A stretch of DNA of 64,000 bases from Oceanipulchritudo coccoides. Lineage in GTDB: Bacteria > Verrucomicrobiota > Verrucomicrobiia > Opitutales > Oceanipulchritudinaceae. Below the pieces are notes generated by a model. That model did no database searches. It was not told where the DNA came from and worked only from the letters and a program-made list of their open reading frames with translations. A program made the position numbers and the translations under genes. How positions within the stretch are numbered: position 1 is the stretch's first letter; each line of letters starts with the position of its first letter. The DNA is taken from positions 310,001-374,000 of the forward strand of contig NZ_JAAGNX010000003.1 in the NCBI RefSeq assembly GCF_010500615.1. The letters run 5' to 3'. Of this stretch, positions 1 to 64,000 are shown piece by piece.

Positions 1-1990
1 CCGTGCCACCGCTGGCGGGTGCCAGGCTTCCGACATTGATCGTATCGGATCCGGTCCCGCTGTCGACCGTGGTGGTCCCGCTGATGGTCCGGACATTAAT
101 GGTGTCGCTACCACCGTTGGCATTCAGGTTTGTCGCGCTAAAGTGTGTACTTTCAATAATAAAGGTGTCACCGCCTGACCCGAGGTTGATGTTCAGTGTC
201 GCAATCGTGCCATAGGTAATATTGCCACCCATTCCCAAACCCGTGATAAGGGTGCTGGTCAGGGTGCCGGTGTTGGCTGCCGTGTCGCCCGTATCATCGA
301 CGTTGAGGGTGTCGGTCCCGCCGTTGCCATTGACAATCAGGCTGGCATCAATCCCGTTGACATTGCCGCCGGTGGCCGGGGCCTGGCTGCCAACATTGAA
401 TGTATCAGATCCGTCGTTACCATTTGCGGTGACTGGGCCAGACATCGCCCGGACATTGAAGGTGTCGTTGCCGCCGTCCCCGTTGAGAGTGGAATCACTG
501 CCCGCACTGGTTCCGTTGACATTGAAAGTGTCGGCATCGGCCTCACCGTTGACGACCAAAACGCCATTGACATCGTTGATGTGGAGGGTGTCTGCACCCG
601 CTGCAGTGGAAACAGTTGTCTCACCGGCATGTGTGCTGTTGATGGTAAAGGTGTTGGCGCCTGAGGCGAGCCAGATATTCAGGGTCTCAAGTGTGGTGTA
701 ATCAATGCCTTCTTCCAGTCCCAGACCCCGGATGGTGGTGCCCGTCAAGGTACCTGATTTGTTGGTTGTTGCCGGATTTGAGTCATCGACATTGAGGATG
801 TCATTAATTCCTGCTCCACCGTCGACGGCAAGCAGTCCGTTGATGGCGTCAATGTTACCGGTCGGATTTGTCGGCACTCCGGGCAGGCTTGGGGCCACGC
901 TGCCCACATTGACGGTGTCATTCCCGGCATCTCCAAAGACCTCAACTTCGCCGTTCATGGCCCGGATGTTGAAGATGTCGTTGCCGTTGTTTCCGTGGAG
1001 GGTCGATACGCTGCCCGTTCCAGTCCCGTTTATATTCAATGTATCAACGTCATCCTGACCATTCACCATTAGCAGGTCGGTGACATTGTTGATATGAACG
1101 GTATCGCTACCGGCTCCCGTATTCAGGATGGTTTCTTCCTGGTAGGGACTTGTCGCGGATCCATGCGTGCTATTGATCGTGAAAGTGTCGCCACCGCTGC
1201 CAAGGGAAATGATCAGGTGCTCGATGCCCGTGTAGGTGATGCCCACCGCCATGCCAAGGCCGGTTACTGTTGTACTCGTCAGGATGCCGGTATTGCCCAC
1301 GGTGTCCCCAGTGTCATCGATGGTCAGGGTGTCACTGCCGCTCGCGGGATTGTTGCCTTCAATAATCAGTGCCGCACTGATGTCGTTGACCGTGCCAGCC
1401 TCATTACCCACGTTGATCGTGTCGGATCCGTTCCCGCTGTCGACTGTGGTGGTCCCGCTAATGGTCCGGACATTGATAATATCGTTGCCACTGTTGGAGT
1501 TCAGGTTCGTGGCACTGGCATGCGTGCTTTCGACCGTAAATGTGTCACCACCTGACCCAAGGTTTATGTTCAAGGTCGCAATGCTGTCATAGGCGATGCT
1601 ACCACCCATTCCCAAGCCGGTGATTTGAGTGCCGGTCAGGACACCAGTGTTGGCGGTCGTATCACCCGTATCATCCACGTTGAGCGTGTCGGAGCCGCCA
1701 TCTCCATTGACGATCAGGCCGGCGTCAATCCCGTTGACATTTCCACCCGTGGCCGGAGCCAGGCTGCCAACATTGATTGTGTCATTGTCATTACCGGCAT
1801 TGACCGTGGTTTCCGCATTGATCGTGCGTACGTTGATCGTATCGGAACCGCCGTAGGTCCAGATCGTCGTCTCTGTACCGCTGGTGACATTTCCAATCGT
1901 CACCGTGTCATCATCATCGCCACCATGGACCATGACCGCGCCGGCATTGATCGTGCCCAAAAGTTGGATAACGGCACCATTTGAGTCGAG
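1..1990 (-). repeat. Tandem DT(I/F/L)NV coding repeats in the giant protein
   Basis: At least four related units are readable on the minus strand. Each contains a block like TLNVDDTGDT, then ITGLGM, an LGSGGDTF block with STHxSAT, and a G-rich SDTINVRTI block. The marker encoding VDDTGDT or its variant lies near 290-314, 781-803, 1311-1333 and 1669-1691, so unit lengths vary from about 120 to 175 codons. The Asp/Gly-rich turns resemble RTX-like or beta-helix repeats. Repetition is at the protein level, with unequal spacers and diverged DNA. The array probably continues beyond the left edge. Confidence 0.8.
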
Positions 1991-4900
1991 GTCATCGTTA
2001 TCGCCATAGATTGTTACATTGCCTGTTGTACTGATAAGCGATCCGGCCTCGAGTGTAACATCACCCCGGCCAAGCAAAGTGATCGGACCGCCGGTTGCTG
2101 ATGTAAGAGAGACCTCGCTGCCGATCAGCAACTCGGTCAAGCCACTGGAGGGACTCGTCGTGACGGTCGTGCTCAATGCGTTATCGGTGATGTTTACTTC
2201 TTCCACACCGGAATTGTAGGTCAGCTCGAAATTGTCCAGCAACACAGCCTGCGGATGTATGTAGAGCTGGAGGCCTGTCGAATCCAGATCAAGGTCAATT
2301 GAATCCACGCTACCCCCGTTATCCAAGATATTGATCCGGGAGAGATTCAGCGCGGCATCCGCCGGATCAAGATCCAAATCATAGGTATCGGCCCCGCCGG
2401 CATCCGTGATGAGGATTACTGGGATTGCAGGAATAGAGGGATTTACAGGGAACGCTGAGATGGCAAAGTCATCATTTCCTGATCCAAGCTTAAACGTCTT
2501 GATAGGAATGACATCATCAACAAAAAGGTAATTCCCAGTGCCCGCGCTGGCGGTGAATCCGGAATCGGTCAGGGCCGCATCCAGATTGTGAGTCATGGCG
2601 CTGAAATCCATGGTTTCAACGCCGAGGCCGTCCACGAGGTTGTCCGTTCCGTAGTCATTCCTGAATACATAGGTGTCGTCATTGGCCAGGCCTGTGATCA
2701 CGTCATTATCATCTCCACCCTCGATGGTGTCCCGCCCGGGCGATCCTAGAAGGATGTCCACCCCGTCACCGCCGCTCAGGATGTTAGTTTCCGTGATCAG
2801 GGTGAGCTGGTCAGTCCGACACTCATTTTCATCAAGCAGGTCATTGCCGATGCCACCATAGAGTTCATCATCTCCAAATCCACCCATCAACTTGTCGTTG
2901 CCGGCCTCGCCCTTCAGGATGTCGTCTCCGTCATTTGTGAAGACAATGTCATTACCGGATCCGGCTTCGACGTAGTCATCCCCACTGCCGGTTACAATCA
3001 CATCATTACCACCTGCCGCATATACATCCGTATCGATATCTATGCTATCCGGATCAAGGACAATGACTTCATCCGCCCCATTACCATTGATCACAATTTG
3101 GGTAACATCAGCGACATCAAAGCTCTGCATATTGGAGAAAGTGATGTTCCGGTAAATATTATCGGTGCTCTGCAAGCTCCAGGAGCTCCATTGGCCAAAG
3201 GGCGGCCAGCCGTCCCAATAGTAATACCGCGTGTAATAGCGCGACACCGCAACGAGGACACTATCGGTAAAATCAGGCGCATCGACAATGAGTTTCATTC
3301 CCTCCGATGTATCAACCACGGCCAAGGCCAACTCATTATCAATGGATGAGGTATTGTTGTTGGTGATCGTGAGGACACCGCTGGACGACAAACTGGTTGT
3401 GTAGGTGTACTGAGGATAAATGGTCTTTGCCTCGACCTCAGTCTTTTTGCTCTTGAACCAGCTGGCAATTTCATCAAACAGCCCCTCAAAGAAGTCACCG
3501 ATGTCCGTCAGGATTCCATCAATAAATTCAAGCACATCCTCACCGAATTCAAGGATAGCCTGACCGAGGGACGTGAGGGCATCCCACACGGCTTCTGCGG
3601 CATCCACAACTGCCTCTGCGACCGCTTCTGCAGCATCACCCAAGGCTTCAAGGACATCTTCAAGGAATCCGAGTCCACCAGTAATGGTGTAGGAGCCGTC
3701 GGCATTTCCAGAGACACGCAGCCAGACGCTGAGTGGACCTTCGACATAGATGGACCAGCTTCCATCGCCCCAATTGACCGTCAGTTCGGCCGCAGCGATG
3801 TTGAAACTTTCACCAAAGAGGACAATCGCCACGGAGCCACTTCCAGTAAAGCTCGTGTTTGTGATCGTGATCGAGAGATTTCCCGAAAGCCCGAAGCCCA
3901 TGTATGTAAGGTCCAAGGTCACCGTACCGGTGAAACGGAAAGTGACCGCTCCGCTACTGGATACGCTGAAGTATCCCTCAATGCTCACGAAGTCTTCACC
4001 ATAAAAGTCGAGTGTGGCCACCACATTGATGGCAAAGTTACCGTCCACCAGCCCGGCATAGATGAAACCGTTGGCGGTGAAGAAACCAAAGAGATCGATC
4101 TCGACATTAAAGGTCACCATGTAGGTGTTTCCGGTTACCGGGTGTCCAGTACCTTCAGCATCATAGACGGTTTTTAAACCTGTTCCTGAATTAATCTCCA
4201 GGATGGCAACTCCGTTAATATTAACGCCGATGACATTAAAATCGACGGCAACACTCAGGTAGGCGGCGAAGACTCCACCCTCAATCACGGCACCACCGTC
4301 AATATCCAGGGTAATGAAGCCACCAATGTCGATGTCGCCGTTGAAGCCCATCTCCAGTCCGAGGGAGCTAACCTTGAGCTGGAAGTCGGCGGTGATCACA
4401 AAGGCACTGACGATCGTCAGTTGCCCATTCAGGGATACGAGGAAGTATGAACCATCCGGTTCAAAGGTTCCGTCCAGTCTGGGCGCACCACCGCTGATTG
4501 TGAAGGTTGCCGATCCGTCCGTGTGTACGGTGAAACGGGAATCCAGGTCACCCTCACCCTCCACAACCAATCCTTCCAGGCCCGGGGAATCCGCAATTGT
4601 CGATCCTGGTATTTCACTCAGGTCTGTCACACCAGTCAGGTACTCAACAAACCGTGCTGGGATCGTGATCGACTGGTCTGAGCCAGTGTAGTTAAAAATC
4701 ACTCGCGCTGAGGCATTAAAGCTGATCACACTGCTCAAGGCCCCTCCAACCGAGAGGGATACATCAATATCCGCGGCAATTCCGTCGCCGTTGATGACGA
4801 GGGCACCGAGGGCACTCATGTTAAAAATCTTGCTACCCGGAATGGCCCCGATGTCCGGACCGATCTCGAGGGTTGCGGCAAGAAAGGCAGTCAGCCCGTT

Positions 4901-7900
4901 CGGATCCAGCTCAAAAAGGAAAACCCCGGACAGGCGGAAGATGCCTGCCAAACCGATTTCACCACCCAGTTGAACCGTGATCTGGAAGTCGTCAAAGTCG
5001 AGCATGACCGGTGCCGAAGAATCGCCAGTGAAGACCTCGAATCCACTCTCCACGCGCCCGTTACTGTTGGCGTCAAGGGCAGAGAGGGCAGCCGCATTCG
5101 CAGACTTGTAGCTGCTTGAAAGGAAGCCTTCAACCTCGCTCATTTCAAGGAGGCCATCCGGTGGCCCACTGCCCGAATCCAGTACGGCGGTTAATTGCGA
5201 AACCGAGGTGATATCGACCCCGATATAGCCCGAAGTGAAGGCATCATTTTGCTCATCCACATCGAGGACTCCATCCCCGGACTCATCCAGAAGATCAAAC
5301 AGGACAACTGCCTCACCAAAGCTGGCCGAAAGATCGACGGGCACGATACTCGGATCAAACCCAGACAGCCCAATACCAACGTTCAATTCGACATTAAAGG
5401 ATCCGGAAGCCGTAACTCCAGGGACATTTACCAGACCAAAATCGAATATGTTCAGCTTCAGGGCGAGATAGAAACCCGTGTCGCCAAATCCCACGGATTC
5501 CATAAAGAGCATGCCGAAATCCAAATCCGTCACATGGAAGCCGACCGAGTCCCCATTCAATTCCGAGGGATCAACCTCCTCATCGCCATCAGTATCCGTC
5601 CAATACGGACCATTGGCACCAACGAAGGCGACCACATTGGTGGCACTGAGGGAGGTGATGCTCACCGTCTTGGTTGAGCCGTCCGCCATGACGACATCCG
5701 TTTGTTGCCCCAATTGGAAACCGATATTACCTGACAGGAAGACAATATCAAAAATGTTGATATCGACAAAGCCTTGAACAAGGAGGCCCGGATCGACCCA
5801 GTTGTCCGGCGAGGAATCGTCGGGGAACCAAGCTCCATCACCCGTTGTGTTCAGGCTGATGCGAACCCCACCGTACAAGGATATGCCAAAGGCGGCACTG
5901 CTGAAATCGATTACCGCTTCAAATCGCGCCACGAGTCCGTCGGAATCAAGGATAATCCCGCCTTCACAATATATTGAGCCAATGAATCCCAACTGCAGGT
6001 AAGCATAAGCGTACATGGACAGGCCCGTGTCCGATATTTCAAAGACGAACTTACCGCTGAAATTGTAGAAATCGAGAACGGTGAGCGTTCCGCCGGAAGT
6101 CACGCGGAGATAGGTCCCGCTAGCGAGTGTCAGGTCCGTGGGACCACTCACAGTTCCATCATTCCCAAAGACATAGCCGGAGAAAGTCTGTGTCACATCC
6201 CCGACAATGGCCTTGAACTCAAGCTGGAAGGTTGCGCTCAGGCTAAAGCCAAAGCTGCCTAAAATGTCAGGCGTTCCCGTACTCAAGGACAAGGCAAGTA
6301 TCCCAGCAGCTCCATCGGGCCGCAAGAGCAGCTCACCCACAACGTCAAAGGAGAACAGAGGCGTCCCAAGGACGTCCAGATCGAGCCCTGCCTGAATGGC
6401 AATTACCACTTGGCTTGGCGAAACTTGGATCTGGAAGATACCGGTAATATCCACAAGCCCCATAAGGGTGATGCTCCCGCTTCCAAGAACCACAAAGTAG
6501 GGCTCAGCGGTGCCGGTATCTGCCGGATCCCAGTCCGGCGCCGTAACGTTAGTCAGCGAATCCGGGGGTGCGCCCTTGGGCATGATGGCCTGGTTTTCCC
6601 AGACTTTGTAACTGATGACTTCGCCCTCATTGCCTTCCGTCAGGTCAGGTCCCTCGAGGGCCAGTGTCGCGGGTACGTCAATCACCTGCCGGGAACTGGT
6701 CAGGTTGAAGACAGCGTGGAAGGATCCGCCGAAACTGATGCCGGGGATAGCCAGGCCACTGTCGTAGACCGACAGGCTCAGGCGTCCAGCAGCGCCAGCA
6801 TCATTCAGGACGACAGCTCCGCTGGCACGGAATGCCAAAAGGGGCACATCGCCCGCGAGCAGTGTGAAATTTCCACTCCAGAGGAGGATCAATCCGTCAT
6901 CGGAGAATTCTATCTGGAAGCCACCCTTCCCTTCAGCAAGACCGTTAATGACCACTGAACCTGCCACAAAGATTCGTACAGTATGTTCAGCGACTTCAAT
7001 TTCCTCGGTCTCCCCTGTCGGCAGGAAGGTGTCCGGGTCAATCGCGGGCCGCAATACAGTTCCCGGGATATCCTTGGTGTTGATCTCAAGGGCGAAGAGT
7101 CCGGAAAGCGTGAACCCTATTGGCAAGCCTTCCCCAAGGGATATTCCCGCGGCAATGGCAATGTTGGCCAAAACTCCTTCTGCACTGATTTCAAGGCTAC
7201 CGGTGGCAAGGACGATCCCCAGTGGATCCAAGTCCAGGTTCATCGTAAATTCCAGCCTGAAAGTGATCTCTGTTGGGGTGACTTGGGCGATGATGGTGAA
7301 AGTCCCGGTCATCGATAAGGCATCCAGGAACTGGATGTCGCCACCACCGAATATATAGAGGTAGACACCCGCCGAATCCGGTGTCCAGTCGGCCGGATCA
7401 AAGTCACCACTTGGAGGCGCCCCGGCTGGGATGATGATCTTGCGCGTGCCAGCATCATCAATCTCATAAGGGATCAAGGCCTCCTCACCTGGCAGTCCAG
7501 CATAGAAATCAGGATTTGGTCCCATGATGGTCGGGACCTCCGGATCGAGAACAGGAATTTCAAATTCAAGCCGTTCCATTGTGGTGTTGATCACCATTGA
7601 GAAGACTGCATTGAAGCTGATGCCCGGGATTCCAATGGCTCCGGCATCCACTGACAATGCAAGAATTATGCGGCCCCCAAACCCATATGGACCAACAATA
7701 TCAAACTCAAATCCACCAAACTCAACGGTTTCGAGTACCGTGAATTTCACAAGCAGCAAAAGGGTGCACTGGAATTCAAGAATTTCTCCTCCTTCGGGAC
7801 CAAGGAAGAGGCTTCCGGTAGCGAATACCTCGATACCTTCATTGGACAATTCAAAGTAGAAGAACCCGTTCACCCGGAAGAGTTGGAAATCCAATCCAGC

Positions 7901-10900
7901 CGGCCGGAACGCTACATCCGCTTGGATGGTCAGGGTGAAGGATAGTGGCTTGATGGTCACAGGGACGGCATTTAATTCCTCGGGTGCATAGGGCGGGAAG
8001 GCTCCCGGCAACGGGAAGTTCAGTGTGACGACCTTGGCCTCATCCGTGCTGTTCAGCGAGAGCCGGACGATGCCAGTCAGGTGAATGCCGCCTGCTCCAA
8101 GGAATTCCGTCAGCCCCTCACCGGCACTGAACTCAACGGCTCCCCATACGCCCCATTCATCTCCACCGTACTGCACGACAAATTCACCAGCTGCCTGGCC
8201 AATGTTACCGATCAGGGAAACATCCATCTTGGCGGAGAAGGATAACTTAAACTGGGTAGCGCTGAAACTCAGGATTAGTTGGCCGTCAGCGGCTGCATAG
8301 AGGTCACCCGGCAAGGAGAACAGGGCTCCACCGGCAATCGTGATCTTGAAAGTCAATTCAGGATCGGGAGTGGCGGCCTCGTCGGCGAAAGTCTTGAATG
8401 TTTGATACGTCAGGACAATGGCGGACTCCTCGGCCACTGCTGTTGCGAAGGTCACGGTCCAAGTGGCAGCATCAAGGGTGTAATCGGTTCCGTAGGTCAG
8501 TTCGGTGTCATCCACACTCACTACCAGGCCAATCTCTGTGGCCACGGCCGCATCCGTAGCTGGTAGTTCTGAAACGATTGGGACATTGGACAACGTGACT
8601 TCGGTCCAGGTGTCGCCTAAAGGCACTTCCTCACTTTGCGTGACTTCCTCTCCTTCCACCTTATAACTAACCGTTACGCTATCGCCCGGGGACAAGTCAT
8701 CGGTCAAGGTGAGGATATCATCGGCAAAAGTGAATGTCGTGACTGGCGAATCGTTTACCTCAACAATGACATTGGCACGCGAGGAAGGCGCGTAGGTCAG
8801 GTCAAATTCCTCAACTGTGGTGGCGGTCTCAATTTCAAACGTGTCGACAAAGCGGTCCTTCAGGTAAAGCGCCTGCAACTCGGCCGTGGTCATTGGATCA
8901 CCACCCACCATCAGGAATTCAAACTTGATTTCCCCATACACAGTCAGCAGGGGATCGAGACCCGCGAATGCTTCGGGCAAGTCAACAAGGAAGACAAAGC
9001 GTCCAGTTCCCTGGGCGATCTGTGACAAGTCCCCAAACAGGTAGGTCTTGGCATTCAGCGTATCGCCAAAGACGGCACTGGCGTTAATCAGAATCTTGCC
9101 AGTGGTATCAATGGAGACATCCACCTCCGCACGGAAAACAAGTTCGGAGGTGTAGGAAGTATACAGGGTCGCCCCTGCAGAAATGGTGATTGGGCTGGTC
9201 AGGATTGCCAGTGGATTATCAAAGGAAACGTCGTCAATGACCTGCTGAAGGACCTGCAGTTCCAGTTCCTCAATCCACTGATCCATGGTCTTTTCGCCCG
9301 GAGGAGCAAATTCAGGATCACGCAGTGCAAAGGCATCTTCCGGCGTCGGTATTTCCTTGCTGAATTCCACGCCTCCCCGGAGGCCACCCAGAGTCAACCC
9401 GGTATTGGGATCCAGTAGGATTGGGATGTCGGCTGACACGTAAAAGGCCAGAGGACCACGGGAGGACATGGCCAGCCGCATGCTCATCCCGATTCCCGGT
9501 ACGCTAAAGCCACCAAGCAGGGCCACGCAGAAGACAGACTCTACGTTTGGCCCGTTCGGGTCTGCCGTCTCCGCCAACAAAGTGTACGGATCCGTGCTGG
9601 TATCGATCCGAACTATCCTCGCGCTGAGACCCACCTCAACTTCACCACCGAATAGCGGACCCTTCAGGTAGACGAAGAAACCACCGACACTGGTGAAGGG
9701 GAACTTCCCCTCAGCCAGCAGGCCGATGTCAATGACCAGATCTTCCACACCGCCGCTGATGACAAGGCCCGAATCTGAACCCAGATCGAAGAAGGTCGTG
9801 ATACTGCCGGAGAGCCGGATGGTAAAGTCCTCAGGGGCATTCTCGATATTCTCCCACTTCAACTCAAGCAACGAGAGCTCAAACCCCAGAAATGACGGCC
9901 AACCGATGGAGGCCAGGCTGTCGGAGCTGAAATCCGTGATGCGGACGACAAAATCGCCTTCAGGCAGTGCCCGTAGCTTGCCCTCGTCGGTTATTCCAAT
10001 GTTCTCCGCAGCCACCGTCAGGTTCTCCAGCGGGCCCGCATTGAAGGTGCCGCTGATTGAGGTGAATTCGACTACGAAGGGACGCGCATCCGGTGGATCG
10101 GTGTTGATCACCACACCGGTGGCGGTGAGTGTCAGGTAAGTGGAAATGTCAAAGGTGACCTTGTCTGCGTTAATCTCTAATCGCTCGAATGCGCCATCGA
10201 CAAAGACGAATGTAATTATCAGGCCTACCCCGTCGCTATCGGTATCCTCCACACTCGCGGTAATGGGCCCGGATGGGAACAGGGTGGCCGAGGCCACGGA
10301 AATCGAAAGGGTCCCGCTGATGGTGTCGAGTGCGTCAAAGTCGACCACAAAGTCCGTGAAGGTAATCGTGAAGTTTGAGATTGTGAGGACCGAGCCGAGG
10401 CTTTGTTCACCCGGCACATTTATGACAAGGGACTCAAAGCGGAATCCGTTGGTACTCAGGATGAAGTTCTCGAGGGCAACGCTCAAGTTGTCCAATTTAG
10501 GGAATGTGATCGTCCCGGAGTCGATCTCCACAAGGTCCTGGTCCCCCACAATTTCCGGATCATACCCGATGACCACGCCTACCGCACTCGCGGTGAAGAC
10601 TTCACCGAGAACCAATTCAAAAGCGTCCAGCGTGAGCTCAAATGCTCCCGTCGTTAAATTGAACTCCCCGGTAATCCCGAATTCATCATCATCATCGGTT
10701 GTTGCATTGTCCCGGTCTGTCACCGAAGCCGTATAAGGTTGGTCATCAAACAGCACGACTGCGCCCGCCGTGATAAGCAGCTCGCCAGAAACCAACCCGC
10801 TGGAGTTGATGACAACATTCGTCAGGCTCACAGAAGGCGTAGTAATATTAAGGAAACTTCCGACGGACAATCCACTCGTCACGGTAATGGTAGCCGAGTT

Positions 10901-12784
10901 GATGATGAACTCATTGGATGTCCCGTTGAATTCAAAGTCGAAGTCCGCAGTGGCACTGAAAACCGTCTCTCCCCCAGCGGTCAGGGTAAGGCTAAGTCCC
11001 GTTCCAACAAAGGACACATCCCCGCCGTCGTATTCAAACTCGAGCAGAGTGGCGGAAAACTCAAGACCGGCAAAACTGAAGGTCGCAGGTGTCCCTCTTA
11101 TCGATGCCTTGATGTAGACACTCCCCAAAGCTCCCGGCACCAAACCGATCACTGGTAGCGTGGCATCCGCTCCGGTTGTATTGATATCGAAATCAACCAA
11201 CCCGGTCAGGGTGAACGAACCACCAAAGTCCGGCCCGGTAGCAGTGGCATCACGTACCGCCGCGACCAATCCATCCGGAGTAAAGCGTATCGCGAAAGCA
11301 CTACTCGTCGTGGAAATAATCTGCTCGGAACCTGCCTCCAGATTGAAGGAGACATTGGAACCGGAAACCGTGACATCGTCACCGGATTTTTCCAAAGTCA
11401 GTAATGCGGCGGAGAAGGTGCCCCCGGCAATAGATATGTCGGCAGTCGGTCCGGATCCAGGTGACAGCTCAACACTGAAATAATTGGCCGGCAAATTAAC
11501 GACGGTTCCATCGATGTCCGTAACCAGACTCCCAGTCGTATTGAGCTTGAAAGTAAGGGATACATCAAAACTGATTGCCTGAGGAAATGCCGGTCCGGAA
11601 ACCAAAGTGACGGATGCCTGGGCAGCGACTCCTGAATCACTAATTTCAAAAATACCCGACCCACTCGCGCTCAAGACCTGAGTCCCGGAATTATCCGCGC
11701 CGGTCGACAAATCGATGTTCACACTGCTGAAAGTGTAACCGTCAGCGGTAAGACCCGTCGTCGGGTCGTAGGCAAGAGTCAGGTTTTCACCACCGGCTGT
11801 CACGACCCCGTCAAGGGCTGTCAGGAGGACTTGATCCAGGACAATGCTGAAGGATCCGCCGTCCGTCGCTGTTGAGGTGCTTATCGTATAGGTGGCAACA
11901 ACCGCATCATCACCTCCGTCCGGTCCATCTGTGATGCTCGCTGAGGCAAAGCTGCCCAATTCGAGATTCACCTCACCAGCGGCGATGGTGATTGTCCCGC
12001 TCCAGCCGTCTGTCGGATTATAGGTGATATCAGTGTTTGCGGTGATGACCGGCGAAATGAGTGAAAGGAGATCCGTTCCTAAAGTTTTTGTCAGATCGGT
12101 ATAATCAAAGACCTCGGCCACTCCGGGAGTGTAGGTCCCGTCACTGTATCCTGTGAGGATTGTATCAATAATCCCCATTATGTCCGTATCCGTGAGAGCG
12201 AGTTCACTATATGCGGGCTGCGGGCCTTCGACCACATGGGAAAGGGTACTAAAAAAGACAGGCTCTGTAGCCTGTCTACTGGTATTGAAATTACTAAATG
12301 AATCCCCTGCGGCTTTCGTCGTATTCAGTGAGGAATCTTCAACTTGCTGGTCCAACGCGGTTTCCAGAACTGGGGGACCATTTCCCGCATGCAAGGTCTG
12401 GACAATTTCTTCCGTCATCGACCACTCAGAAGCATTCACCTGATTGGCAGAAAGGATTTCGCTCTCGGGAACCTGCTGGGACTCATTTATGACAACTGTC
12501 AGTGCCTCCACAGGATCTAAACCAACAGAATTAGTCGTCGGCTCCTTGATATCAGTTTTCACTGAAGTGGCTTCCAGCAGAGATTTATCCTCAATGTCAA
12601 AGATGCCAGCCGCGTCCTCTTCCATGGCATTGACCGCTCGCGCTTCTTCCAAGTCGTCCACGACAATGATAGCACTCAAGGGATCTTCGAGGTCATCTGA
12701 ATTACCCAGTGAAGTAATGCCGGACAACCCGTCAGCAGACAGCAAGAGCCGGGGCTCCAAGCCCTCCAACTGAAAATTCTTCAC
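1..12784 (-). CDS. Giant LEPR-XLL repeat protein, adhesin-like (3' end outside window)
   Basis: One continuous reading frame runs from a GTG at 12784 through the left edge, giving 4261 codons with no stop seen; sampled positions near 12778, 9178, 7018, 5014, 2938 and 118 are all in the same frame. The N-terminus reads MKNFQLEGLEPRLLLSADG, the LEPR-XLL motif that opens large repetitive surface proteins. A low-complexity acidic stretch follows (to about residue 230). Then come many beta-rich modules of very roughly 150-200 residues with recurring patterns such as GxFxFxxSxxG, LGxxxFxxxGxLxLxxxG and xFNTT. EF-hand-like loops occur near 5240-5290 (DESGDGVLDVDE) and 5560-5610 (DTDGDEEVDPSE). RTX nonapeptides lie at about residues 3250-3380 and DT(I/F/L)NV repeats from about 3600 to the edge. 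The GTG is preceded by GGGGAAG about 12 bases upstream; an in-frame TTG at 12805 is the alternative. Role inferred: calcium-stabilised cell-surface or secreted adhesin. Individual modules match no family I can name. Confidence 0.88.
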   Translation of the reverse strand, partial: MKNFQLEGLEPRLLLSADGLSGITSLGNSDDLEDPLSAIIVVDDLEEARAVNAMEEDAAGIFDIEDKSLLEATSVKTDIKEPTTNSVGLDPVEALTVVINESQQVPESEILSANQVNASEWSMTEEIVQTLHAGNGPPVLETALDQQVEDSSLNTTKAAGDSFSNFNTSRQATEPVFFSTLSHVVEGPQPAYSELALTDTDIMGIIDTILTGYSDGTYTPGVAEVFDYTDLTKTLGTDLLSLISPVITANTDITYNPTDGWSGTITIAAGEVNLELGSFASASITDGPDGGDDAVVATYTISTSTATDGGSFSIVLDQVLLTALDGVVTAGGENLTLAYDPTTGLTADGYTFSSVNIDLSTGADNSGTQVLSASGSGIFEISDSGVAAQASVTLVSGPAFPQAISFDVSLTFKLNTTGSLVTDIDGTVVNLPANYFSVELSPGSGPTADISIAGGTFSAALLTLEKSGDDVTVSGSNVSFNLEAGSEQIISTTSSAFAIRFTPDGLVAAVRDATATGPDFGGSFTLTGLVDFDINTTGADATLPVIGLVPGALGSVYIKASIRGTPATFSFAGLEFSATLLEFEYDGGDVSFVGTGLSLTLTAGGETVFSATADFDFEFNGTSNEFIINSATITVTSGLSVGSFLNITTPSVSLTNVVINSSGLVSGELLITAGAVVLFDDQPYTASVTDRDNATTDDDDEFGITGEFNLTTGAFELTLDAFELVLGEVFTASAVGVVIGYDPEIVGDQDLVEIDSGTITFPKLDNLSVALENFILSTNGFRFESLVINVPGEQSLGSVLTISNFTITFTDFVVDFDALDTISGTLSISVASATLFPSGPITASVEDTDSDGVGLIITFVFVDGAFERLEINADKVTFDISTYLTLTATGVVINTDPPDARPFVVEFTSISGTFNAGPLENLTVAAENIGITDEGKLRALPEGDFVVRITDFSSDSLASIGWPSFLGFELSLLELKWENIENAPEDFTIRLSGSITTFFDLGSDSGLVISGGVEDLVIDIGLLAEGKFPFTSVGGFFVYLKGPLFGGEVEVGLSARIVRIDTSTDPYTLLAETADPNGPNVESVFCVALLGGFSVPGIGMSMRLAMSSRGPLAFYVSADIPILLDPNTGLTLGGLRGGVEFSKEIPTPEDAFALRDPEFAPPGEKTMDQWIEELELQVLQQVIDDVSFDNPLAILTSPITISAGATLYTSYTSELVFRAEVDVSIDTTGKILINASAVFGDTLNAKTYLFGDLSQIAQGTGRFVFLVDLPEAFAGLDPLLTVYGEIKFEFLMVGGDPMTTAELQALYLKDRFVDTFEIETATTVEEFDLTYAPSSRANVIVEVNDSPVTTFTFADDILTLTDDLSPGDSVTVSYKVEGEEVTQSEEVPLGDTWTEVTLSNVPIVSELPATDAAVATEIGLVVSVDDTELTYGTDYTLDAATWTVTFATAVAEESAIVLTYQTFKTFADEAATPDPELTFKITIAGGALFSLPGDLYAAADGQLILSFSATQFKLSFSAKMDVSLIGNIGQAAGEFVVQYGGDEWGVWGAVEFSAGEGLTEFLGAGGIHLTGIVRLSLNSTDEAKVVTLNFPLPGAFPPYAPEELNAVPVTIKPLSFTLTIQADVAFRPAGLDFQLFRVNGFFYFELSNEGIEVFATGSLFLGPEGGEILEFQCTLLLLVKFTVLETVEFGGFEFDIVGPYGFGGRIILALSVDAGAIGIPGISFNAVFSMVINTTMERLEFEIPVLDPEVPTIMGPNPDFYAGLPGEEALIPYEIDDAGTRKIIIPAGAPPSGDFDPADWTPDSAGVYLYIFGGGDIQFLDALSMTGTFTIIAQVTPTEITFRLEFTMNLDLDPLGIVLATGSLEISAEGVLANIAIAAGISLGEGLPIGFTLSGLFALEINTKDIPGTVLRPAIDPDTFLPTGETEEIEVAEHTVRIFVAGSVVINGLAEGKGGFQIEFSDDGLILLWSGNFTLLAGDVPLLAFRASGAVVLNDAGAAGRLSLSVYDSGLAIPGISFGGSFHAVFNLTSSRQVIDVPATLALEGPDLTEGNEGEVISYKVWENQAIMPKGAPPDSLTNVTAPDWDPADTGTAEPYFVVLGSGSITLMGLVDITGIFQIQVSPSQVVIAIQAGLDLDVLGTPLFSFDVVGELLLRPDGAAGILALSLSTGTPDILGSFGFSLSATFQLEFKAIVGDVTQTFSGYVFGNDGTVSGPTDLTLASGTYLRVTSGGTLTVLDFYNFSGKFVFEISDTGLSMYAYAYLQLGFIGSIYCEGGIILDSDGLVARFEAVIDFSSAAFGISLYGGVRISLNTTGDGAWFPDDSSPDNWVDPGLLVQGFVDINIFDIVFLSGNIGFQLGQQTDVVMADGSTKTVSITSLSATNVVAFVGANGPYWTDTDGDEEVDPSELNGDSVGFHVTDLDFGMLFMESVGFGDTGFYLALKLNIFDFGLVNVPGVTASGSFNVELNVGIGLSGFDPSIVPVDLSASFGEAVVLFDLLDESGDGVLDVDEQNDAFTSGYIGVDITSVSQLTAVLDSGSGPPDGLLEMSEVEGFLSSSYKSANAAALSALDANSNGRVESGFEVFTGDSSAPVMLDFDDFQITVQLGGEIGLAGIFRLSGVFLFELDPNGLTAFLAATLEIGPDIGAIPGSKIFNMSALGALVINGDGIAADIDVSLSVGGALSSVISFNASARVIFNYTGSDQSITIPARFVEYLTGVTDLSEIPGSTIADSPGLEGLVVEGEGDLDSRFTVHTDGSATFTISGGAPRLDGTFEPDGSYFLVSLNGQLTIVSAFVITADFQLKVSSLGLEMGFNGDIDIGGFITLDIDGGAVIEGGVFAAYLSVAVDFNVIGVNINGVAILEINSGTGLKTVYDAEGTGHPVTGNTYMVTFNVEIDLFGFFTANGFIYAGLVDGNFAINVVATLDFYGEDFVSIEGYFSVSSSGAVTFRFTGTVTLDLTYMGFGLSGNLSITITNTSFTGSGSVAIVLFGESFNIAAAELTVNWGDGSWSIYVEGPLSVWLRVSGNADGSYTITGGLGFLEDVLEALGDAAEAVAEAVVDAAEAVWDALTSLGQAILEFGEDVLEFIDGILTDIGDFFEGLFDEIASWFKSKKTEVEAKTIYPQYTYTTSLSSSGVLTITNNNTSSIDNELALAVVDTSEGMKLIVDAPDFTDSVLVAVSRYYTRYYYWDGWPPFGQWSSWSLQSTDNIYRNITFSNMQSFDVADVTQIVINGNGADEVIVLDPDSIDIDTDVYAAGGNDVIVTGSGDDYVEAGSGNDIVFTNDGDDILKGEAGNDKLMGGFGDDELYGGIGNDLLDENECRTDQLTLITETNILSGGDGVDILLGSPGRDTIEGGDDNDVITGLANDDTYVFRNDYGTDNLVDGLGVETMDFSAMTHNLDAALTDSGFTASAGTGNYLFVDDVIPIKTFKLGSGNDDFAISAFPVNPSIPAIPVILITDAGGADTYDLDLDPADAALNLSRINILDNGGSVDSIDLDLDSTGLQLYIHPQAVLLDNFELTYNSGVEEVNITDNALSTTVTTSPSSGLTELLIGSEVSLTSATGGPITLLGRGDVTLEAGSLISTTGNVTIYGDNDDLDSNGAVIQLLGTINAGAVMVHGGDDDDTVTIGNVTSGTETTIWTYGGSDTINVRTINAETTVNAGNDNDTINVGSLAPATGGNVNGIDAGLIVNGDGGSDTLNVDDTGDTTANTGVLTGTQITGLGMGGSIAYDSIATLNINLGSGGDTFTVESTHASATNLNSNSGNDIINVRTISGTTTVDSGNGSDTINVGNEAGTVNDISAALIIEGNNPASGSDTLTIDDTGDTVGNTGILTSTTVTGLGMAVGITYTGIEHLIISLGSGGDTFTINSTHGSATSPYQEETILNTGAGSDTVHINNVTDLLMVNGQDDVDTLNINGTGTGSVSTLHGNNGNDIFNIRAMNGEVEVFGDAGNDTVNVGSVAPSLPGVPTNPTGNIDAINGLLAVDGGAGINDILNVDDSNPATTNKSGTLTGTTIRGLGLEEGIDYTTLETLNIWLASGANTFTINSTHAGETTVSTAAGADTLHINDVNGVLVVNGEADADTFNVNGTSAGSDSTLNGDGGNDTFNVRAMSGPVTANGNDGSDTFNVGSQAPATGGNVNGIDASLIVNGNGGTDTLNVDDTGDTAANTGTLTSTLITGLGMGGNITYGTIATLNINLGSGGDTFIIESTHFSATNLNANGGSDTINVRTISGTTTVDSGTGSDTINVGSLAPASGGT
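2640..3030 (-). repeat. RTX-type calcium-binding nonapeptide block
   Basis: On the minus strand this stretch encodes consecutive GGxGxDxLx-like motifs, for example GDDILKGEAGNDKLMGG, followed by GDDELYGGIGNDLL and later GGDGVDILLG. RTX nonapeptides of this kind bind calcium and fold after secretion, often in type I-secreted proteins. The block sits about 3250 residues into the giant protein, between the beta-module body and the DTINV repeats. Confidence 0.85.
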
Positions 12785-13105
12785 ATCTGTTAATTGCTTC
12801 CCCAAAGCAGTAACGCTCCATCCCCTCAGTCAAGGGATACTAAATAATCCCTTAGCCGATGAAGTTTCCCTATAAAAACAACGGAATAGGGTCAATCATT
12901 TAATTTTTAAGCGATTATTCATTAGAAAAACTAATTAGAACCACTAGGTTTGCACAAAATATTCAAATTCATTAAATATTAAACCGTCCATGCCCACCCT
13001 ACAACCCGTCGACAGCAGGAAATCAACCACTCAGATGGCTTAGCATTGATATCAGCAGTACCTGATTAAACATATAATTAATTTAACTCTCCAAATCTTC
13101 AAATC
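12785..13105. promoter_or_regulatory. Divergent intergenic region between giant gene and DNRLRE gene
   Basis: This 321-base AT-rich gap holds no convincing gene and must contain the two divergent promoters. For the plus gene at 13106 a TATAAT lies at 13073-13078 with no well-spaced -35 box. For the giant minus gene a TTGACC-like hexamer (plus-strand 12890-12895) faces a TATAGG-like box (about 12869-12874) at a spacing near 15, which is suboptimal. Both assignments are weak sequence readings. Confidence 0.35.
12832..12853. promoter_or_regulatory. Inverted repeat upstream of the giant gene start
   Basis: AAGGGAT at 12832-12838 and ATCCCTT at 12847-12853 form a perfect 7-base inverted repeat around an 8-base spacer. 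It lies about 50 bases upstream of the GTG start of the giant gene, between the candidate promoter and the start codon. It could be an operator or a leader hairpin; nothing in the sequence decides between them. Confidence 0.4.
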
Positions 13106-13987
13106 ATGAATAAATCTACAAGAATCTTCCTTTCCGGACTGTGCGCGACTCTGGTTGCTGCCAGCCACCAAATCCAAGCGGAATCAATCACCCTTGAGCC
13201 CTCGAAAGATAACTCGATGTTTGAGGAGGCTGATGAAAGCAATGGGCAGGGAACATACCTTTTTGCGGGCCAGACTGCCCCGCGTAACAATAGTGCCCGA
13301 CGCCGGGCCTTGCTCCAATTTGACCTCAACGGGCAAATTCCGGCGGGAGCGGTGATTGAATCGGTTTCCCTTGAGCTGAGCATGAACAAGACGATCACGG
13401 GCAACCAGGCCATGACCCTGCACAGGCTGGCAAAGGATTGGGGCGAAGGCGCCTCGGATGCATCAGGACAGGAGGGACGTGGCACAGCAGCCCAGGCAGG
13501 AGATGTCACATGGACTCATACTTTCTATTCCGACCAGTTCTGGTCAACTGTCGGGGGTGATTATGAGCCGACTCCATCAGCGACCCAGTCCGTGGCAGGG
13601 GGAACCGTATCATCCCCTGTGGTCTACACATGGAGCGACAAGGGAATGGTGGCTGACGTCCAGTCGTGGATTGAAGCCCCGGAAACAAATTTTGGTTGGA
13701 TCCTGATTGGTCTGGAGGGCGTCACCAGCGCCAAGCGGTTTTATAGTCGCGAGCATACTGTCGCAGCCCAGCGTCCACAATTGACCATCACCTTCAGCAC
13801 ACCTGGGGCGGGATGGGCTGGCTACTTGATCAGAGAAGACGGACGTAGTGTGGACACCGATGGCTGGATCGGTATTGTCGATGTTGCCAATGCTCCGTGG
13901 ATCTACAATTACACACTCGACAACTACCTCTACGCGCCCGAGGAAAACATCAACGAAGCGGGCGGCTGGCTCTGGGTCAGTAAGTAG
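13106..13987 (+). CDS. Exported DNRLRE-domain protein with W-rich C-terminal domain
   Basis: The 293-residue product starts with a signal peptide (MNKSTRIFLSGLCATLVAAS, likely cut after IQA). The body (about residues 25-232) has the hallmarks of the DNRLRE/CBM96-like beta-sandwich: an early SxDNSMFE strand, ARRRALLQFDL, a VESVSLELSM-like strand, a late WSDKGMVADVQSWI and GWILIGLEG, and a closing RPQLTITF. Family members are extracellular and associated with polysaccharide binding. Residues about 238-293 form a separate Trp/Tyr-rich domain (DTDGWIGIVDV, PWIYNYTLDNYLYAPEE, GGWLWV) that recurs at the C-termini of the proteins at 49037-49996 and 53132-53995. The methyltransferase gene follows after only 4 bases, so it may be co-transcribed with the polyketide cassette, though a functional link is not evident. 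Confidence 0.85.
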   Translation: MNKSTRIFLSGLCATLVAASHQIQAESITLEPSKDNSMFEEADESNGQGTYLFAGQTAPRNNSARRRALLQFDLNGQIPAGAVIESVSLELSMNKTITGNQAMTLHRLAKDWGEGASDASGQEGRGTAAQAGDVTWTHTFYSDQFWSTVGGDYEPTPSATQSVAGGTVSSPVVYTWSDKGMVADVQSWIEAPETNFGWILIGLEGVTSAKRFYSREHTVAAQRPQLTITFSTPGAGWAGYLIREDGRSVDTDGWIGIVDVANAPWIYNYTLDNYLYAPEENINEAGGWLWVSK

Positions 13988-13991
13988 CGAC

Positions 13992-14645
13992 ATGCCCCGC
14001 ATTGTCGAACCGGAGCTACTCGACACGCTTCCTCCGGATGATCCGGCTGCCTTGGCCAGCCGAAAAGATCTAAGGTTGTACAATCACCTGATGGGTAACT
14101 TCCAGTGGTTCAAAAAAAAATTGGCCCAAGGCGGTTATCCGAAAAGCATAATTGAGCTCGGTGCGGGCGATGGAAGCCTTGCTCTGTATCTAAAAAATCA
14201 TGACTGCTTTCAACCCGACACAGTCTACACCGGTGTCGACTTGATACCAGCACCAGCCAACTGGCCCGGAATCTGGACATGGGAAATGGTGGACTTGGTC
14301 GACCTGGATCTGATCCGGAGCCCTTCTACCCTTCTGGCCAACCTGATTCTGCACCAGTTTACAGATGAAGAACTCACCCGCCTGGGAAAAAAGATCTCCG
14401 CTTCCAACATCAAGCGCCTTTTGATTTGCGAACCCGCAAGGCGTCGCCTTCACATCTGGCAGATCAGGCTATCGCGTTTGTTGGGTTGCCATCCCGTCAG
14501 CCTGCACGACGGGCAAGTCAGTATCCGCGCGGGATTTCGCCGTGATGAGTTGGTCCGCATTATGGGCCTCAAGAATACCGAGTGGAAGATCACTTTTTCG
14601 GAGACCTTCATGGGCGCCAACCGTTTAATTTGTACCCGACGATGA
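13992..14645 (+). CDS. Class I SAM-dependent methyltransferase of type III PKS cassette
   Basis: This encodes 217 residues from ATG 13992, four bases after the preceding stop. An upstream in-frame ATG at 13848 would overlap the DNRLRE gene and is less likely. Motif I of class I methyltransferases is clear at residues 53-67 (IIELGAGDGSLALYL), followed by an acidic VDLIPAP strand end at the expected position. No substrate-defining motif is recognisable. The ATG of the next gene overlaps its stop (ATGA), indicating translational coupling with the flavoprotein and then the type III polyketide synthase. By analogy with SrsB in streptomycete phenolic-lipid operons it could O- or C-methylate the polyketide product; that is inference. 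Confidence 0.85.
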   Translation: MPRIVEPELLDTLPPDDPAALASRKDLRLYNHLMGNFQWFKKKLAQGGYPKSIIELGAGDGSLALYLKNHDCFQPDTVYTGVDLIPAPANWPGIWTWEMVDLVDLDLIRSPSTLLANLILHQFTDEELTRLGKKISASNIKRLLICEPARRRLHIWQIRLSRLLGCHPVSLHDGQVSIRAGFRRDELVRIMGLKNTEWKITFSETFMGANRLICTRR

Positions 14646-15658
14646 AGAAGATAACCATTATCGGGGGCGGACTTGGAGGGCTTGCGCTGGCCAATGGCCT
14701 TAGGCTGGCGGACGTGCCGGTCGAAGTCATGGAAGCCGGGCACTATCCAAGGCATCGGGTGTGCGGCGAATTCATGGCTGGGCTGACGGAGCAGACAATC
14801 CAGGACCTTGGACTGAAGAGCTGTTTTGTCGATGCGCTTCGCCATTCCACCACGTGCTTTTTCAGCAAAGGAAAGGCAATCCGGACCTACGCCCTGCCAA
14901 GTCCAGTCCTTGGGATCAGCCGCCACACACTGGATCTGCGGATGGCAAACCTTGTCCGGGAGCGGGGTGGCATTGTCCGGGAAGGGGTTCGAGCTGACTT
15001 GAGCCCGGGCAACGGGATTATCCAGACCGGCGGAAACAAGCCAAAAGCAGGTGGTTTCAGTGGCATGAAGGGCCACTGGGGTGACCTCGAAACCCGGGCA
15101 GACCTCGAGATGCACATGGGCGAACACTCCTATGTCGGCCTGTCAGCCGTGGAAAATGGCGATATCAATGTCTGCGGCCTCTTTAAACAAATCGCCGTCG
15201 GAGAATTCGGCTCACGTCTGGACAGGTTTCTCGCGACGCTCGAAAGGAACGGTCTCGGATATCTCGCCAAACGTCTCTCCAAGGCCAATCTTCGGGAGGA
15301 TAGCCTATGCTCTGTCGCGGGGCTCCACTACAACTCAATCAGGGGGCATTTCCGGGGAACGCTGGGAGATCGTCATCGCCTCATCCCGCCCTTCACGGGA
15401 AACGGCATGACCATCGCCATCGAGAGTGCGGCATCTGTCCTTCCCTTGGCAGTCGCCTATGCCGAAGGTCGCCTGGCATGGGAGCAATTTCTTGAAGAGA
15501 GCGATACTCGCCTGCGTGAGCAATTCGCGCATCGCTACAGGACGGCCAATCTCCTTCACCCCTTCCTGCTCTCCCCTTCCCTGCAGTCAATTCTCACAAT
15601 CCTCTCGCGAGCACGCCTGTTGCCATTCCCGGCCTTATACAAGTTGACGCATGCCTGA
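14642..15658 (+). CDS. FAD-dependent oxidoreductase (geranylgeranyl-reductase/hydroxylase-like)
   Basis: The start is the ATG at 14642 that overlaps the methyltransferase stop, giving 338 residues. The N-terminus carries a textbook FAD Rossmann fold (ITIIGGGLGGLALANGL, acidic strand end VMEAG). The RHRVCGEFM segment is typical of the geranylgeranyl reductase-like flavoprotein family. A second FAD-contact motif appears late (GDRHRLIPPFTGNGMTIAIE). No signal peptide is seen. It lies between the methyltransferase and the type III PKS, where SrsC-like flavoproteins hydroxylate alkylresorcinols in known phenolic-lipid operons. Reduction or hydroxylation of the PKS product is therefore the likely role, but the sequence does not say which. 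Confidence 0.85.
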   Translation: MKKITIIGGGLGGLALANGLRLADVPVEVMEAGHYPRHRVCGEFMAGLTEQTIQDLGLKSCFVDALRHSTTCFFSKGKAIRTYALPSPVLGISRHTLDLRMANLVRERGGIVREGVRADLSPGNGIIQTGGNKPKAGGFSGMKGHWGDLETRADLEMHMGEHSYVGLSAVENGDINVCGLFKQIAVGEFGSRLDRFLATLERNGLGYLAKRLSKANLREDSLCSVAGLHYNSIRGHFRGTLGDRHRLIPPFTGNGMTIAIESAASVLPLAVAYAEGRLAWEQFLEESDTRLREQFAHRYRTANLLHPFLLSPSLQSILTILSRARLLPFPALYKLTHA

Positions 15659-15683
15659 GACCTGTCCCACTTAACGAAACCAG

Positions 15684-16730
15684 ATGTATTTATTGTCACT
15701 CGAAACCGCAGATCCTGAGACCTTTTTTACGCAGCAGGAATGCCTCGAAATCTTCCTGCGCTCAAAAGCTCCCAAGAGGATGAGAAAACGCTCTGCCTTG
15801 CTTATGGAGAAAGTGCTCATGCGCAACAATGGCATTGGAAAACGCGGTTTTTCGTATCCGGAAATCGATACAATTTTTGATGCTAATCCGGGAAAACTGA
15901 ACCAGGTCTTCGAGCAGAAAGCCCCGGAACTTGGTACACGGGCGCTTGAGAAGGCCCTTGAAGCAGCCGGCATGTCACCCGATGAACTGGACGGGCTAAT
16001 CGTCTGCACCTGCACCGGCTACCTCTGTCCGGGGTTAAGCAGCTTCATTGCCCAACAGGTTGGTGTCCGGGACTCAGCGGAGTTGACCGATCTTGTCGGC
16101 ATGGGCTGCGGCGCAGCCATTCCTTCACTCAGACAGGCATCGCACCGGATTGCCGCAGACCCGGACAGCCGGATAGCCGTCATCGCAGTGGAAGTCTGTT
16201 CCGCCGCTTTCTATCTCGACGATGACCCCGGGGTCATCATCAGTGCCTGCCTTTTTGGTGACGGGGCCGCCGCCAGCATCTGGACAGGAAACGCCAAAGC
16301 CGGTGCATGGAAGGCGTCACGTTTTGACAGCCTGCATCTTCCGGATAAGCGACAGCTTCTTCGCTTTGAAAATGCCAATGGCGCACTGCGGAACCGGTTA
16401 AGCAAGGATATACCGGATGAGGCCGCCAAAGCCGTTCGCACGCTCTATGATGCATCGCTTAATCGAGGCATGAATCCCCATGGGCTTACCCTCCTCCCCC
16501 ACACCGGCGGACGCGATGTCCTCGACTCGATGGAAGAGGCCTTCCCCGGTGAGAAATTTCCTCTAAGCCGCAATGTCCTGAAGAACCATGGCAACATGAG
16601 CAGCCCCTCGGTCCTCTATGTGCTCAAGGAAGCCCTCAACAGTGGTGCAGATTCAAACCAACTCTGGCTGACCAGCTTCGGGGCAGGATTTACTGCCTAC
16701 TGTTGTTGTCTGGGACGAGAAACTTACTAA
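15684..16730 (+). CDS. Type III polyketide synthase (chalcone/stilbene synthase family)
   Basis: The 348-residue product is the usual length for a homodimeric type III PKS. The thiolase-fold catalytic triad is complete: Cys142 in DLVGMGCGAAIPSL, His273 in LLPHTGG and Asn304 in NHGNMSSPS. The CTCTGYLCPGLSSF and LFGDGAAASIW segments are further family signatures. These enzymes extend a fatty-acyl or aryl CoA with malonyl-CoA to give resorcinols, pyrones or related aromatics. The gene closes a cassette with a methyltransferase and an FAD oxidoreductase, 25 bases after the latter, and its stop overlaps by four bases the stop of the convergent FGE-fold gene. Phenolic lipid, quinone or pyrone formation is likely; the product cannot be predicted from sequence alone. 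Confidence 0.92.
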   Translation: MYLLSLETADPETFFTQQECLEIFLRSKAPKRMRKRSALLMEKVLMRNNGIGKRGFSYPEIDTIFDANPGKLNQVFEQKAPELGTRALEKALEAAGMSPDELDGLIVCTCTGYLCPGLSSFIAQQVGVRDSAELTDLVGMGCGAAIPSLRQASHRIAADPDSRIAVIAVEVCSAAFYLDDDPGVIISACLFGDGAAASIWTGNAKAGAWKASRFDSLHLPDKRQLLRFENANGALRNRLSKDIPDEAAKAVRTLYDASLNRGMNPHGLTLLPHTGGRDVLDSMEEAFPGEKFPLSRNVLKNHGNMSSPSVLYVLKEALNSGADSNQLWLTSFGAGFTAYCCCLGRETY

Positions 16731-17938
16731 TCCTCCGCAGGCACAGTCCGAACCGGCCGGAAACCGACATAATTGTATTGGGGATTCGGCGAAGGATTCG
16801 GGATATTGAAGAACCGCATGGCTGATCGGGAAAATTCGGCACCAACATTCCATGAACCTCCGCGCATGACACGCTGATTAAAAGTACTGGAAGGGGCGCC
16901 AAGAGGATCCGTGACAGATCCACTTCCCAAATCTCCATCATACCAATCCCAACACCACTCAAACAGATTCCCCGACATATCAAACAATTTCCAGGCATTG
17001 GGCACCTTACCTGTGACGGGCTGCGTGGTCCCGCTACTGTTGCCATTATACCATCCGATTAGATCAAGATTCGGGTCAACTGGTGAAGATCCTGTCTCGG
17101 AAATTTCCCCATTATAAAAGGCAGTACTCGTACCTGCACGACAAGCATACTCCCATTCGGCTTCAGTCGGAAGACGATAGCCATCCGCATTGAAATTGCA
17201 TATGGGGATGTTTGATCCGGTTCGGAACACAACTCCGCCCACGGTGTAGCAGGGTGTTAATCCCTCACGCTCGCTTTTGGCGTTCAACCATTTCAATACA
17301 GAAAACCAATCCACTTCTGCAACCGGGTGAGTGCCCGATGCGTCACCGCCCACTCCATTCGTTCCGACCGACAAACCAGTGTAGCTATTGGCAAGAGCCC
17401 AGTCGCGGACTTCATTCCACTGGTCCCAGGTCACCTCAGTCTGTTGCATATAGAAATTTCTCGTCAGCGTGACTTCGTGCTGGGTCTCATTCGGCACAAC
17501 CGGCTCGCGGCCAAGTTCGGTCACCGGGCTCCCCATTGTGAAAGTGCCTGCAGGAATCAGGGAGTAGCCAATGGTTTTAAGCCGGAAGAACTGTTTATCC
17601 GTTATTGTAAACGTCCCCGGGGTATCAGCCTGCCATCCTGAAAGGTCCGTGCTGCTCTCGAGGTTAACCTCCAGAGCGCCTCCAGACGCGGGAAAATCGA
17701 ACTTGATCGGATTGCTGGAAACGGAGGCTCCGCCAGCAGTGGGCTCAATAACTGCCCGGACGTACGCCTGGGTGGCAGATACCGATTGAAGGAACGGGGT
17801 CACTGGGACCCAGCTTGAACCATCTGAACTGAGCTCAAGGGAAACATCCCAATCCGAAGCCTGAAGGCCTATGGACAGGAATGAGAAGACAGAAAGAACA
17901 GTAACAACAGCGAATTTTGAAGACAGGAACGATTTCAT
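16727..17938 (-). CDS. Exported FGE-fold (SUMF1-like) protein without active-site cysteines
   Basis: The 403-residue product has a signal peptide (MKSFLSSKFAVVTVLSVFSF, cut near GLQA) and an N-terminal beta region of about 115 residues containing an SSTDLSGW motif seen in other exported proteins here. The FGE-sulfatase fold follows: IPAGTFTMGSP, QQTEVTWDQW, YRLPTEAEWEYACRAGT, SGNLFEWCWDW, VMRGGSWN and GFRPV. True formylglycine-generating enzymes carry a cysteine pair just after the GGS motif; here that stretch reads GGSWNVGAEFSRSAMRFF with no cysteine. It is therefore probably a ligand-binding or other FGE-fold protein, not a sulfatase activator. The gene is convergent with the type III PKS. 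Confidence 0.88.
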   Translation of the reverse strand: MKSFLSSKFAVVTVLSVFSFLSIGLQASDWDVSLELSSDGSSWVPVTPFLQSVSATQAYVRAVIEPTAGGASVSSNPIKFDFPASGGALEVNLESSTDLSGWQADTPGTFTITDKQFFRLKTIGYSLIPAGTFTMGSPVTELGREPVVPNETQHEVTLTRNFYMQQTEVTWDQWNEVRDWALANSYTGLSVGTNGVGGDASGTHPVAEVDWFSVLKWLNAKSEREGLTPCYTVGGVVFRTGSNIPICNFNADGYRLPTEAEWEYACRAGTSTAFYNGEISETGSSPVDPNLDLIGWYNGNSSGTTQPVTGKVPNAWKLFDMSGNLFEWCWDWYDGDLGSGSVTDPLGAPSSTFNQRVMRGGSWNVGAEFSRSAMRFFNIPNPSPNPQYNYVGFRPVRTVPAED

Positions 17939-18056
17939 AAGTATATGGGTGGTATGGTATTTATGGCGAGATGTAAAGAGAATACCCTAAAATTCGACAA
18001 TGCGGATTTGCGCCTCCAGCGTTGCCAATTGAGGCAAAAGTCCTAAACCATTCGCC

Positions 18057-18698
18057 ATGAACATTAAAATCGTTTTTCCACTGCTTCTCTCCACCCTCGT
18101 GTTTGTCGGCTGCCAGTCCGCTTATTACAAGACGATGGAGAAATTCGGCGTTGAGAAGCGGGACATTCTTGTTGACCGCGTGGAGGAAGGCCGGGATGCC
18201 CAGCAGGAAACCAAGGAAGAGTTCACGGATGCCCTTGAGCAGTTTACCGCGCTGGTAAACTTCGAAGGTGGAGAACTGGAGGAAGTCTACGATTCACTCA
18301 GGAAAAAATTCGAGAGTAGCGAAGCGGCAGCCGCCAATGTGAGGGAGGGCATCCGGAGCATTGAATCGGTCAGCCAGGATCTCTTCCGTGAGTGGGAATC
18401 CGAGATTGAGGAATACACCAGTGATCAACTCCGTCGTAAAAGCCGTGAGGCCCTCATCCTCACACGCGAAAGCTACGCCGTCATGATGCAGAAAATGCGT
18501 GCTGCGGAAGCCAGCATGTATCCTGTTCTGGATTTGTTCCGCGACCAGGTCCTCTTCTTGAAACATAACCTCAATGCACGGGCCATTGCCTCCCTCGATA
18601 CCGAAGCCGGAGCCATTGCCTCCGAGGTTAAGAAACTTGTTGCCGAAATGGAGGCTTCCATTGCCGAGGCTGATGCCTTTATCGCTTCCATGCGGTAG
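18057..18698 (+). CDS. DUF2959 family lipoprotein
   Basis: The 213-residue product has a lipoprotein signal with a VFVGC lipobox (Cys19). The rest is strongly helical and charged, with long coiled-coil-like stretches, and matches the DUF2959 pattern known mainly from Gammaproteobacteria (KFGVEKRDILVDRVEEGRDA, FLKHNLNARAIASL, MEASIAEADAF). The function of the family is unknown. It is the first gene of a run with UUP1, an ATP-grasp ligase and a TPR lipoprotein; UUP1 begins 6 bases downstream. The high conservation to distant bacteria suggests a defined role at the inner or outer membrane. Confidence 0.9.
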   Translation: MNIKIVFPLLLSTLVFVGCQSAYYKTMEKFGVEKRDILVDRVEEGRDAQQETKEEFTDALEQFTALVNFEGGELEEVYDSLRKKFESSEAAAANVREGIRSIESVSQDLFREWESEIEEYTSDQLRRKSREALILTRESYAVMMQKMRAAEASMYPVLDLFRDQVLFLKHNLNARAIASLDTEAGAIASEVKKLVAEMEASIAEADAFIASMR

Positions 18699-18704
18699 CT
18701 CATT

Positions 18705-20306
18705 GTGATCCATCCGACAAAGTTTTTTCGCCAGTTCGGAATCCGGGAATTGGTGCTCGCCCTTGGGCTGACTGTATTTGCCCTGGGATTAGTCTTCTAT
18801 AAAGTCTACGTTCTCGGTTATCGGGTCGTGGAGATTGATCCTGAACCAGGTTACAAGGTTTCCCTTACTGTTGACCTTTATGCCTCCAACCAGGACGTAC
18901 GGATTTCCACCTTTCTGCCGCTACAAACGCCACGACAGCAAGTCCGTGATGAAATGGAATCCTCCGAGGCATTTGAATTTGCCATCACCCCGGAGCGGGA
19001 GGCTATCTGGCATGCAAGGGCTGCCAATGGACAGTATCAGATCCGTTACAGCTTTTTTGTACAAACCAAGGAAAGTGTCTTTGATCTGCCGACAGGAATT
19101 CTGAGCCGACCTCGCCCGGATCCATTGCTGGAGGAATTCCTTGCCGAGACCAACTCAATCCAATGCAAGGAGGATGATGTTGTGGCAAAAGCTTGGGAGC
19201 TCATGCCGATTGGCATTACGGTCAAGGAAGGCATGCGTAACCTCTTTGACTTTGTCTATCGCGAAGTGGATTACAAACAGGTCCGCGGGCCTACCGATGC
19301 CCTGACGGCCTTCCGCCTGAAAGAGGCTTCCTGTAATGGAAAAAACCGGCTACTGATCGCACTCTGCCGGGCGAGAGGTATCCCTGCACGATTTGCCAAG
19401 GGATTGATCCTTGAAAACAGCAACAAACGCACCACCCATGCCTGGTCTGAAGTGTATCTTGGTGGACAATGGATCCCGTTTTGCCCGACAAATGGATACT
19501 TCTCCAGGATACCCGTGCATTATCTTGAATTGGCCAAGGACGACCGTGCCCTTTTCCGCCACTCCCGTTCAATCGGGTTTGACTGGGAATTTGTCGTGAC
19601 TCCTCAAGTACAAGCGCTTGAGGAGGCTGTGCAGGCCAACGCGAACAACCCCTTGAACTTTCTCAACTACTGGGTTTCACTGAAAAACAGCGATGTATCG
19701 ATCCGATTAATCATGGTCATCCTGCTTATTCCGATCGCGGCCTCCGTCGTCAGCATTTCGCGGTCCATGATCGGCCTGCAAACCTTCGGAACATTCATGC
19801 CGTCGCTAATTGCCGTCTCATTTCTACAGACTGGCTTCTTCACAGGGTCCCTTCTCTTTATGGGGATCATGATCCTGACCAGCATGATCAACCTGCTTCT
19901 CTTTCGCCTGCGCATCCTGCATCTACCAAGGCTTGTCATCATTCTGACAATTGTGGTCATGGCCATCATGGCGGTTTCGGTACTCTCCGTTAATCTGGGT
20001 ATTCCCGGCTCGGCCGGCGTCAGTCTCTTCCCTATCGCCATCCTTTCTTTGACCAGCGAACGCTTTACCAGGACGATTGATGAGCATGGATGGAAGGAAG
20101 CCGGAGTGCGGACTGCCCTCACCTACATCGTATCAGCAGCGTGTTATCTGGTTATCGCGCAGCGTGATCTTCAACTTCTCGTGGCTGCTTTTCCTGAACT
20201 TCTTCTCATCAATATTGCACTGAACCTCGCCTTGGGTTCATGGCACGGTCTGCGCCTCATGGAATACCTGCGCTTCAAGCATTTACTTGGACCTGCAAAA
20301 TCATGA
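18705..20306 (+). CDS. UUP1-like membrane protein: transglutaminase-like domain fused to 7 TM helices
   Basis: This is 533 residues from GTG 18705, six bases after DUF2959. A TM anchor (about 14-38) is followed by a periplasmic region (about 40-290) with a transglutaminase-like core and then about seven hydrophobic helices (about 335-530). The family is annotated as an inactive transglutaminase fused to 7 TM. Here the candidate nucleophile Cys210 (EASCNGKN) and His245 (THAWSEVY) are kept, but the usual Asp of the DPT motif is Cys260 (PFCPTNG). The ATP-grasp ligase start overlaps its stop (ATGA). The pairing of this family with a RimK-like ligase is conserved across phyla, suggesting a peptide-bond-forming or peptide-handling system at the membrane; the substrate is unknown. 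Confidence 0.9.
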   Translation: MIHPTKFFRQFGIRELVLALGLTVFALGLVFYKVYVLGYRVVEIDPEPGYKVSLTVDLYASNQDVRISTFLPLQTPRQQVRDEMESSEAFEFAITPEREAIWHARAANGQYQIRYSFFVQTKESVFDLPTGILSRPRPDPLLEEFLAETNSIQCKEDDVVAKAWELMPIGITVKEGMRNLFDFVYREVDYKQVRGPTDALTAFRLKEASCNGKNRLLIALCRARGIPARFAKGLILENSNKRTTHAWSEVYLGGQWIPFCPTNGYFSRIPVHYLELAKDDRALFRHSRSIGFDWEFVVTPQVQALEEAVQANANNPLNFLNYWVSLKNSDVSIRLIMVILLIPIAASVVSISRSMIGLQTFGTFMPSLIAVSFLQTGFFTGSLLFMGIMILTSMINLLLFRLRILHLPRLVIILTIVVMAIMAVSVLSVNLGIPGSAGVSLFPIAILSLTSERFTRTIDEHGWKEAGVRTALTYIVSAACYLVIAQRDLQLLVAAFPELLLINIALNLALGSWHGLRLMEYLRFKHLLGPAKS

Positions 20307-21184
20307 AGTCGAACAGCCTTACCAAATTGGTACGCGAGTCCCTCGACCGCGGCGTCGTCGGTATGAATTTCAGGAACCGGCATCTTGTCGATCGCCTGAA
20401 CCCGCGTGCGGAAATTTCCGTGGCCCGGGACAAGTCTGCGACAAAAGACCGACTGATTCCTCTCGGAATTCCCACAGCCCGTACAATTGCATTGATCAAG
20501 CACTCGAAGGAAATTCCCGGCGTTCTGGAAATGCTTTCCAGTCTCCGGGGAGGCTTTGTTGTTAAGCCATCCAAATCCGCCCAGGGAAGAGGGATCCTTC
20601 TCTGCCGCTCCCTGAATGAGGATACCCTGACTAAAACAAGCGGTGAACAACTGGATTGGCGGGATCTCATTTTTCATTTTCACCGAATTCTGCATGGGGA
20701 ATACTCTTTCGGGCGGCCTGATGACATGATCCTTATTGAAGAGCTCCTCGAGACCGATAGTGACTGGATCATGCCGGACTTGCCGGGGGCTCCTGATTTG
20801 CGCATCAAGGTGTGCCAGGGAAAGGTCATGATGGGGATGGTGCGCCTCCCGACAAGCGCTTCGGACGGTCGGGCAAACCTTCACTGCGGAGCCGCAGGGA
20901 CTGGAATTGACCTTGATAAGGGAATTACCACCGGTGGCATTCTTGACAACCGCCCGTGTGACTTTCATCCGGATAACGGACTCCCTCTTGCAGGACATGT
21001 TATTGCAGATTTTCCGCAGTGCATCGAGTTGGCCCAGCGCTGTGCCAGCGCATTCAAGCTTGGTTACATCGGCATTGATCTCATGCGGGACAAGCGCTAT
21101 GGACCGGTTGTCCTGGAGGTGAATGCGCGTCCCGGGCTGGCCCTGCAGACGGCCAACCGCAAGGGTTTTCTAAACGATTTGTAG
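20303..21184 (+). CDS. RimK-like ATP-grasp alpha-L-glutamate ligase homologue
   Basis: This encodes 293 residues from ATG 20303, which overlaps the UUP1 stop by four bases; the frame is open further upstream but the coupled start fits family length. ATP-grasp signatures are visible: GGFVVKPSKSAQGRGI (ATP-binding loop), ILIEELLE (hinge), APDLRIKVCQG and the metal-binding EVNARPGLALQ near the C-terminus. It belongs to the alpha-L-glutamate ligase homologue family related to RimK, which adds glutamate to protein or peptide termini using ATP. No signal peptide is seen, so it should act in the cytoplasm. Its partner is the 7-TM transglutaminase-like protein. The exact acceptor and amino acid are unknown. 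Confidence 0.9.
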   Translation: MKSNSLTKLVRESLDRGVVGMNFRNRHLVDRLNPRAEISVARDKSATKDRLIPLGIPTARTIALIKHSKEIPGVLEMLSSLRGGFVVKPSKSAQGRGILLCRSLNEDTLTKTSGEQLDWRDLIFHFHRILHGEYSFGRPDDMILIEELLETDSDWIMPDLPGAPDLRIKVCQGKVMMGMVRLPTSASDGRANLHCGAAGTGIDLDKGITTGGILDNRPCDFHPDNGLPLAGHVIADFPQCIELAQRCASAFKLGYIGIDLMRDKRYGPVVLEVNARPGLALQTANRKGFLNDL

Positions 21185-21193
21185 TGAACTTCC

Positions 21194-22225
21194 ATGACGC
21201 GACAACGACTTCCCATTAATCTGATTCTTGCCTGCTTAATTGTTCTTCCTTGTTTATTTGGATGCGGCAAACGGCCTGAACAAAACCGCTTCACGACACC
21301 AGAGCGGGACGTGTCGGCTCCCCTTGGCCTTTCAGAAAACCTGGAACGGACCCACGCCGACTATTCGCTCGCCAAGGAAGCCATGGAAGAGGAGGACTGG
21401 GATATTGCGGCATCGTTGCTAGCGCTGCTCCTCGAGGGCTCCGAACCGGAGGCGGCCTTTGCAAACGACCTGGGATACGTCGAAATGCGGAGGGGCCGTC
21501 CTGAACAAGCCCTGGAGGCGTTGGAAAAGTCCATTTATCTGGATCCGGATTACGAGCGGGCCTATTTCAACAGGGGAATGGCCCTGTCAAAGTTGGACCG
21601 AAACAGCGAAGCAATCGAGGCTTACCAGAAGGCAGTTCAACTGAACGATTTCTATTACGAGGCCTGGTATAATCTCGGTCTCCTGCTCTACAAGGAAAAC
21701 AACCTGAAAGCCGCAAAGGCTTCATTCCTTCAAATCACTGAACGGACACGCTCAAGTCGGTTCAACAGGGCCTACTACCAGCTGGGATTGATTGCTGCCG
21801 ACAAAGGGGATGATTCAGAGGCTGTCCGCTACTACAACGAGAGCCTTCTGCTGAACCCGTCTCATATTCCTTCCTACATCAACAAGGCCACTGCCCTGCT
21901 GCGCCTGGGGCAGGCGGAAAAGGCAGAGGACCTTCTACGAAAGGCGGCCGCCCTGGAACCCGATAACGCCCGCATCCACTACAATCTTGGTCTGGTCCTG
22001 AGACGTTTGGAAAAATTCCAGGAAGCGAAGGAAGCCTACCAGCAGTCTGTCACGCTGAGACCCGGATCAAAGAGGGCATGGCTCAATCTCGGATTTGTTA
22101 ATGCCTTTTTGGGAGAGCCGGAAAATGCATCCGCTGCCTTCAAACGGGCTCTTGAAATAGATCCGGAATACAATAATGCACGGAGCGCTCTCAACAAACT
22201 CGAGGCCGGACTCATCCAGCCCTGA
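21194..22225 (+). CDS. TPR-repeat lipoprotein
   Basis: The 343-residue product carries a lipoprotein signal (LPCLFGC, Cys25), so it is probably lipid-anchored. From about residue 55 to the end it is built of roughly eight tetratricopeptide repeats with the usual A/Y/F spacing (for example PEQALEALEKSIYLDPDY, AWYNLGLLLYKENNLKAAKA, IHYNLGLVLRRLEKFQEAKE). TPR domains are protein-protein scaffolds. It follows the ATP-grasp gene by 9 bases and is probably the last gene of the DUF2959-UUP1-ligase operon, where it may assemble the membrane complex. It is convergent with the DoxX gene 15 bases away. Confidence 0.88.
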   Translation: MTRQRLPINLILACLIVLPCLFGCGKRPEQNRFTTPERDVSAPLGLSENLERTHADYSLAKEAMEEEDWDIAASLLALLLEGSEPEAAFANDLGYVEMRRGRPEQALEALEKSIYLDPDYERAYFNRGMALSKLDRNSEAIEAYQKAVQLNDFYYEAWYNLGLLLYKENNLKAAKASFLQITERTRSSRFNRAYYQLGLIAADKGDDSEAVRYYNESLLLNPSHIPSYINKATALLRLGQAEKAEDLLRKAAALEPDNARIHYNLGLVLRRLEKFQEAKEAYQQSVTLRPGSKRAWLNLGFVNAFLGEPENASAAFKRALEIDPEYNNARSALNKLEAGLIQP

Positions 22226-22240
22226 TCACTGGCGATTTCC

Positions 22241-22621
22241 TTATTTTGGCAAAAGCAGTGAATCAAACTTGGGCTTGTAGATAAAAAGCAAGTACACATT
22301 AATTCCTGCCAGAACGTAGGCGGGAACCCCGCCAGCGGGAGCAAGGGCAAGATGGAAAAGGACAATGTTCACGCTTATCGGCATCAGGATAACCAACCCG
22401 AGGGCACTGAACATCCTTGAGAGTATCAAGGCGCCGGCAACAATCTCCGTGACGGCAATAAGTGGGAACATGTAACCTGTTTCCATCAGTGCGCCCATGA
22501 AGGCGCCTGCCGCAGGAGGAAGCTCAGGGGGTGGCATGAATCCGATGAACTTGTTCAGCCCGAAGACGACAAAAGCGAGCCCGAGCAGTAATTGTAGACC
22601 TGTGTTGAATTTTGTTATCAT
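22241..22621 (-). CDS. DoxX-like small membrane protein
   Basis: The 126-residue product has four hydrophobic segments. It fits the DoxX/DoxD-like pattern: an LGLAFVVFGLNKFIGFMP opening, MFPLIAVTEIVAGALIL in helix two, and a last helix near VLAGINVYLLFIY. Family members are inner-membrane proteins of uncertain function, in some cases linked to redox or thiol metabolism. It is a monocistronic gene convergent with the TPR lipoprotein and divergent from the sulfotransferase-like gene. Confidence 0.85.
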   Translation of the reverse strand: MITKFNTGLQLLLGLAFVVFGLNKFIGFMPPPELPPAAGAFMGALMETGYMFPLIAVTEIVAGALILSRMFSALGLVILMPISVNIVLFHLALAPAGGVPAYVLAGINVYLLFIYKPKFDSLLLPK

Positions 22622-22769
22622 AATATACGCTTCTAGGAGTCGTTGGTTGTAAATTTATTCCTAAAACAATTCGAAGCTTCCTCCTCATCTGTAAAAACAG
22701 CCCCATTTCCGCGCCTCGCGGGAACAGTGATTGACCCGCAAAATTTAATGCTCCTAATCCGCATCAAGG

Positions 22770-23945
22770 ATGAGAGACGCGTTATTGCTGAGTTTGCAGA
22801 TGCATTTTAGCTGGTTCATGGAGGCCTTCAGCTCGCGTGGGCGCCTACTTGGGCCAATCGGATTTCGCCGGATCATTTTGCTGTTGTTTGTCTTTCCCAT
22901 GTACTTGGTTCTACAAGCCACTCACTGGTTTTGCTTCCTTCTCGATGAACTGTTTTTCCGGAACTACCGGAAAGTTCATATCAAGGAGCCCCTTTTCATT
23001 TCCGGTATTCCTTCAAGTGGATCATTGTTTGTACATCGGACTATCGCACGCGATACGGGCCAATTCACAACTTTCAAGCGCTGGGAGGCGATCCTCGCCC
23101 CTTCGATCGTCGAGAGGCGTCTCATTCGTGGCATCTCAAAAATCGACAGGTTGTTAGGCGCTCCCATTCACCGCGTCTTGAATTTTCTATTGAGAAAAAC
23201 GGTAGGCCCGGCAGCTGCCCTCAATGAGGAAGGACTTTACGCTCCGGCTGAGGATTCCCTTTGCATGATTCCAGCAAGTGGATTTTTTCTCATGATGACC
23301 GCCTTTCCCGCCAGCTCCAGCCTCTGGCAGCTTGGCCGCTTTCAGGAAATTCCAGATAATCATCGTCAAACCCTGGTCCGGTTCTACAGGCGCTGCATGC
23401 AAAAACACCTGCACGAGGTTCCCGGAGGGGCCAGGCTTCTATCCCGTAATCCTGCCTTTTCCTCATGGATTCCAGACCTCCGGTTCCTTTTTCCCGACGC
23501 CCGCTATCTTGTCTGCGTCCGTGAACCACGTGCCGCCCTGACTTCCAGTCTTGAAAGTCTCCGGCCCGGCTTGGCCTTCTGCGGGACTCTGGCCGCATCC
23601 GATATCGTGTCACTTGAATACCAGACTGCCCTCGCCCATTCTTACCGCATCTTATTGGAGGAAAAAGGCAGTTTCCTTGTCGATCATATGGCGGTTATCG
23701 ATCATAAGGATCTTCTGGAGGACGCCAAAGCGCATTTGCCCAGGCTGATGAGGCAACTTACCATACCACTCAGCGACAGCTTGATCCATGCAATTGATAA
23801 TGCGAACGCCAAGGCAGGCATGCGACACACCATCCAATCCGGAGCACCGCTGGCCTGGAAGTCCGGGCCAGTTGAATTTGGCTCCTTGGTTACGGGCATT
23901 TATAAGGAACTCTTGGAACGCCCCCATATGTCCGCTTCCCGATAG
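22770..23945 (+). CDS. Sulfotransferase-family protein (P-loop)
   Basis: The 391-residue product has a hydrophobic stretch at about residues 30-55 (GFRRIILLLFVFPMYLVLQA), suggesting membrane association. A PAPS-binding-like P-loop variant follows (ISGIPSSGSLFVHRTIAR, about 77-94). The 3'-phosphate-binding segment is recognisable as RYLVCVREPRAALTSSLES. These match the Sulfotransfer_3 family, which moves sulfonate from PAPS to carbohydrates, lipids or peptides. The substrate is unknown. An AAGG lies just before the ATG. The metal permease follows 48 bases downstream. It may donate sulfate to a surface glycan, but nothing nearby confirms this. Confidence 0.8.
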   Translation: MRDALLLSLQMHFSWFMEAFSSRGRLLGPIGFRRIILLLFVFPMYLVLQATHWFCFLLDELFFRNYRKVHIKEPLFISGIPSSGSLFVHRTIARDTGQFTTFKRWEAILAPSIVERRLIRGISKIDRLLGAPIHRVLNFLLRKTVGPAAALNEEGLYAPAEDSLCMIPASGFFLMMTAFPASSSLWQLGRFQEIPDNHRQTLVRFYRRCMQKHLHEVPGGARLLSRNPAFSSWIPDLRFLFPDARYLVCVREPRAALTSSLESLRPGLAFCGTLAASDIVSLEYQTALAHSYRILLEEKGSFLVDHMAVIDHKDLLEDAKAHLPRLMRQLTIPLSDSLIHAIDNANAKAGMRHTIQSGAPLAWKSGPVEFGSLVTGIYKELLERPHMSASR

Positions 23946-23993
23946 ACTGACTGGCATCCTTGACCCGTACTGGAAGCGGGGCATTATTTCAGT

Positions 23994-25115
23994 ATGGACT
24001 TTGTCTCCCTGATAATCCGCTACCTCAAGGAAACGTGGTGGCTGACCTCTGAAATGGCCCCATATCTGGTCCTTGGCTTTGTCATTGCGGGCGTCCTTCG
24101 CGCTTTCTTCACAGAGGAATGGGTGCGCCGCCACTTGGGACAAAAGGGGCTCTATCAGATTGTAAAGGCTGTCATTATCGGGATTCCCCTCCCGCTCTGC
24201 TCATGTGGAGTCATCCCTGTCGCGGCCAGTATTCGCCGCCAAGGTGGTTCCCGCGGTGCTGTGGCTGCCTTCACGGCCGCCACACCACAAACGGGCGTGG
24301 ATGCCATAGCCGCGACTGTGGGCATGCTGGGCTGGGTCTTTGCGATCGTGCGCGTGATTATTGCCTTCATCAACGGAATCGTGGCGGGACTTGTTGTTGA
24401 AAAGTGGGGCGATGGAAACAAGGCCATAACGGCAACGGAAGAAGAAGATTGCTGTGATTCCAGCGAGGAATCGTGTTGTGCAAGCACAACGGAAACATCT
24501 TGCTGCTGTGAGTCCGAGACTGAATCCTGCTGCTCCGGATCCGAAGATCCTCAACCGGAGGAAAACAGGCTGGCCTTCCTCCTTTCCGGACTGAAATTCG
24601 GACTGGTTACCCTGCCCCGGGATCTTTTCGGTGCCCTTGTTGTCGGGTTACTCCTCGCCGGGGCCATTTCCACATTCATACCACAGGATTTCTTCAGTAA
24701 CATTCCCGGAGGCCAATTTGGGGTTTACCTGGGAATGACACTGATCTCCCTGCCTTTGTACATTTGCTCTACGGGATCCATTCCAATGGCCTTTACTTTC
24801 CTGCAGAGCGGGCTCAGCCCGGGTGCTGTACTCATTTTCCTCATTGCCGGGCCAGCAAGCAACGCGGCAACGGTCACTTCGCTGTGGAAGATTATAGGCG
24901 GACGGGCCACCGTGGGCTACATCCTTTCAATTATCGCAACGTGCTGGGTTGCCGCCATCACTCTCGATTTCAGTGGGCTCTCCCTGATGGTTACGCAGGC
25001 TGTGCACCATCACGATATGGGCGTCAACCTCTTCCAGCAGTTGATGGGTGGCCTCTTGGTTGCCATCCTTGTCTTCAGCCGCCTTGGCCAATCCCGCATA
25101 ACAAGAAGCCTGTGA
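23994..25115 (+). CDS. SO_0444-family metal efflux permease with Cys-rich loop
   Basis: The 373-residue membrane protein has two bundles of hydrophobic helices (about 15-130 and 200-370) separated by a soluble loop. The first bundle carries the family signature GIPLPLCSCGVIPVAASIRR, and the second repeats it as SLPLYICSTGSIPMAF, typical of the DUF318/ArsP-related permeases and of the SO_0444 Cu/Zn efflux group. The loop (about residues 145-185) is extremely rich in Cys in CC and CCC clusters alternating with acidic residues, a plausible soft-metal sensor or chaperone site. A HHHD run lies near residue 340. Role inferred: export of copper, zinc or a similar metal. Confidence 0.88.
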   Translation: MDFVSLIIRYLKETWWLTSEMAPYLVLGFVIAGVLRAFFTEEWVRRHLGQKGLYQIVKAVIIGIPLPLCSCGVIPVAASIRRQGGSRGAVAAFTAATPQTGVDAIAATVGMLGWVFAIVRVIIAFINGIVAGLVVEKWGDGNKAITATEEEDCCDSSEESCCASTTETSCCCESETESCCSGSEDPQPEENRLAFLLSGLKFGLVTLPRDLFGALVVGLLLAGAISTFIPQDFFSNIPGGQFGVYLGMTLISLPLYICSTGSIPMAFTFLQSGLSPGAVLIFLIAGPASNAATVTSLWKIIGGRATVGYILSIIATCWVAAITLDFSGLSLMVTQAVHHHDMGVNLFQQLMGGLLVAILVFSRLGQSRITRSL

Positions 25116-25321
25116 AGGCTCTCACCCCTTGCACAGGCTCCTGTTCTATCGAACTCTCAACTACTCCTAACCAAAACAATAAAATCAACAAACTTTGTAA
25201 TTGGATTATACAGGATTAGCCGTGTGCATACTATCGGGAATATACCTGATATACCCGGGCAATTTACCCGAGAGGCTTGAGGCCCTTTAAGGTTCGGCCC
25301 CAACAAGTTTGGACTGCCTGC
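25116..25321. other. Intergenic region between convergent permease and kinase genes
   Basis: I see no gene in this 206-base gap. It is AT-rich in the middle and contains an imperfect inverted repeat (CGGGAATATA / TATACCCG) near 25230-25252. No clear terminator with a U-run is visible for either convergent gene. Confidence 0.4.
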
Positions 25322-26539
25322 TTAGTTGCCCCGCCGAATGACAGATCCCTGAAAATGGATACTGAAACGGTAGACTCTTTTGCGGCGCGTGAAGATCTTG
25401 CCGGTCTGTAAATCAATACGGTCCGGAACTTCTTCCTGACGGATATCCACTGCCGCATGGTATCCCCTCTCGGAAAAGACATCAATGGCGATCGCTAGTG
25501 CCTGCGAATCGTCAAACACAGTATCCTCTGAATTGATGTAGGCCCGGCCGGAGACGGCATGCCGCAAGACAATTGGCATGAACTTCTCATCGATCAGGAG
25601 CACGATCTGCTCAAACAGCTGCAGGTGCCGTTTTGTGTACTGCTCCAATCGCTCCACAAGGTCCTGCCGCGCATGGATGACAATATCCGGCGCAACAGGA
25701 ATCCGCGAAATCAAATCATTGGTCACCTGATCAAGCTCAAGTGAACTCTGATACTTCAACTCACCGACAATACTCGCCTGAACCTCTTCAACAGAACGCT
25801 GCGCATTGATGAAGTGGTAGTGAAAAATCTGCCTCAATGAAGTCAGTGACTCGTAGGTAATCTCCTTGAATGTCCGGTAACGATTTCGGGCGGCCTCAAC
25901 ACTCAAGTCCGTCTTCCGTGTCTCCTCCAGGTTTCCTGATCCAGTCGACCTGACCTGCTCATTGTGCTCGAGGACCTTTCGTCCGCGCTCCAATTGGCGA
26001 TTCACTGAAACCGCCTCTTCAACATAAAGGACGATGATGTGGAAATTCGGGCGGTGGAAATCTGATTCCATCGAGGTTCCCAGGAACTTCGAGCGCAGCG
26101 ATGACAGCCGCTGGTAGAAGAGCTTCAAACACTCGACCTGTACTTTCGTCCGCGGAAATCCATCCACGACAACACCGGTCGCATTACGGGGAGCCAGCAA
26201 TTCCTTGAGAAGAAGAGACGTCACTTCCCGGTCACCGACCATCATGCCGGCGTCCTTCAGGCGCCGGGCCTCAGGACTGTCGAGCAAATCGGATATGACG
26301 ATGGGCTTTGCAGTGAGCCCGCAATACTCCATGATGAATTGAGTCTGGGTCCCCTTCCCCGCTCCGGGCGCTCCGTTTAGCCAGAAAATCTCGCGCGGAA
26401 AAACCAGCTTTTCCTCGCCAAGTTCTTCCAGAAGCTCGCTCCAAACGGAATTGAATATCAATTGAGCATCCTTGATCTCGAGATCGAGGGTACGCTTTGC
26501 TGCCTGCTCTTTCGGGTTTTCCAGTGCCTTGTCTGACAT
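25322..26539 (-). CDS. Adenylate-kinase-like NMP kinase with long C-terminal extension
   Basis: The 405-residue product contains an adenylate-kinase-type domain starting near residue 48: P-loop WLNGAPGAGKGTQTQFIM, an NMP-binding segment (VISDLLDSPEARRLKDAG) and the VVVDGFPRTKVQ motif. The canonical lid is not obvious; helical sequence follows, then about 150 residues with no recognised domain (VAPDIVIHARQDLVERLEQY onward, then a beta-rich end). True Adk is about 215 residues, so this is roughly twice normal length and probably not the housekeeping enzyme. It follows the pseudokinase-PEGA gene by 86 bases in the same direction and may end that transcription unit. Confidence 0.82.
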   Translation of the reverse strand: MSDKALENPKEQAAKRTLDLEIKDAQLIFNSVWSELLEELGEEKLVFPREIFWLNGAPGAGKGTQTQFIMEYCGLTAKPIVISDLLDSPEARRLKDAGMMVGDREVTSLLLKELLAPRNATGVVVDGFPRTKVQVECLKLFYQRLSSLRSKFLGTSMESDFHRPNFHIIVLYVEEAVSVNRQLERGRKVLEHNEQVRSTGSGNLEETRKTDLSVEAARNRYRTFKEITYESLTSLRQIFHYHFINAQRSVEEVQASIVGELKYQSSLELDQVTNDLISRIPVAPDIVIHARQDLVERLEQYTKRHLQLFEQIVLLIDEKFMPIVLRHAVSGRAYINSEDTVFDDSQALAIAIDVFSERGYHAAVDIRQEEVPDRIDLQTGKIFTRRKRVYRFSIHFQGSVIRRGN

Positions 26540-26625
26540 ATCAAAGTCTATAGGCTATGGGGATACCACCAACCGAAGGCAAGCCTTAGTCCCTGAATCT
26601 CGGGCCGAATTAACACTTATGGATC

Positions 26626-29610
26626 CTAGAGCTCCGGACCAATCACCAGCCGGAATCCGATCGAATTACGGGAAGTTCTTTCGGGGGCCCCTTCACGGGC
26701 AGCAGTCCGGACCCGGTCCGCACTGTCTTCCCAGCTGCCGCCTCGGATTGGATGCCCTCGCCCACGCTCGGCGTTGTAAGGGTTCCTGACAGTGCCGCCC
26801 GGATGGCGATCCCAAAAACGATCAATGATCCATTCCGCTACATTTCCATGAACATCATAAAGGCCGAATGAATTGGGCTGGAATGACCCCACCCGAAGCG
26901 TGCCATACCGGTCCTCAGTGGATTTGCCGAGAATCTCCCCGCTTGCCGAATAAGATCCCTGAAAATTGCCCATGCTTGGATCTGCACTCGAGCCGAAGGA
27001 GAATGGCGTCGAGGTATTTGCCCGGGCAGCGTACTCCCACTCAGCCTCGGTGGGTAGCCGGTAAACATAGCCTTCAGGGAGGCGGCCGCTTTGCTGCTCA
27101 AACTCCGTCAAGCGCCGGCAAAATTCAGTGGCATCTATCCAAGAGACAGAATCAACCGGATACTGATCGCCTCCGAAGGTGCTCGGGTTGGTACCCATAA
27201 TGTGTTCATAAACCTCCTGAGTGACCTCAGTAGCCCCGATCCAATATCCATAATCAAGGGTCACGGAAGTCAGGTCATCCTCATTGGGAAGGCGCCTTGC
27301 TTCCCTGAGAGGGCTTCCCATCTTGAAGGGTTGGGGCTTTACCCAGACAAGGGGAACATTGAAGTAAGGGGGAGAATAATTCTCACCTTCCTCCGGTCCG
27401 GGAAGAAGCTTTAGGGGGACCCGCCATTCACGGACTTCATTGGCCCGTCCCTCAAACCACTGGCTGACGTCATGGTGGTTGCGAATTGTGGCAGACACTC
27501 GAACGCGCTGGAACGAGGGAACAAGAAGGGCTCCTTTCTCCGTCAGAGCAACTTCTTCCCCGGCCAGTTTGAAACGTGCCTGGAATCCTCCCTCGATTAT
27601 CGGGATCAGGCGCATGGGTCTCGGACGCGGGGCAATTGTCAAGGTGGTCGTCTCACCGTCGATAACATCGACTGTTTCCTCAAAGGTGAAGAAGTCCGGA
27701 TGGCTCAGGAAGACCGTGTATTTTCCCTCTGGAAATCTGCTCTCGAAGAAATCCGTCAGCCGATAGAATTCATCATTGATGGTCAGGAAAAACTCGTCCA
27801 GCGGGGGAGGATTTTCCATTGGAAATTCAAGCGTGTAAACAAGGTCACCAATTTTCTGGACGAGTGCGCCGGCATTGAGGGCCCGGCTCTCCCCTTTGGA
27901 TAACTCAATGACTTCGTCGATAACCCGGTAGCCTTCTTTTTCCACCCGTACATCGATCGGCACACCGATCTCAAGTCCCTCAACACGCAAGGGAGTCAAT
28001 CCCACCATTGTGTCACCCACATACACCGAGGCACCATCCGGATCAGAAATGACGATCAGTTCCGTTGGGCGGGGAACCTGCTGGAACGTTATCGTGGATG
28101 TCTCAGCATCGAGCTCAACAGGTGGGTTCCTGAAAGGAAGGTAGGCGCTGTGCCGCCCGATGAGGGTGTGTTCCCCCTTCAAGAGGCGATCACTGATTTC
28201 CAGACCCTCCTCGCTGGTGATTGTCCCTAGAAAAAGGGAAAGATCCGGTGCATTCTCAACATAGACATCCGTCCCAATAGCCGCTTCTATCCGCACGCTT
28301 CCAAAATCATAGGAAAGGGAAAATTCACTGCGCACGGGCTCAGAGGCAATTAACTCAATATCAAGAGTCTGGGGTTTTCGTTTCGGAGCACTGACCTGCA
28401 CGGAATAGTTGCCCGAGCGACCAAAAAGCATCAGGTCCTCTCCGTGAACGATAAAACGGCCTTTTTCAGTCCCGCTGATATTGACCATGGCATTGGGAGG
28501 AGAAACTTCAAAAATCAGATTGGCCGCCTCCGGTGCATACACCCTTCGGATTGAAGGCACCTCGTCCGGCGCATCAAAATCCGAGTCAATAATATGCTTT
28601 AACAAGGCTGCGGTTCCCACTGCAAGAATCCCCGCAAAGCTGAGCATGAGAAGCCGGACAAGAAACAGCGCGCGCATTCCCAGGGCCCGCTCCAATCCTT
28701 GCGGGACCGGAATCCGGTCGAGAGTCCTCATTACCCGCTTCTTCTCGCCCTTGCTGACCGGATCACCCGCCAGGTCCTCGATCCGGGCCAAGTCACGCAC
28801 AAATGAGCGGTAATGGGGAAAGCGGTCAGACGGTTTAGGCTCAAGGCAGTGGCTGATAAATAAATCCCATCCGGAATCAATATCCTTGCGCACTTTGCTG
28901 GGAAGCTTCCATCGACTCACCGGTTTTGATCCGGTCAGCATGAAGTAGGCACACATTCCAATGGCATAGAAGTCACTCCGCTGGTCACGCTTCTTGAAAT
29001 TGCGTATTTCCGGACTGAGGATTTCGATCGCCTCAAACGTCTTGCTCTTGTCAACCTGTATCGGGATTACCGCACCGCTGACAAAGCGTTCAAAGGCGGT
29101 ATAGGAGATGCATTGAAAAAGGCCCACCCCGGCTATGCGCACTTCTCCATCCTCGTTCATGAAGAGGAAATCGGGCGTCAGGAACAGGTGCATCTGCTCA
29201 ATCTTCGCGGCATCCTCAAGGCCTTTTCCGATGGAATGAAGAATTATCTGCACGGTCTCAGCAGACATCGGATCGCGGCGCTTCAGGACAACATCGTTCA
29301 TTGAACGAAAGTTACCACCCGGATATTGCACAACGAGATTACCGGCAATGCGATTCACTTCCTGTGCAGCAAGAACGGCTGGATCTGAAAGCCGCTTTTG
29401 CCGGGCGACCACTTCCTTGTACCGGGCATGAAACCGGGAATCTGCCCGGAGCAAGGCTTCCGGGATTATATGGATCAGGACGGTCTCATGAATGCCTTTG
29501 TGGGTCGCGGAGAAGAAGCTGCCTAAAATGCTTGAGGAAAGGTGCTTCCTCAAAAGGTATGGACCAATGGTCTCGCCTTCCTTGGGGATCTGGATGAATT
29601 CTGCCAACAT
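26626..29610 (-). CDS. Pseudokinase-TM-PEGA-FGE-fold fusion protein
   Basis: The 994-residue product has, in order, an Hanks-type kinase fold (about 15-290), a TM helix near 315-340, PEGA-type beta repeats (clearest near 500-565, SDPDGASVYVGDTMVGLTP) and a C-terminal FGE-fold (about 747-994; FKMGSP, YRLPTEAEWEYAAR, YDVHGNVAEW, IRGGSW). The kinase looks dead: the VAIK lysine position reads VLIHII, the HRDLKPxN loop reads HLFLTPDFLF (141-150) and DFG reads AGV (160-162). The FGE part lacks the cysteine pair after GGSW. The topology implies a cytoplasmic pseudokinase and an extracytoplasmic FGE-fold. It is 6 bases downstream of mscS. A signalling or structural scaffold is likely. Confidence 0.88.
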   Translation of the reverse strand: MLAEFIQIPKEGETIGPYLLRKHLSSSILGSFFSATHKGIHETVLIHIIPEALLRADSRFHARYKEVVARQKRLSDPAVLAAQEVNRIAGNLVVQYPGGNFRSMNDVVLKRRDPMSAETVQIILHSIGKGLEDAAKIEQMHLFLTPDFLFMNEDGEVRIAGVGLFQCISYTAFERFVSGAVIPIQVDKSKTFEAIEILSPEIRNFKKRDQRSDFYAIGMCAYFMLTGSKPVSRWKLPSKVRKDIDSGWDLFISHCLEPKPSDRFPHYRSFVRDLARIEDLAGDPVSKGEKKRVMRTLDRIPVPQGLERALGMRALFLVRLLMLSFAGILAVGTAALLKHIIDSDFDAPDEVPSIRRVYAPEAANLIFEVSPPNAMVNISGTEKGRFIVHGEDLMLFGRSGNYSVQVSAPKRKPQTLDIELIASEPVRSEFSLSYDFGSVRIEAAIGTDVYVENAPDLSLFLGTITSEEGLEISDRLLKGEHTLIGRHSAYLPFRNPPVELDAETSTITFQQVPRPTELIVISDPDGASVYVGDTMVGLTPLRVEGLEIGVPIDVRVEKEGYRVIDEVIELSKGESRALNAGALVQKIGDLVYTLEFPMENPPPLDEFFLTINDEFYRLTDFFESRFPEGKYTVFLSHPDFFTFEETVDVIDGETTTLTIAPRPRPMRLIPIIEGGFQARFKLAGEEVALTEKGALLVPSFQRVRVSATIRNHHDVSQWFEGRANEVREWRVPLKLLPGPEEGENYSPPYFNVPLVWVKPQPFKMGSPLREARRLPNEDDLTSVTLDYGYWIGATEVTQEVYEHIMGTNPSTFGGDQYPVDSVSWIDATEFCRRLTEFEQQSGRLPEGYVYRLPTEAEWEYAARANTSTPFSFGSSADPSMGNFQGSYSASGEILGKSTEDRYGTLRVGSFQPNSFGLYDVHGNVAEWIIDRFWDRHPGGTVRNPYNAERGRGHPIRGGSWEDSADRVRTAAREGAPERTSRNSIGFRLVIGPEL

Positions 29611-29616
29611 GATCTA

Positions 29617-30486
29617 TCAGTCGTTCTTGGAGGTTGTGTTCTGCACCTGCACAGGGAAAGGGCTTGTTTCACTGCCACTGTAGAGGGTCATGTGCGGGAA
29701 TGGAATTTCTATGTCTTCCTCGTCAAAACGCTCCTTGATATCCTTCATGATGCTGTTTCTCAGAACAAGGTAATTTGATTTTTCAAACCACAATCCGAAA
29801 CGGAATTGCAGGGCGCTGTCGCCAAAATGATTAAAGAGAATCAGGGGGGCGGGGTCATCAAGAACAAAGGGGTTCTTTGTCGCGAGATCCTTGAGTACTT
29901 CCATGACTCTACCCACGTCCTCCCGATAAGCCACTCCAATGTCCAGATCCATCCGACGTATCGGATATTTGGTGACAGTCGTCACTTGGTTCTTGATCAT
30001 CGACTCATTTGGAATGCGTACGTACAGATTATCCAGCGTACGCAATTTAATGGACAAGAGGTCGATTGACTCCACTACCCCGAGCGTGTCATTAACGCGT
30101 ACAAGGTCCCCGATGCTGAAAGGTTGTTCGCCTATAAGGAAGAGGCCGCTGATTAAATTGCTGAGACTGGTCTGGGCGGCAAAGCCAATGGCAACGGTGG
30201 CAATGCCCGCTGTGGCGAGCAGGCCCCTCAGGTCAAAGCCCAGTTCCAGCATCACCGACAAAAGTATGATGATCGATCCAACGTAGAAGATGAACTTTCG
30301 GGCAAGTTGGGAAAAATGGGGTGTTTGCCGGCTTGCCAGGAAGCGGCTGACCGCAAAGGAGAAAAGATAGAGTAGTGCAAAGCCGATAAACACCAGAAGG
30401 ATTACCCGGATCAGACTTCCTGTCTCCGGATCATCCATCATCATTTGCAAATCAATCAAAGCCAGCATGTCTTCCTTATCTACCAA
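29617..30486 (-). CDS. MscS-family small-conductance mechanosensitive channel
   Basis: The 289-residue product has about three TM helices in the first 110 residues. The pore-lining TM3 and MscS beta-domain are clear (AGIATVAIGFAAQTSLSNLISGLFLI, quoted in part: GFAAQTSLSNLISGLF), followed by PFSIGDLVRVNDTLGVVESI and RIPNESMIKNQVTTVT. Such channels open under membrane tension and release osmolytes. Its start overlaps the DUF432 stop by 11 bases, so the two are translationally linked, and the pseudokinase gene starts 6 bases after its stop. Confidence 0.92.
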   Translation of the reverse strand: MVDKEDMLALIDLQMMMDDPETGSLIRVILLVFIGFALLYLFSFAVSRFLASRQTPHFSQLARKFIFYVGSIIILLSVMLELGFDLRGLLATAGIATVAIGFAAQTSLSNLISGLFLIGEQPFSIGDLVRVNDTLGVVESIDLLSIKLRTLDNLYVRIPNESMIKNQVTTVTKYPIRRMDLDIGVAYREDVGRVMEVLKDLATKNPFVLDDPAPLILFNHFGDSALQFRFGLWFEKSNYLVLRNSIMKDIKERFDEEDIEIPFPHMTLYSGSETSPFPVQVQNTTSKND

Positions 30487-31282
30487 TTATGAAATCGTTT
30501 TTGAATCCTGAATGAAAGGTCAGGCGATGAAGGCCCTTATCGGTTTGCTTGACGGCAGAAGCCACCTTGAGGGCATCGTCTTCCATTTCCGGTTGAAGCC
30601 CCTCATAGCGGATATTGGTGCCCTTAAAATTGCCGTCATGCTTGATTCCGACCTTCGAGCTCCAGAGGTGACGGTTGCCACAATACAAGGACACGTAATT
30701 GGGTCGAAAACACAGCTTCTCGAAAACAAGACTCTCATCCGAACGGTTTTTGATCTGAATCGGGCAAACAACATGATGGGGATATGGATTCAGGACCGAG
30801 AAATCCCGTTCTGCAGCAAATGGGAGGGAATAACAGAATTCACCAACGGTGGGGTGTCCGAACCAGGTATCGGATAGTTGCCGGGATGGCACTATTCCCA
30901 ACTCGATTTCCTTTCCTTTGTCCTCGACCCGGATGGAAATGAAAACCGGCATCAGCACGAAAAAGAGGCCAAGCTCACCAACAGGGATAACAACGGGATG
31001 CTCCGGCTTCACGACAAGCGGGCGGTCCGGGACGGTTGGCTGGAAGCGGACTTCTCGTGGAGCAGAGGCAAATACGGTCTTGGTCCATTCCATTCCTTCG
31101 GGAATGACATCAAAAGGGACCTGGGCAATATCCTGGACATCGGACAGGTCGCCATACTCGCAGGCGTATGCCCATTCCTGATCGTTGCGCGAAACCCATA
31201 ACTTAAGAGGACCCAGACGCGCCAGGCTCACGCGGTTTTCACCGATTCTCCTCGCTGACCAGAATTGCCGAAGATCCCTCAT
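30476..31282 (-). CDS. DUF432 domain protein, mscS partner
   Basis: The 268-residue product is a soluble beta-rich protein with no signal peptide. It fits the DUF432 pattern (ENRVSLARLGPLKLWVSR near the start, PDRPLVVKPEHPVVIPVGE and LGIVPSRQLSDTWFGHPTVGEFCY in the middle), a family repeatedly found beside or fused to MscS-like channels. Its ATG overlaps the CoaC stop (ATGA) and its end overlaps mscS by 11 bases. A role in gating or assembling the channel is inferred from the neighbourhood only. Confidence 0.8.
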   Translation of the reverse strand: MRDLRQFWSARRIGENRVSLARLGPLKLWVSRNDQEWAYACEYGDLSDVQDIAQVPFDVIPEGMEWTKTVFASAPREVRFQPTVPDRPLVVKPEHPVVIPVGELGLFFVLMPVFISIRVEDKGKEIELGIVPSRQLSDTWFGHPTVGEFCYSLPFAAERDFSVLNPYPHHVVCPIQIKNRSDESLVFEKLCFRPNYVSLYCGNRHLWSSKVGIKHDGNFKGTNIRYEGLQPEMEDDALKVASAVKQTDKGLHRLTFHSGFKNDFIIGR

Positions 31283-31827
31283 TTCGTCTTGCTGAGTATA
31301 TTTTCGATACGCTTGAAAATACTCTCCACGGGGGCGAGCTTGCCCTGCCCTTCATATCCGCAAGCCAGCATGCCCTCCGCTGTTTCCATGACGGAGTGGC
31401 CCCGTTTTTCCAGAACCTCCAGGTTATGCTGGGTCGCTGGATGGGTCAGCATCTTGCCGTTCATCGCCGGGGCAATGAGGACAGGTGCCCGGGTTGCCAG
31501 ATAGATATTGCAGAGAAGATTGGGCGCCAAACCGTTTGAGAAAGAGGCAATCGTGTGGGCTGTCGCTGGCACCACGGCCAGCAGGTCAGCCGAATCGGCA
31601 AGGTCAATATGGCCGGGTTGCCAGCCCTTCTCCTCGGCCCAGAGGTCGACTGCGACCGGATTCCGGCTCAGCGTCTGCAGCGTTATCGGGGCAATGATTC
31701 GCGTTGCCGCCTCAGTCATGACCACACGCACCTGCGCCCCGGCCTGAACAAGCAGGCTGGTCAGGTCGGCAGCCTTGTAGGCGGCAATGGAGCCGGTAAC
31801 CCCGAGGACGATACACTTATCCTTCAC
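31279..31827 (-). CDS. coaC: Phosphopantothenoylcysteine decarboxylase-type flavoprotein (CoaC)
   Basis: From GTG 31827 the product is 182 residues starting MKDKCIVLGVTGSIAAYKAA, which matches the usual CoaC N-terminus; an ATG at 31860 in the same frame is the alternative. Motifs: the catalytic-His strand GHIDLADSADLLAVVPATA, the PAMNGKM loop and the ACGYEGQGKL substrate-cysteine loop. The family decarboxylates 4'-phosphopantothenoylcysteine using FMN in CoA synthesis. In many bacteria this is fused to CoaB; here no CoaB domain follows. The start overlaps the RDD gene by 11 bases, and the stop overlaps DUF432 (ATGA). Confidence 0.85.
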   Translation of the reverse strand: MKDKCIVLGVTGSIAAYKAADLTSLLVQAGAQVRVVMTEAATRIIAPITLQTLSRNPVAVDLWAEEKGWQPGHIDLADSADLLAVVPATAHTIASFSNGLAPNLLCNIYLATRAPVLIAPAMNGKMLTHPATQHNLEVLEKRGHSVMETAEGMLACGYEGQGKLAPVESIFKRIENILSKTK

Positions 31828-32398
31828 TGCCGGGAGTTTCCTTGTTGAGGTAAATGACATACGAATCTGCGACCATATCATGCAGGCCCCGCTTGTGCGC
31901 AGTGAAGGCCACGACCACGCAACTGATTATCATCAAGGCGCTCAGGCCGTAATAAACATAGTACAGAAGCTCGTTGGATTGCTGGAACTCAACCATTGCG
32001 GCAGGATCAAACGGGGAAAGCCCCTGCTCGATCATCTTGATCTGCAAAAGCATGTTGGGGATGATCGGCAGGATAAAAAGTCCTGACCGGACAAATCCTC
32101 CGGCAACCCCGATCCGTTGGCCTTCCGCATTGATCACCCGGAGACCGATGGCCAGCTTACCCGCTGTCCCGCCAAGAATGCCCTCCAAAACGGGCTTGTA
32201 GGCGATCAGGGGGATCATCAAGAGGATATATGCCGGTACGGATTTGATAAACAGGGCCAAGACCCCGAAAACCAGTAGAATCAGGAAATCGATAAAATAG
32301 GCGGCGACACGGATCCAGAAGCCGGCCGGCCGGGTTTCTTCAAGCAGGAATTCCTCGGTTGTTACATTTTCATCTAACATGCCGCCCAGTAAACCCAT
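31817..32398 (-). CDS. RDD-family membrane protein
   Basis: I chose ATG 32398, which has an AAGGA five bases upstream, giving 193 residues; an upstream ATG at 32449 is possible. The RDD signature is present as RPAGFWIRVAAYFIDFLIL with arginine and aspartate in the first helix. Two more hydrophobic regions follow, with GGTAGKLAIGLRVIN between them. RDD proteins are small inner-membrane proteins, some acting in ion transport. It is the first gene of the minus-strand run leading to coaC, DUF432 and mscS, and is divergent from leuA. Confidence 0.85.
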   Translation of the reverse strand: MGLLGGMLDENVTTEEFLLEETRPAGFWIRVAAYFIDFLILLVFGVLALFIKSVPAYILLMIPLIAYKPVLEGILGGTAGKLAIGLRVINAEGQRIGVAGGFVRSGLFILPIIPNMLLQIKMIEQGLSPFDPAAMVEFQQSNELLYYVYYGLSALMIISCVVVAFTAHKRGLHDMVADSYVIYLNKETPGSEG

Positions 32399-32496
32399 TT
32401 CTTTCCTTCTGAAAACAATAATCGCCACTTCCCGGCCTGAAATCCCCAATCCTTGACAGCCTCGAATCCTTTGCTGAGGCTCAGAGGTTCTCGCTC

Positions 32497-34170
32497 ATGG
32501 AAAAAGATCCCATCAAAAAGTATGTTCCTTACCCGGTGATTGATCTCCCCGATCGCACATGGCCGGGCAACCGTATTGAGCACGCTCCGATCTGGTGCTC
32601 GGTCGACTTGCGGGATGGTAACCAGGCCCTCCCGATTCCCATGACCGTCGACGAAAAAACGGAGCTGTTTGAGCACCTGGTCAAGCTTGGCTTCAAGGAG
32701 ATTGAAGTCGGCTTTCCAAGCGCTTCAGAGACCGAATTTCGCTTCCTCCGCAATCTGATCGAGGAAAATCGCATCCCCGAGGATGTTACCGTGCAATGCC
32801 TCGTGCAATGCCGGGAGCACCTGATTCGACGGACCTTTGAAGCTCTTGACGGGGCTCCAAACGCCATTGTTCACTTTTACAACAGTACCAATCCCCTCCA
32901 GCGACGGGTCACATTCAACTTGTCCAAGGAGGAGATTCGAGACATTGCCGTCAAAGGCGCACAGCTCTGTATGGAGCTGAAGGATTCGACATCCTGCCGC
33001 AACGTTCGCTTCCAGTATTCACCCGAGAGCTTCACCGATACTGAACTGGAGTATTCGCTTGAGGTCTGCGAGGCCGTCAAGGCCGTCATTGCCCCTACGC
33101 CCGACAACCCGCTCATTTTGAATCTGCCGGCCACGGTCGAGCTATTCACCCCGAATGTGCATGCTGACCAGATTGAGTGGTTCTGCCGCAACATCTCCGG
33201 GCGAGAGTCGGTTCTCATCAGCCTCCATACCCATAACGACCGTGGCACCGGCGTTGCGGCAACCGAACTGGGCCTGATGGCCGGTGCAGACCGGGTGGAA
33301 GGAACCCTCTTCGGCAATGGTGAACGCACCGGTAACCTCGATATTGTGACAGTGGCCCTGAATATGTACACTCAGGGGGTTGATCCTAATCTCGACTTGA
33401 GCGATTTGCCCAATACCCGCGAGATTTACGAGCGGACAACCCGGATGAGCGTGCATGAACGCCATCCCTACGGGGGCGATCTTGTCTTTACCGCCTTCAG
33501 CGGCTCGCACCAGGATGCTATCAAGAAGGGCATGGACGCACGCGCCAAATCGGACTCACCTCTCTGGCAGGTTCCCTATCTTCCGATTGATTGCGAGGAC
33601 ATCGGACGGACCTATCAGGCGATTATCCGGATCAACAGCCAGAGCGGTAAAGGCGGTGTCGCCTATGTCTTGGAAAGAACCTACGGTATCCAGATGCCAA
33701 AGCCCATGCACCCCGAATTCGGCAATGTCGTCACCGCCCTCGCGGACGACCAGAGCGCCGAACTGAACAGCCTGCAAATCTGGGAAGCCTTCGAGCACGA
33801 GTATCTGAAGCGCAGTTCTCCACTCGAATTGGTGGATTACGACATCGATCACAAACCGGACGATGTGCACAGCGTGCACATGTCTGCCGAGGTCGTCTTT
33901 GAGGGAGAAAAACGTGTTCTTCAGGGCAGCGGAAACGGACCGATCGCCGCATTTGTGAGCGCCTTGGATTCCGGAGGGCTGAAGGATTTCAACCTGCAAA
34001 ACTATTCACAGCACTCCATTTCCCGCGGAAGTGCGGCTGATGCGGTCAGTTTTGTCGAGATCCAGCGTTCGAGCGACAAGTACAGTTTCTGGGGTGCCAG
34101 CATCGACTCGAATGTCGAGAATGGCGGCCTGATGGCGCTAGTCAGCGCCTATAACCGGTTACACGCCTGA
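32497..34170 (+). CDS. leuA: 2-isopropylmalate synthase
   Basis: The 557-residue product fits the longer type (LeuA2). Motifs include WCSVDLRDGNQALPIPM near the start (metal-binding Asp), EVGFPSASETEF, SLHTHNDRGTGVAATEL with the metal-binding His pair, and GNGERTGNLDIV. The C-terminal domain from about 430 carries the leucine-feedback region with GNGPIAAF. The reaction condenses acetyl-CoA and 2-oxoisovalerate in the first committed step of leucine synthesis. No other leu genes are nearby. Its 3' end overlaps the 3' end of the convergent znuB by 29 bases. A perfect TTGACA lies at 32453-32458, without a good -10 at standard spacing. Confidence 0.96.
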   Translation: MEKDPIKKYVPYPVIDLPDRTWPGNRIEHAPIWCSVDLRDGNQALPIPMTVDEKTELFEHLVKLGFKEIEVGFPSASETEFRFLRNLIEENRIPEDVTVQCLVQCREHLIRRTFEALDGAPNAIVHFYNSTNPLQRRVTFNLSKEEIRDIAVKGAQLCMELKDSTSCRNVRFQYSPESFTDTELEYSLEVCEAVKAVIAPTPDNPLILNLPATVELFTPNVHADQIEWFCRNISGRESVLISLHTHNDRGTGVAATELGLMAGADRVEGTLFGNGERTGNLDIVTVALNMYTQGVDPNLDLSDLPNTREIYERTTRMSVHERHPYGGDLVFTAFSGSHQDAIKKGMDARAKSDSPLWQVPYLPIDCEDIGRTYQAIIRINSQSGKGGVAYVLERTYGIQMPKPMHPEFGNVVTALADDQSAELNSLQIWEAFEHEYLKRSSPLELVDYDIDHKPDDVHSVHMSAEVVFEGEKRVLQGSGNGPIAAFVSALDSGGLKDFNLQNYSQHSISRGSAADAVSFVEIQRSSDKYSFWGASIDSNVENGGLMALVSAYNRLHA

Positions 34171-34990
34171 AAAGGCTCTGCAGAAGGTAGACAGCTCCCG
34201 CGAGGAGAATAATCGCAGGTCCAGTGGGCCAGTCCCAGAGGAAACCGACGACAATACCGACGGTAACAAAGACGAAGGTCAGCACGCTTGAAAATACCAT
34301 CATTGCCTTCAAGGAGCGGACATATTGACCGGCCATCGCGGCGGGAATTGTGAGGAGGGCCACGACCAGGACGACTCCGACAACTGAGACAAGCAATACC
34401 ACCGTAACAGCGATCAAGCAGAGCAGAAGCGTGTAGGTAAATCCCACCCCCAAGCCGCGCAGACGGGCCTGTTCCTCGTCAAAGCAGACCGCCTGCAGCC
34501 GGTTGTAACCAAAAACCATGACAACAAGCAGGACAAGGTCCATCAAGCCGACCAGGACAAGGTCGGTCGGTGATAATATCAGGATATTGCCAAAGAGGTA
34601 GGTCATGGGATCCGTGTAGCCCGGTGTCCGCGCAAGAAAGACAAGCCCGGTGGCCATGCCCACGGCCCAGACCGCCCCAATAACGCTGTCCTCCCGGGCA
34701 AATCCGGAATTGCGTATCAGGGATATCATGACAGCAGCGAGCAGTGCGGCAAGAAGGGCTCCGAGAAGCGGGTGCAACCATTCGATTCCATGCGCTCGCT
34801 GAAAATAAAGGGCCGCCCCGATTCCGCCCAGAACAGCATGGGAGATGGCTCCGGCGACATAGCTGATCCGCTTGACGACAACCAGACTACCAGTCATCCC
34901 GAAGGCCACACTCGACATGAGGCCCATGAGAAGAGCCACCCGGAGAAAATTAATATCCGGGTCGGTAAGCGCCTCCATGAAAGCGTTCAT
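34142..34990 (-). CDS. znuB: Zinc/manganese ABC transporter permease
   Basis: The 282-residue product has about eight hydrophobic segments and matches the ABC-3 permease family (ZnuB/TroC-like): SSVAFGMTGSLVVVKRISYVAGAISHAVLGG near the start, and VGVVLVVALLTIPAAMA in the conserved cytoplasmic loop. It imports divalent metal with the ATPase and the periplasmic protein encoded just upstream. Its start overlaps the znuC stop by four bases. The gene order is znuA-znuC-znuB. Confidence 0.93.
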   Translation of the reverse strand: MNAFMEALTDPDINFLRVALLMGLMSSVAFGMTGSLVVVKRISYVAGAISHAVLGGIGAALYFQRAHGIEWLHPLLGALLAALLAAVMISLIRNSGFAREDSVIGAVWAVGMATGLVFLARTPGYTDPMTYLFGNILILSPTDLVLVGLMDLVLLVVMVFGYNRLQAVCFDEEQARLRGLGVGFTYTLLLCLIAVTVVLLVSVVGVVLVVALLTIPAAMAGQYVRSLKAMMVFSSVLTFVFVTVGIVVGFLWDWPTGPAIILLAGAVYLLQSLFRRVTGYRR

Positions 34991-35766
34991 TCCGGTTCCT
35001 CCCTCTCTTCACTGGAATGGGAATGCCCGTGGGGCAAATGGTGATCGTGCCGGACGGCCTTCACGGATTCCCCGTAGAGCCGCTGCACGGCACGGTCCTC
35101 GACCTTTTCAAGAGGATGATATTCAGCAGTCCTGTTGATGCACAGTACCTCATCCACGAGACCCGAGACAAAAGAGGCGTCATGGGTCACAAGGATAATT
35201 GTCATGCGGTTGTGCAAGGACTTCAAGTGCTCCAGCAACTTGGCCTCGATATGGGCATCCACCATCGCGGTCGGCTCGTCGAGAAGGAGGAGTTGCGGAT
35301 TATTGACAAGTGCCCGGGCGATTAGGACGCGCTGTTTCATGCCACCCGACAGGTTAATGTAGGTCTCCCTGCGATAATCGAGCAGATTGACTTCTTCCAA
35401 TGCGCGCTCAGTGGCTGCATTATCCTCCTTTGTATAGAAGCCGAAGCCCCCGTGCCGAAGGCGACCCATGCGAACAATTCCCTCAACATCAATGGGGAAC
35501 ATTGAGTCAATCTGCACATGCTGAGGCATGTAGCCCACTTGCAGGCGGGCCTTGCGCGGATCCTCTCCCAGCACTTTAACTGTCCCGCTCTGTGGTTTCA
35601 CCAAGCCCAGCAAGACCTTCAACAGCGTGCTCTTCCCTCCCCCATTGGGACCGACAAGACAGATTGTCTTTCGCTCGGGAACGTCAAAACTCACGTGATC
35701 CAATACCGTCACAGGTCCGTATCGGACAACGACATCCCGGCAATGGATTACAGGTTCAGAACTCAT
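34987..35766 (-). CDS. znuC: Zinc/manganese ABC transporter ATP-binding protein
   Basis: The 259-residue ABC ATPase shows Walker A (VGPNGGGKSTLLKVL), the signature INLSGGMKQRVLIARAL, Walker B (LLLLDEPTAMVD) and the switch His (ILVTHD). A His-rich tail (HDHHLPHGHSHS) at the C-terminus is common in zinc-uptake ATPases and suggests zinc sensing or storage. It overlaps znuB by four bases and starts 42 bases after znuA. Confidence 0.94.
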   Translation of the reverse strand: MSSEPVIHCRDVVVRYGPVTVLDHVSFDVPERKTICLVGPNGGGKSTLLKVLLGLVKPQSGTVKVLGEDPRKARLQVGYMPQHVQIDSMFPIDVEGIVRMGRLRHGGFGFYTKEDNAATERALEEVNLLDYRRETYINLSGGMKQRVLIARALVNNPQLLLLDEPTAMVDAHIEAKLLEHLKSLHNRMTIILVTHDASFVSGLVDEVLCINRTAEYHPLEKVEDRAVQRLYGESVKAVRHDHHLPHGHSHSSEEREEPE

Positions 35767-35808
35767 GCAACTGGTCCTAGCAGATCATTCCTGATAAACC
35801 GAGCCTTA

Positions 35809-36702
35809 TCAATTTGCGAAGGAGGCTTTCAGCGCTTCTCCAATTTCCAACAGGTTTTCCTCCCAGTCCGGGGCCATGGGGTTAATCTCCACAATTTCTG
35901 CACCGACTGCTTTCGCAATGATTTCCGCCTGTTTGCGACTCTCCTGCGGTTGGACAAAGACAACCTTCACACGCTCTGCCCTGGCCTCCACAACCCGTTG
36001 ATGCAATTCCTTCGCTGTCGGGGACGGGCCATTGCCACTAATGGCAATCTGACGAAGCCCGTAGCGGTCGGCAAAATACCCAAGAGCAGGATGATAGATG
36101 TAGAAAGCACGACCCGTGTAGGGTTTTAGGAGATTCTCCAGCGTATTATCAATCTCATCACATCTTGCCTGAAACGCCTTCAGCCTTTCCCGGAGCTCGG
36201 GAGCCCTTTCCGGAAGCGCTGCAATCAGGTTTGATGAAATAAGCGCTGCAATTTCCGACAAGCGATGCGGATCAGTCCAGATATGGGGATCAGCTGATTC
36301 CACTCCGTCACCACAGACCGTGCAGGCATGTCCGTCCGCCCCGTGGTGGTGATGGGCATGTTCCTGCTGGACCAGCGTATCAACGGCCCCCCGTAAATCA
36401 ATTACCTTTAATCCCGGAAACCGCGCCCGGACTTTCTCCATAATGACTGTTTCATAGCCCACTCCTGTCCGGAAAAAGAGGTCAGCCCGGGCAAGCCAAC
36501 TGATCGAGGACGGACGCGGCTCGAAGACTGAGCAGCTGTCCCCTTCCTGCTGCAGGGATTTCACCTCCACCCATTCTCCTCCAAGCTCCCGCACGACAGG
36601 CTCAAGGGGAATGACACTCACGCCCACACGCAGAACCTCGCCCAAGGCGTTTCCCGCGAATACGAGCACTACAAGAATAGGGACCAAAAAACTCCTGAAC
36701 AT
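35809..36702 (-). CDS. znuA: Zinc/manganese ABC transporter substrate-binding protein
   Basis: The ATG at 36702 gives 297 residues with a signal peptide (MFRSFLVPILVVLVFAGNAL); the frame is open upstream to 36855 but that extension has no signal-like sequence. The cluster A-1 fold motifs are present: VSVIPLEPVVRELGG, an EPRPS metal-site loop, DPHIWTDP with His140 and YHPALGYFADRYGL. A His/Cys-rich loop at 115-130 (HAHHHHGADGHACTVC) is typical of zinc-binding members. Unusually, the first metal-ligand loop reads GDSCSVFEP where most homologues have His before the FEP. Divergent from cls across a 213-base region with nested inverted repeats. Confidence 0.92.
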   Translation of the reverse strand: MFRSFLVPILVVLVFAGNALGEVLRVGVSVIPLEPVVRELGGEWVEVKSLQQEGDSCSVFEPRPSSISWLARADLFFRTGVGYETVIMEKVRARFPGLKVIDLRGAVDTLVQQEHAHHHHGADGHACTVCGDGVESADPHIWTDPHRLSEIAALISSNLIAALPERAPELRERLKAFQARCDEIDNTLENLLKPYTGRAFYIYHPALGYFADRYGLRQIAISGNGPSPTAKELHQRVVEARAERVKVVFVQPQESRKQAEIIAKAVGAEIVEINPMAPDWEENLLEIGEALKASFAN

Positions 36703-36761
36703 ACCTGTATGAGGAATTCCCATCCCATGGAAGGTCAAGCCCTGAGACAAAGTTGGTCCAG

Positions 36762-36846
36762 AGTTGGAGTTCCGTGAAATCGCTGGAGTCCCGACTTGTG
36801 GCGGTCTCATGTCATGTGAAGACCGCCTGAAGGCGGAACTCCAACT
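36762..36846. repeat. Nested inverted repeats, REP-like element
   Basis: AGTTGGAGTTCCG (36762-36774) and CGGAACTCCAACT (36834-36846) are perfect 13-base inverted arms. Inside them GGCGGTCT (36800-36807) and AGACCGCC (36820-36827) form a second 8-base stem around a 12-base loop, and CCGCC/GGCGG (36823-36836) can form an alternative small hairpin. No reading frame uses the region. It lies between divergent znuA and cls. The shape suggests a dispersed repetitive extragenic palindrome; a regulatory role at znuA is an alternative. Confidence 0.75.
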
Positions 36847-36915
36847 TAGAATCAAGGCGGGCCGCCAACGATTTCATGTGGCATTTAAAGGCGCAAAGTG
36901 GTATGGTTCCGCACC

Positions 36916-38352
36916 ATGGAAGGCACTCTTTGGCAGAATAGCTTGGCGGTGGCGCTGTTTGCCATGCAACTGATGGGATTTATTTTGGCGGCCCGCGTCA
37001 TTCTCAGCGATCGTTCAACCCATGGGACCATCGCCTGGGTCCTCAGCCTGATCCTGTTACCAATCGCCGCGGTCCCGGTCTACATCCTCCTTGGACGAAA
37101 CCGGATCAGTTCCTATATTCAGGTACGCCGACGGGTCGACCAACAATTTGAGCGCCACCACACCGCCGATCCGGCTCACCCTGAAGGCGTCGTTGATGAG
37201 AAGCACATCGCCTTCGCCCGTTGGCAGATCCTTGAAGATCTGGCAAAAGTTCCCCTCACGCAGGGGAACTCCGTCAATTACCATTTCAAGGGCGTGGAAA
37301 CCTATGCCTCCATCATGGATGGCCTGGAAAGGGCAAAGGATTATATCCTCTTCCAATTCTTTATCTTTCGGGATGACGAAGAGGGCCGGCCTTTTGTGGA
37401 CCTTCTCAAGAAACGCGCAAAAGAAGGCATAAAAGTCTACTTCCTTGTCGATGCTATTGGATCGCGTGGGCTGCCGAAAGCATTCTTCTCGGAACTCGAG
37501 CAAGCCGGTATCAAGACAGGGGTCTTCATTCCCGGACGCAGCCTTCGAGGTCGGCTTCGCCTGAATTTCCGCAACCACCGGAAGATCGTGGTCATCGACG
37601 GAAAAGAGGCATGGTTGGGGGGCAACAACATCGGTATCGAATACACCGGGAAATCTCCCGTCTATGGTCCGTGGCGCGATACGCATGTCCATGTCATGGG
37701 TCCTGTTGTCAACGCAATCCAGCTGACCTTCCTCGAGGACTGGTTCTGGGTGACCCGCACGATGCCGTCGTTGGATTGGGATGCCGCCTCGGCACAACCG
37801 GAAAACGCCCGCGCCCTCTGCCTTCCGACAGGACCGGCAGATCCCGGGGACAATTGTACCCTCGCCTATGTACACATGATCAACCAGGCGCAGCACCGTC
37901 TGTGGATTCAAAGCCCCTATTTTGTTCCATCCGAGGAAATCATTGTCGCCCTCCAGTTGGCAACACTCCGTGGGGTCGATGTTAAAATCCTCCTGCCCGG
38001 CAAATTTGACAAGTGGCTGGTCTGGATCAGCTCGTTTTACTTCAGTTCACTCAGCCGGCTCGATAAAGTACGGTTTTTTCGCTACAAGGAGGGTTTCTTC
38101 CATAGCAAGATGCTCCTTGTCGATGATGAGCTGGTCTCCGTCGGCACGGTCAACTTCGACAACCGCTCATTCAGGATAAATTTTGAAATTTCCCTGATCC
38201 TCCAAGACTCCCGACTCGTCCAATTGTGCCACGAGCAAATGGAGCAGGACTTCCACCTCTCAGTGGAGGACCCGGTGGACCCGTTGGCTACCCGCAGCCT
38301 GATGTTCAGGCTGGCCGCTCACGGGATCCGGTTGCTGGCCCCACTACTCTGA
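36916..38352 (+). CDS. cls: Cardiolipin synthase (phospholipase D family)
   Basis: From ATG 36916 the product is 478 residues; a GTG 18 bases upstream is an alternative. Two TM helices occupy the first 60 residues (VALFAMQLMGFILAARVIL and WVLSLILLPIAAVPVYILLG), then two PLD catalytic motifs: H221xK in NHRKIVVIDGKEAWLGG and H396xK in FHSKMLLVDDELVSVGTVNF. The enzyme joins two phosphatidylglycerol molecules to give cardiolipin in the inner membrane. The length and layout are those of ClsA-type bacterial synthases. Confidence 0.95.
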   Translation: MEGTLWQNSLAVALFAMQLMGFILAARVILSDRSTHGTIAWVLSLILLPIAAVPVYILLGRNRISSYIQVRRRVDQQFERHHTADPAHPEGVVDEKHIAFARWQILEDLAKVPLTQGNSVNYHFKGVETYASIMDGLERAKDYILFQFFIFRDDEEGRPFVDLLKKRAKEGIKVYFLVDAIGSRGLPKAFFSELEQAGIKTGVFIPGRSLRGRLRLNFRNHRKIVVIDGKEAWLGGNNIGIEYTGKSPVYGPWRDTHVHVMGPVVNAIQLTFLEDWFWVTRTMPSLDWDAASAQPENARALCLPTGPADPGDNCTLAYVHMINQAQHRLWIQSPYFVPSEEIIVALQLATLRGVDVKILLPGKFDKWLVWISSFYFSSLSRLDKVRFFRYKEGFFHSKMLLVDDELVSVGTVNFDNRSFRINFEISLILQDSRLVQLCHEQMEQDFHLSVEDPVDPLATRSLMFRLAAHGIRLLAPLL

Positions 38353-38386
38353 CCACCAACCGGGCAGGCGGAGGCGCTGCAATACC

Positions 38387-39124
38387 TCAGTACCAGACCC
38401 GGTCCAGGAAGAGCCCTTCGGCCGGTGCAGTAAGAACAAGGTTTTTACGTTCACGGCTGTCGCGGATTCTCAGGACATCTTCGGGCTCAAGCTTGCCGAT
38501 CCCCACGTCGAAGAGACAACCAGCCAGACTTCGTACCATGCGATAAAGAAAGCCATCGGCTTCCGCCGCGAGAATGACTCTCGGGCCGATTCGCTCAGCC
38601 CGGAGAAGGGAAAGATCCTTGACCGGATCGTCGTCGCGCTCCTCGCCGGGATTGGCTGTGAAGGCGGAGAAATCATTCTTTCCGGAAAGTAGCTTCCCGG
38701 CGGTGTTCATTCGCTCCACATCCATGCGGCGGTTACCGGTGGACCAGAAATAGCGCGTTTCAAACGGATCGGCAAAGCCCTCAAAGAATTGGTATGTGTA
38801 GCGTTTTTTCACGACAGAAAATCGTGCATGGAAATCCTCATCAACTTCCTCAGCCTTGTAGACCTGAATACTGTCGGGATAGCCGGTGCGTAGCGCCCGG
38901 ATCAACTTATCCGGTCCATGCGACCAATCCGCATCGAAATGAAACACCTGTTCGCGCGCATGAACTCCGCTATCGGTGCGACCGGATCCATGGATCACGA
39001 CACGACGCTCAAACATGACCGCCAACCGGGCTTCGATAAAGTCCTGTATGGTGTTTCCTCCAGGCTGTGATTGCCAGCCTTCAAACTGTGTTCCGTCATA
39101 GGCGACTGTACATTTCCAGCGCAT
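38387..39124 (-). CDS. truA: tRNA pseudouridine synthase A
   Basis: The 245-residue product has the TruA pattern: VAYDGTQFEGWQSQP at the N-terminus, the catalytic Asp in GSGRTDSGVHAREQVFHF, KKRYTYQFF and a closing DGFLYRMVRSLAGCLFDVG. TruA converts uridines 38-40 in the tRNA anticodon arm. The ruvX stop lies 5 bases upstream, so truA is probably co-transcribed with ruvX. Confidence 0.96.
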   Translation of the reverse strand: MRWKCTVAYDGTQFEGWQSQPGGNTIQDFIEARLAVMFERRVVIHGSGRTDSGVHAREQVFHFDADWSHGPDKLIRALRTGYPDSIQVYKAEEVDEDFHARFSVVKKRYTYQFFEGFADPFETRYFWSTGNRRMDVERMNTAGKLLSGKNDFSAFTANPGEERDDDPVKDLSLLRAERIGPRVILAAEADGFLYRMVRSLAGCLFDVGIGKLEPEDVLRIRDSRERKNLVLTAPAEGLFLDRVWY

Positions 39125-39129
39125 TTTGA

Positions 39130-39603
39130 TCAGCCCATTTCAGGATCATATTCATCAAGTTCGGCTACGGGAGCATTCATCGTCAACCAGTCCTGAAGGA
39201 TCAATGTGGCAGCTCCTGAATCGACTGCTCCCGTCTTGCGAAGGGCGCGTTCCTTGCGACCTGTCAGACCTAGTCCCTGCTCAACGCTGTGGGAGGTCAG
39301 GCGCTCGTCGATACGATGGACCGGTAGTGGGTGTTGCTTCTCCAATTGTGCAATGAAGGCATCCACTTCCTTGGCCTTGAAGCCGACCGAGCCGTCCATG
39401 TTGTAAGGATAGCCAACGACAAGGTCGGTGATTTGGCGCTCACGGATCAACTCCGCAATCCGGGCCAATCTCCCCTCAACGGTCTCCTGCACGGCAGCAG
39501 GCAAAGGGGTGGCCACGCCCAGCTCGTCGCCGTAGGCCAGCCCGATCCGCCTCTCGCCATAATCTATTCCCAAGCATCGCATGAATAAGGCGGAATTTTC
39601 CAT
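39130..39603 (-). CDS. ruvX: Putative pre-16S rRNA nuclease / Holliday junction resolvase-like RuvX (YqgF)
   Basis: From ATG 39603 the product is 157 residues; ATG 39582, immediately before RCLGIDYG, is an equally good start. Motifs: LGIDYGERRIGLAYGDE (first acidic site), DLVVGYPYNMDGS, RIDERLTSHSVEQ and VDSGAATLILQDWL (last catalytic Asp). The family has an RNase H fold and is needed for 16S rRNA 5'-end maturation. It precedes truA by 5 bases and is divergent from cutA. Confidence 0.92.
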   Translation of the reverse strand: MENSALFMRCLGIDYGERRIGLAYGDELGVATPLPAAVQETVEGRLARIAELIRERQITDLVVGYPYNMDGSVGFKAKEVDAFIAQLEKQHPLPVHRIDERLTSHSVEQGLGLTGRKERALRKTGAVDSGAATLILQDWLTMNAPVAELDEYDPEMG

Positions 39604-39675
39604 GCCCGGCTCAAGATGGCAATCCGGAATCGTTATTGTTCTTGGAACCGTCCGGTAATCCAATAATAAGAAGAT

Positions 39676-40029
39676 ATGCCTGAAGCAAACATGGAAAAAC
39701 CCGCCGAAGTGAAGCTCCGGATTGCATGGACAACGGTCGAAACGCCGGAAGACGCCAACCGCCTTGCCCATGCCATCATGGAGTCGCGACAGGCCGCCTG
39801 CGTTCAAATAGACGGGCCAGTCCGTTCCCTCTTTCACTGGGAGGGAAAGCTTGAATCCTCAAACGAGGTTCGCCTCTGGATCAAGTACCCGAAACAAAAC
39901 GAGTCAGCGCTCCAGAAACTAGTTGATGAGGCGCATCCGTATGAGGTTCCACAATGGGTCGCCGTCGACGCAGTTGCTGTCATGACGGCATACGGTGAGT
40001 GGGCATCATCCGTGGCTCCATCCCAATAA
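39676..40029 (+). CDS. cutA: CutA family divalent-cation tolerance protein
   Basis: The 117-residue product matches CutA1: WTTVETPEDANRLAHAIMESRQAACVQI near the start (quoted part ESRQAACVQI), a central SLFHWEGKLESSNEVRLWIK and the closing HPYEVPQWVAVD. CutA forms trimers in the cytosol and was linked genetically to copper tolerance, although its molecular role is debated. The GH20-like gene follows 39 bases later. Confidence 0.92.
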   Translation: MPEANMEKPAEVKLRIAWTTVETPEDANRLAHAIMESRQAACVQIDGPVRSLFHWEGKLESSNEVRLWIKYPKQNESALQKLVDEAHPYEVPQWVAVDAVAVMTAYGEWASSVAPSQ

Positions 40030-40068
40030 TTTTCTCGTCATCGAATCAGCCAAGCAGAGAATTCACGC

Positions 40069-41757
40069 ATGAAGGATCTCCATTTACTCCCCCACCCGCT
40101 CAGGCTTGAAGAGACTGGAGGAACCGTTGATCCCAACAGTTTGGAAGTCCGGGAAGTGGTTGACCCGGCCATGGCCGGTGAGACCGGACCGGAAGCCTAT
40201 CGAATTGAAGTTTCGCAAAGTGGCATTCTGCTAGTTGCCCGTACTTTGACTGGCCTGCGCTGGGCAAAAGCCACGCTCGCCCAGCTTTGCGTCCACTCGA
40301 AAATTCCATGCCTCATCATTGAGGACGCGCCACGGTTTGAGCATCGCGGCGTCATGCTGGACATCAGCCGTGATCGCGTCCCGACCATGGAGACTTTGAA
40401 GGAGCTGGTTGATCATCTGTCCGCATGCAAAATGAATCACCTCCAGTTGTATGTTGAGCACACGATTGCCTACGCTGGACATGAAGATGCCTGGCGCGCC
40501 GCTTCCCCCATCACCATGGATGAACTGGACGAGTTGGATGCCTACGCTGCCGGGAAAGGCATTGCCCTCACCGCGAATCAGAACTGTCTCGGCCATTTTG
40601 AACGATGGTTGCGGCACCCACGTTATGCTCCCCTTGGGGAACGCTCGTCCGGCAGCATGGTGCGTGGTGAGCACTTTGTCCAACCCAACACACTCTGCCC
40701 GGGCGATCCGGGCAGCCTCGCACTGATTGAGGATTTGCTGGGCCAGCTGCTTCCCCACTGTTCGGGAAACTACGCCAATATCGGTTGTGACGAGCCGTGG
40801 GACCTCGGGACGGGACGTAGCAAAGAGGAATGCGAACAACGCGGCAAAGGCGTCGTCTTTTCAGAATATGTCAGCCAAGTCGCGGAGCTATGCCAGCGCC
40901 TCGGCAAACGACCGCAATATTGGTGCGACCCGCATCCCAACGAGGGAGATGGCCTGACGCGTGACCTTGTCGCCCTCGTCTGGGAATATGAGGATGAGCG
41001 AACGTTCAAGCCACGGGTCGAGGCACACGCCAGCGTTGGCCGGGAAGTCTGGGTCGCCCCGGGAACAAGCTGCTGGAATTCCTCAACCGGTCGGACCTGG
41101 AACCGCCGGGGCAACCTCGATAAGGCAGCCTCCGAAGACATTGCCAAGGGCTTTCTCTGCACAGCGTGGGGAGACGGCGGGCATCGCCAGCCATGGCCGA
41201 TTACCCTGTTCGGATTTGCCGATGCCGCCATGGCGGCATGGTCGGGACCCGGCCACTACAACGACCTCGCCAACGGGCTCCACACATTTGGTAATCCTGA
41301 CCTCGGTCCGTGGCTAGCCAGGCTCGGAAATGTCGATGTGGAAATCTGCCGCGGCGAGGTGCCATGCTTTGACGGAAGCCCTTCCAAAGGCCGCCAGTTC
41401 TGGAATTCCACCGCTCTCTGGAAGGACATGCATACGCAGCTGTTCGACAGAACAGGATACGGCGATGTTGCCGCATGGGAACGCGTGCGCGAAAGGTTAA
41501 CCAAACTCTTAAAACTACCCGATGGCGTGGAAGGGTTATTGGCTGATGAGTGCGCCTTTTCGGTCGACCTTGCCCGCTGGGCCGCTGATCGCGCCATAAT
41601 CCGTCGTGATAATCCCACTACAAACCAGCGCAAGGAACTTGCCGCCCGCATGGTCGACATCATTGCCAACCATCGGCGCCTTTGGCTGGCCCGCTCACGC
41701 TACGGCGGCCTTGAAGACTCGACAGCCCACTACATCCAACTGGCAAGAAACTGGTAA
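40069..41757 (+). CDS. Cytosolic GH20-family glycosidase (hexosaminidase-like)
   Basis: The 562-residue product has a GH20b-like N-terminal domain (about 1-90, ending in TLTGLRWAKATLAQL) and then the (beta/alpha)8 domain opening FEHRGVMLDISRDRVPTME. The catalytic Asp-Glu pair of substrate-assisted GH20 enzymes appears as D241-E242 in NIGCDEPWDLG; the usual first glycine of the GGDE motif region is Cys240. A Trp-rich active-site stretch (CTAWGDGGHRQPWP) follows. No signal peptide is seen, so it should act on imported oligosaccharides. Beta-N-acetylhexosaminidase activity is the family default; the specificity is unproven. Confidence 0.85.
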   Translation: MKDLHLLPHPLRLEETGGTVDPNSLEVREVVDPAMAGETGPEAYRIEVSQSGILLVARTLTGLRWAKATLAQLCVHSKIPCLIIEDAPRFEHRGVMLDISRDRVPTMETLKELVDHLSACKMNHLQLYVEHTIAYAGHEDAWRAASPITMDELDELDAYAAGKGIALTANQNCLGHFERWLRHPRYAPLGERSSGSMVRGEHFVQPNTLCPGDPGSLALIEDLLGQLLPHCSGNYANIGCDEPWDLGTGRSKEECEQRGKGVVFSEYVSQVAELCQRLGKRPQYWCDPHPNEGDGLTRDLVALVWEYEDERTFKPRVEAHASVGREVWVAPGTSCWNSSTGRTWNRRGNLDKAASEDIAKGFLCTAWGDGGHRQPWPITLFGFADAAMAAWSGPGHYNDLANGLHTFGNPDLGPWLARLGNVDVEICRGEVPCFDGSPSKGRQFWNSTALWKDMHTQLFDRTGYGDVAAWERVRERLTKLLKLPDGVEGLLADECAFSVDLARWAADRAIIRRDNPTTNQRKELAARMVDIIANHRRLWLARSRYGGLEDSTAHYIQLARNW

Positions 41758-41778
41758 TTCCGAAAGGCAATACTCCGC

Positions 41779-42888
41779 TCAGGAATCTTTGTTCTCAAGG
41801 CCCTTAAAGGGCACAACTTCAATTTCAGCAATCTTGGGAATCTCCGGATGATTCAACTTTTCCGTGAAAACCTGAATATTCTGGATGTCATCGAGTGTTC
41901 CATTCGTCTTCCAGACCCCAAGCCGCGGATCATAGGCATAAATTCTTTGGCCAATATTGAAGAGCATAATCTTCCGGCTGACCTTCCATTGAAAGAGAAC
42001 AAGAAAACTCTGATCGAAATGAAGCTTCAGGATACCTGACCAGCGCGGGCTGACCAAACTGGCGGCAACTTCAAGCGGGTCAGGTGGAGGCCCCATCTCG
42101 CCGAAAAATGCCTTCCATGAAAAGGGTTCCTTGGTCGCGTCCTTGATCCGCCCCAGCAGAGGCTTGACCGTTGGATTGGGATTCGGGGCGGAATAGCGGT
42201 AGATGAGTTTGACCAACTGTTCATCCTTCATGCCCTTTTGGGAAGAAAGCACCGGCGCAATCCTCCCGGGATCAACCGAGATGGTTTCGTAGTAGCCTTC
42301 CTGCCAGGCTTCCGGGTCTTCCGGATCGCCACTTTCCTCATACCAGATTTCCTCATCCCCACCCGGGTACATCCGGTCGACATAACTGGTCGCGAAACGA
42401 AACAGGACATCCTGATTGCCACGATCTGTATATTGGATCGGAACGGCAAAGCGCCGGTCCGATTCGGAAGGAGGGGCAGGGTCGTACCCGAACATGCGGT
42501 CATCATACATGTAAAGGCAGATCAATTTCATGAACTCGTTCCCATACCCGTCAATGATCGGAAAGCTGAGCACTCCCGCCCACTTCTGCCGGCCCGGAAT
42601 AGTGGCCTCACGGTACTGGTCCATGAACTCCAGCACAAGGATCAGATAGGCCTTGGGGAGTTCGGGCAGTTCGAAATAGGTGAAGCTCGGGCTGTCCGAT
42701 GAAAAATCCGGAGCAAAGTTGGTCTCACTATGGACCACTTCCACTGCATCCAGGTCAAAGGTGGGAAGGTTCTCACCATTGCTGTTGGATTGTTGGGCAT
42801 GGAGACAGAGTGATGAAGCCAGCAATCCAATGATTGCGGCAATGGTGCGGAAAACAAAAAATTGATGTGACAGCTTCATACGATTCAT
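41779..42888 (-). CDS. Uncharacterised exported protein
   Basis: From ATG 42888 the product is 369 residues with a signal peptide (FVFRTIAAIIGLLASSLCLH, cut near HAQ); an ATG at 42879 is also possible. After the signal comes NLPTFDLDAVEVVHSE, resembling the short linker that opens many verrucomicrobial outer-membrane proteins. The rest is rich in aromatic, Pro and acidic residues (MYPGGDEEIWYEESGDPEDP) with no family that I recognise. It is convergent with the GH20-like gene (21 bases). No catalytic motif is visible. Confidence 0.75.
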   Translation of the reverse strand: MNRMKLSHQFFVFRTIAAIIGLLASSLCLHAQQSNSNGENLPTFDLDAVEVVHSETNFAPDFSSDSPSFTYFELPELPKAYLILVLEFMDQYREATIPGRQKWAGVLSFPIIDGYGNEFMKLICLYMYDDRMFGYDPAPPSESDRRFAVPIQYTDRGNQDVLFRFATSYVDRMYPGGDEEIWYEESGDPEDPEAWQEGYYETISVDPGRIAPVLSSQKGMKDEQLVKLIYRYSAPNPNPTVKPLLGRIKDATKEPFSWKAFFGEMGPPPDPLEVAASLVSPRWSGILKLHFDQSFLVLFQWKVSRKIMLFNIGQRIYAYDPRLGVWKTNGTLDDIQNIQVFTEKLNHPEIPKIAEIEVVPFKGLENKDS

Positions 42889-43038
42889 CGAAATGACGGA
42901 TTGATTGCTTTTTGCGAGATCAAATTTGTCCAATTAAAATAAGTACCAATTTTGCAGGAAAATACCTGCCAACCTTCTGTTTAGTAATGCCTTGGCAAAA
43001 CGCCCCACCAGCGATTTAAAAACCATGTTTAAATAGAA

Positions 43039-43066
43039 AATAGCCCCCGGCGAAGCGGAGGCTATT
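43039..43066 (-). terminator. Rho-independent terminator after the PEP-CTERM gene
   Basis: On the minus strand AATAGCC and GGCTATT, extended inward by a T-G pair and a CCG/CGG pair, form a stem around a TTCG-type loop, followed by TTCTATTT. It lies 23 bases beyond the stop of the gene at 43090-43884. Confidence 0.75.
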
Positions 43067-43089
43067 ACAAGAGTGATAGACTGAAAATA

Positions 43090-43884
43090 TTACTTGCGTC
43101 GGCGCCGTACGACGAGGAAAGCCAGGACGCAAAGGCTTGTGACAAGGGCATAAGTTGATGGTTCAGGGACCACTTGGCTAAGACCCATTGACTCTAGTGT
43201 TAGGGAAGTCTCTGTAGACGTCCAGGCTCCACCCTTGGAATACACCCACCCGCTGATGCCATCACCGCTGAAGTCGGTGGCGGAGAATTCCTCAACTCCG
43301 TCCAGCAAGTACCGTACGGTGTCATTATCGAAATCAAATTCGATGGCCAAAGTGACGGCAGTAGACTGTGTGAGGCCGGTGCTATTATACTGACGGAAAT
43401 ACTGGGTTGCCCCGGCATTTGCAATTGTCGAAGCCCTGAGTCGCGTTGTGGAGGCTGTGTCGACCTGCCAGATGATATTGGCCACATTGGCACCTGTTGA
43501 GTCCTGGATCTTGAAATTCCATGTATCTCCGACACTCGCCGCATCGGCTGTCCAGCCGGCAAAGGTCACCTCGAACAGGTACTTCCCGGTCGTCAATGGA
43601 GAGGCGTAAAGGTTCGTCGTCCCGGCCTCATTTGCGCCATCCGGCAACTTCCTCGTGTAAACCCCTGCTCCACTACCAATTACAAACTGCCCCGAGCCGT
43701 TTGTCAGGTCTTCGGGCGTGTTGAAATTCCAGCTGCTTCCCAAACTTCCTGAATTTGAAAGGTCGTTGAGATCAGTCCCGGAGGAGTCACTTTCGAAATC
43801 CCAGTATTCCAGAGGGACTATTTGTCCTTGTGCCAAAGAAAATGACAGCAACAGGCAAAAGAGGAGGGATATGACTTTTTTCAT
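43090..43884 (-). CDS. PEP-CTERM sorted exported beta-sandwich protein
   Basis: The 264-residue product has a signal peptide (MKKVISLLFCLLLSFSLAQG) and ends with a complete PEP-CTERM signal: VVPEPSTYALV, a hydrophobic helix and RRRRK. Such tails are recognised by exosortase and anchor or secrete proteins with the extracellular matrix. The body (about 22-225) looks like a concanavalin-type beta-sandwich (EYWDFESDSSGTDLNDLSNS, FEVTFAGWTADAASVGDTWN, AIEFDFDNDTVRYLLDGVEE). It is near-identical over its first 240 residues to the N-terminus of the 659-residue protein at 44154-46133. No exosortase gene is in the window. Confidence 0.88.
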   Translation of the reverse strand: MKKVISLLFCLLLSFSLAQGQIVPLEYWDFESDSSGTDLNDLSNSGSLGSSWNFNTPEDLTNGSGQFVIGSGAGVYTRKLPDGANEAGTTNLYASPLTTGKYLFEVTFAGWTADAASVGDTWNFKIQDSTGANVANIIWQVDTASTTRLRASTIANAGATQYFRQYNSTGLTQSTAVTLAIEFDFDNDTVRYLLDGVEEFSATDFSGDGISGWVYSKGGAWTSTETSLTLESMGLSQVVPEPSTYALVTSLCVLAFLVVRRRRK

Positions 43885-44082
43885 AGTGAGTTGGTATTTG
43901 TTCGATTGATGCTAACGCTGGTTCTAAAAAAACGGGCCGAAAACCTAATGGGGTCCTTTGATATACCATAATTGAAGTGCCCTTGCTGAGCATAACAACC
44001 GGTTTCAACGGTGAAAAATCCAGGGAAAGTAGTGAATAAACGAAATATTATCCCCATGAGCTGAGTACCCGTAATAGAATAA

Positions 44083-44106
44083 GGCGGACCCGTTTCCGGA
44101 TCCGCC
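44083..44106 (-). terminator. Rho-independent terminator after the 659-residue paralogue
   Basis: GGCGGACCCG (44083-44092) and CGGATCCGCC (44097-44106) pair with one mismatch around a 4-base loop. On the minus strand the stem is followed by TTATTCTATT. It lies 47 bases beyond the stop of the gene at 44154-46133. Confidence 0.78.
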
Positions 44107-44153
44107 CTGAATTTAACCCCTAACCCAAAAATTAATACGGGAATTCTGAAAGA

Positions 44154-46133
44154 TCAGGGTGCAGGTGGGACGATAATTCCAGGGGCAACATCCGAGGGTG
44201 TGTTGCCAATTCGGATTTCATCGAAAACGCTGAGCCGATTATCGTAAAATGTGATCCGGTCCAGGATTGAGGAATCAATCGATCCGAAGAAGCTGACGCT
44301 GTCAAAGGCGGACAGGTCCGGGTATGTCGTTGCGGCCTGTGCGAGAGTGACCCGGTAAAGGGTGATGCGTGTCAAGGATTCAGTTTGAACCTGATAAAAG
44401 GCCTTTTCACCGGCAAGCGGAACGGGACGGTTCCAAGTCTCTGCAGCGCCTGTGCCTTCGATGGCATCTCCCGAATTGGTCCAGCCGGACAAATCAGATG
44501 AATTCTTCAGCTGGTAGCTGTAACCCTCCGCGGTTGGCATAACAATGTCCAGATCACCATTCACCGTATCCTGAAGAATGACCGGTTCCTCCTCCGGTTC
44601 ACTACCGACAGCAGGGCCCCACTCTATCTCGGCAATGATCATCATGGTGTCGCCTTCTGAGAAATAAATATACTCATCAGCTGTGCTCACACCAACCGTT
44701 CCCGTGCTATACACTTTGAAGAATGCCGGTGTTAAGCGCGCGCTGGTGCTGTCAATGGGGTCCAATGGGTCCGGGGCGAAGGCACGGAAGCCAATACCGG
44801 CGGAATTCGGCGTGGGAATGAGTTGCGGTGTTGCCCCAGCCACGCCAAAGTCCTCGGAGGAAAAGGCGAAGCCAAAGTTGCCAGCCTCGTTATTGTCATT
44901 CGTTCCACCCTCACCTTGCGTGTCATTGTCGGAGAATACTTCCATCACCATAGCGATGTAGGTCGTCGTTGAGGGAATAGTCACCGCTGACTGAGCGGTA
45001 GAATTCAGAGTCCTTGAAGCAGTTGAATAAGAATTCTGGGATGAACGCTTAAGAGATCCGCCAAGGGTGGGCATGAGGCCAAAGCTCAATCCCGTGCCGG
45101 AATAGATGGCAAGGCCCGTTCCACCGGTTGCCGAACGCCACAGGCTGTCATCAGCTGTCGTGGTCGAGCGCCAGGTTGTATTGTCCAGTTCATTAAAGGT
45201 GGGGACAAAGCCCTCATTCCCGTTGGAATTAAAGCCCGTTCCAGTGAAGATGGTGAAATCCCATGGATTCAGCGTATCCACTCCATCGTAATTAGAGTAG
45301 GACCCAAAGCCTCCTGCCGCACCCGTAGCATCAACAGCAGTGGTTCCAATGTCACCACCTCCATTGCGGTAGCGGAATTGTTCTTCGACATGGAGACCCG
45401 GAACGACGGGGGGCTCACCACTGAGGTCCGTAAGGCCCATGGATTCGAGGGTTAGGGAAGTCGCTGTAGATGTCCAAACTCCACCCTTGGAATAAACCCA
45501 CCCGCTGATGCCATCACCGCTGAAGTCGGTGGCGGAGAATTCCTCAACTCCGTCCAGCAAGTACCGTACAGTATCATTATCGAAATCAAATTCGATGGCC
45601 AAAGTGACGGCAGTGGACTGTGTGAGGCCGGTGCTATTATAGTTACGGAAATACTGTTGTGTCCCGGCAGTTGCAATTGTTGAAGCCCTGATTCGCGTTG
45701 TTGAGGCTGTGTCGACCTGCCAGATAATATTGGCCACATTGGCACCTGTTGAGTCCTGGATCTTGAAATTCCATGAATCTCCAACACTTGCCGCATCGGC
45801 TGTCCAGCTGGCAAAGGTCACCTCAAAGAGGTACTTGCCGGTTGTAATGGGAAAGGCATATTTGTTTGTCGCCCCATCCTCATTCGCGCCATCCGGCAAC
45901 TTCCTCGTGTAAACCCCTGCTCCGCTACCAATTACAAATTGTCCTGAGCCGTTTGTCAGGTCTTCGGGCGTGTTAAAATTCCAGTTGCTTCCCAATGTTC
46001 CTGAATTTGACAGGTCGTTGAGATCAGTCCCGGAAGGGTCATCGAAATTCCAGAATTCCAGAGGAACCTCTTGAGCATTCAAATTGCCCACGATGAATAA
46101 AAAGAGCAGGGGTAGAAGAATATTTAATTTCAT
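44154..46133 (-). CDS. Exported 659-residue paralogue lacking the PEP-CTERM tail
   Basis: The product has a signal peptide (MKLNILLPLLFLFIVGNLNA) and a first domain (about 20-237) almost identical to the neighbouring PEP-CTERM protein. A second Gly/Thr/Ser-rich beta domain follows (about 245-520; EEQFRYRNGGGDIGTT, FGFAFSSEDFGVAGATP). Near residues 530-600 is a YQLKNSSDLSGWTN element shared with other exported proteins here. It ends in GIIVPPAP with no PEP-CTERM helix or basic tail. Function unknown; location in a sugar-utilisation locus and the lectin-like fold suggest polysaccharide binding. Confidence 0.82.
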   Translation of the reverse strand: MKLNILLPLLFLFIVGNLNAQEVPLEFWNFDDPSGTDLNDLSNSGTLGSNWNFNTPEDLTNGSGQFVIGSGAGVYTRKLPDGANEDGATNKYAFPITTGKYLFEVTFASWTADAASVGDSWNFKIQDSTGANVANIIWQVDTASTTRIRASTIATAGTQQYFRNYNSTGLTQSTAVTLAIEFDFDNDTVRYLLDGVEEFSATDFSGDGISGWVYSKGGVWTSTATSLTLESMGLTDLSGEPPVVPGLHVEEQFRYRNGGGDIGTTAVDATGAAGGFGSYSNYDGVDTLNPWDFTIFTGTGFNSNGNEGFVPTFNELDNTTWRSTTTADDSLWRSATGGTGLAIYSGTGLSFGLMPTLGGSLKRSSQNSYSTASRTLNSTAQSAVTIPSTTTYIAMVMEVFSDNDTQGEGGTNDNNEAGNFGFAFSSEDFGVAGATPQLIPTPNSAGIGFRAFAPDPLDPIDSTSARLTPAFFKVYSTGTVGVSTADEYIYFSEGDTMMIIAEIEWGPAVGSEPEEEPVILQDTVNGDLDIVMPTAEGYSYQLKNSSDLSGWTNSGDAIEGTGAAETWNRPVPLAGEKAFYQVQTESLTRITLYRVTLAQAATTYPDLSAFDSVSFFGSIDSSILDRITFYDNRLSVFDEIRIGNTPSDVAPGIIVPPAP

Positions 46134-46330
46134 GACTTTTCGCGTTTAGGGTGATATAATTACAAGCTTCAGGTAATTGCCGGGAAGATATCTGGTAAAG
46201 CCGTTAAGGCAGTGAAAATTCTACCAAAAACCTTGATCATGCGCACTATTTGCCTTGATTCCGGTGAATCCCGACCAATCGAGACACCTGGATGGCAAAT
46301 GAACTCGTAGTGTTAATCCTGCTACAGGAA

Positions 46331-46363
46331 TCCCGCTCCCGCATGGCGGGAAACGCGGCGGGA
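46331..46363. repeat. Nested GC-rich hairpin
   Basis: Two overlapping inverted repeats nest here: outer TCCCGC (46331-46336) with GCGGGA (46358-46363), and inner TCCCGC (46337-46342) with GCGGGA (46346-46351) around ATG. The element sits in the 291-base gap between the xylanase 3' end and the upstream region of the 659-residue protein gene, where I see no gene. It is REP-like in shape; it could also serve as a terminator or processing signal for the xylanase transcript. Confidence 0.55.
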
Positions 46364-46424
46364 ACGCGTTCAGTGAATATCGGACTGAATGTAAAGCTCC
46401 AGAAGCTTGACCTGATTCATCCCA

Positions 46425-48959
46425 TCAAGGGCTCCCGAAGCGGACAAAATACCGGTCCCCAATCATCGGGACAGTCACATTGTAGGTTCCATCGGGACTT
46501 TCAACAATTGTGGAATCGGCAGTGACGTCCGTGAAATCGCTAAGGTCCGTGCTTCCCAAGACGGTCCATGCAGTGCCGGCGGTACCCGTGAAATCGATGA
46601 TAAGGTTGCCGCCTGATACCTGAATGTCGGTCAAATCAAAGTTGAAGGTGTTGAGAGCGGCCGTACTAAAGACCACCTCGTCCAGCTCGATGAAGTCACC
46701 GGTCATGTCACCACTCCCCTCAAAGGGGAACAGCGCCCAACTGAATTGGCTGATGGTTTGGGCACTGATTCCCGGCGCGGAACCAGTGTAGGAAACAAAG
46801 CGGTCATTCCAGCCGCTACCATCGTCAGTGACTGGGTCCCCCATCCAGAAGGTGTAGGTCTCAGCATCGAGATTAAAGGTGAGCCCAACGGTAATCGCAG
46901 ACGAACCGGTCAGGCCCGAAGCCGCATAGCCGCCCTGGATGAGTTGGCCAGCGTTGCTGCCGTCATAATAACTACCTTGAAGGCGAAGATATTCCGTACC
47001 CCCACTGTCCTTGTAGGCCCTTACTTGTAAAAACATAATATTTTGGGCTGAATCATTCCGCAGCCTGATGCCGAAGCTTGAACCGCTACTGTTGTTGTTG
47101 AGGGCGGTATTGGAGAGGTCCCAGGCGGACAATGTAAACTGCAGAGTCACGGTATCAGTGTTACCGGCATTGATACCGAGGGGAGTATCGAAAATGTTCC
47201 CCGAAAATCCGGACGAGCGATTGACCGTGAAGGTATTGTCGAAGGCACCGCCGGTCTGGTCTGTATTGGTAACGGCAATGTTGGAATTTTCGAAAAAACT
47301 AGTCGGTGTGCCGTTAATGCCAATCAGGCTGTTGCCTGTGAAATCCCACTTCTCGACAACCACAGCGGAGGAAATCGTACTATTAACTGTGAGGACCAAC
47401 ACGTCATCTCCCTGCAGGCTGTAATCAAAAACTTGCGTCTCTCCGTCGTGGGTCACTGTGATTTCATAATCGCCCTTGAAGCCGCGAACGGTCCCCTGCC
47501 CGGTCGCATCAGCAAGAAAGGATTCATCGGTATTATAACGGATCCGGTGGAGATAATACCAAACCAGCCCGTTCAGTTTCACCGTTCCGTCATAATAGGC
47601 GAGAGCCTTTTCCTGTTCGTCTCCGTTATCCATAAACGTCCATGCGTTCAGGCCGGTGGCAAGGGGATGGCTAAAATAGGCGGTCAGGGTCTCCTCTGTG
47701 ATTTGTGCCCGTTCAAGTTCAGTAAAGTCATAGGGATACCAGTTGTCCAAAGGCCTGTCGACAATCTCAAATTCGGTACCGACCATCTCGAAGCCGTAGG
47801 CATTCCCCCATTCCTCAAGCCGGCTGTAGGTGGTGACCGGGTCAGGCACACCGGTCGTGTAGCGATTTTGGAAGCCAATCCTGTCAAGGGGGCCGCCATC
47901 GGCAAGGATTTGGTCGATCCTCGACTTGTAGGTGTCTCGCCGGATGCTGTACTTCAAAAAGTTGGGCGCGCCCGATTCTTCCGGGGCGGAAATGATTTTG
48001 TAGTCGTTTATCAACAGCTTGCAGTCCGGATTGACCTTGTTGGCATCGGCAATTTTGAACCATTCAGCCATCTGGTCGTATCCCATGATCTCCATCAGCA
48101 GGCGGTTATTGAGGGTTTCATTGATCACGTCCCACTCGTAGACATCCCAAAGGCCTGCCCATTGGCCGATCTCAGCATCAACCACTGCTTCCACCGCGTC
48201 CTTGTCCGCTTGTGTGCGGGTGCTGTCCTTGAAAGTAAGAACGGCCTGTTGGACATCGTAACTGACAACCCCCTCGTATCCGGGAATAGAATTCAACGAC
48301 TCCGGCCAGCCTTGGGACAAGTGCTTCCCATAATCCTCACCAATGATACTTCCAGGCGTATCCATTTCCTCAATACCTTGTGACCCCGGCCAGATAAGCA
48401 GATGTCCGCGCACGTCGAGCGAATTGGCATCAGCCCAGTCGAGGAAACCGGGCAGATATTCATGTAACCCCGCAAGCTTGGGCTTGAAGTTATTAGCTGT
48501 TCCCAACGCATTGAACAGGCCCTTCACCAGGCGCTCCCAGTCGGCTGTTGTGGAACCGGCAGATGAAAGGTCTCCATCTGCGTCCGTAAGGTCCTGTGCC
48601 TGGACCACCCCGCCGAACTTGAAAGCATTCTTTTTCAGCCGGACAGCCACTTCCGCCCCCTGCACGGGGAAGCCCAGCTCATCCACAACCTGTACATCCA
48701 GTTTTGCCTTGCGGTTCGCCTCAATCCGGGCTTCCGCATCAATGCGCCATTGGGGAAAGGGTGAATCCGGTTTGGCAATCTGGGCGAGGTCATTCTTTTC
48801 CGCCGTGCTCAGGGTGATACCCAGATCGGTCTCGATCTGCACAATTTCTTCCGTTGTCAGCGGTGCGGCTCGAACTTGTAAGACGGAAAAGGAGACTAGA
48901 ATTATCGATACAAATCCGCGCAGAATAAGCAGGGTTTCAGGACATCTTTTAAAGGTCAT
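46425..48959 (-). CDS. Secreted GH10 endo-1,4-beta-xylanase with C-terminal beta module
   Basis: From ATG 48959 the product is 844 residues with an N-terminal signal region (ILRGFVSIILVSFSVLQVRA). The GH10 (beta/alpha)8 barrel spans about 110-510: DVRGHLLIWPG, acid/base Glu281 in WDVINETLNN and nucleophile Glu396 in VGTEFEIVDRP, with LNAWTFMDNGD near its end. Residues about 535-765 form a beta module also present as the core of the protein encoded at 49037-49996, suggesting a carbohydrate-binding role. The last 70 residues carry the STDLSDF element. The enzyme cleaves xylan backbones outside the cell. A run of nine G (48963-48971) lies directly before the start. Confidence 0.92.
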   Translation of the reverse strand: MTFKRCPETLLILRGFVSIILVSFSVLQVRAAPLTTEEIVQIETDLGITLSTAEKNDLAQIAKPDSPFPQWRIDAEARIEANRKAKLDVQVVDELGFPVQGAEVAVRLKKNAFKFGGVVQAQDLTDADGDLSSAGSTTADWERLVKGLFNALGTANNFKPKLAGLHEYLPGFLDWADANSLDVRGHLLIWPGSQGIEEMDTPGSIIGEDYGKHLSQGWPESLNSIPGYEGVVSYDVQQAVLTFKDSTRTQADKDAVEAVVDAEIGQWAGLWDVYEWDVINETLNNRLLMEIMGYDQMAEWFKIADANKVNPDCKLLINDYKIISAPEESGAPNFLKYSIRRDTYKSRIDQILADGGPLDRIGFQNRYTTGVPDPVTTYSRLEEWGNAYGFEMVGTEFEIVDRPLDNWYPYDFTELERAQITEETLTAYFSHPLATGLNAWTFMDNGDEQEKALAYYDGTVKLNGLVWYYLHRIRYNTDESFLADATGQGTVRGFKGDYEITVTHDGETQVFDYSLQGDDVLVLTVNSTISSAVVVEKWDFTGNSLIGINGTPTSFFENSNIAVTNTDQTGGAFDNTFTVNRSSGFSGNIFDTPLGINAGNTDTVTLQFTLSAWDLSNTALNNNSSGSSFGIRLRNDSAQNIMFLQVRAYKDSGGTEYLRLQGSYYDGSNAGQLIQGGYAASGLTGSSAITVGLTFNLDAETYTFWMGDPVTDDGSGWNDRFVSYTGSAPGISAQTISQFSWALFPFEGSGDMTGDFIELDEVVFSTAALNTFNFDLTDIQVSGGNLIIDFTGTAGTAWTVLGSTDLSDFTDVTADSTIVESPDGTYNVTVPMIGDRYFVRFGSP

Positions 48960-48990
48960 TATGGGGGGGGGTTGGCAATTGGAAATCGGA

Positions 48991-49023
48991 AGTGGCAGAC
49001 CATAAGAATGACGGTCTGCCACT
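48991..49023 (-). terminator. Strong hairpin terminator after the gene at 49037
   Basis: AGTGGCAGACC (48991-49001) and GGTCTGCCACT (49013-49023) form a perfect 11-base stem with an 11-base loop. On the minus strand a TTCCGATTTCC stretch follows. It lies 13 bases past the stop of the 49037-49996 gene and 32 bases before the xylanase start, so it may attenuate read-through into the xylanase gene. Confidence 0.72.
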
Positions 49024-49036
49024 CCTTAAGAATTAT

Positions 49037-49996
49037 TCAGGGTGCGTAGACCCATCCCTTGCCCGCGTTGGCGGAGGCTTGGGGGACGTAAACATACTTA
49101 TCCAAGTCGAAACTCCATACCCAGGGATCCTGGTCGACCCATACCCAGCCGATCCAGTCGCCGGTATCAACGTAACCGCCCTCCCCGATCGGGAAACCGC
49201 CCCAGAAGCCGTCTCCGCCTCCTCCGGTGTAAGTGGTGGAGAAGATAACCTGGTCGAGCTCGAGAAAGTCACCGGTCATGTCGCCATTCCCCTCAAAAGG
49301 ACTGAGCCCCCAACCGAGTTGAGTGATGGTCTGGCTGCCAATTCCAGGGGCGTCGCCCGTGTAGCTGTTCAGCCGATTTACCCAACCGCTGCCATCATCC
49401 GTAGCGGGATCCCCGAACCAGAACGTGTAGGTTTCATTGACTAAATTGAAGGTCAGTCCGACCGTGATGGATGCGGACCCGGTCAAGCCGCCGACCCAAC
49501 CGCCCTGGATGAATTGTCCGCCGCCAGAGTTATTGTAGTAATTCCCCTGGAGACGCAAATAGGTTTGGCTGTCATTGGGGTCCTGCCAACCCCGCACTTG
49601 TATCTGCATGACATTCTGGTTTGAAGCATTGCGCAAACGGATATTGAAGCTGGAGTCGCTGCCTGGGCTATTGGAGACGTCCCATGCGGCCAGAGTAAAT
49701 TGCAGCGTCACGGTGTCTGTATTATCGACGCTGATGTTCAGCGGGTTATCCGAAAAGACATTGCCGGAGAAACCCGACGAACGGTTCACGGTGTAGGTGT
49801 TGTCAAACGCACCGCCGGTTTGATCAGCGTTTTGAACGGCAGAGGAGGCCGAGTCAAAGAAGGTGGTCGCTGTACCGTTTACCCCAATGAGGCTGTTGTC
49901 GGTAAAATCCCATTGTTCGACAATGGTCGTGGTCTGGGCAGTTGCGACAGATGCCGCAGCGGCCAGGAGAGTAATGCTTTTCAGGAGTTTATTCAT
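49037..49996 (-). CDS. Exported protein sharing the xylanase module, with W-rich C-terminal domain
   Basis: From ATG 49996 the product is 319 residues with a signal peptide (MNKLLKSITLLAAAASVATA). The body (about 25-255) is clearly homologous to residues 535-765 of the adjacent xylanase: EQWDFTDNSLIGVNGT, AFDNTYTVNRSSGFSGN, TFWFGDPATDDGSGW and GDMTGDFLELDQVIFST recur with few changes. A Gly linker leads to the W-rich terminal domain (VDTGDWIGWVWV, DPWVWSFDLDKYVYVP, GKGWVYAP). It has no catalytic motif. A non-catalytic xylan-binding or surface partner of the xylanase is the best inference. Confidence 0.87.
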   Translation of the reverse strand: MNKLLKSITLLAAAASVATAQTTTIVEQWDFTDNSLIGVNGTATTFFDSASSAVQNADQTGGAFDNTYTVNRSSGFSGNVFSDNPLNISVDNTDTVTLQFTLAAWDVSNSPGSDSSFNIRLRNASNQNVMQIQVRGWQDPNDSQTYLRLQGNYYNNSGGGQFIQGGWVGGLTGSASITVGLTFNLVNETYTFWFGDPATDDGSGWVNRLNSYTGDAPGIGSQTITQLGWGLSPFEGNGDMTGDFLELDQVIFSTTYTGGGGDGFWGGFPIGEGGYVDTGDWIGWVWVDQDPWVWSFDLDKYVYVPQASANAGKGWVYAP

Positions 49997-50127
49997 GGTA
50001 ATTTTGGGTTGTGAAATTCCATCCACTGCTCGCGGGTGGTATATTGCCAGCTTTCGAAAATGTTAAGAGCCGGCAAGTGCGCTTTATAATGAAGTTCTTG
50101 CTCAAACCAATGAAAAAACCCTCGTAA

Positions 50128-50141
50128 AACCCATTCGGGTT
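50128..50141 (-). terminator. Weak terminator candidate after the EF-hand gene
   Basis: AACCC/GGGTT pair around a 4-base loop, followed on the minus strand by TTTTACGAGGGTTTTTTC. Nearby, CCAGTC/GACTGG (50163-50180) and the perfect palindrome GGGGTATACCCC (50198-50209) add further hairpin potential in the gap between 49997 and 50253, in which I see no gene. Confidence 0.4.
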
Positions 50142-50253
50142 GTTTCGGTTTGGGATGGCAGACCAGTCCCTTCAGACTGGCAAGCGAGTGGCCTTCCGGG
50201 GTATACCCCATGTAGCTTTAGAGGACGGGAATCGGGAGATGGGCCTCGAGAAT

Positions 50254-50508
50254 TTACTTCTTCTTGTTTAAATGGGACAGAAACTCTTCCTTTGTCAGGG
50301 CTCCGTCACCGTCCTTGTCCTTCCACTTGAAGCCTTTTTCTGACTCCGCCGGATCCTTACCCCACTTTGCCCGCATCGCCATGTACTCTTCCTTTTGCAT
50401 GAGGCCATCCTGGTTTGTGTCATATTTAGTAAAATTCTCCTCCGGACCGGCCATCGTCACAGTACCGAGAAGGAGAGCGGAGATAATTGAGATAACTAGC
50501 TTTTTCAT
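50254..50508 (-). CDS. Small exported EF-hand protein
   Basis: From ATG 50508 the product is 84 residues with a signal peptide (MKKLVISIISALLLGTVTMA). Two canonical EF-hand loops follow: DTNQDGLMQKEE (about 30-41) and DKDGDGALTKEE (about 64-75), each with acidic residues at positions 1, 3, 5 and 12. It ends in HLNKKK. It should bind calcium in the periplasm or outside the cell. Open frame continues upstream, but only this start gives a signal peptide. Its function is unknown. Confidence 0.85.
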   Translation of the reverse strand: MKKLVISIISALLLGTVTMAGPEENFTKYDTNQDGLMQKEEYMAMRAKWGKDPAESEKGFKWKDKDGDGALTKEEFLSHLNKKK

Positions 50509-50807
50509 TTTTATTTCATTTGAGGTTAACAATATGGGGAGTTCGGCCATGGAATGACCAAAGGTGAATTGATCGGTTTTGAAACCACTTGTGCGATAAT
50601 AAAAGGGTCTGGTACATGGGTTGCTTGCAATGAATTTAAGCACTGATAAACGCATAGGGTTCTCTGCATAGACGCACCGCCTTGGGAGTTCTGGCATCTC
50701 TTCACCGAGTTCACAATATAAGCCCAAGGAGGAATAATTTCATTGGATGCAAAGCTTGTGGTGATGGCGCAGTTGCCAGAGTATACCAACTCAAAATTAC
50801 GCTACGC

Positions 50808-52883
50808 ATGCTCAAAAACTCCCTCCTGTTCATCCTCTTATTTTCCTCCACTGTTACTTTTGGGGACCGCCCCCGGCTGCTTCCTGCTGGAAACTACAAT
50901 GTCCTGTTCATTCCGATTGATGACTTCCGTGTATTGATCAACGCCTACGGGGAGACGGAGCCCCTGCGGCCCATCACGCCCAACATGGACCGGCTGACCG
51001 AACAGGGCGTCTCCTTCAGTAACGCACACTGCCAGCAGGCCGTCTGCAATGCCTCCCGGGCCAGCCTGATGACCGGCCTGCGACCGGACACCACCCGCTG
51101 CTGGAAGCTGGACACCTTTTTCCGCGACACGGTAGGCTATGACCTGAAAACCTTGCCCCAGCACTTTGCCGACCAAGGTTACTCCACTCACGGAATCGGG
51201 AAGATTTATCACAACACCAACAGCACCAGCCAGGACGACAATCCGAGCGGTGCCCGTTCCTGGAGCGATGGCTGGGATGCCAATGCCAAAGGTGCGCATG
51301 TCTGGTACGAAGCGGGAAAAGCCGCGCAGGAAGACGCCGGGGTGAAGAAAGTCTCCGCCACTGATGCCGGTGAGCTTGACCGGGCCGGTAACCCGATCAC
51401 CGACGAGGCCTACGACGATGGCGCTGCCGCGGCAGCTGGCGTAGCGAAGATCGGGACTTACGCTGCGGAATACAACTCCAGTGGCACACCCTTCTTTCTC
51501 GCAGTCGGGTTTAAAAAACCGCACCTGCCTTTCAATTGTCCAAAAGAGTATTGGGATCTCTATGATCCCGCACAGATTGACCTGACCGGATATGATGGCT
51601 CACACGACATGCCAGCCGGCACCAACCACTTCACAGCACCCTACGGCGGTGAGCCGGAGGCCTTTCTCGATGTCGATGGCCATCCAGATACCAAGGCTCC
51701 CGGGATCGACGACGCCCGCCACCTGATCCACGGTTACCTTGCTTGCGCCTCATTTATTGATACACAGGTGGGCAAGCTACTGGCTGCCTTGGAAGATCCC
51801 GATGGCAATCCAGCCACGGATGACTCCGTCGCCACGAACACCATCGTCATCCTTTGGAGCGATCACGGCTTTTTCCTCGGGGAACACAACGGTTTCTGGG
51901 CCAAGCATGCCAACTATGAAATCTCCACGCGGGTTCCACTGATAGTCAAGGCGCCCGGAATGGATGCATTGGGCTCATCCGGAAGCTTCTGTCCGGCCCC
52001 CGTTGAGCTTGTCGATATTTATCCGACGCTGGTTAATTTGTGTTCCCTGCCCGATCCAGTCCAACCCGCGGGGATGGAGTTGCAGGGTACCTCCTTCCTC
52101 CCCTTGCTCGAGGACCCCAAGCAACCCTGGAAAAAGGCGGCCTTCAGTCAGTACCAACGCTACATTAATGCCAACGGAAGCGGCGATGTTGCCATCGCTC
52201 ACAACGGCACCGGAATGGGTTACTCCATCCGGACAGCACGTTACCGCTACACCGAATGGTGGCGCACGGTCTCGAGCGACCAGACCCTTGACCTGCATGT
52301 GCCTGTCTATTCTTCACCTGAGCATGTTGAGTTGTATGACCATTTGGTTGATCCGGGGGAAACCGTCAACCTCGCTGCCCAGCCTGCCTATGCGGGACTT
52401 GTCACGGAGCTCTCCGCCCTCTTGAACGATACCGACAACACGTTTGCGGGAGACGGGTGGAAGCAGACAGAGGTCAACGCGCCCGCTGAATTTCCACTGG
52501 ATTACTCCTCGTGGTCGGATAGTTACGGGACGCCCGGTGTGCCCGCTGGTTCTCTGGATCTCTTCATTGATCCGGACGCCGATGGATGGATGAATATTTT
52601 TGAATACAAATTCGGGACACACCCGCTTGAGCCGGATCAGCCCGACATCAATTCATGGGTTGAAGATAACAAACTGGTCATGACCTATCCGGAAATTATT
52701 TCCCGCACCGATGCCAGCCTTGAGGTCTTCAAGTCAAATGACCTCTCCGCTGCCTCATGGAATCCAAGTGACTTGATTATTGAGGGGACCGGCTCCGCCG
52801 GAAACGCTGACATCCTCAAGGCGTCCTCACCACTTGCCGAAAGCCCTCTCTTCATACGCCTTCAGGCACAAACACTTCCTTAG
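50808..52883 (+). CDS. Exported sulfatase (iduronate-2-sulfatase-like)
   Basis: From ATG 50808 the product is 691 residues with a signal peptide (MLKNSLLFILLFSSTVTFGD). It shows the alkaline-phosphatase-superfamily sulfatase layout: metal Asp38-Asp39 in FIPIDDF, the formylglycine site Cys80 in AVCNASRASLMTGLRPD and WSDHGFFLGEHNGFWAKH with the Asp-His metal ligands. The active-site motif is C-N-A-S-R rather than C-x-P-S-R; alanine is a tolerated variant. A calcium-type loop DPDADGWMNIFEYKFGTHP occurs near 587-605 and a SNDLSAASW element near 643, both usual C-terminal add-ons of verrucomicrobial exported enzymes. It needs maturation by a formylglycine enzyme, which is not in the window. Confidence 0.93.
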   Translation: MLKNSLLFILLFSSTVTFGDRPRLLPAGNYNVLFIPIDDFRVLINAYGETEPLRPITPNMDRLTEQGVSFSNAHCQQAVCNASRASLMTGLRPDTTRCWKLDTFFRDTVGYDLKTLPQHFADQGYSTHGIGKIYHNTNSTSQDDNPSGARSWSDGWDANAKGAHVWYEAGKAAQEDAGVKKVSATDAGELDRAGNPITDEAYDDGAAAAAGVAKIGTYAAEYNSSGTPFFLAVGFKKPHLPFNCPKEYWDLYDPAQIDLTGYDGSHDMPAGTNHFTAPYGGEPEAFLDVDGHPDTKAPGIDDARHLIHGYLACASFIDTQVGKLLAALEDPDGNPATDDSVATNTIVILWSDHGFFLGEHNGFWAKHANYEISTRVPLIVKAPGMDALGSSGSFCPAPVELVDIYPTLVNLCSLPDPVQPAGMELQGTSFLPLLEDPKQPWKKAAFSQYQRYINANGSGDVAIAHNGTGMGYSIRTARYRYTEWWRTVSSDQTLDLHVPVYSSPEHVELYDHLVDPGETVNLAAQPAYAGLVTELSALLNDTDNTFAGDGWKQTEVNAPAEFPLDYSSWSDSYGTPGVPAGSLDLFIDPDADGWMNIFEYKFGTHPLEPDQPDINSWVEDNKLVMTYPEIISRTDASLEVFKSNDLSAASWNPSDLIIEGTGSAGNADILKASSPLAESPLFIRLQAQTLP

Positions 52884-53131
52884 AAAAGAGGAAGGCGGGG
52901 CACTGTTGACAGTAATCTCGCAGGTCGAAGGCCCTGGAAGGGTTTTTGCAATGACCACCTGATCGAGTTAAATGGAGTCGCCTAATGGCGCATATTCAAT
53001 GATCGGACAAAAAAATTCACTGAATTTTTGCATGGCTGATTCCCGCGGAATGCTTATACCCTTAATCGTGGTTCAAAACCTACGACAAAGTTAACCCCTA
53101 AAAATTAATCTGCAAAAACACCCTCTCCACC

Positions 53132-53995
53132 ATGAAAAAGCTCATTACCCTTACACTGTTCACGACAGCCGCATTCGCTGTCAGCGCCCAATTCACCTAT
53201 CACGAATGGACATTTGACGACCCTGTCGGAACACTCCTTGAAGAAGCCGCCAATACGGGTGATCCGGGCACTGCGGCCTGGAACGCGGGCCTCACCCATA
53301 CAACCGATGGCGCGGGCAACTACCTGATCGGCAACGGGGATATTTCCCTTGGCTACAAAAGCGCCAACATCGGGCCATACGCGGGAACCCTGACCTATGA
53401 GATAGAAATTGATTCATGGGACCTCGATAATGTGGAAACCTTCCGGAATATCGAAATTCAGCTGCGTGATGCTGAAAACGCAAGCGATGTGGTAAAAGTT
53501 CAGGTCAACCAACAGGGCTCTGGAAACGTCCGTTTTCGTGTTTCGGATAATGCCGGACTCACCAATTTTGTATTTCCGGACTATGGAACACTCTCATCCG
53601 TCAGCCAGACAACCTATGTCATCTCCATCCAGCTCAACACAAACACGGGCGAATGGGAAACCAAGGTCAATGATGGTCCAGTGCAGGCAAGCGGTGTCGC
53701 CACGGTTGGCAGCCTCAATGTAATCCGCTTTGTCGTCGGGAATAATCCATATGGGACAGGTGACGACTTCTTCAAGGTGTCTCGCCTTTCCTTGTTCTCT
53801 ACAGAAGCGGCACCAGCAGCAGGCTGGTTTGGATACGATATCGAGGCAGACAATTGGGTCAACACAGGCGCCTGGCTCGGCTGGGTCAACATTACCAACG
53901 ACCCGTGGATCTATTTGGATGACTTGGCAGATTACATCTACCTTCCGGATGGCCAAGCGGCTGACGCGGGAGCCTGGCTGTACGTTATCAATTAA
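53132..53995 (+). CDS. Exported beta-sandwich protein with W-rich C-terminal domain
   Basis: The 287-residue product has a signal peptide (MKKLITLTLFTTAAFAVSA) and a lectin-like body (about 22-225; FTYHEWTFDDPVGTLLEEAAN, RNIEIQLRDAENASDVVKVQ, LNTNTGEWETKVNDG) that resembles in outline the PEP-CTERM protein at 43090. The last 57 residues are the W-rich domain (GWFGYDIEADNWVNTGAWLG, NDPWIYLDDLADYIYLP, GAWLYV). It lies between two sulfatase genes. No catalytic residues are evident; sugar binding or attachment to the cell surface is inferred. Confidence 0.85.
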   Translation: MKKLITLTLFTTAAFAVSAQFTYHEWTFDDPVGTLLEEAANTGDPGTAAWNAGLTHTTDGAGNYLIGNGDISLGYKSANIGPYAGTLTYEIEIDSWDLDNVETFRNIEIQLRDAENASDVVKVQVNQQGSGNVRFRVSDNAGLTNFVFPDYGTLSSVSQTTYVISIQLNTNTGEWETKVNDGPVQASGVATVGSLNVIRFVVGNNPYGTGDDFFKVSRLSLFSTEAAPAAGWFGYDIEADNWVNTGAWLGWVNITNDPWIYLDDLADYIYLPDGQAADAGAWLYVIN

Positions 53996-54048
53996 CGGAA
54001 CCCTGATCACCAACCCGATCGCTGTTGAGTCCGCGCCAATGGGATTCG

Positions 54049-57000
54049 TCAGGAACGATTATCTACGGCTTGTTCAATCAGAAACCTCTTCAGCGCTGTA
54101 CGGAATTTTTCTGCAATCCCGGCGTAGCTTGCCTCGTCGATGATATTGACCGACTCAAGCGGATCCAATTCGTAGTCAAAAAGCTCCTCGGCGAGTGCGG
54201 GTTCCGAACCAACCGGAATTTCTCCCTTTGCCACTTCAAACCATGCCACGTAGCGGAAGCGTCCGCTCCGCAGGGCATAGCCCATTTTGTCTCCGCGTGG
54301 ATATTGGGACACGGCAAAGGCTTTCACTTCGGGTTTTGTCCCGTCAAGAATGGAGCCGAGGCTCGTTCCCTGGAGATGGTCAGGAACCGGCAATCCGGAA
54401 AGTTCAGCCAGCGTCGGAAAGATATCGACAAACTCAACGGGTGAATTGTTCACGCTGGCTTCCCCTACTCCGGGTCCAGCAAACATGAGCGGGGCCCGTG
54501 TGGCTTGTTCATAATTCGTATGCTTGCACCAAAGCCCGTGATCACCGAGGTGGAATCCGTGGTCACCCCAGAGAACGATGATCGTGTCATCCGCAACCCC
54601 TGCTTCCTGCAGTGCCTGCATCAACTTTTCGACTTGAGCGTCGATGTAGGAAACGCAGGCGTAATAGCCGTGGATAAGGGTTCTTTGCATCGCCTCATCA
54701 AGGGGACCCTTCGCCGGGATGCCTGAATAACTTCGAAGCTCGGGAAATGTGTGGTAAGCGTAATTCGGACTGCCTTTGGCACGTTTCTGGAAGGCCGCCA
54801 ATTCAATGGCTTCCCTGTCATAAAGCTCCCAATACTTCTTCGGGGCGACGAACGGCAGGTGGGGTTTTTTGAAACCAACCGCAATGAAGAACGGCTTTTC
54901 GCCACTTCCCAGTTCCTTGATCCACTGCACGCCTCGATCGGCGATAGCGCCATCTTCATATGCATTGTCGGGCACGTCCTCGCTCTCGTAAGGCAGCCAC
55001 GCATCACGATCCTTCAAATACTTGTTAACCACCCACCAGCCGGCCTCACCCGACGCCTCAGCCTCCTTTGCCCACTTCTTCGTCTGTGGATCCTGGTAAT
55101 GGGCGGCTGGTTGGCCGTACTCCGTGTTGAAGTCCAATTCCCATGTCTTGCCGAAGGGCAGGCTCCACGAAACACCGTCCACTTCATTGTCAACGGACCG
55201 CGGATCGAAGATTTTGCCAACACCGGCTGTCTCGTAGCCGTTTTCCTTGAAGTACTGTGGAAGTGTGACGATCTCCGGACGAATGTCCCGGATCTGTGTT
55301 TTCAAATCCCAAACCCGGGTATAGTCGGGACGCATGCCCGTCAACAGACTGGCACGGGATGGCCCGCAGACAGCTTGTTGGCAATGCGCATTTAGAAAAG
55401 TCGTGCCCTGCGCCGCCAGGCGATCCATCGCCGGTGTGTGCAGGCCTTCCCCATAGGCCCCAATTGCCGGCTTTAAATCATCAACCGCAATGAAAAGGAC
55501 ATTCTTCTTTTTTGCCGGCGCCTCGCGGAGGAGGAAGCCCAGATTGTCAAAGTAGATTTCCCCGCTCACTGGTTTCTTTGACTGGATCTGGAACCGGACC
55601 CCATAAAGCCGGGCCATCGCCTTCAGACGCATCGGGTCGCTTATCTCAATTGAGTAGTGCTTCCACTCGCCTCTCATGGCTTCGAGCGGGATTGATCCGA
55701 TCAACATCCAGTGGTCAGCCTCACTCTGCAGGACAATATTCACCTGCGCACCCGGATCGTCACATTTAAAATCAGGGGAAGCCTGCATTTCTCCAACGAC
55801 GCCGCCAATCCGGTCAAGCGGCAGGCTGTCGGGAAATTTTTCCAGAAGCATCAACACATCTGCGTTATTCCCCGGTGTAGCACCATCCAGAATCGCTTCG
55901 GCAACAAACTCATTCGGCTTTACGGAGGGCTCCATACCAATTTCAAATGTGGCCGTGGCTCCCCACTCGGATATTGGATTGTCAAATGTCCAGAGTACGC
56001 TTGGACGCGACTCGACCGCCTCAAGAAGGACAGTCCCGGAAACCGCAAGATCCCCACTTGATGCACTCAGTTTCAGGGCACCGGGTGAATTCACTTCGAT
56101 AAAGGTTTTGGCCACGGACTGTTTGAGAAATAATTCCTCTGCTTCGGCATCGACAGATCCCTCAAGTTTGAGCGCAACAGGGCCCAGCTCGCCGGAATAC
56201 GGTCTTTCATTCGTTGTGTCCCATGCCACGATCCACACTTCGAGCGGTAGATCTGCTGGCGCAGTCTCAGGAATCACAAGTCGTAGCTCGGGCTCACCAT
56301 CGGTTTCAACGGTTGGAACAGCTGAAGGCTGTGATCCTTTGTATGGTAATTCCACTACACGGATCGAAAATGCCGGGACCTCAATTGTCCTGGTTGCCTC
56401 GGGAGAAAATGCGGTCACGGTTGGCGGAAGGCTCCAAAGAGGCTCATGATGATGCGGGTCCCAGAAGTATTCCTGACGGGAGAAAGTGATCAGGCGCCCT
56501 TCACCCGACAGTTCAATTGTTTCGGGTAAGTTGAGCTCCACGCTTGCAGGGGCCGTTTCCGATTTATTGATCAGCATGACTTGCAGGCCTGTTTCTGACT
56601 GGGTTGTGAACACTTCCAGGTCCTCCCCTCCGGCAAGGGAATGCGCCGCCAATCGATCGCCCATGTAATGCCCCCAGATGTACTGGGCCCAAAAGAGACT
56701 TGTCGGAATCAGTTCATCCGCCTTTGGGAAGAAAGCTCCATGCCCGCCCTCCGGGGTACGGGTCAGCAAATCCCATTGATTCGAGAGCGTGACTTCCCCC
56801 TCCAGCATTGCCCCAATCCAGGTTGCGGACCAAAGTGAGTTGATCAGGTCAGCCGTGTCGCGGTCCTCGTTGACCTTCATATTCCACTCGGTGATGCCAA
56901 TTTCAATCTCCTTGTAGCGATCGGGTTGATACTGTTTCTTCCAACCCCGCAACTTCGCAAGGGCATCGCGAAGCAAGTCAATATCCTTGAACTTCTCCGC

Positions 57001-57846
57001 GGTATCGGTCCGCTGCACACCCACCGGGTAGGCATGAAAGGTGACAAAATCGACATACTCGCCCGCGTCACGGATCAGTTCCTCGATAAAAGCGAGGCTC
57101 AAATCGGAGCTTGCCGGTCCGCCGACCTTGATTGATGGATCAATGGCCTTGAGAGCCTTGGCATATTCGATAAACTTTTGGGCGTAGATCTCCCCGGTCA
57201 TTCCAGTCCCATCCGGCAGGAAGTGCCCGACTTCCCACTGACCATTAAGTTCATTTCCGATCTCCCAATTGGGAACAGAGTAGCCTTGCTCTATTGTCCA
57301 CTTGAGCCATTCCGCCGCCATTTCAGGAGTGCCAGTCCCCACATTAACAGTGACCATCTGGTCTGCCCCGAGGGACTCAGCCAGCTCGTGCTGTGTCCGG
57401 ACATCAATGACGCCGTGGTAGTCAGAGAGCTCCTGACTGGTTCCGTGGATACGGAATCCGGGCGCATACCCTGAATAATCAACTTCCCAGCGACCGTTTT
57501 TGAAGGCCTCGTGGTTGAAAGTGTTTTTCCCAGTCCGGACACCGTTCCCGTTCCAATAGTATTCATTTGACCAGGATCCCCCCGGAAGCCGGATCAGGCC
57601 AGGAGACCACTTCTCCAGATATTTTTGAAATCCGGGCTTGGCCAAGTCCACAGGCTCATACCAAAGCGCGAGATTTGTACCCAATAAATGAGACAGATCA
57701 ACCGGGCTACCGGAATCAGTCGGTTCCAAGGTCAAACGCGCTGAGGAAGAATAGAGCGCCTGAACGGATAGGATCTGAATCAGGACAAGCAGAAATCCAG
57801 CCATGGGGCAGATTGCTGGGAGTTTTGGTTTTTTAAAGGTTTCCAT
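54049..57846 (-). CDS. Glycosidase-sulfatase fusion enzyme, exported
   Basis: From ATG 57846 the product is 1265 residues with a signal segment (MAGFLLVLIQILSVQA); upstream ATGs up to 57924 exist. Residues about 30-500 form a clan GH-A glycosidase of GH39/GH51 type: GLIRLPGGSWSNEYYW, acid/base Glu199 in NWEIGNELNG and nucleophile Glu320 in IGITEWN, followed by a beta domain. A beta-sandwich linker with carbohydrate-binding look occupies about 500-770 (WTFDNPISEWGATATFEIG). A complete sulfatase follows from about 775: LFIAVDDLKPAIGAYG, Cys827 in AVCGPSRASLLTGMRPD and LWGDHGFHLGDHGLW. The combination in one chain implies that one polymer is desulfated and cleaved together. It is convergent with the gene at 53132. 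Confidence 0.92.
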   Translation of the reverse strand: METFKKPKLPAICPMAGFLLVLIQILSVQALYSSSARLTLEPTDSGSPVDLSHLLGTNLALWYEPVDLAKPGFQKYLEKWSPGLIRLPGGSWSNEYYWNGNGVRTGKNTFNHEAFKNGRWEVDYSGYAPGFRIHGTSQELSDYHGVIDVRTQHELAESLGADQMVTVNVGTGTPEMAAEWLKWTIEQGYSVPNWEIGNELNGQWEVGHFLPDGTGMTGEIYAQKFIEYAKALKAIDPSIKVGGPASSDLSLAFIEELIRDAGEYVDFVTFHAYPVGVQRTDTAEKFKDIDLLRDALAKLRGWKKQYQPDRYKEIEIGITEWNMKVNEDRDTADLINSLWSATWIGAMLEGEVTLSNQWDLLTRTPEGGHGAFFPKADELIPTSLFWAQYIWGHYMGDRLAAHSLAGGEDLEVFTTQSETGLQVMLINKSETAPASVELNLPETIELSGEGRLITFSRQEYFWDPHHHEPLWSLPPTVTAFSPEATRTIEVPAFSIRVVELPYKGSQPSAVPTVETDGEPELRLVIPETAPADLPLEVWIVAWDTTNERPYSGELGPVALKLEGSVDAEAEELFLKQSVAKTFIEVNSPGALKLSASSGDLAVSGTVLLEAVESRPSVLWTFDNPISEWGATATFEIGMEPSVKPNEFVAEAILDGATPGNNADVLMLLEKFPDSLPLDRIGGVVGEMQASPDFKCDDPGAQVNIVLQSEADHWMLIGSIPLEAMRGEWKHYSIEISDPMRLKAMARLYGVRFQIQSKKPVSGEIYFDNLGFLLREAPAKKKNVLFIAVDDLKPAIGAYGEGLHTPAMDRLAAQGTTFLNAHCQQAVCGPSRASLLTGMRPDYTRVWDLKTQIRDIRPEIVTLPQYFKENGYETAGVGKIFDPRSVDNEVDGVSWSLPFGKTWELDFNTEYGQPAAHYQDPQTKKWAKEAEASGEAGWWVVNKYLKDRDAWLPYESEDVPDNAYEDGAIADRGVQWIKELGSGEKPFFIAVGFKKPHLPFVAPKKYWELYDREAIELAAFQKRAKGSPNYAYHTFPELRSYSGIPAKGPLDEAMQRTLIHGYYACVSYIDAQVEKLMQALQEAGVADDTIIVLWGDHGFHLGDHGLWCKHTNYEQATRAPLMFAGPGVGEASVNNSPVEFVDIFPTLAELSGLPVPDHLQGTSLGSILDGTKPEVKAFAVSQYPRGDKMGYALRSGRFRYVAWFEVAKGEIPVGSEPALAEELFDYELDPLESVNIIDEASYAGIAEKFRTALKRFLIEQAVDNRS

Positions 57847-58077
57847 GGGTAGTTTAGGAAATAACCTACCCTGCAAGAGGGTCTTCGCAATTTCTTTCTT
57901 CATTGATACTGTCAGCCTATACAATGAATTAGCGAACTATATTAGACTGGAAAGTCTGCGCCATTTTCATCATAAATCCGATGAAAGCGTGCGCATAATC
58001 ATTCAACCGAATTACTATTTCACTGATTAAACACATTGAACACGGTATCATTCTTCTGAAACAATCTGAACATCCCC

Positions 58078-59529
58078 ATGACAGATCCCACACCCCAAGT
58101 TGATCAGGCGACAAACGTAATTTCCGCGGAGGACCACGTCCCGTTCCCGAAAAAACTCGCCTACGGAATTGCCGGCCCGGTTGACATCTTGAGCGTCTGG
58201 ATTCTCGTCAGTATCGCCTACCCGCTCTTTAATATGGAACTGCAGTTGGCTCCGACAAAGGTGGCCATTATCCTGATGAGCCTGCGGCTTTGGGACGGCG
58301 TGGCCGACCCGATCATGGGCTGGATTTCCGACAATACGCGCACACGCTGGGGACGGCGTCGCCCCTATATTTTCGTCGGTGCCATTCTCGCCGGCCTCAC
58401 CTTTCCCTTCATCTGGTGGTTCCCACAAGGCCTTGGCGACTGGCAAATTGTCGGCTGGGTCATCGGTTTTGGAATCATATTCTATACCTGCTTCACTATC
58501 TGGGCCATGCCATACCAGAGCCTGCTCATGGAGATGACGCCGGACTACAATGAGCGGACGCGCGTCGCTGCGGTCCGCGGCGTCATGCAGTCTGTAGCCG
58601 GTCTGGTCGTCGGGTTTTGCTGGTGGCTGGCTCTGCGACCGGTCTTTGCCGATCCTGTGACCGGTGTCGCCAGCACCGCCAACGGGATGCGCTACATCTC
58701 AATTGTCATCGCTGGTATTATCATGATCCTCGGGATCCTTCCCGCGATTTTTGTCAAGGAGCGCTACTACGAGTCGGAGACGGTACAGAACCAAGGCCGG
58801 GTCAATCTCTTCAAAAGCATGAAGGAGACACTGAGCAATAAGCCGTTCATCATCCTGTGCGCCTTCACAATCTTCTTCCTGCTTGGAACCAGCATCTATG
58901 ACAGCTACGGGCGCTACGTCGGGACTTACTACGTCCTTGGCGGTGACTGGGAACGCAGCTCAGTCTTCCAGATATACGGCACATTCATTTATACCGCCTG
59001 CAGCCTCAGCCTGATCCCGGTTTTCCGCCGGGTTTCCGAGCATATTGGCAAGAAGAAGACCCTCTTCATCGCAACTGGACTGGTCCTCTTCTCCGGCGCC
59101 CTTACCTGGTTTTCCAACCGGCCCGACCTGCCCTACCTCATGCTGGTCAATACCATCTTCATCGGCGCTGGCTACGCAGGCTTGTGGCTCATGATCCCCT
59201 CGATGCAGGCGGATGTCATCGACAGCGACGAGCTTGCTACCGGCGAACGCCGTGAAGGCAGCTTCGCCGCCATTTATTCGTGGGTCCTCAAGCTGAGTTT
59301 TTGTATCGGTTTTCTCATTTCCGGTCCGCTACTCGAAATGACTGGATTCAAGGCTGAGCTCGGGGGAGAGCAGCCTGCGTCCGTCCTTCTGAACATGCGG
59401 ATTGGCTATTTTGCCATCCCTGTAGCCGCCCTTATAATCGCTATTGTTCTTCTTCGCGCATTTCCCATCACCCCGGAATATGCGCGCAACATTCGAACCC
59501 AACTGGAGGCACGACGCGGTAAAGTATAG
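58078..59529 (+). CDS. GPH-family sugar:cation symporter (MFS)
   Basis: The 483-residue product has about twelve hydrophobic helices and the GPH (MelB/XynP-type) signatures: RLWDGVADPIMGWISDNTRT in the helix 2-3 region and RWGRRRPYIFVGAI. Family members import mono- or oligosaccharides, often xylosides, with sodium or protons. It starts the plus-strand run receptor-phosphorylase and is divergent from the glycosidase-sulfatase fusion, so it is probably the inner-membrane step of this locus. Confidence 0.92.
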   Translation: MTDPTPQVDQATNVISAEDHVPFPKKLAYGIAGPVDILSVWILVSIAYPLFNMELQLAPTKVAIILMSLRLWDGVADPIMGWISDNTRTRWGRRRPYIFVGAILAGLTFPFIWWFPQGLGDWQIVGWVIGFGIIFYTCFTIWAMPYQSLLMEMTPDYNERTRVAAVRGVMQSVAGLVVGFCWWLALRPVFADPVTGVASTANGMRYISIVIAGIIMILGILPAIFVKERYYESETVQNQGRVNLFKSMKETLSNKPFIILCAFTIFFLLGTSIYDSYGRYVGTYYVLGGDWERSSVFQIYGTFIYTACSLSLIPVFRRVSEHIGKKKTLFIATGLVLFSGALTWFSNRPDLPYLMLVNTIFIGAGYAGLWLMIPSMQADVIDSDELATGERREGSFAAIYSWVLKLSFCIGFLISGPLLEMTGFKAELGGEQPASVLLNMRIGYFAIPVAALIIAIVLLRAFPITPEYARNIRTQLEARRGKV

Positions 59530-59580
59530 AATGTGTCTTCCCCAATTCAAATCGACCAAATATTCAATCCAATCCAAACC

Positions 59581-62500
59581 ATGCAAATTATGAAACTCCA
59601 AAAATACCTCATCCCAATACTGCTCCCAATAACGCCACTCCTCGCGCAAACTGACGAGGAGGAATCAGACTCCCAGGTCTTCGAACTCTCCCCGTTCGTT
59701 GTCGACGCACAGGATGACACCGGCTACTACGCCAGTCAGACGCTCGCCGGCACACGCCTGAAGACGGACGTCAGGGATGTCGGCTCATCCATTCAAATCC
59801 TCACGTCCGAGTTTATCGATGATGTGGGCGCAGATGATGTGAATGACCTGTTTTTATATACAACCAATACCGAGTCATCCGGTTTAAATGGAAACTTTGC
59901 AGATTATACAGTTGGAGCAACCTCCTTTGGAGATGAGGCCTTCCGCGCAAATCCGCAGGGTGCCCAGCGGATCCGCGGACTGACACGTGCCGACAACACG
60001 CGAAATTATTTCCTCACCCGCATTCCCAGTGACCAGTTCAACACGGAGCGGGTGGAAATTAACCGCGGGGCCAATTCCATACTGTTCGGACTTGGTAGTC
60101 CGGCTGGTATTGCCAACACTTCCCTCAGCCAGGCACGCTTTTCAGATTTCGGGGAAATTCGTCACCGCTTCGACAGTGAGGGAACTTCGCGATTTGAACT
60201 CGATTACAACAAGGAAGTGATCAAAGACAAGCTGGCTGTACGCCTGGCTCTTCTCGCTGACCAGACAAAGTTCTATCAGGAGCCGGCCTTTGAGGATGAT
60301 GACCGGGTTTACCTCAGCGCCATTGCCAAGCCATGGAAAGGCGCTGCCCTGCGCGGTTTTATTGAAAGCGGGGACCGCGACGCAAACCGCCCCAGTATCA
60401 TCTTCCCTGCCAGCACACTCGAAACATGGTTTGATTCCAACCCAATTGTCCGCCAGCGCGTACAGGACATTCTGGACACAAACGGAGTCACTGACATCAA
60501 CGGTAATCCCCTTACCGTTCCCAGCAACATGGCAATCGCCTTTGATCCCTTCCTTTATGACATCTACGCCAGAAACGAGACCAAGGTTTTGAATGCAGGA
60601 GACGTCAATCTTGACGGGACAATCGACGCAGCCGATGACCTGGCACGAATCCACAGCCTGCGGAACCAGGTTGTCTTTCCTCAGAATAACGCTGACCGCT
60701 TTGTCAAGCACCCCAACGCCTCCAGACAGATCCTCGACGTGTTCAACTACAACCAGATTGACAAGGGTGGCGCGGCGGGTGGCGTCAGTGCCATTCAGAC
60801 AAACATTAATACAAAGTTCTGGTTGCCGAAAGTCGCGACCCTTCCATTCGAGATTGATCCAAGCGGCAATGGCCAGACGTCTTACAACTACAATGCTAGC
60901 ATCATGCCATGGAGGGAATGGGATGCAACCCTCGTACCAACCAGCATCAGTAACCTGGATATTTTTGATTACACAAAGAACCTGCTCTCTGGAAATTCCT
61001 CCTTCCAGAACGACGACTGGAAGCACTACAATATCACTTTTGAGCAGCTACTGCTGAATGACCACTTCGGGTTTGAGGTCGTTTATGATAATCAGGACTA
61101 CTCGAGGGAAGTCTTTATTCCGTTCCAGGCATGGACAGCCGTCTTTGTCGACGTCATGGAGAATTATCTTGGCCAGCCCAATCCCAACTTTGGGCGTCCC
61201 TTCATTCAAGCGCGTACCAACAAGGTCGACATAGAGGACTCGCGCGACACGATCCGGATCACCTCATTCCTGCGTGTGGTCCCCGAGGAAATATGGGGCG
61301 ATTCCCGTCTGGCCAGCTGGCTTGGGAAACACACCTTCACCGGCCTCTATAACAATTACGACCAGGACGATTCCCGCTCAACTTATAACCAGTACATTAC
61401 GGATGAGTTTGCCGGATCAACTATTCGGGCCAATGAGGTTGAGAACCTGACCTCGGCACAGCGTCGCTACAATTACATGTTCTACCTCAGCGATCAGGAC
61501 CTGACTCAGCTAAATTCTGTCGATGAAGTCCGGCTTAATCGGCTCACCTACCAGAACATCTGGAATCCGGGACAGACCACAACCATCACTGGCTTGGATC
61601 CAGTCACCGGGGAGCGATACACGGAAGAACTTCAATACAATGTGTTGATGGATGGATACGATACAAATGCTCAAAGCGTCGATTCTTATGCAGCCATCTG
61701 GAACGGTTCATTTTTTAATCACCATTTAATCGGGCTTGCTGGCTGGCGCCGCGATGAAGCCCGCTCTGTCTCATATGACGCCGCTCTCGATCCCATCACC
61801 GGCCTCCCGGACCTTGACATGATGAACCTTATCGGAAGTGACAAGGAGGTCACAACGGAGAGTGTCAGCTGGTCGGTTGTCGGGCACGTCCCCGACCGCT
61901 TTATGCCGGAGGGCACCGGCCTGAGTCTTCATTATGGAGTATCCGAGAACTTCACCCTTGGGGCCTCCCAGCGTGACCTGTACGGGAACGATGTCCCTGC
62001 CCCTTCCGGCGAAACCAAGGAATATGGATTTACCCTGGAACTGTTCGATGGAAAACTCTTCGCCCGCGTGAACTGGTTTGAAACAGACCTCCTGAACAGG
62101 GCCTTGGAAAACAACAACAACCTCTACACAAAGTTCATCACCCGGGGGATGCTGCATATCTACGGGCACCTCTCCGAATCACAGGTCCGTGGATTCATCC
62201 CGCCCTCCGGCGACCCGGATTCCACGGATTATGATCCGGGCACACCCAATTTCGATCTGGGTATGCAGGCCTTGAGTGACTTGTCTGCTTTAATTCCGCA
62301 GGAGGTCCTTGAACAAGCCAATCTAGTCGATTTTGATGGAACCGGTCGTGTGACGGACAATTCCAACCCGGCCAATACGCTGCTCTTTGGAGACACTGAG
62401 GATGTAACCGCAGAAGGCTTGGAAGTAGAAGTCACCTACAACCCAACCCGGAACTGGCGCATTTCCCTCAATGTGGCCAAGCAGGAGACCGTTGTCACTA

Positions 62501-63114
62501 ATTACTCACCGCGCCTTGCCGCCCTTCTTGAACAAACGGATTCTATAATTGGGAGCGCCAATGGCAGTATCAAGGACCTGCGGTTTTATCCGGACTATGA
62601 CAATGAGCCACTAGCCTACATGACGGGCGAATTCACTGATAATAACGACATCGGTGAATGGTTGGAGAAATTGGTGTATTCAGATTACCGCAACTTCAAA
62701 TCTCAGGAGGGCCGGATATCCGACCAGCAGAGAAAATGGCGTGTCAACCTCATTACAAACTACAATTTCCGCGACGGTTTTCTCGACGGATTCAGTATAG
62801 GGGGAGCTTATCGCTGGCAAGATGGAGCTGTGGTCGGCTATCCGGCTGAGCTAATCAATGGCCAGATCATTTCTGATGTAAGTAGTCCACACAAAGCACC
62901 CAGCGAAACAAATGTCGATGTCTGGCTGCGCTACCGCCGGAAGCTCTTCAATAAGAAGGTTGACTGGACAATCGAACTGCGTGTCCAGAATATCAATACA
63001 GACGCGGATGACCTGATCGCTGTGGCCGCCTCACGCAACACCGATTATGAAGTGGCTGTCTGGCGCCCAGGCCCGCCACGCATCTGGCGGATCACGAACA
63101 CGTTTAAGTTCTAG
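59581..63114 (+). CDS. TonB-dependent outer-membrane receptor
   Basis: From ATG 59581 the product is 1177 residues; the frame is open from GTG 59533 and ATG 59590 is another choice. A signal peptide (YLIPILLPITPLLAQ) is followed by the verrucomicrobial opening FELSPFVVDAQDDTGYYASQ and LAGTRLKT, a plug domain (VGSSIQILTSEFIDDVGADD, ERVEINRGANSILFGLGSPA) and a large beta-barrel ending in the aromatic NTFKF. An EF-hand/dockerin-like loop DVNLDGTIDAADD is inserted at 341-353. It should import oligosaccharides through the outer membrane with TonB energy. The symporter gene is 51 bases upstream and GH94 80 bases downstream. Confidence 0.93.
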   Translation: MQIMKLQKYLIPILLPITPLLAQTDEEESDSQVFELSPFVVDAQDDTGYYASQTLAGTRLKTDVRDVGSSIQILTSEFIDDVGADDVNDLFLYTTNTESSGLNGNFADYTVGATSFGDEAFRANPQGAQRIRGLTRADNTRNYFLTRIPSDQFNTERVEINRGANSILFGLGSPAGIANTSLSQARFSDFGEIRHRFDSEGTSRFELDYNKEVIKDKLAVRLALLADQTKFYQEPAFEDDDRVYLSAIAKPWKGAALRGFIESGDRDANRPSIIFPASTLETWFDSNPIVRQRVQDILDTNGVTDINGNPLTVPSNMAIAFDPFLYDIYARNETKVLNAGDVNLDGTIDAADDLARIHSLRNQVVFPQNNADRFVKHPNASRQILDVFNYNQIDKGGAAGGVSAIQTNINTKFWLPKVATLPFEIDPSGNGQTSYNYNASIMPWREWDATLVPTSISNLDIFDYTKNLLSGNSSFQNDDWKHYNITFEQLLLNDHFGFEVVYDNQDYSREVFIPFQAWTAVFVDVMENYLGQPNPNFGRPFIQARTNKVDIEDSRDTIRITSFLRVVPEEIWGDSRLASWLGKHTFTGLYNNYDQDDSRSTYNQYITDEFAGSTIRANEVENLTSAQRRYNYMFYLSDQDLTQLNSVDEVRLNRLTYQNIWNPGQTTTITGLDPVTGERYTEELQYNVLMDGYDTNAQSVDSYAAIWNGSFFNHHLIGLAGWRRDEARSVSYDAALDPITGLPDLDMMNLIGSDKEVTTESVSWSVVGHVPDRFMPEGTGLSLHYGVSENFTLGASQRDLYGNDVPAPSGETKEYGFTLELFDGKLFARVNWFETDLLNRALENNNNLYTKFITRGMLHIYGHLSESQVRGFIPPSGDPDSTDYDPGTPNFDLGMQALSDLSALIPQEVLEQANLVDFDGTGRVTDNSNPANTLLFGDTEDVTAEGLEVEVTYNPTRNWRISLNVAKQETVVTNYSPRLAALLEQTDSIIGSANGSIKDLRFYPDYDNEPLAYMTGEFTDNNDIGEWLEKLVYSDYRNFKSQEGRISDQQRKWRVNLITNYNFRDGFLDGFSIGGAYRWQDGAVVGYPAELINGQIISDVSSPHKAPSETNVDVWLRYRRKLFNKKVDWTIELRVQNINTDADDLIAVAASRNTDYEVAVWRPGPPRIWRITNTFKF

Positions 63115-63133
63115 ATTGAGGTTTGTTACACCC

Positions 63134-63163
63134 CGCGGGTCCCGGTATGATCCGGGGCCCGCG
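63134..63163 (+). terminator. Strong GC hairpin between TonB receptor and GH94 genes
   Basis: CGCGGGTCCCGG (63134-63145) and CCGGGGCCCGCG (63152-63163) pair along all twelve positions, with one G-U, around a 6-base loop, 19 bases past the receptor stop. There is no U-run afterwards, so it may be a partial terminator or an mRNA-stabilising hairpin that sets different expression for receptor and phosphorylase. Confidence 0.65.
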
Positions 63164-63194
63164 CCCTACTGAATCAAGTTTATCCCACTATTGT

Positions 63195-64000
63195 ATGGAA
63201 TACGGACACTTCGACGACGCCACGCGCGAATATGTGATCACGCGGCCCGATACGCCCCTGCCCTGGCTCAATTACCTCGGCATGGACGACTTCTTCGGAC
63301 TCTGCACCAACACCTCCGGTGGATATCACTTCTACCGGGATGCGAAGCTGCGGCGGATCACGCGCTACCGGTATAATTCCGTTCCACTCGACGAGAGTGG
63401 CCGCTACCTGTACATCAAGGACGGCGACACCGTCTGGAGCCCGGCGTGGAAACCAGCGCGCACGGAACTTGACAGCTGGGAATGCCGGCATGGGACGGGT
63501 TATACAAAGTTTCAGGCTGAAAAGGATGGAATCCGCGCGGGATTGCGCTTCTTCATTCCAAGGAATGACCCAGTCGAAATCTGGACACTCCAACTTGAGA
63601 ATACGACATCCGAGGAGAAGGAGCTGACCCTGACCTCCTACGTGGAGTTCTGTTTCTATGAGGCCAACAACGACGCCACCAATTACCAGCGCACATGGTC
63701 AATCGGCGAGGTGGAGATTCATGGAAGCGCGATTTATCACACAACCGAATACCGTGAGCGGCGCAGTCACTACACCGTCTTTTACTCATCCGAGCTCATT
63801 GACGGATTCGATACCGACCAGTTCAGTTTCCTTGGGAACCAACGGAGTGTTAGTAAGCCAGTGGTTGTCGAGTCAGGAAAGCCTGGGAACAGCGTGGCCT
63901 CCGGATGGAATCCAATCGGCTCACATTCCATCCAGATCAAATTGGCTCCGGGTGAAAAACGGGAGATCACTTTCCTCCTCGCATACATCGAGGTTCCGGA
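63195..64000 (+). CDS. GH94-type glycoside phosphorylase (5' part; runs off window)
   Basis: An ATG at 63195 opens a frame to the right edge (268 complete codons). The sequence MEYGHFDDATREYVITRPDT, WLNYLGMDDFFGLCTNTSGGY and YHFYRDAKLRRITRYRYNSV is the N-terminal beta domain of cellobiose/chitobiose phosphorylases (GH94). These cytosolic enzymes split disaccharides with phosphate to give a sugar 1-phosphate. The catalytic domain lies outside the window. No signal peptide is present. Position after the receptor and symporter suggests that it processes the imported disaccharide or oligosaccharide. Confidence 0.88.
   Translation, partial: MEYGHFDDATREYVITRPDTPLPWLNYLGMDDFFGLCTNTSGGYHFYRDAKLRRITRYRYNSVPLDESGRYLYIKDGDTVWSPAWKPARTELDSWECRHGTGYTKFQAEKDGIRAGLRFFIPRNDPVEIWTLQLENTTSEEKELTLTSYVEFCFYEANNDATNYQRTWSIGEVEIHGSAIYHTTEYRERRSHYTVFYSSELIDGFDTDQFSFLGNQRSVSKPVVVESGKPGNSVASGWNPIGSHSIQIKLAPGEKREITFLLAYIEVP

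Follow-up and report, generated by a model that had tools for sequence, protein, structure and literature searches.

Results

The three tails of the window and their genes

The window, i.e. the whole analysed stretch of 64,000 nucleotides, covers C3:310001-374000 of the 3.52 Mb genome of Oceanipulchritudo coccoides. Three of its genes encode proteins ending in a common tryptophan-rich (W-rich) tail of ~57 residues (Table 1). In the alignment of the three tails, 16 of ~59 columns were invariant, including W, G, V, T, W, G, P, W, L, Y, Y, P and the last W, and copies 2 and 3 were 43-44% identical to copy 1. The shared pattern was WxGY ... VDTGxWLGWv ... PWIYsxxLxxWxYxP ... GaWxY-PR-stop. The common C-terminal domain of the original prediction is therefore real.

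All three proteins begin with plain signal peptides, as read from the sequence (MNKSTRIFLSGLCATLVAASHQIQA, MKKLITLTLFTTAAFAVSA and MNKLLKSITLLAAAASVATA). The DNRLRE domain of P0001 matched NF033679 with an E value of 2.3e-19. The description of the three proteins as unrelated held in part: the passengers of P0003 and P0002 were weakly similar (E 0.002 in a single comparison) and may belong to one lectin-like family. No xylanase-type module, previously assigned to P0003, was found in this protein; the GH10 xylanase is encoded by the gene that follows P0003 on its strand after a gap of 15 bases.

The P0002 gene follows a sulfatase gene and faces a sulfatase/GH fusion, after which the genes of a sugar transporter and a TonB receptor are located. 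Judged by the gene neighbours of P0002 and P0003, two of the three tails appear to lie in a sulfated-polysaccharide cluster. Two further genes of the window were recorded near P0001. A type III polyketide synthase gene is situated shortly after it, and the reverse strand carries an open frame that extends beyond the window start and exceeds 4268 residues. This frame begins with MGKQLTDVKNFQLEGLEPRLLLSADG, which we take to be LEPR-XLL-like, contains GNDxL-type repeats and probably encodes a giant surface protein.

Table 1. Positions of the W-rich tails, their proteins and neighbouring genes in the window.
Feature	Position	Strand	Remark
Open frame > 4268 residues	2-12805	-	GNDxL-type repeats
P0001, exported DNRLRE-type protein	13106-13987	+	signal peptide, DNRLRE domain, W-rich tail
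W-rich C-terminal domain, copy 1	13805-13984	+	end of P0001
Type III polyketide synthase gene (chalcone/stilbene synthase-like)	15684-16730	+
PEP-CTERM protein (..VVPEPSTYALVTSLCVLAFLVVRRRRK)	43090-43884	-	alternative tail; E 0.015, below the Pfam cut-off
Polysaccharide-use cluster	46425-63114		genes of GH10, an MFS sugar transporter, a TonB receptor plug protein and two sulfatases, one as a fusion with a GH39/79-like domain; includes P0003 and P0002
GH10 gene	46425-49022	-	after P0003
P0003, exported lectin-like protein	49037-49996	-	W-rich tail at end; strand absent from the original prediction
W-rich C-terminal domain, copy 2	49043-49216	-	end of P0003
Sulfatase gene	50682-52883		before P0002
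P0002, exported lectin-like protein	53132-53995	+	W-rich tail at end
W-rich C-terminal domain, copy 3	53816-53992	+	end of P0002
Sulfatase/GH fusion	54049-57924		faces P0002

Copy number and taxonomic range

The profile of the three window tails matched 46 places in the own genome, 38 of them at E <= 1.6e-5. Since 35 of the latter lie beyond the three seeds, almost always at the end of an ORF with a signal peptide, the likeness of the window tails is not due to chance. With the refined profile of 35 tails, 42 copies at E <= 1e-3 were detected on about 38 proteins. The tail was present in 16 of the 17 genomes of the source family (Opitutales, Verrucomicrobiota) with 2-42 copies each, and the single genome lacking it was small and 80% complete. 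Outside the family, only one of 372 genomes of the order (G442) contained it, with three copies at E <= 1e-6. In the phylum scan, the short tail was found in four of 387 genomes, all four from the source family. The short form is therefore a lineage-specific expansion. The collection scan for relatives was performed with a six-row alignment as the query, and the genomes of the relatives were mostly metagenome assemblies; the named relatives carrying the short tail were Opitutales/Verrucomicrobia assemblies of this type.

Consensus, composition and predicted fold

The consensus of 87 tails was W-[AG]-G-[YF]-x-[IV]-x-x-[DN]-G-[WY]-[VA]-D-T-G-x-[WF]-[LM]-G-W-[LV]-[YN]-V-x-x-[AD], directly continued by P-W-[VI]-[YW]-S-x-x-L-x-x-W-[IL]-Y-x-P-E ... 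G-[AG]-W-x-[YF]-x-P-[RK]-stop, the last W being invariant. The Trp content was 8.9% in the tails and 2.5% in the passengers. The tails contained 6.4% Tyr and almost no Cys, and their mean net charge was about -6.

AlphaFold2 modelling with 15 sequences resulted in an all-beta structure for a 68-residue tail of the window (pLDDT 76) and for the relative L052 (pLDDT 84, pTM 0.69). The structure prediction proposed earlier as a check thus gave the model of an all-beta domain. In Foldseek searches of two tail models against PDB the best E value was >= 5.5, the VIA comparison of the first model gave Z < 2, and the viral structure models contained no fold match; as small beta models match poorly in such searches, the absence of a PDB match does not establish a new fold.

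The comparison of the short tails with Pfam, NCBIfam and PDB sequence families yielded chance matches only. No attachment or CBM family was matched in Pfam by 35 short and 5 long tails up to E 1, which includes choline-binding repeats, SLH, CBM and other named attachment domains, and no Por secretion-tail model of NCBIfam or Pfam matched among the 35 tails. The view that the tail belongs to no named family was upheld by these searches. With the terms searched, such a tail was not mentioned in the PEP-CTERM papers or in the paper on cultivated soda-lake Opitutales (PMC13274419).

A longer W-rich relative

A second C-terminal domain without a name, ~92 residues long (alignment A7; loci L038, L039, L040 and L214-L263), was traced from weak matches in other families. 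In contrast to the short tail, it is built of several W-rich hairpin units (PWIYHxxLGWLY ... LGWLWT ... YPYLYS ... WFYDF) and is distributed more widely in Verrucomicrobiota, occurring in at least 9 of 387 phylum genomes from several families, with scoring of the 13 best candidates of each genome. The two forms were related in the hhalign profile comparison (96%, E 4.6e-9 over 37 columns). Like the short tail, the long domain is mostly C-terminal, ending <= 10 residues from the protein end in 44 of 53 sampled proteins, and had no match in Pfam, NCBIfam or PDB. At E <= 1e-3, the long-domain profile matched 41 times in the own genome. Roughly one in three of these matches was weak or hit a short tail again, and the domain was assigned to about 28 further proteins. 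Together, the short and long forms are present on some 65 proteins of the own genome.

Passengers and placement of the tail

The passenger enzymes comprised GH16, GH10, GH26, GH76, GH88, heparinase-like enzymes, FGE-sulfatase and S9 peptidase, and lyases were also among the passenger classes. Other passengers were CBM6/35/96, lectin-like domains, CotH with a lamin-tail domain, DUF4465, the choice-of-anchor Q domain and an eight-heme cytochrome c (L145, G000:C3:665501-671500, protein at 2205-3914 on the minus strand), the W-rich tail of which is located at its end. The expected association with exported proteins was supported: 93 of 103 full-length tail frames were positive by a signal-peptide rule, a crude one that also accepted 12 of 23 other window genes, and by eye the N-termini were signal-peptide-like in nearly all tail proteins.

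In 102 of 110 distinct proteins, the polypeptide ended <= 6 residues after the domain. The last residues were conserved, R or K being the final one in about half of the tails. Two tandem copies were found in 16 of the 110 proteins, some of the second copies being partial. In two proteins (L173 of G009, L170 of G004) the domain came immediately after the signal peptide and formed the start of the mature protein, and in two others (L165 and L167, both of G004) it was internal, ahead of Fn3 domains. The tail is thus a mobile module as proposed, but its fixation at the extreme C-terminus, though valid for most proteins, was not supported in view of the internal and N-terminal copies of two genomes and the tandem duplicates. 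The N-terminal, internal and tandem copies speak for a binding or attachment domain and against a sorting signal bound to the C-terminus. Unrelated exported passengers, N- or C-terminal position and frequent tandem copies, the features of non-covalent surface attachment domains as a class, were all observed.

Exchange with PEP-CTERM and relation to exosortase

PEP-CTERM (PF07589, TIGR02595) is an established sorting tail (PMC1569441). The own genome contained 16 PEP-CTERM matches over the cut-off and 3 exosortases, in agreement with the suggestion that the two tails are used side by side. The same genomes contain both, joined to the same passenger domains. Among 106 W-tail passengers, 15 had a homologue in a sample of roughly 60 PEP-CTERM proteins; the count has no background rate and is a lower bound, because the PEP-CTERM proteins of the relatives were sampled and not fully enumerated.

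The closest pairs were encoded by adjacent genes. In G008:C219, a W-tail gene of 610 residues is followed by a PEP-CTERM gene of 331 residues with passengers 73% identical over 237 residues, and the passengers of the neighbouring W-tail and PEP-CTERM genes in G005:C35 were 57% identical over 188 residues. Pairs within the own genome were L037/L122 (39% over 315), L023/L138 (46% over 226) and L021/L112 (37% over 183, genes a few kb apart), whereas L001/L107 is a pair between genomes. A related PEP-CTERM protein, 40% identical to P0001 of the window over 237 aa, was found in a different family of the order, and P0002 was weakly homologous to a PEP-CTERM protein of the own genome (E 8e-7, 27% identity over 232 aa). 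Homologous passengers with either tail are the strongest sign that the role of the W-rich tail is of the same kind as that of PEP-CTERM. The exchange points to a common class of passengers, from which the same final location does not follow.

The two tails differ in their build. The PEP-CTERM layout consists of a Pro-Glu-Pro motif, a transmembrane helix and a basic cluster at the C-terminus. This layout was absent from the alignment of 87 tails, and no membrane helix was detected, a hydrophobic 19-residue window (above 1.6) occurring in 1 of 102 tails. The W-rich tail, in contrast, is ~57 residues long, acidic and predicted to be folded, and may be duplicated, internal or N-terminal.

Exosortase was found in 15 of the 17 family genomes. 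Unlike PEP-CTERM, the W-rich tail was also present where exosortase was not found: G011 (94% complete) carried the tail with no exosortase and no PEP-CTERM match. G004 had 28 tails and one weak PEP-CTERM match. The tail therefore appears not to need exosortase. A co-occurring processing or anchoring gene, which had been anticipated, was not identified among the 17 family genomes, a small set for phyletic profiling with a single tail-less member, itself 80% complete; exosortase tracked poorly with the tail.

Discussion

The W-rich tail is mobile, usually terminal, sometimes duplicated or N-terminal, carried by unrelated exported passengers and exchanged with PEP-CTERM, which argues for its function in surface retention. 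Because it is swapped with a known sorting tail, it probably retains exported proteins on the outside of the cell, by an as yet unstudied mechanism. We put the probability at about one half that it is a mobile, non-covalent surface-retention domain that stands in for PEP-CTERM and does without exosortase. Of the earlier wording, a surface-attachment or sorting domain, attachment is favoured by the N-terminal, internal and tandem copies, which speak against an obligatory C-terminal signal.

The tail would be an independent small all-beta domain, acidic and rich in W and Y, keeping exported proteins outside the cell. Its proteins are predicted to cross the inner membrane by means of their signal peptides and may pass the outer membrane by a general route, a type II-like system being the obvious candidate. 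The folded tail would then bind a common surface ligand non-covalently, most likely a cell-surface or matrix polysaccharide. It would act like the cell-wall-binding modules of Gram-positive bacteria, beside the PEP-CTERM/exosortase route and interchangeable with it. Choline-binding repeats, SLH and GW modules are small, often W/Y-rich non-covalent anchors of Gram-positive surface proteins, which are C- or N-terminal, duplicated and carried by unrelated passengers. The W-rich tail resembles them in its size, W/Y content, duplication and variety of passengers, but its host is Gram-negative and no Pfam sequence match was found. With PEP-CTERM it shares the C-terminal position, many paralogous copies per genome and diverse signal-peptide proteins.

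Three other functions are possible, of which binding of the substrate comes first. As a carbohydrate-binding module, the tail would take enzymes and lectins to the food polysaccharide, for which the W/Y-rich face of a small beta domain is suited; glycoside hydrolases, lyases and CBM proteins are numerous among the passengers, and two window copies belong to the cluster with sulfatase, GH10 and TonB receptor genes. However, one and the same tail is found on enzymes for differing polymers (GH16, GH10, GH26, heparinase-like) as well as on the eight-heme cytochrome, S9 peptidase and CotH, which have no such substrate. As the passengers swap the tail for PEP-CTERM, which is no CBM, and the tails match no CBM family, we consider this function unlikely.

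A slightly less likely function is that of a C-terminal secretion signal for a dedicated outer-membrane translocon, possibly removed later. The T9SS C-terminal domain of Bacteroidota is a C-terminal beta domain of many exported enzymes, and the W-rich tail is similar to it in these respects. The predominance of the extreme C-terminal position (102/110), the conserved last residues and the expansion restricted to the lineage fit such a signal, but copies in tandem, inside the protein or immediately after the signal peptide do not: unlike in the T9SS domain, the C-terminal placement is not obligatory, and the sequence and the phylum are different. An SprA-like translocon was found in 0 of 17 genomes, in a search run without a positive control. 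A role of the tail as a ligand-free structural cap or stability domain, multiplied as genes were duplicated, is improbable, since the aromatic pattern is strongly conserved on unrelated passengers and the tail is exchanged with an established sorting tail, even though small exported proteins are strongly amplified in this lineage.

Returning to surface retention, it is quite possible, though we hold this somewhat more tentatively than the function of the tail itself, that the short and long tails together represent a protein-localisation system of Verrucomicrobiota that has gone unrecognised. Serving ~65 proteins here, more than PEP-CTERM, and working without exosortase, it would keep the extracellular polysaccharide-degrading machinery on a shared surface glycan. 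In the case of the eight-heme cytochrome, the tail would put a redox protein at the cell surface.

The domain bears on how exoenzymes are retained by Gram-negative polysaccharide degraders without a secretion and anchoring system of the Bacteroidota type. It provides a sequence handle on ~38 exported proteins of one genome (~65 with the long form) that had no named C-terminal domain, and the adjacent genes with a common passenger and a different tail, PEP-CTERM or W-rich, are a ready-made natural experiment.
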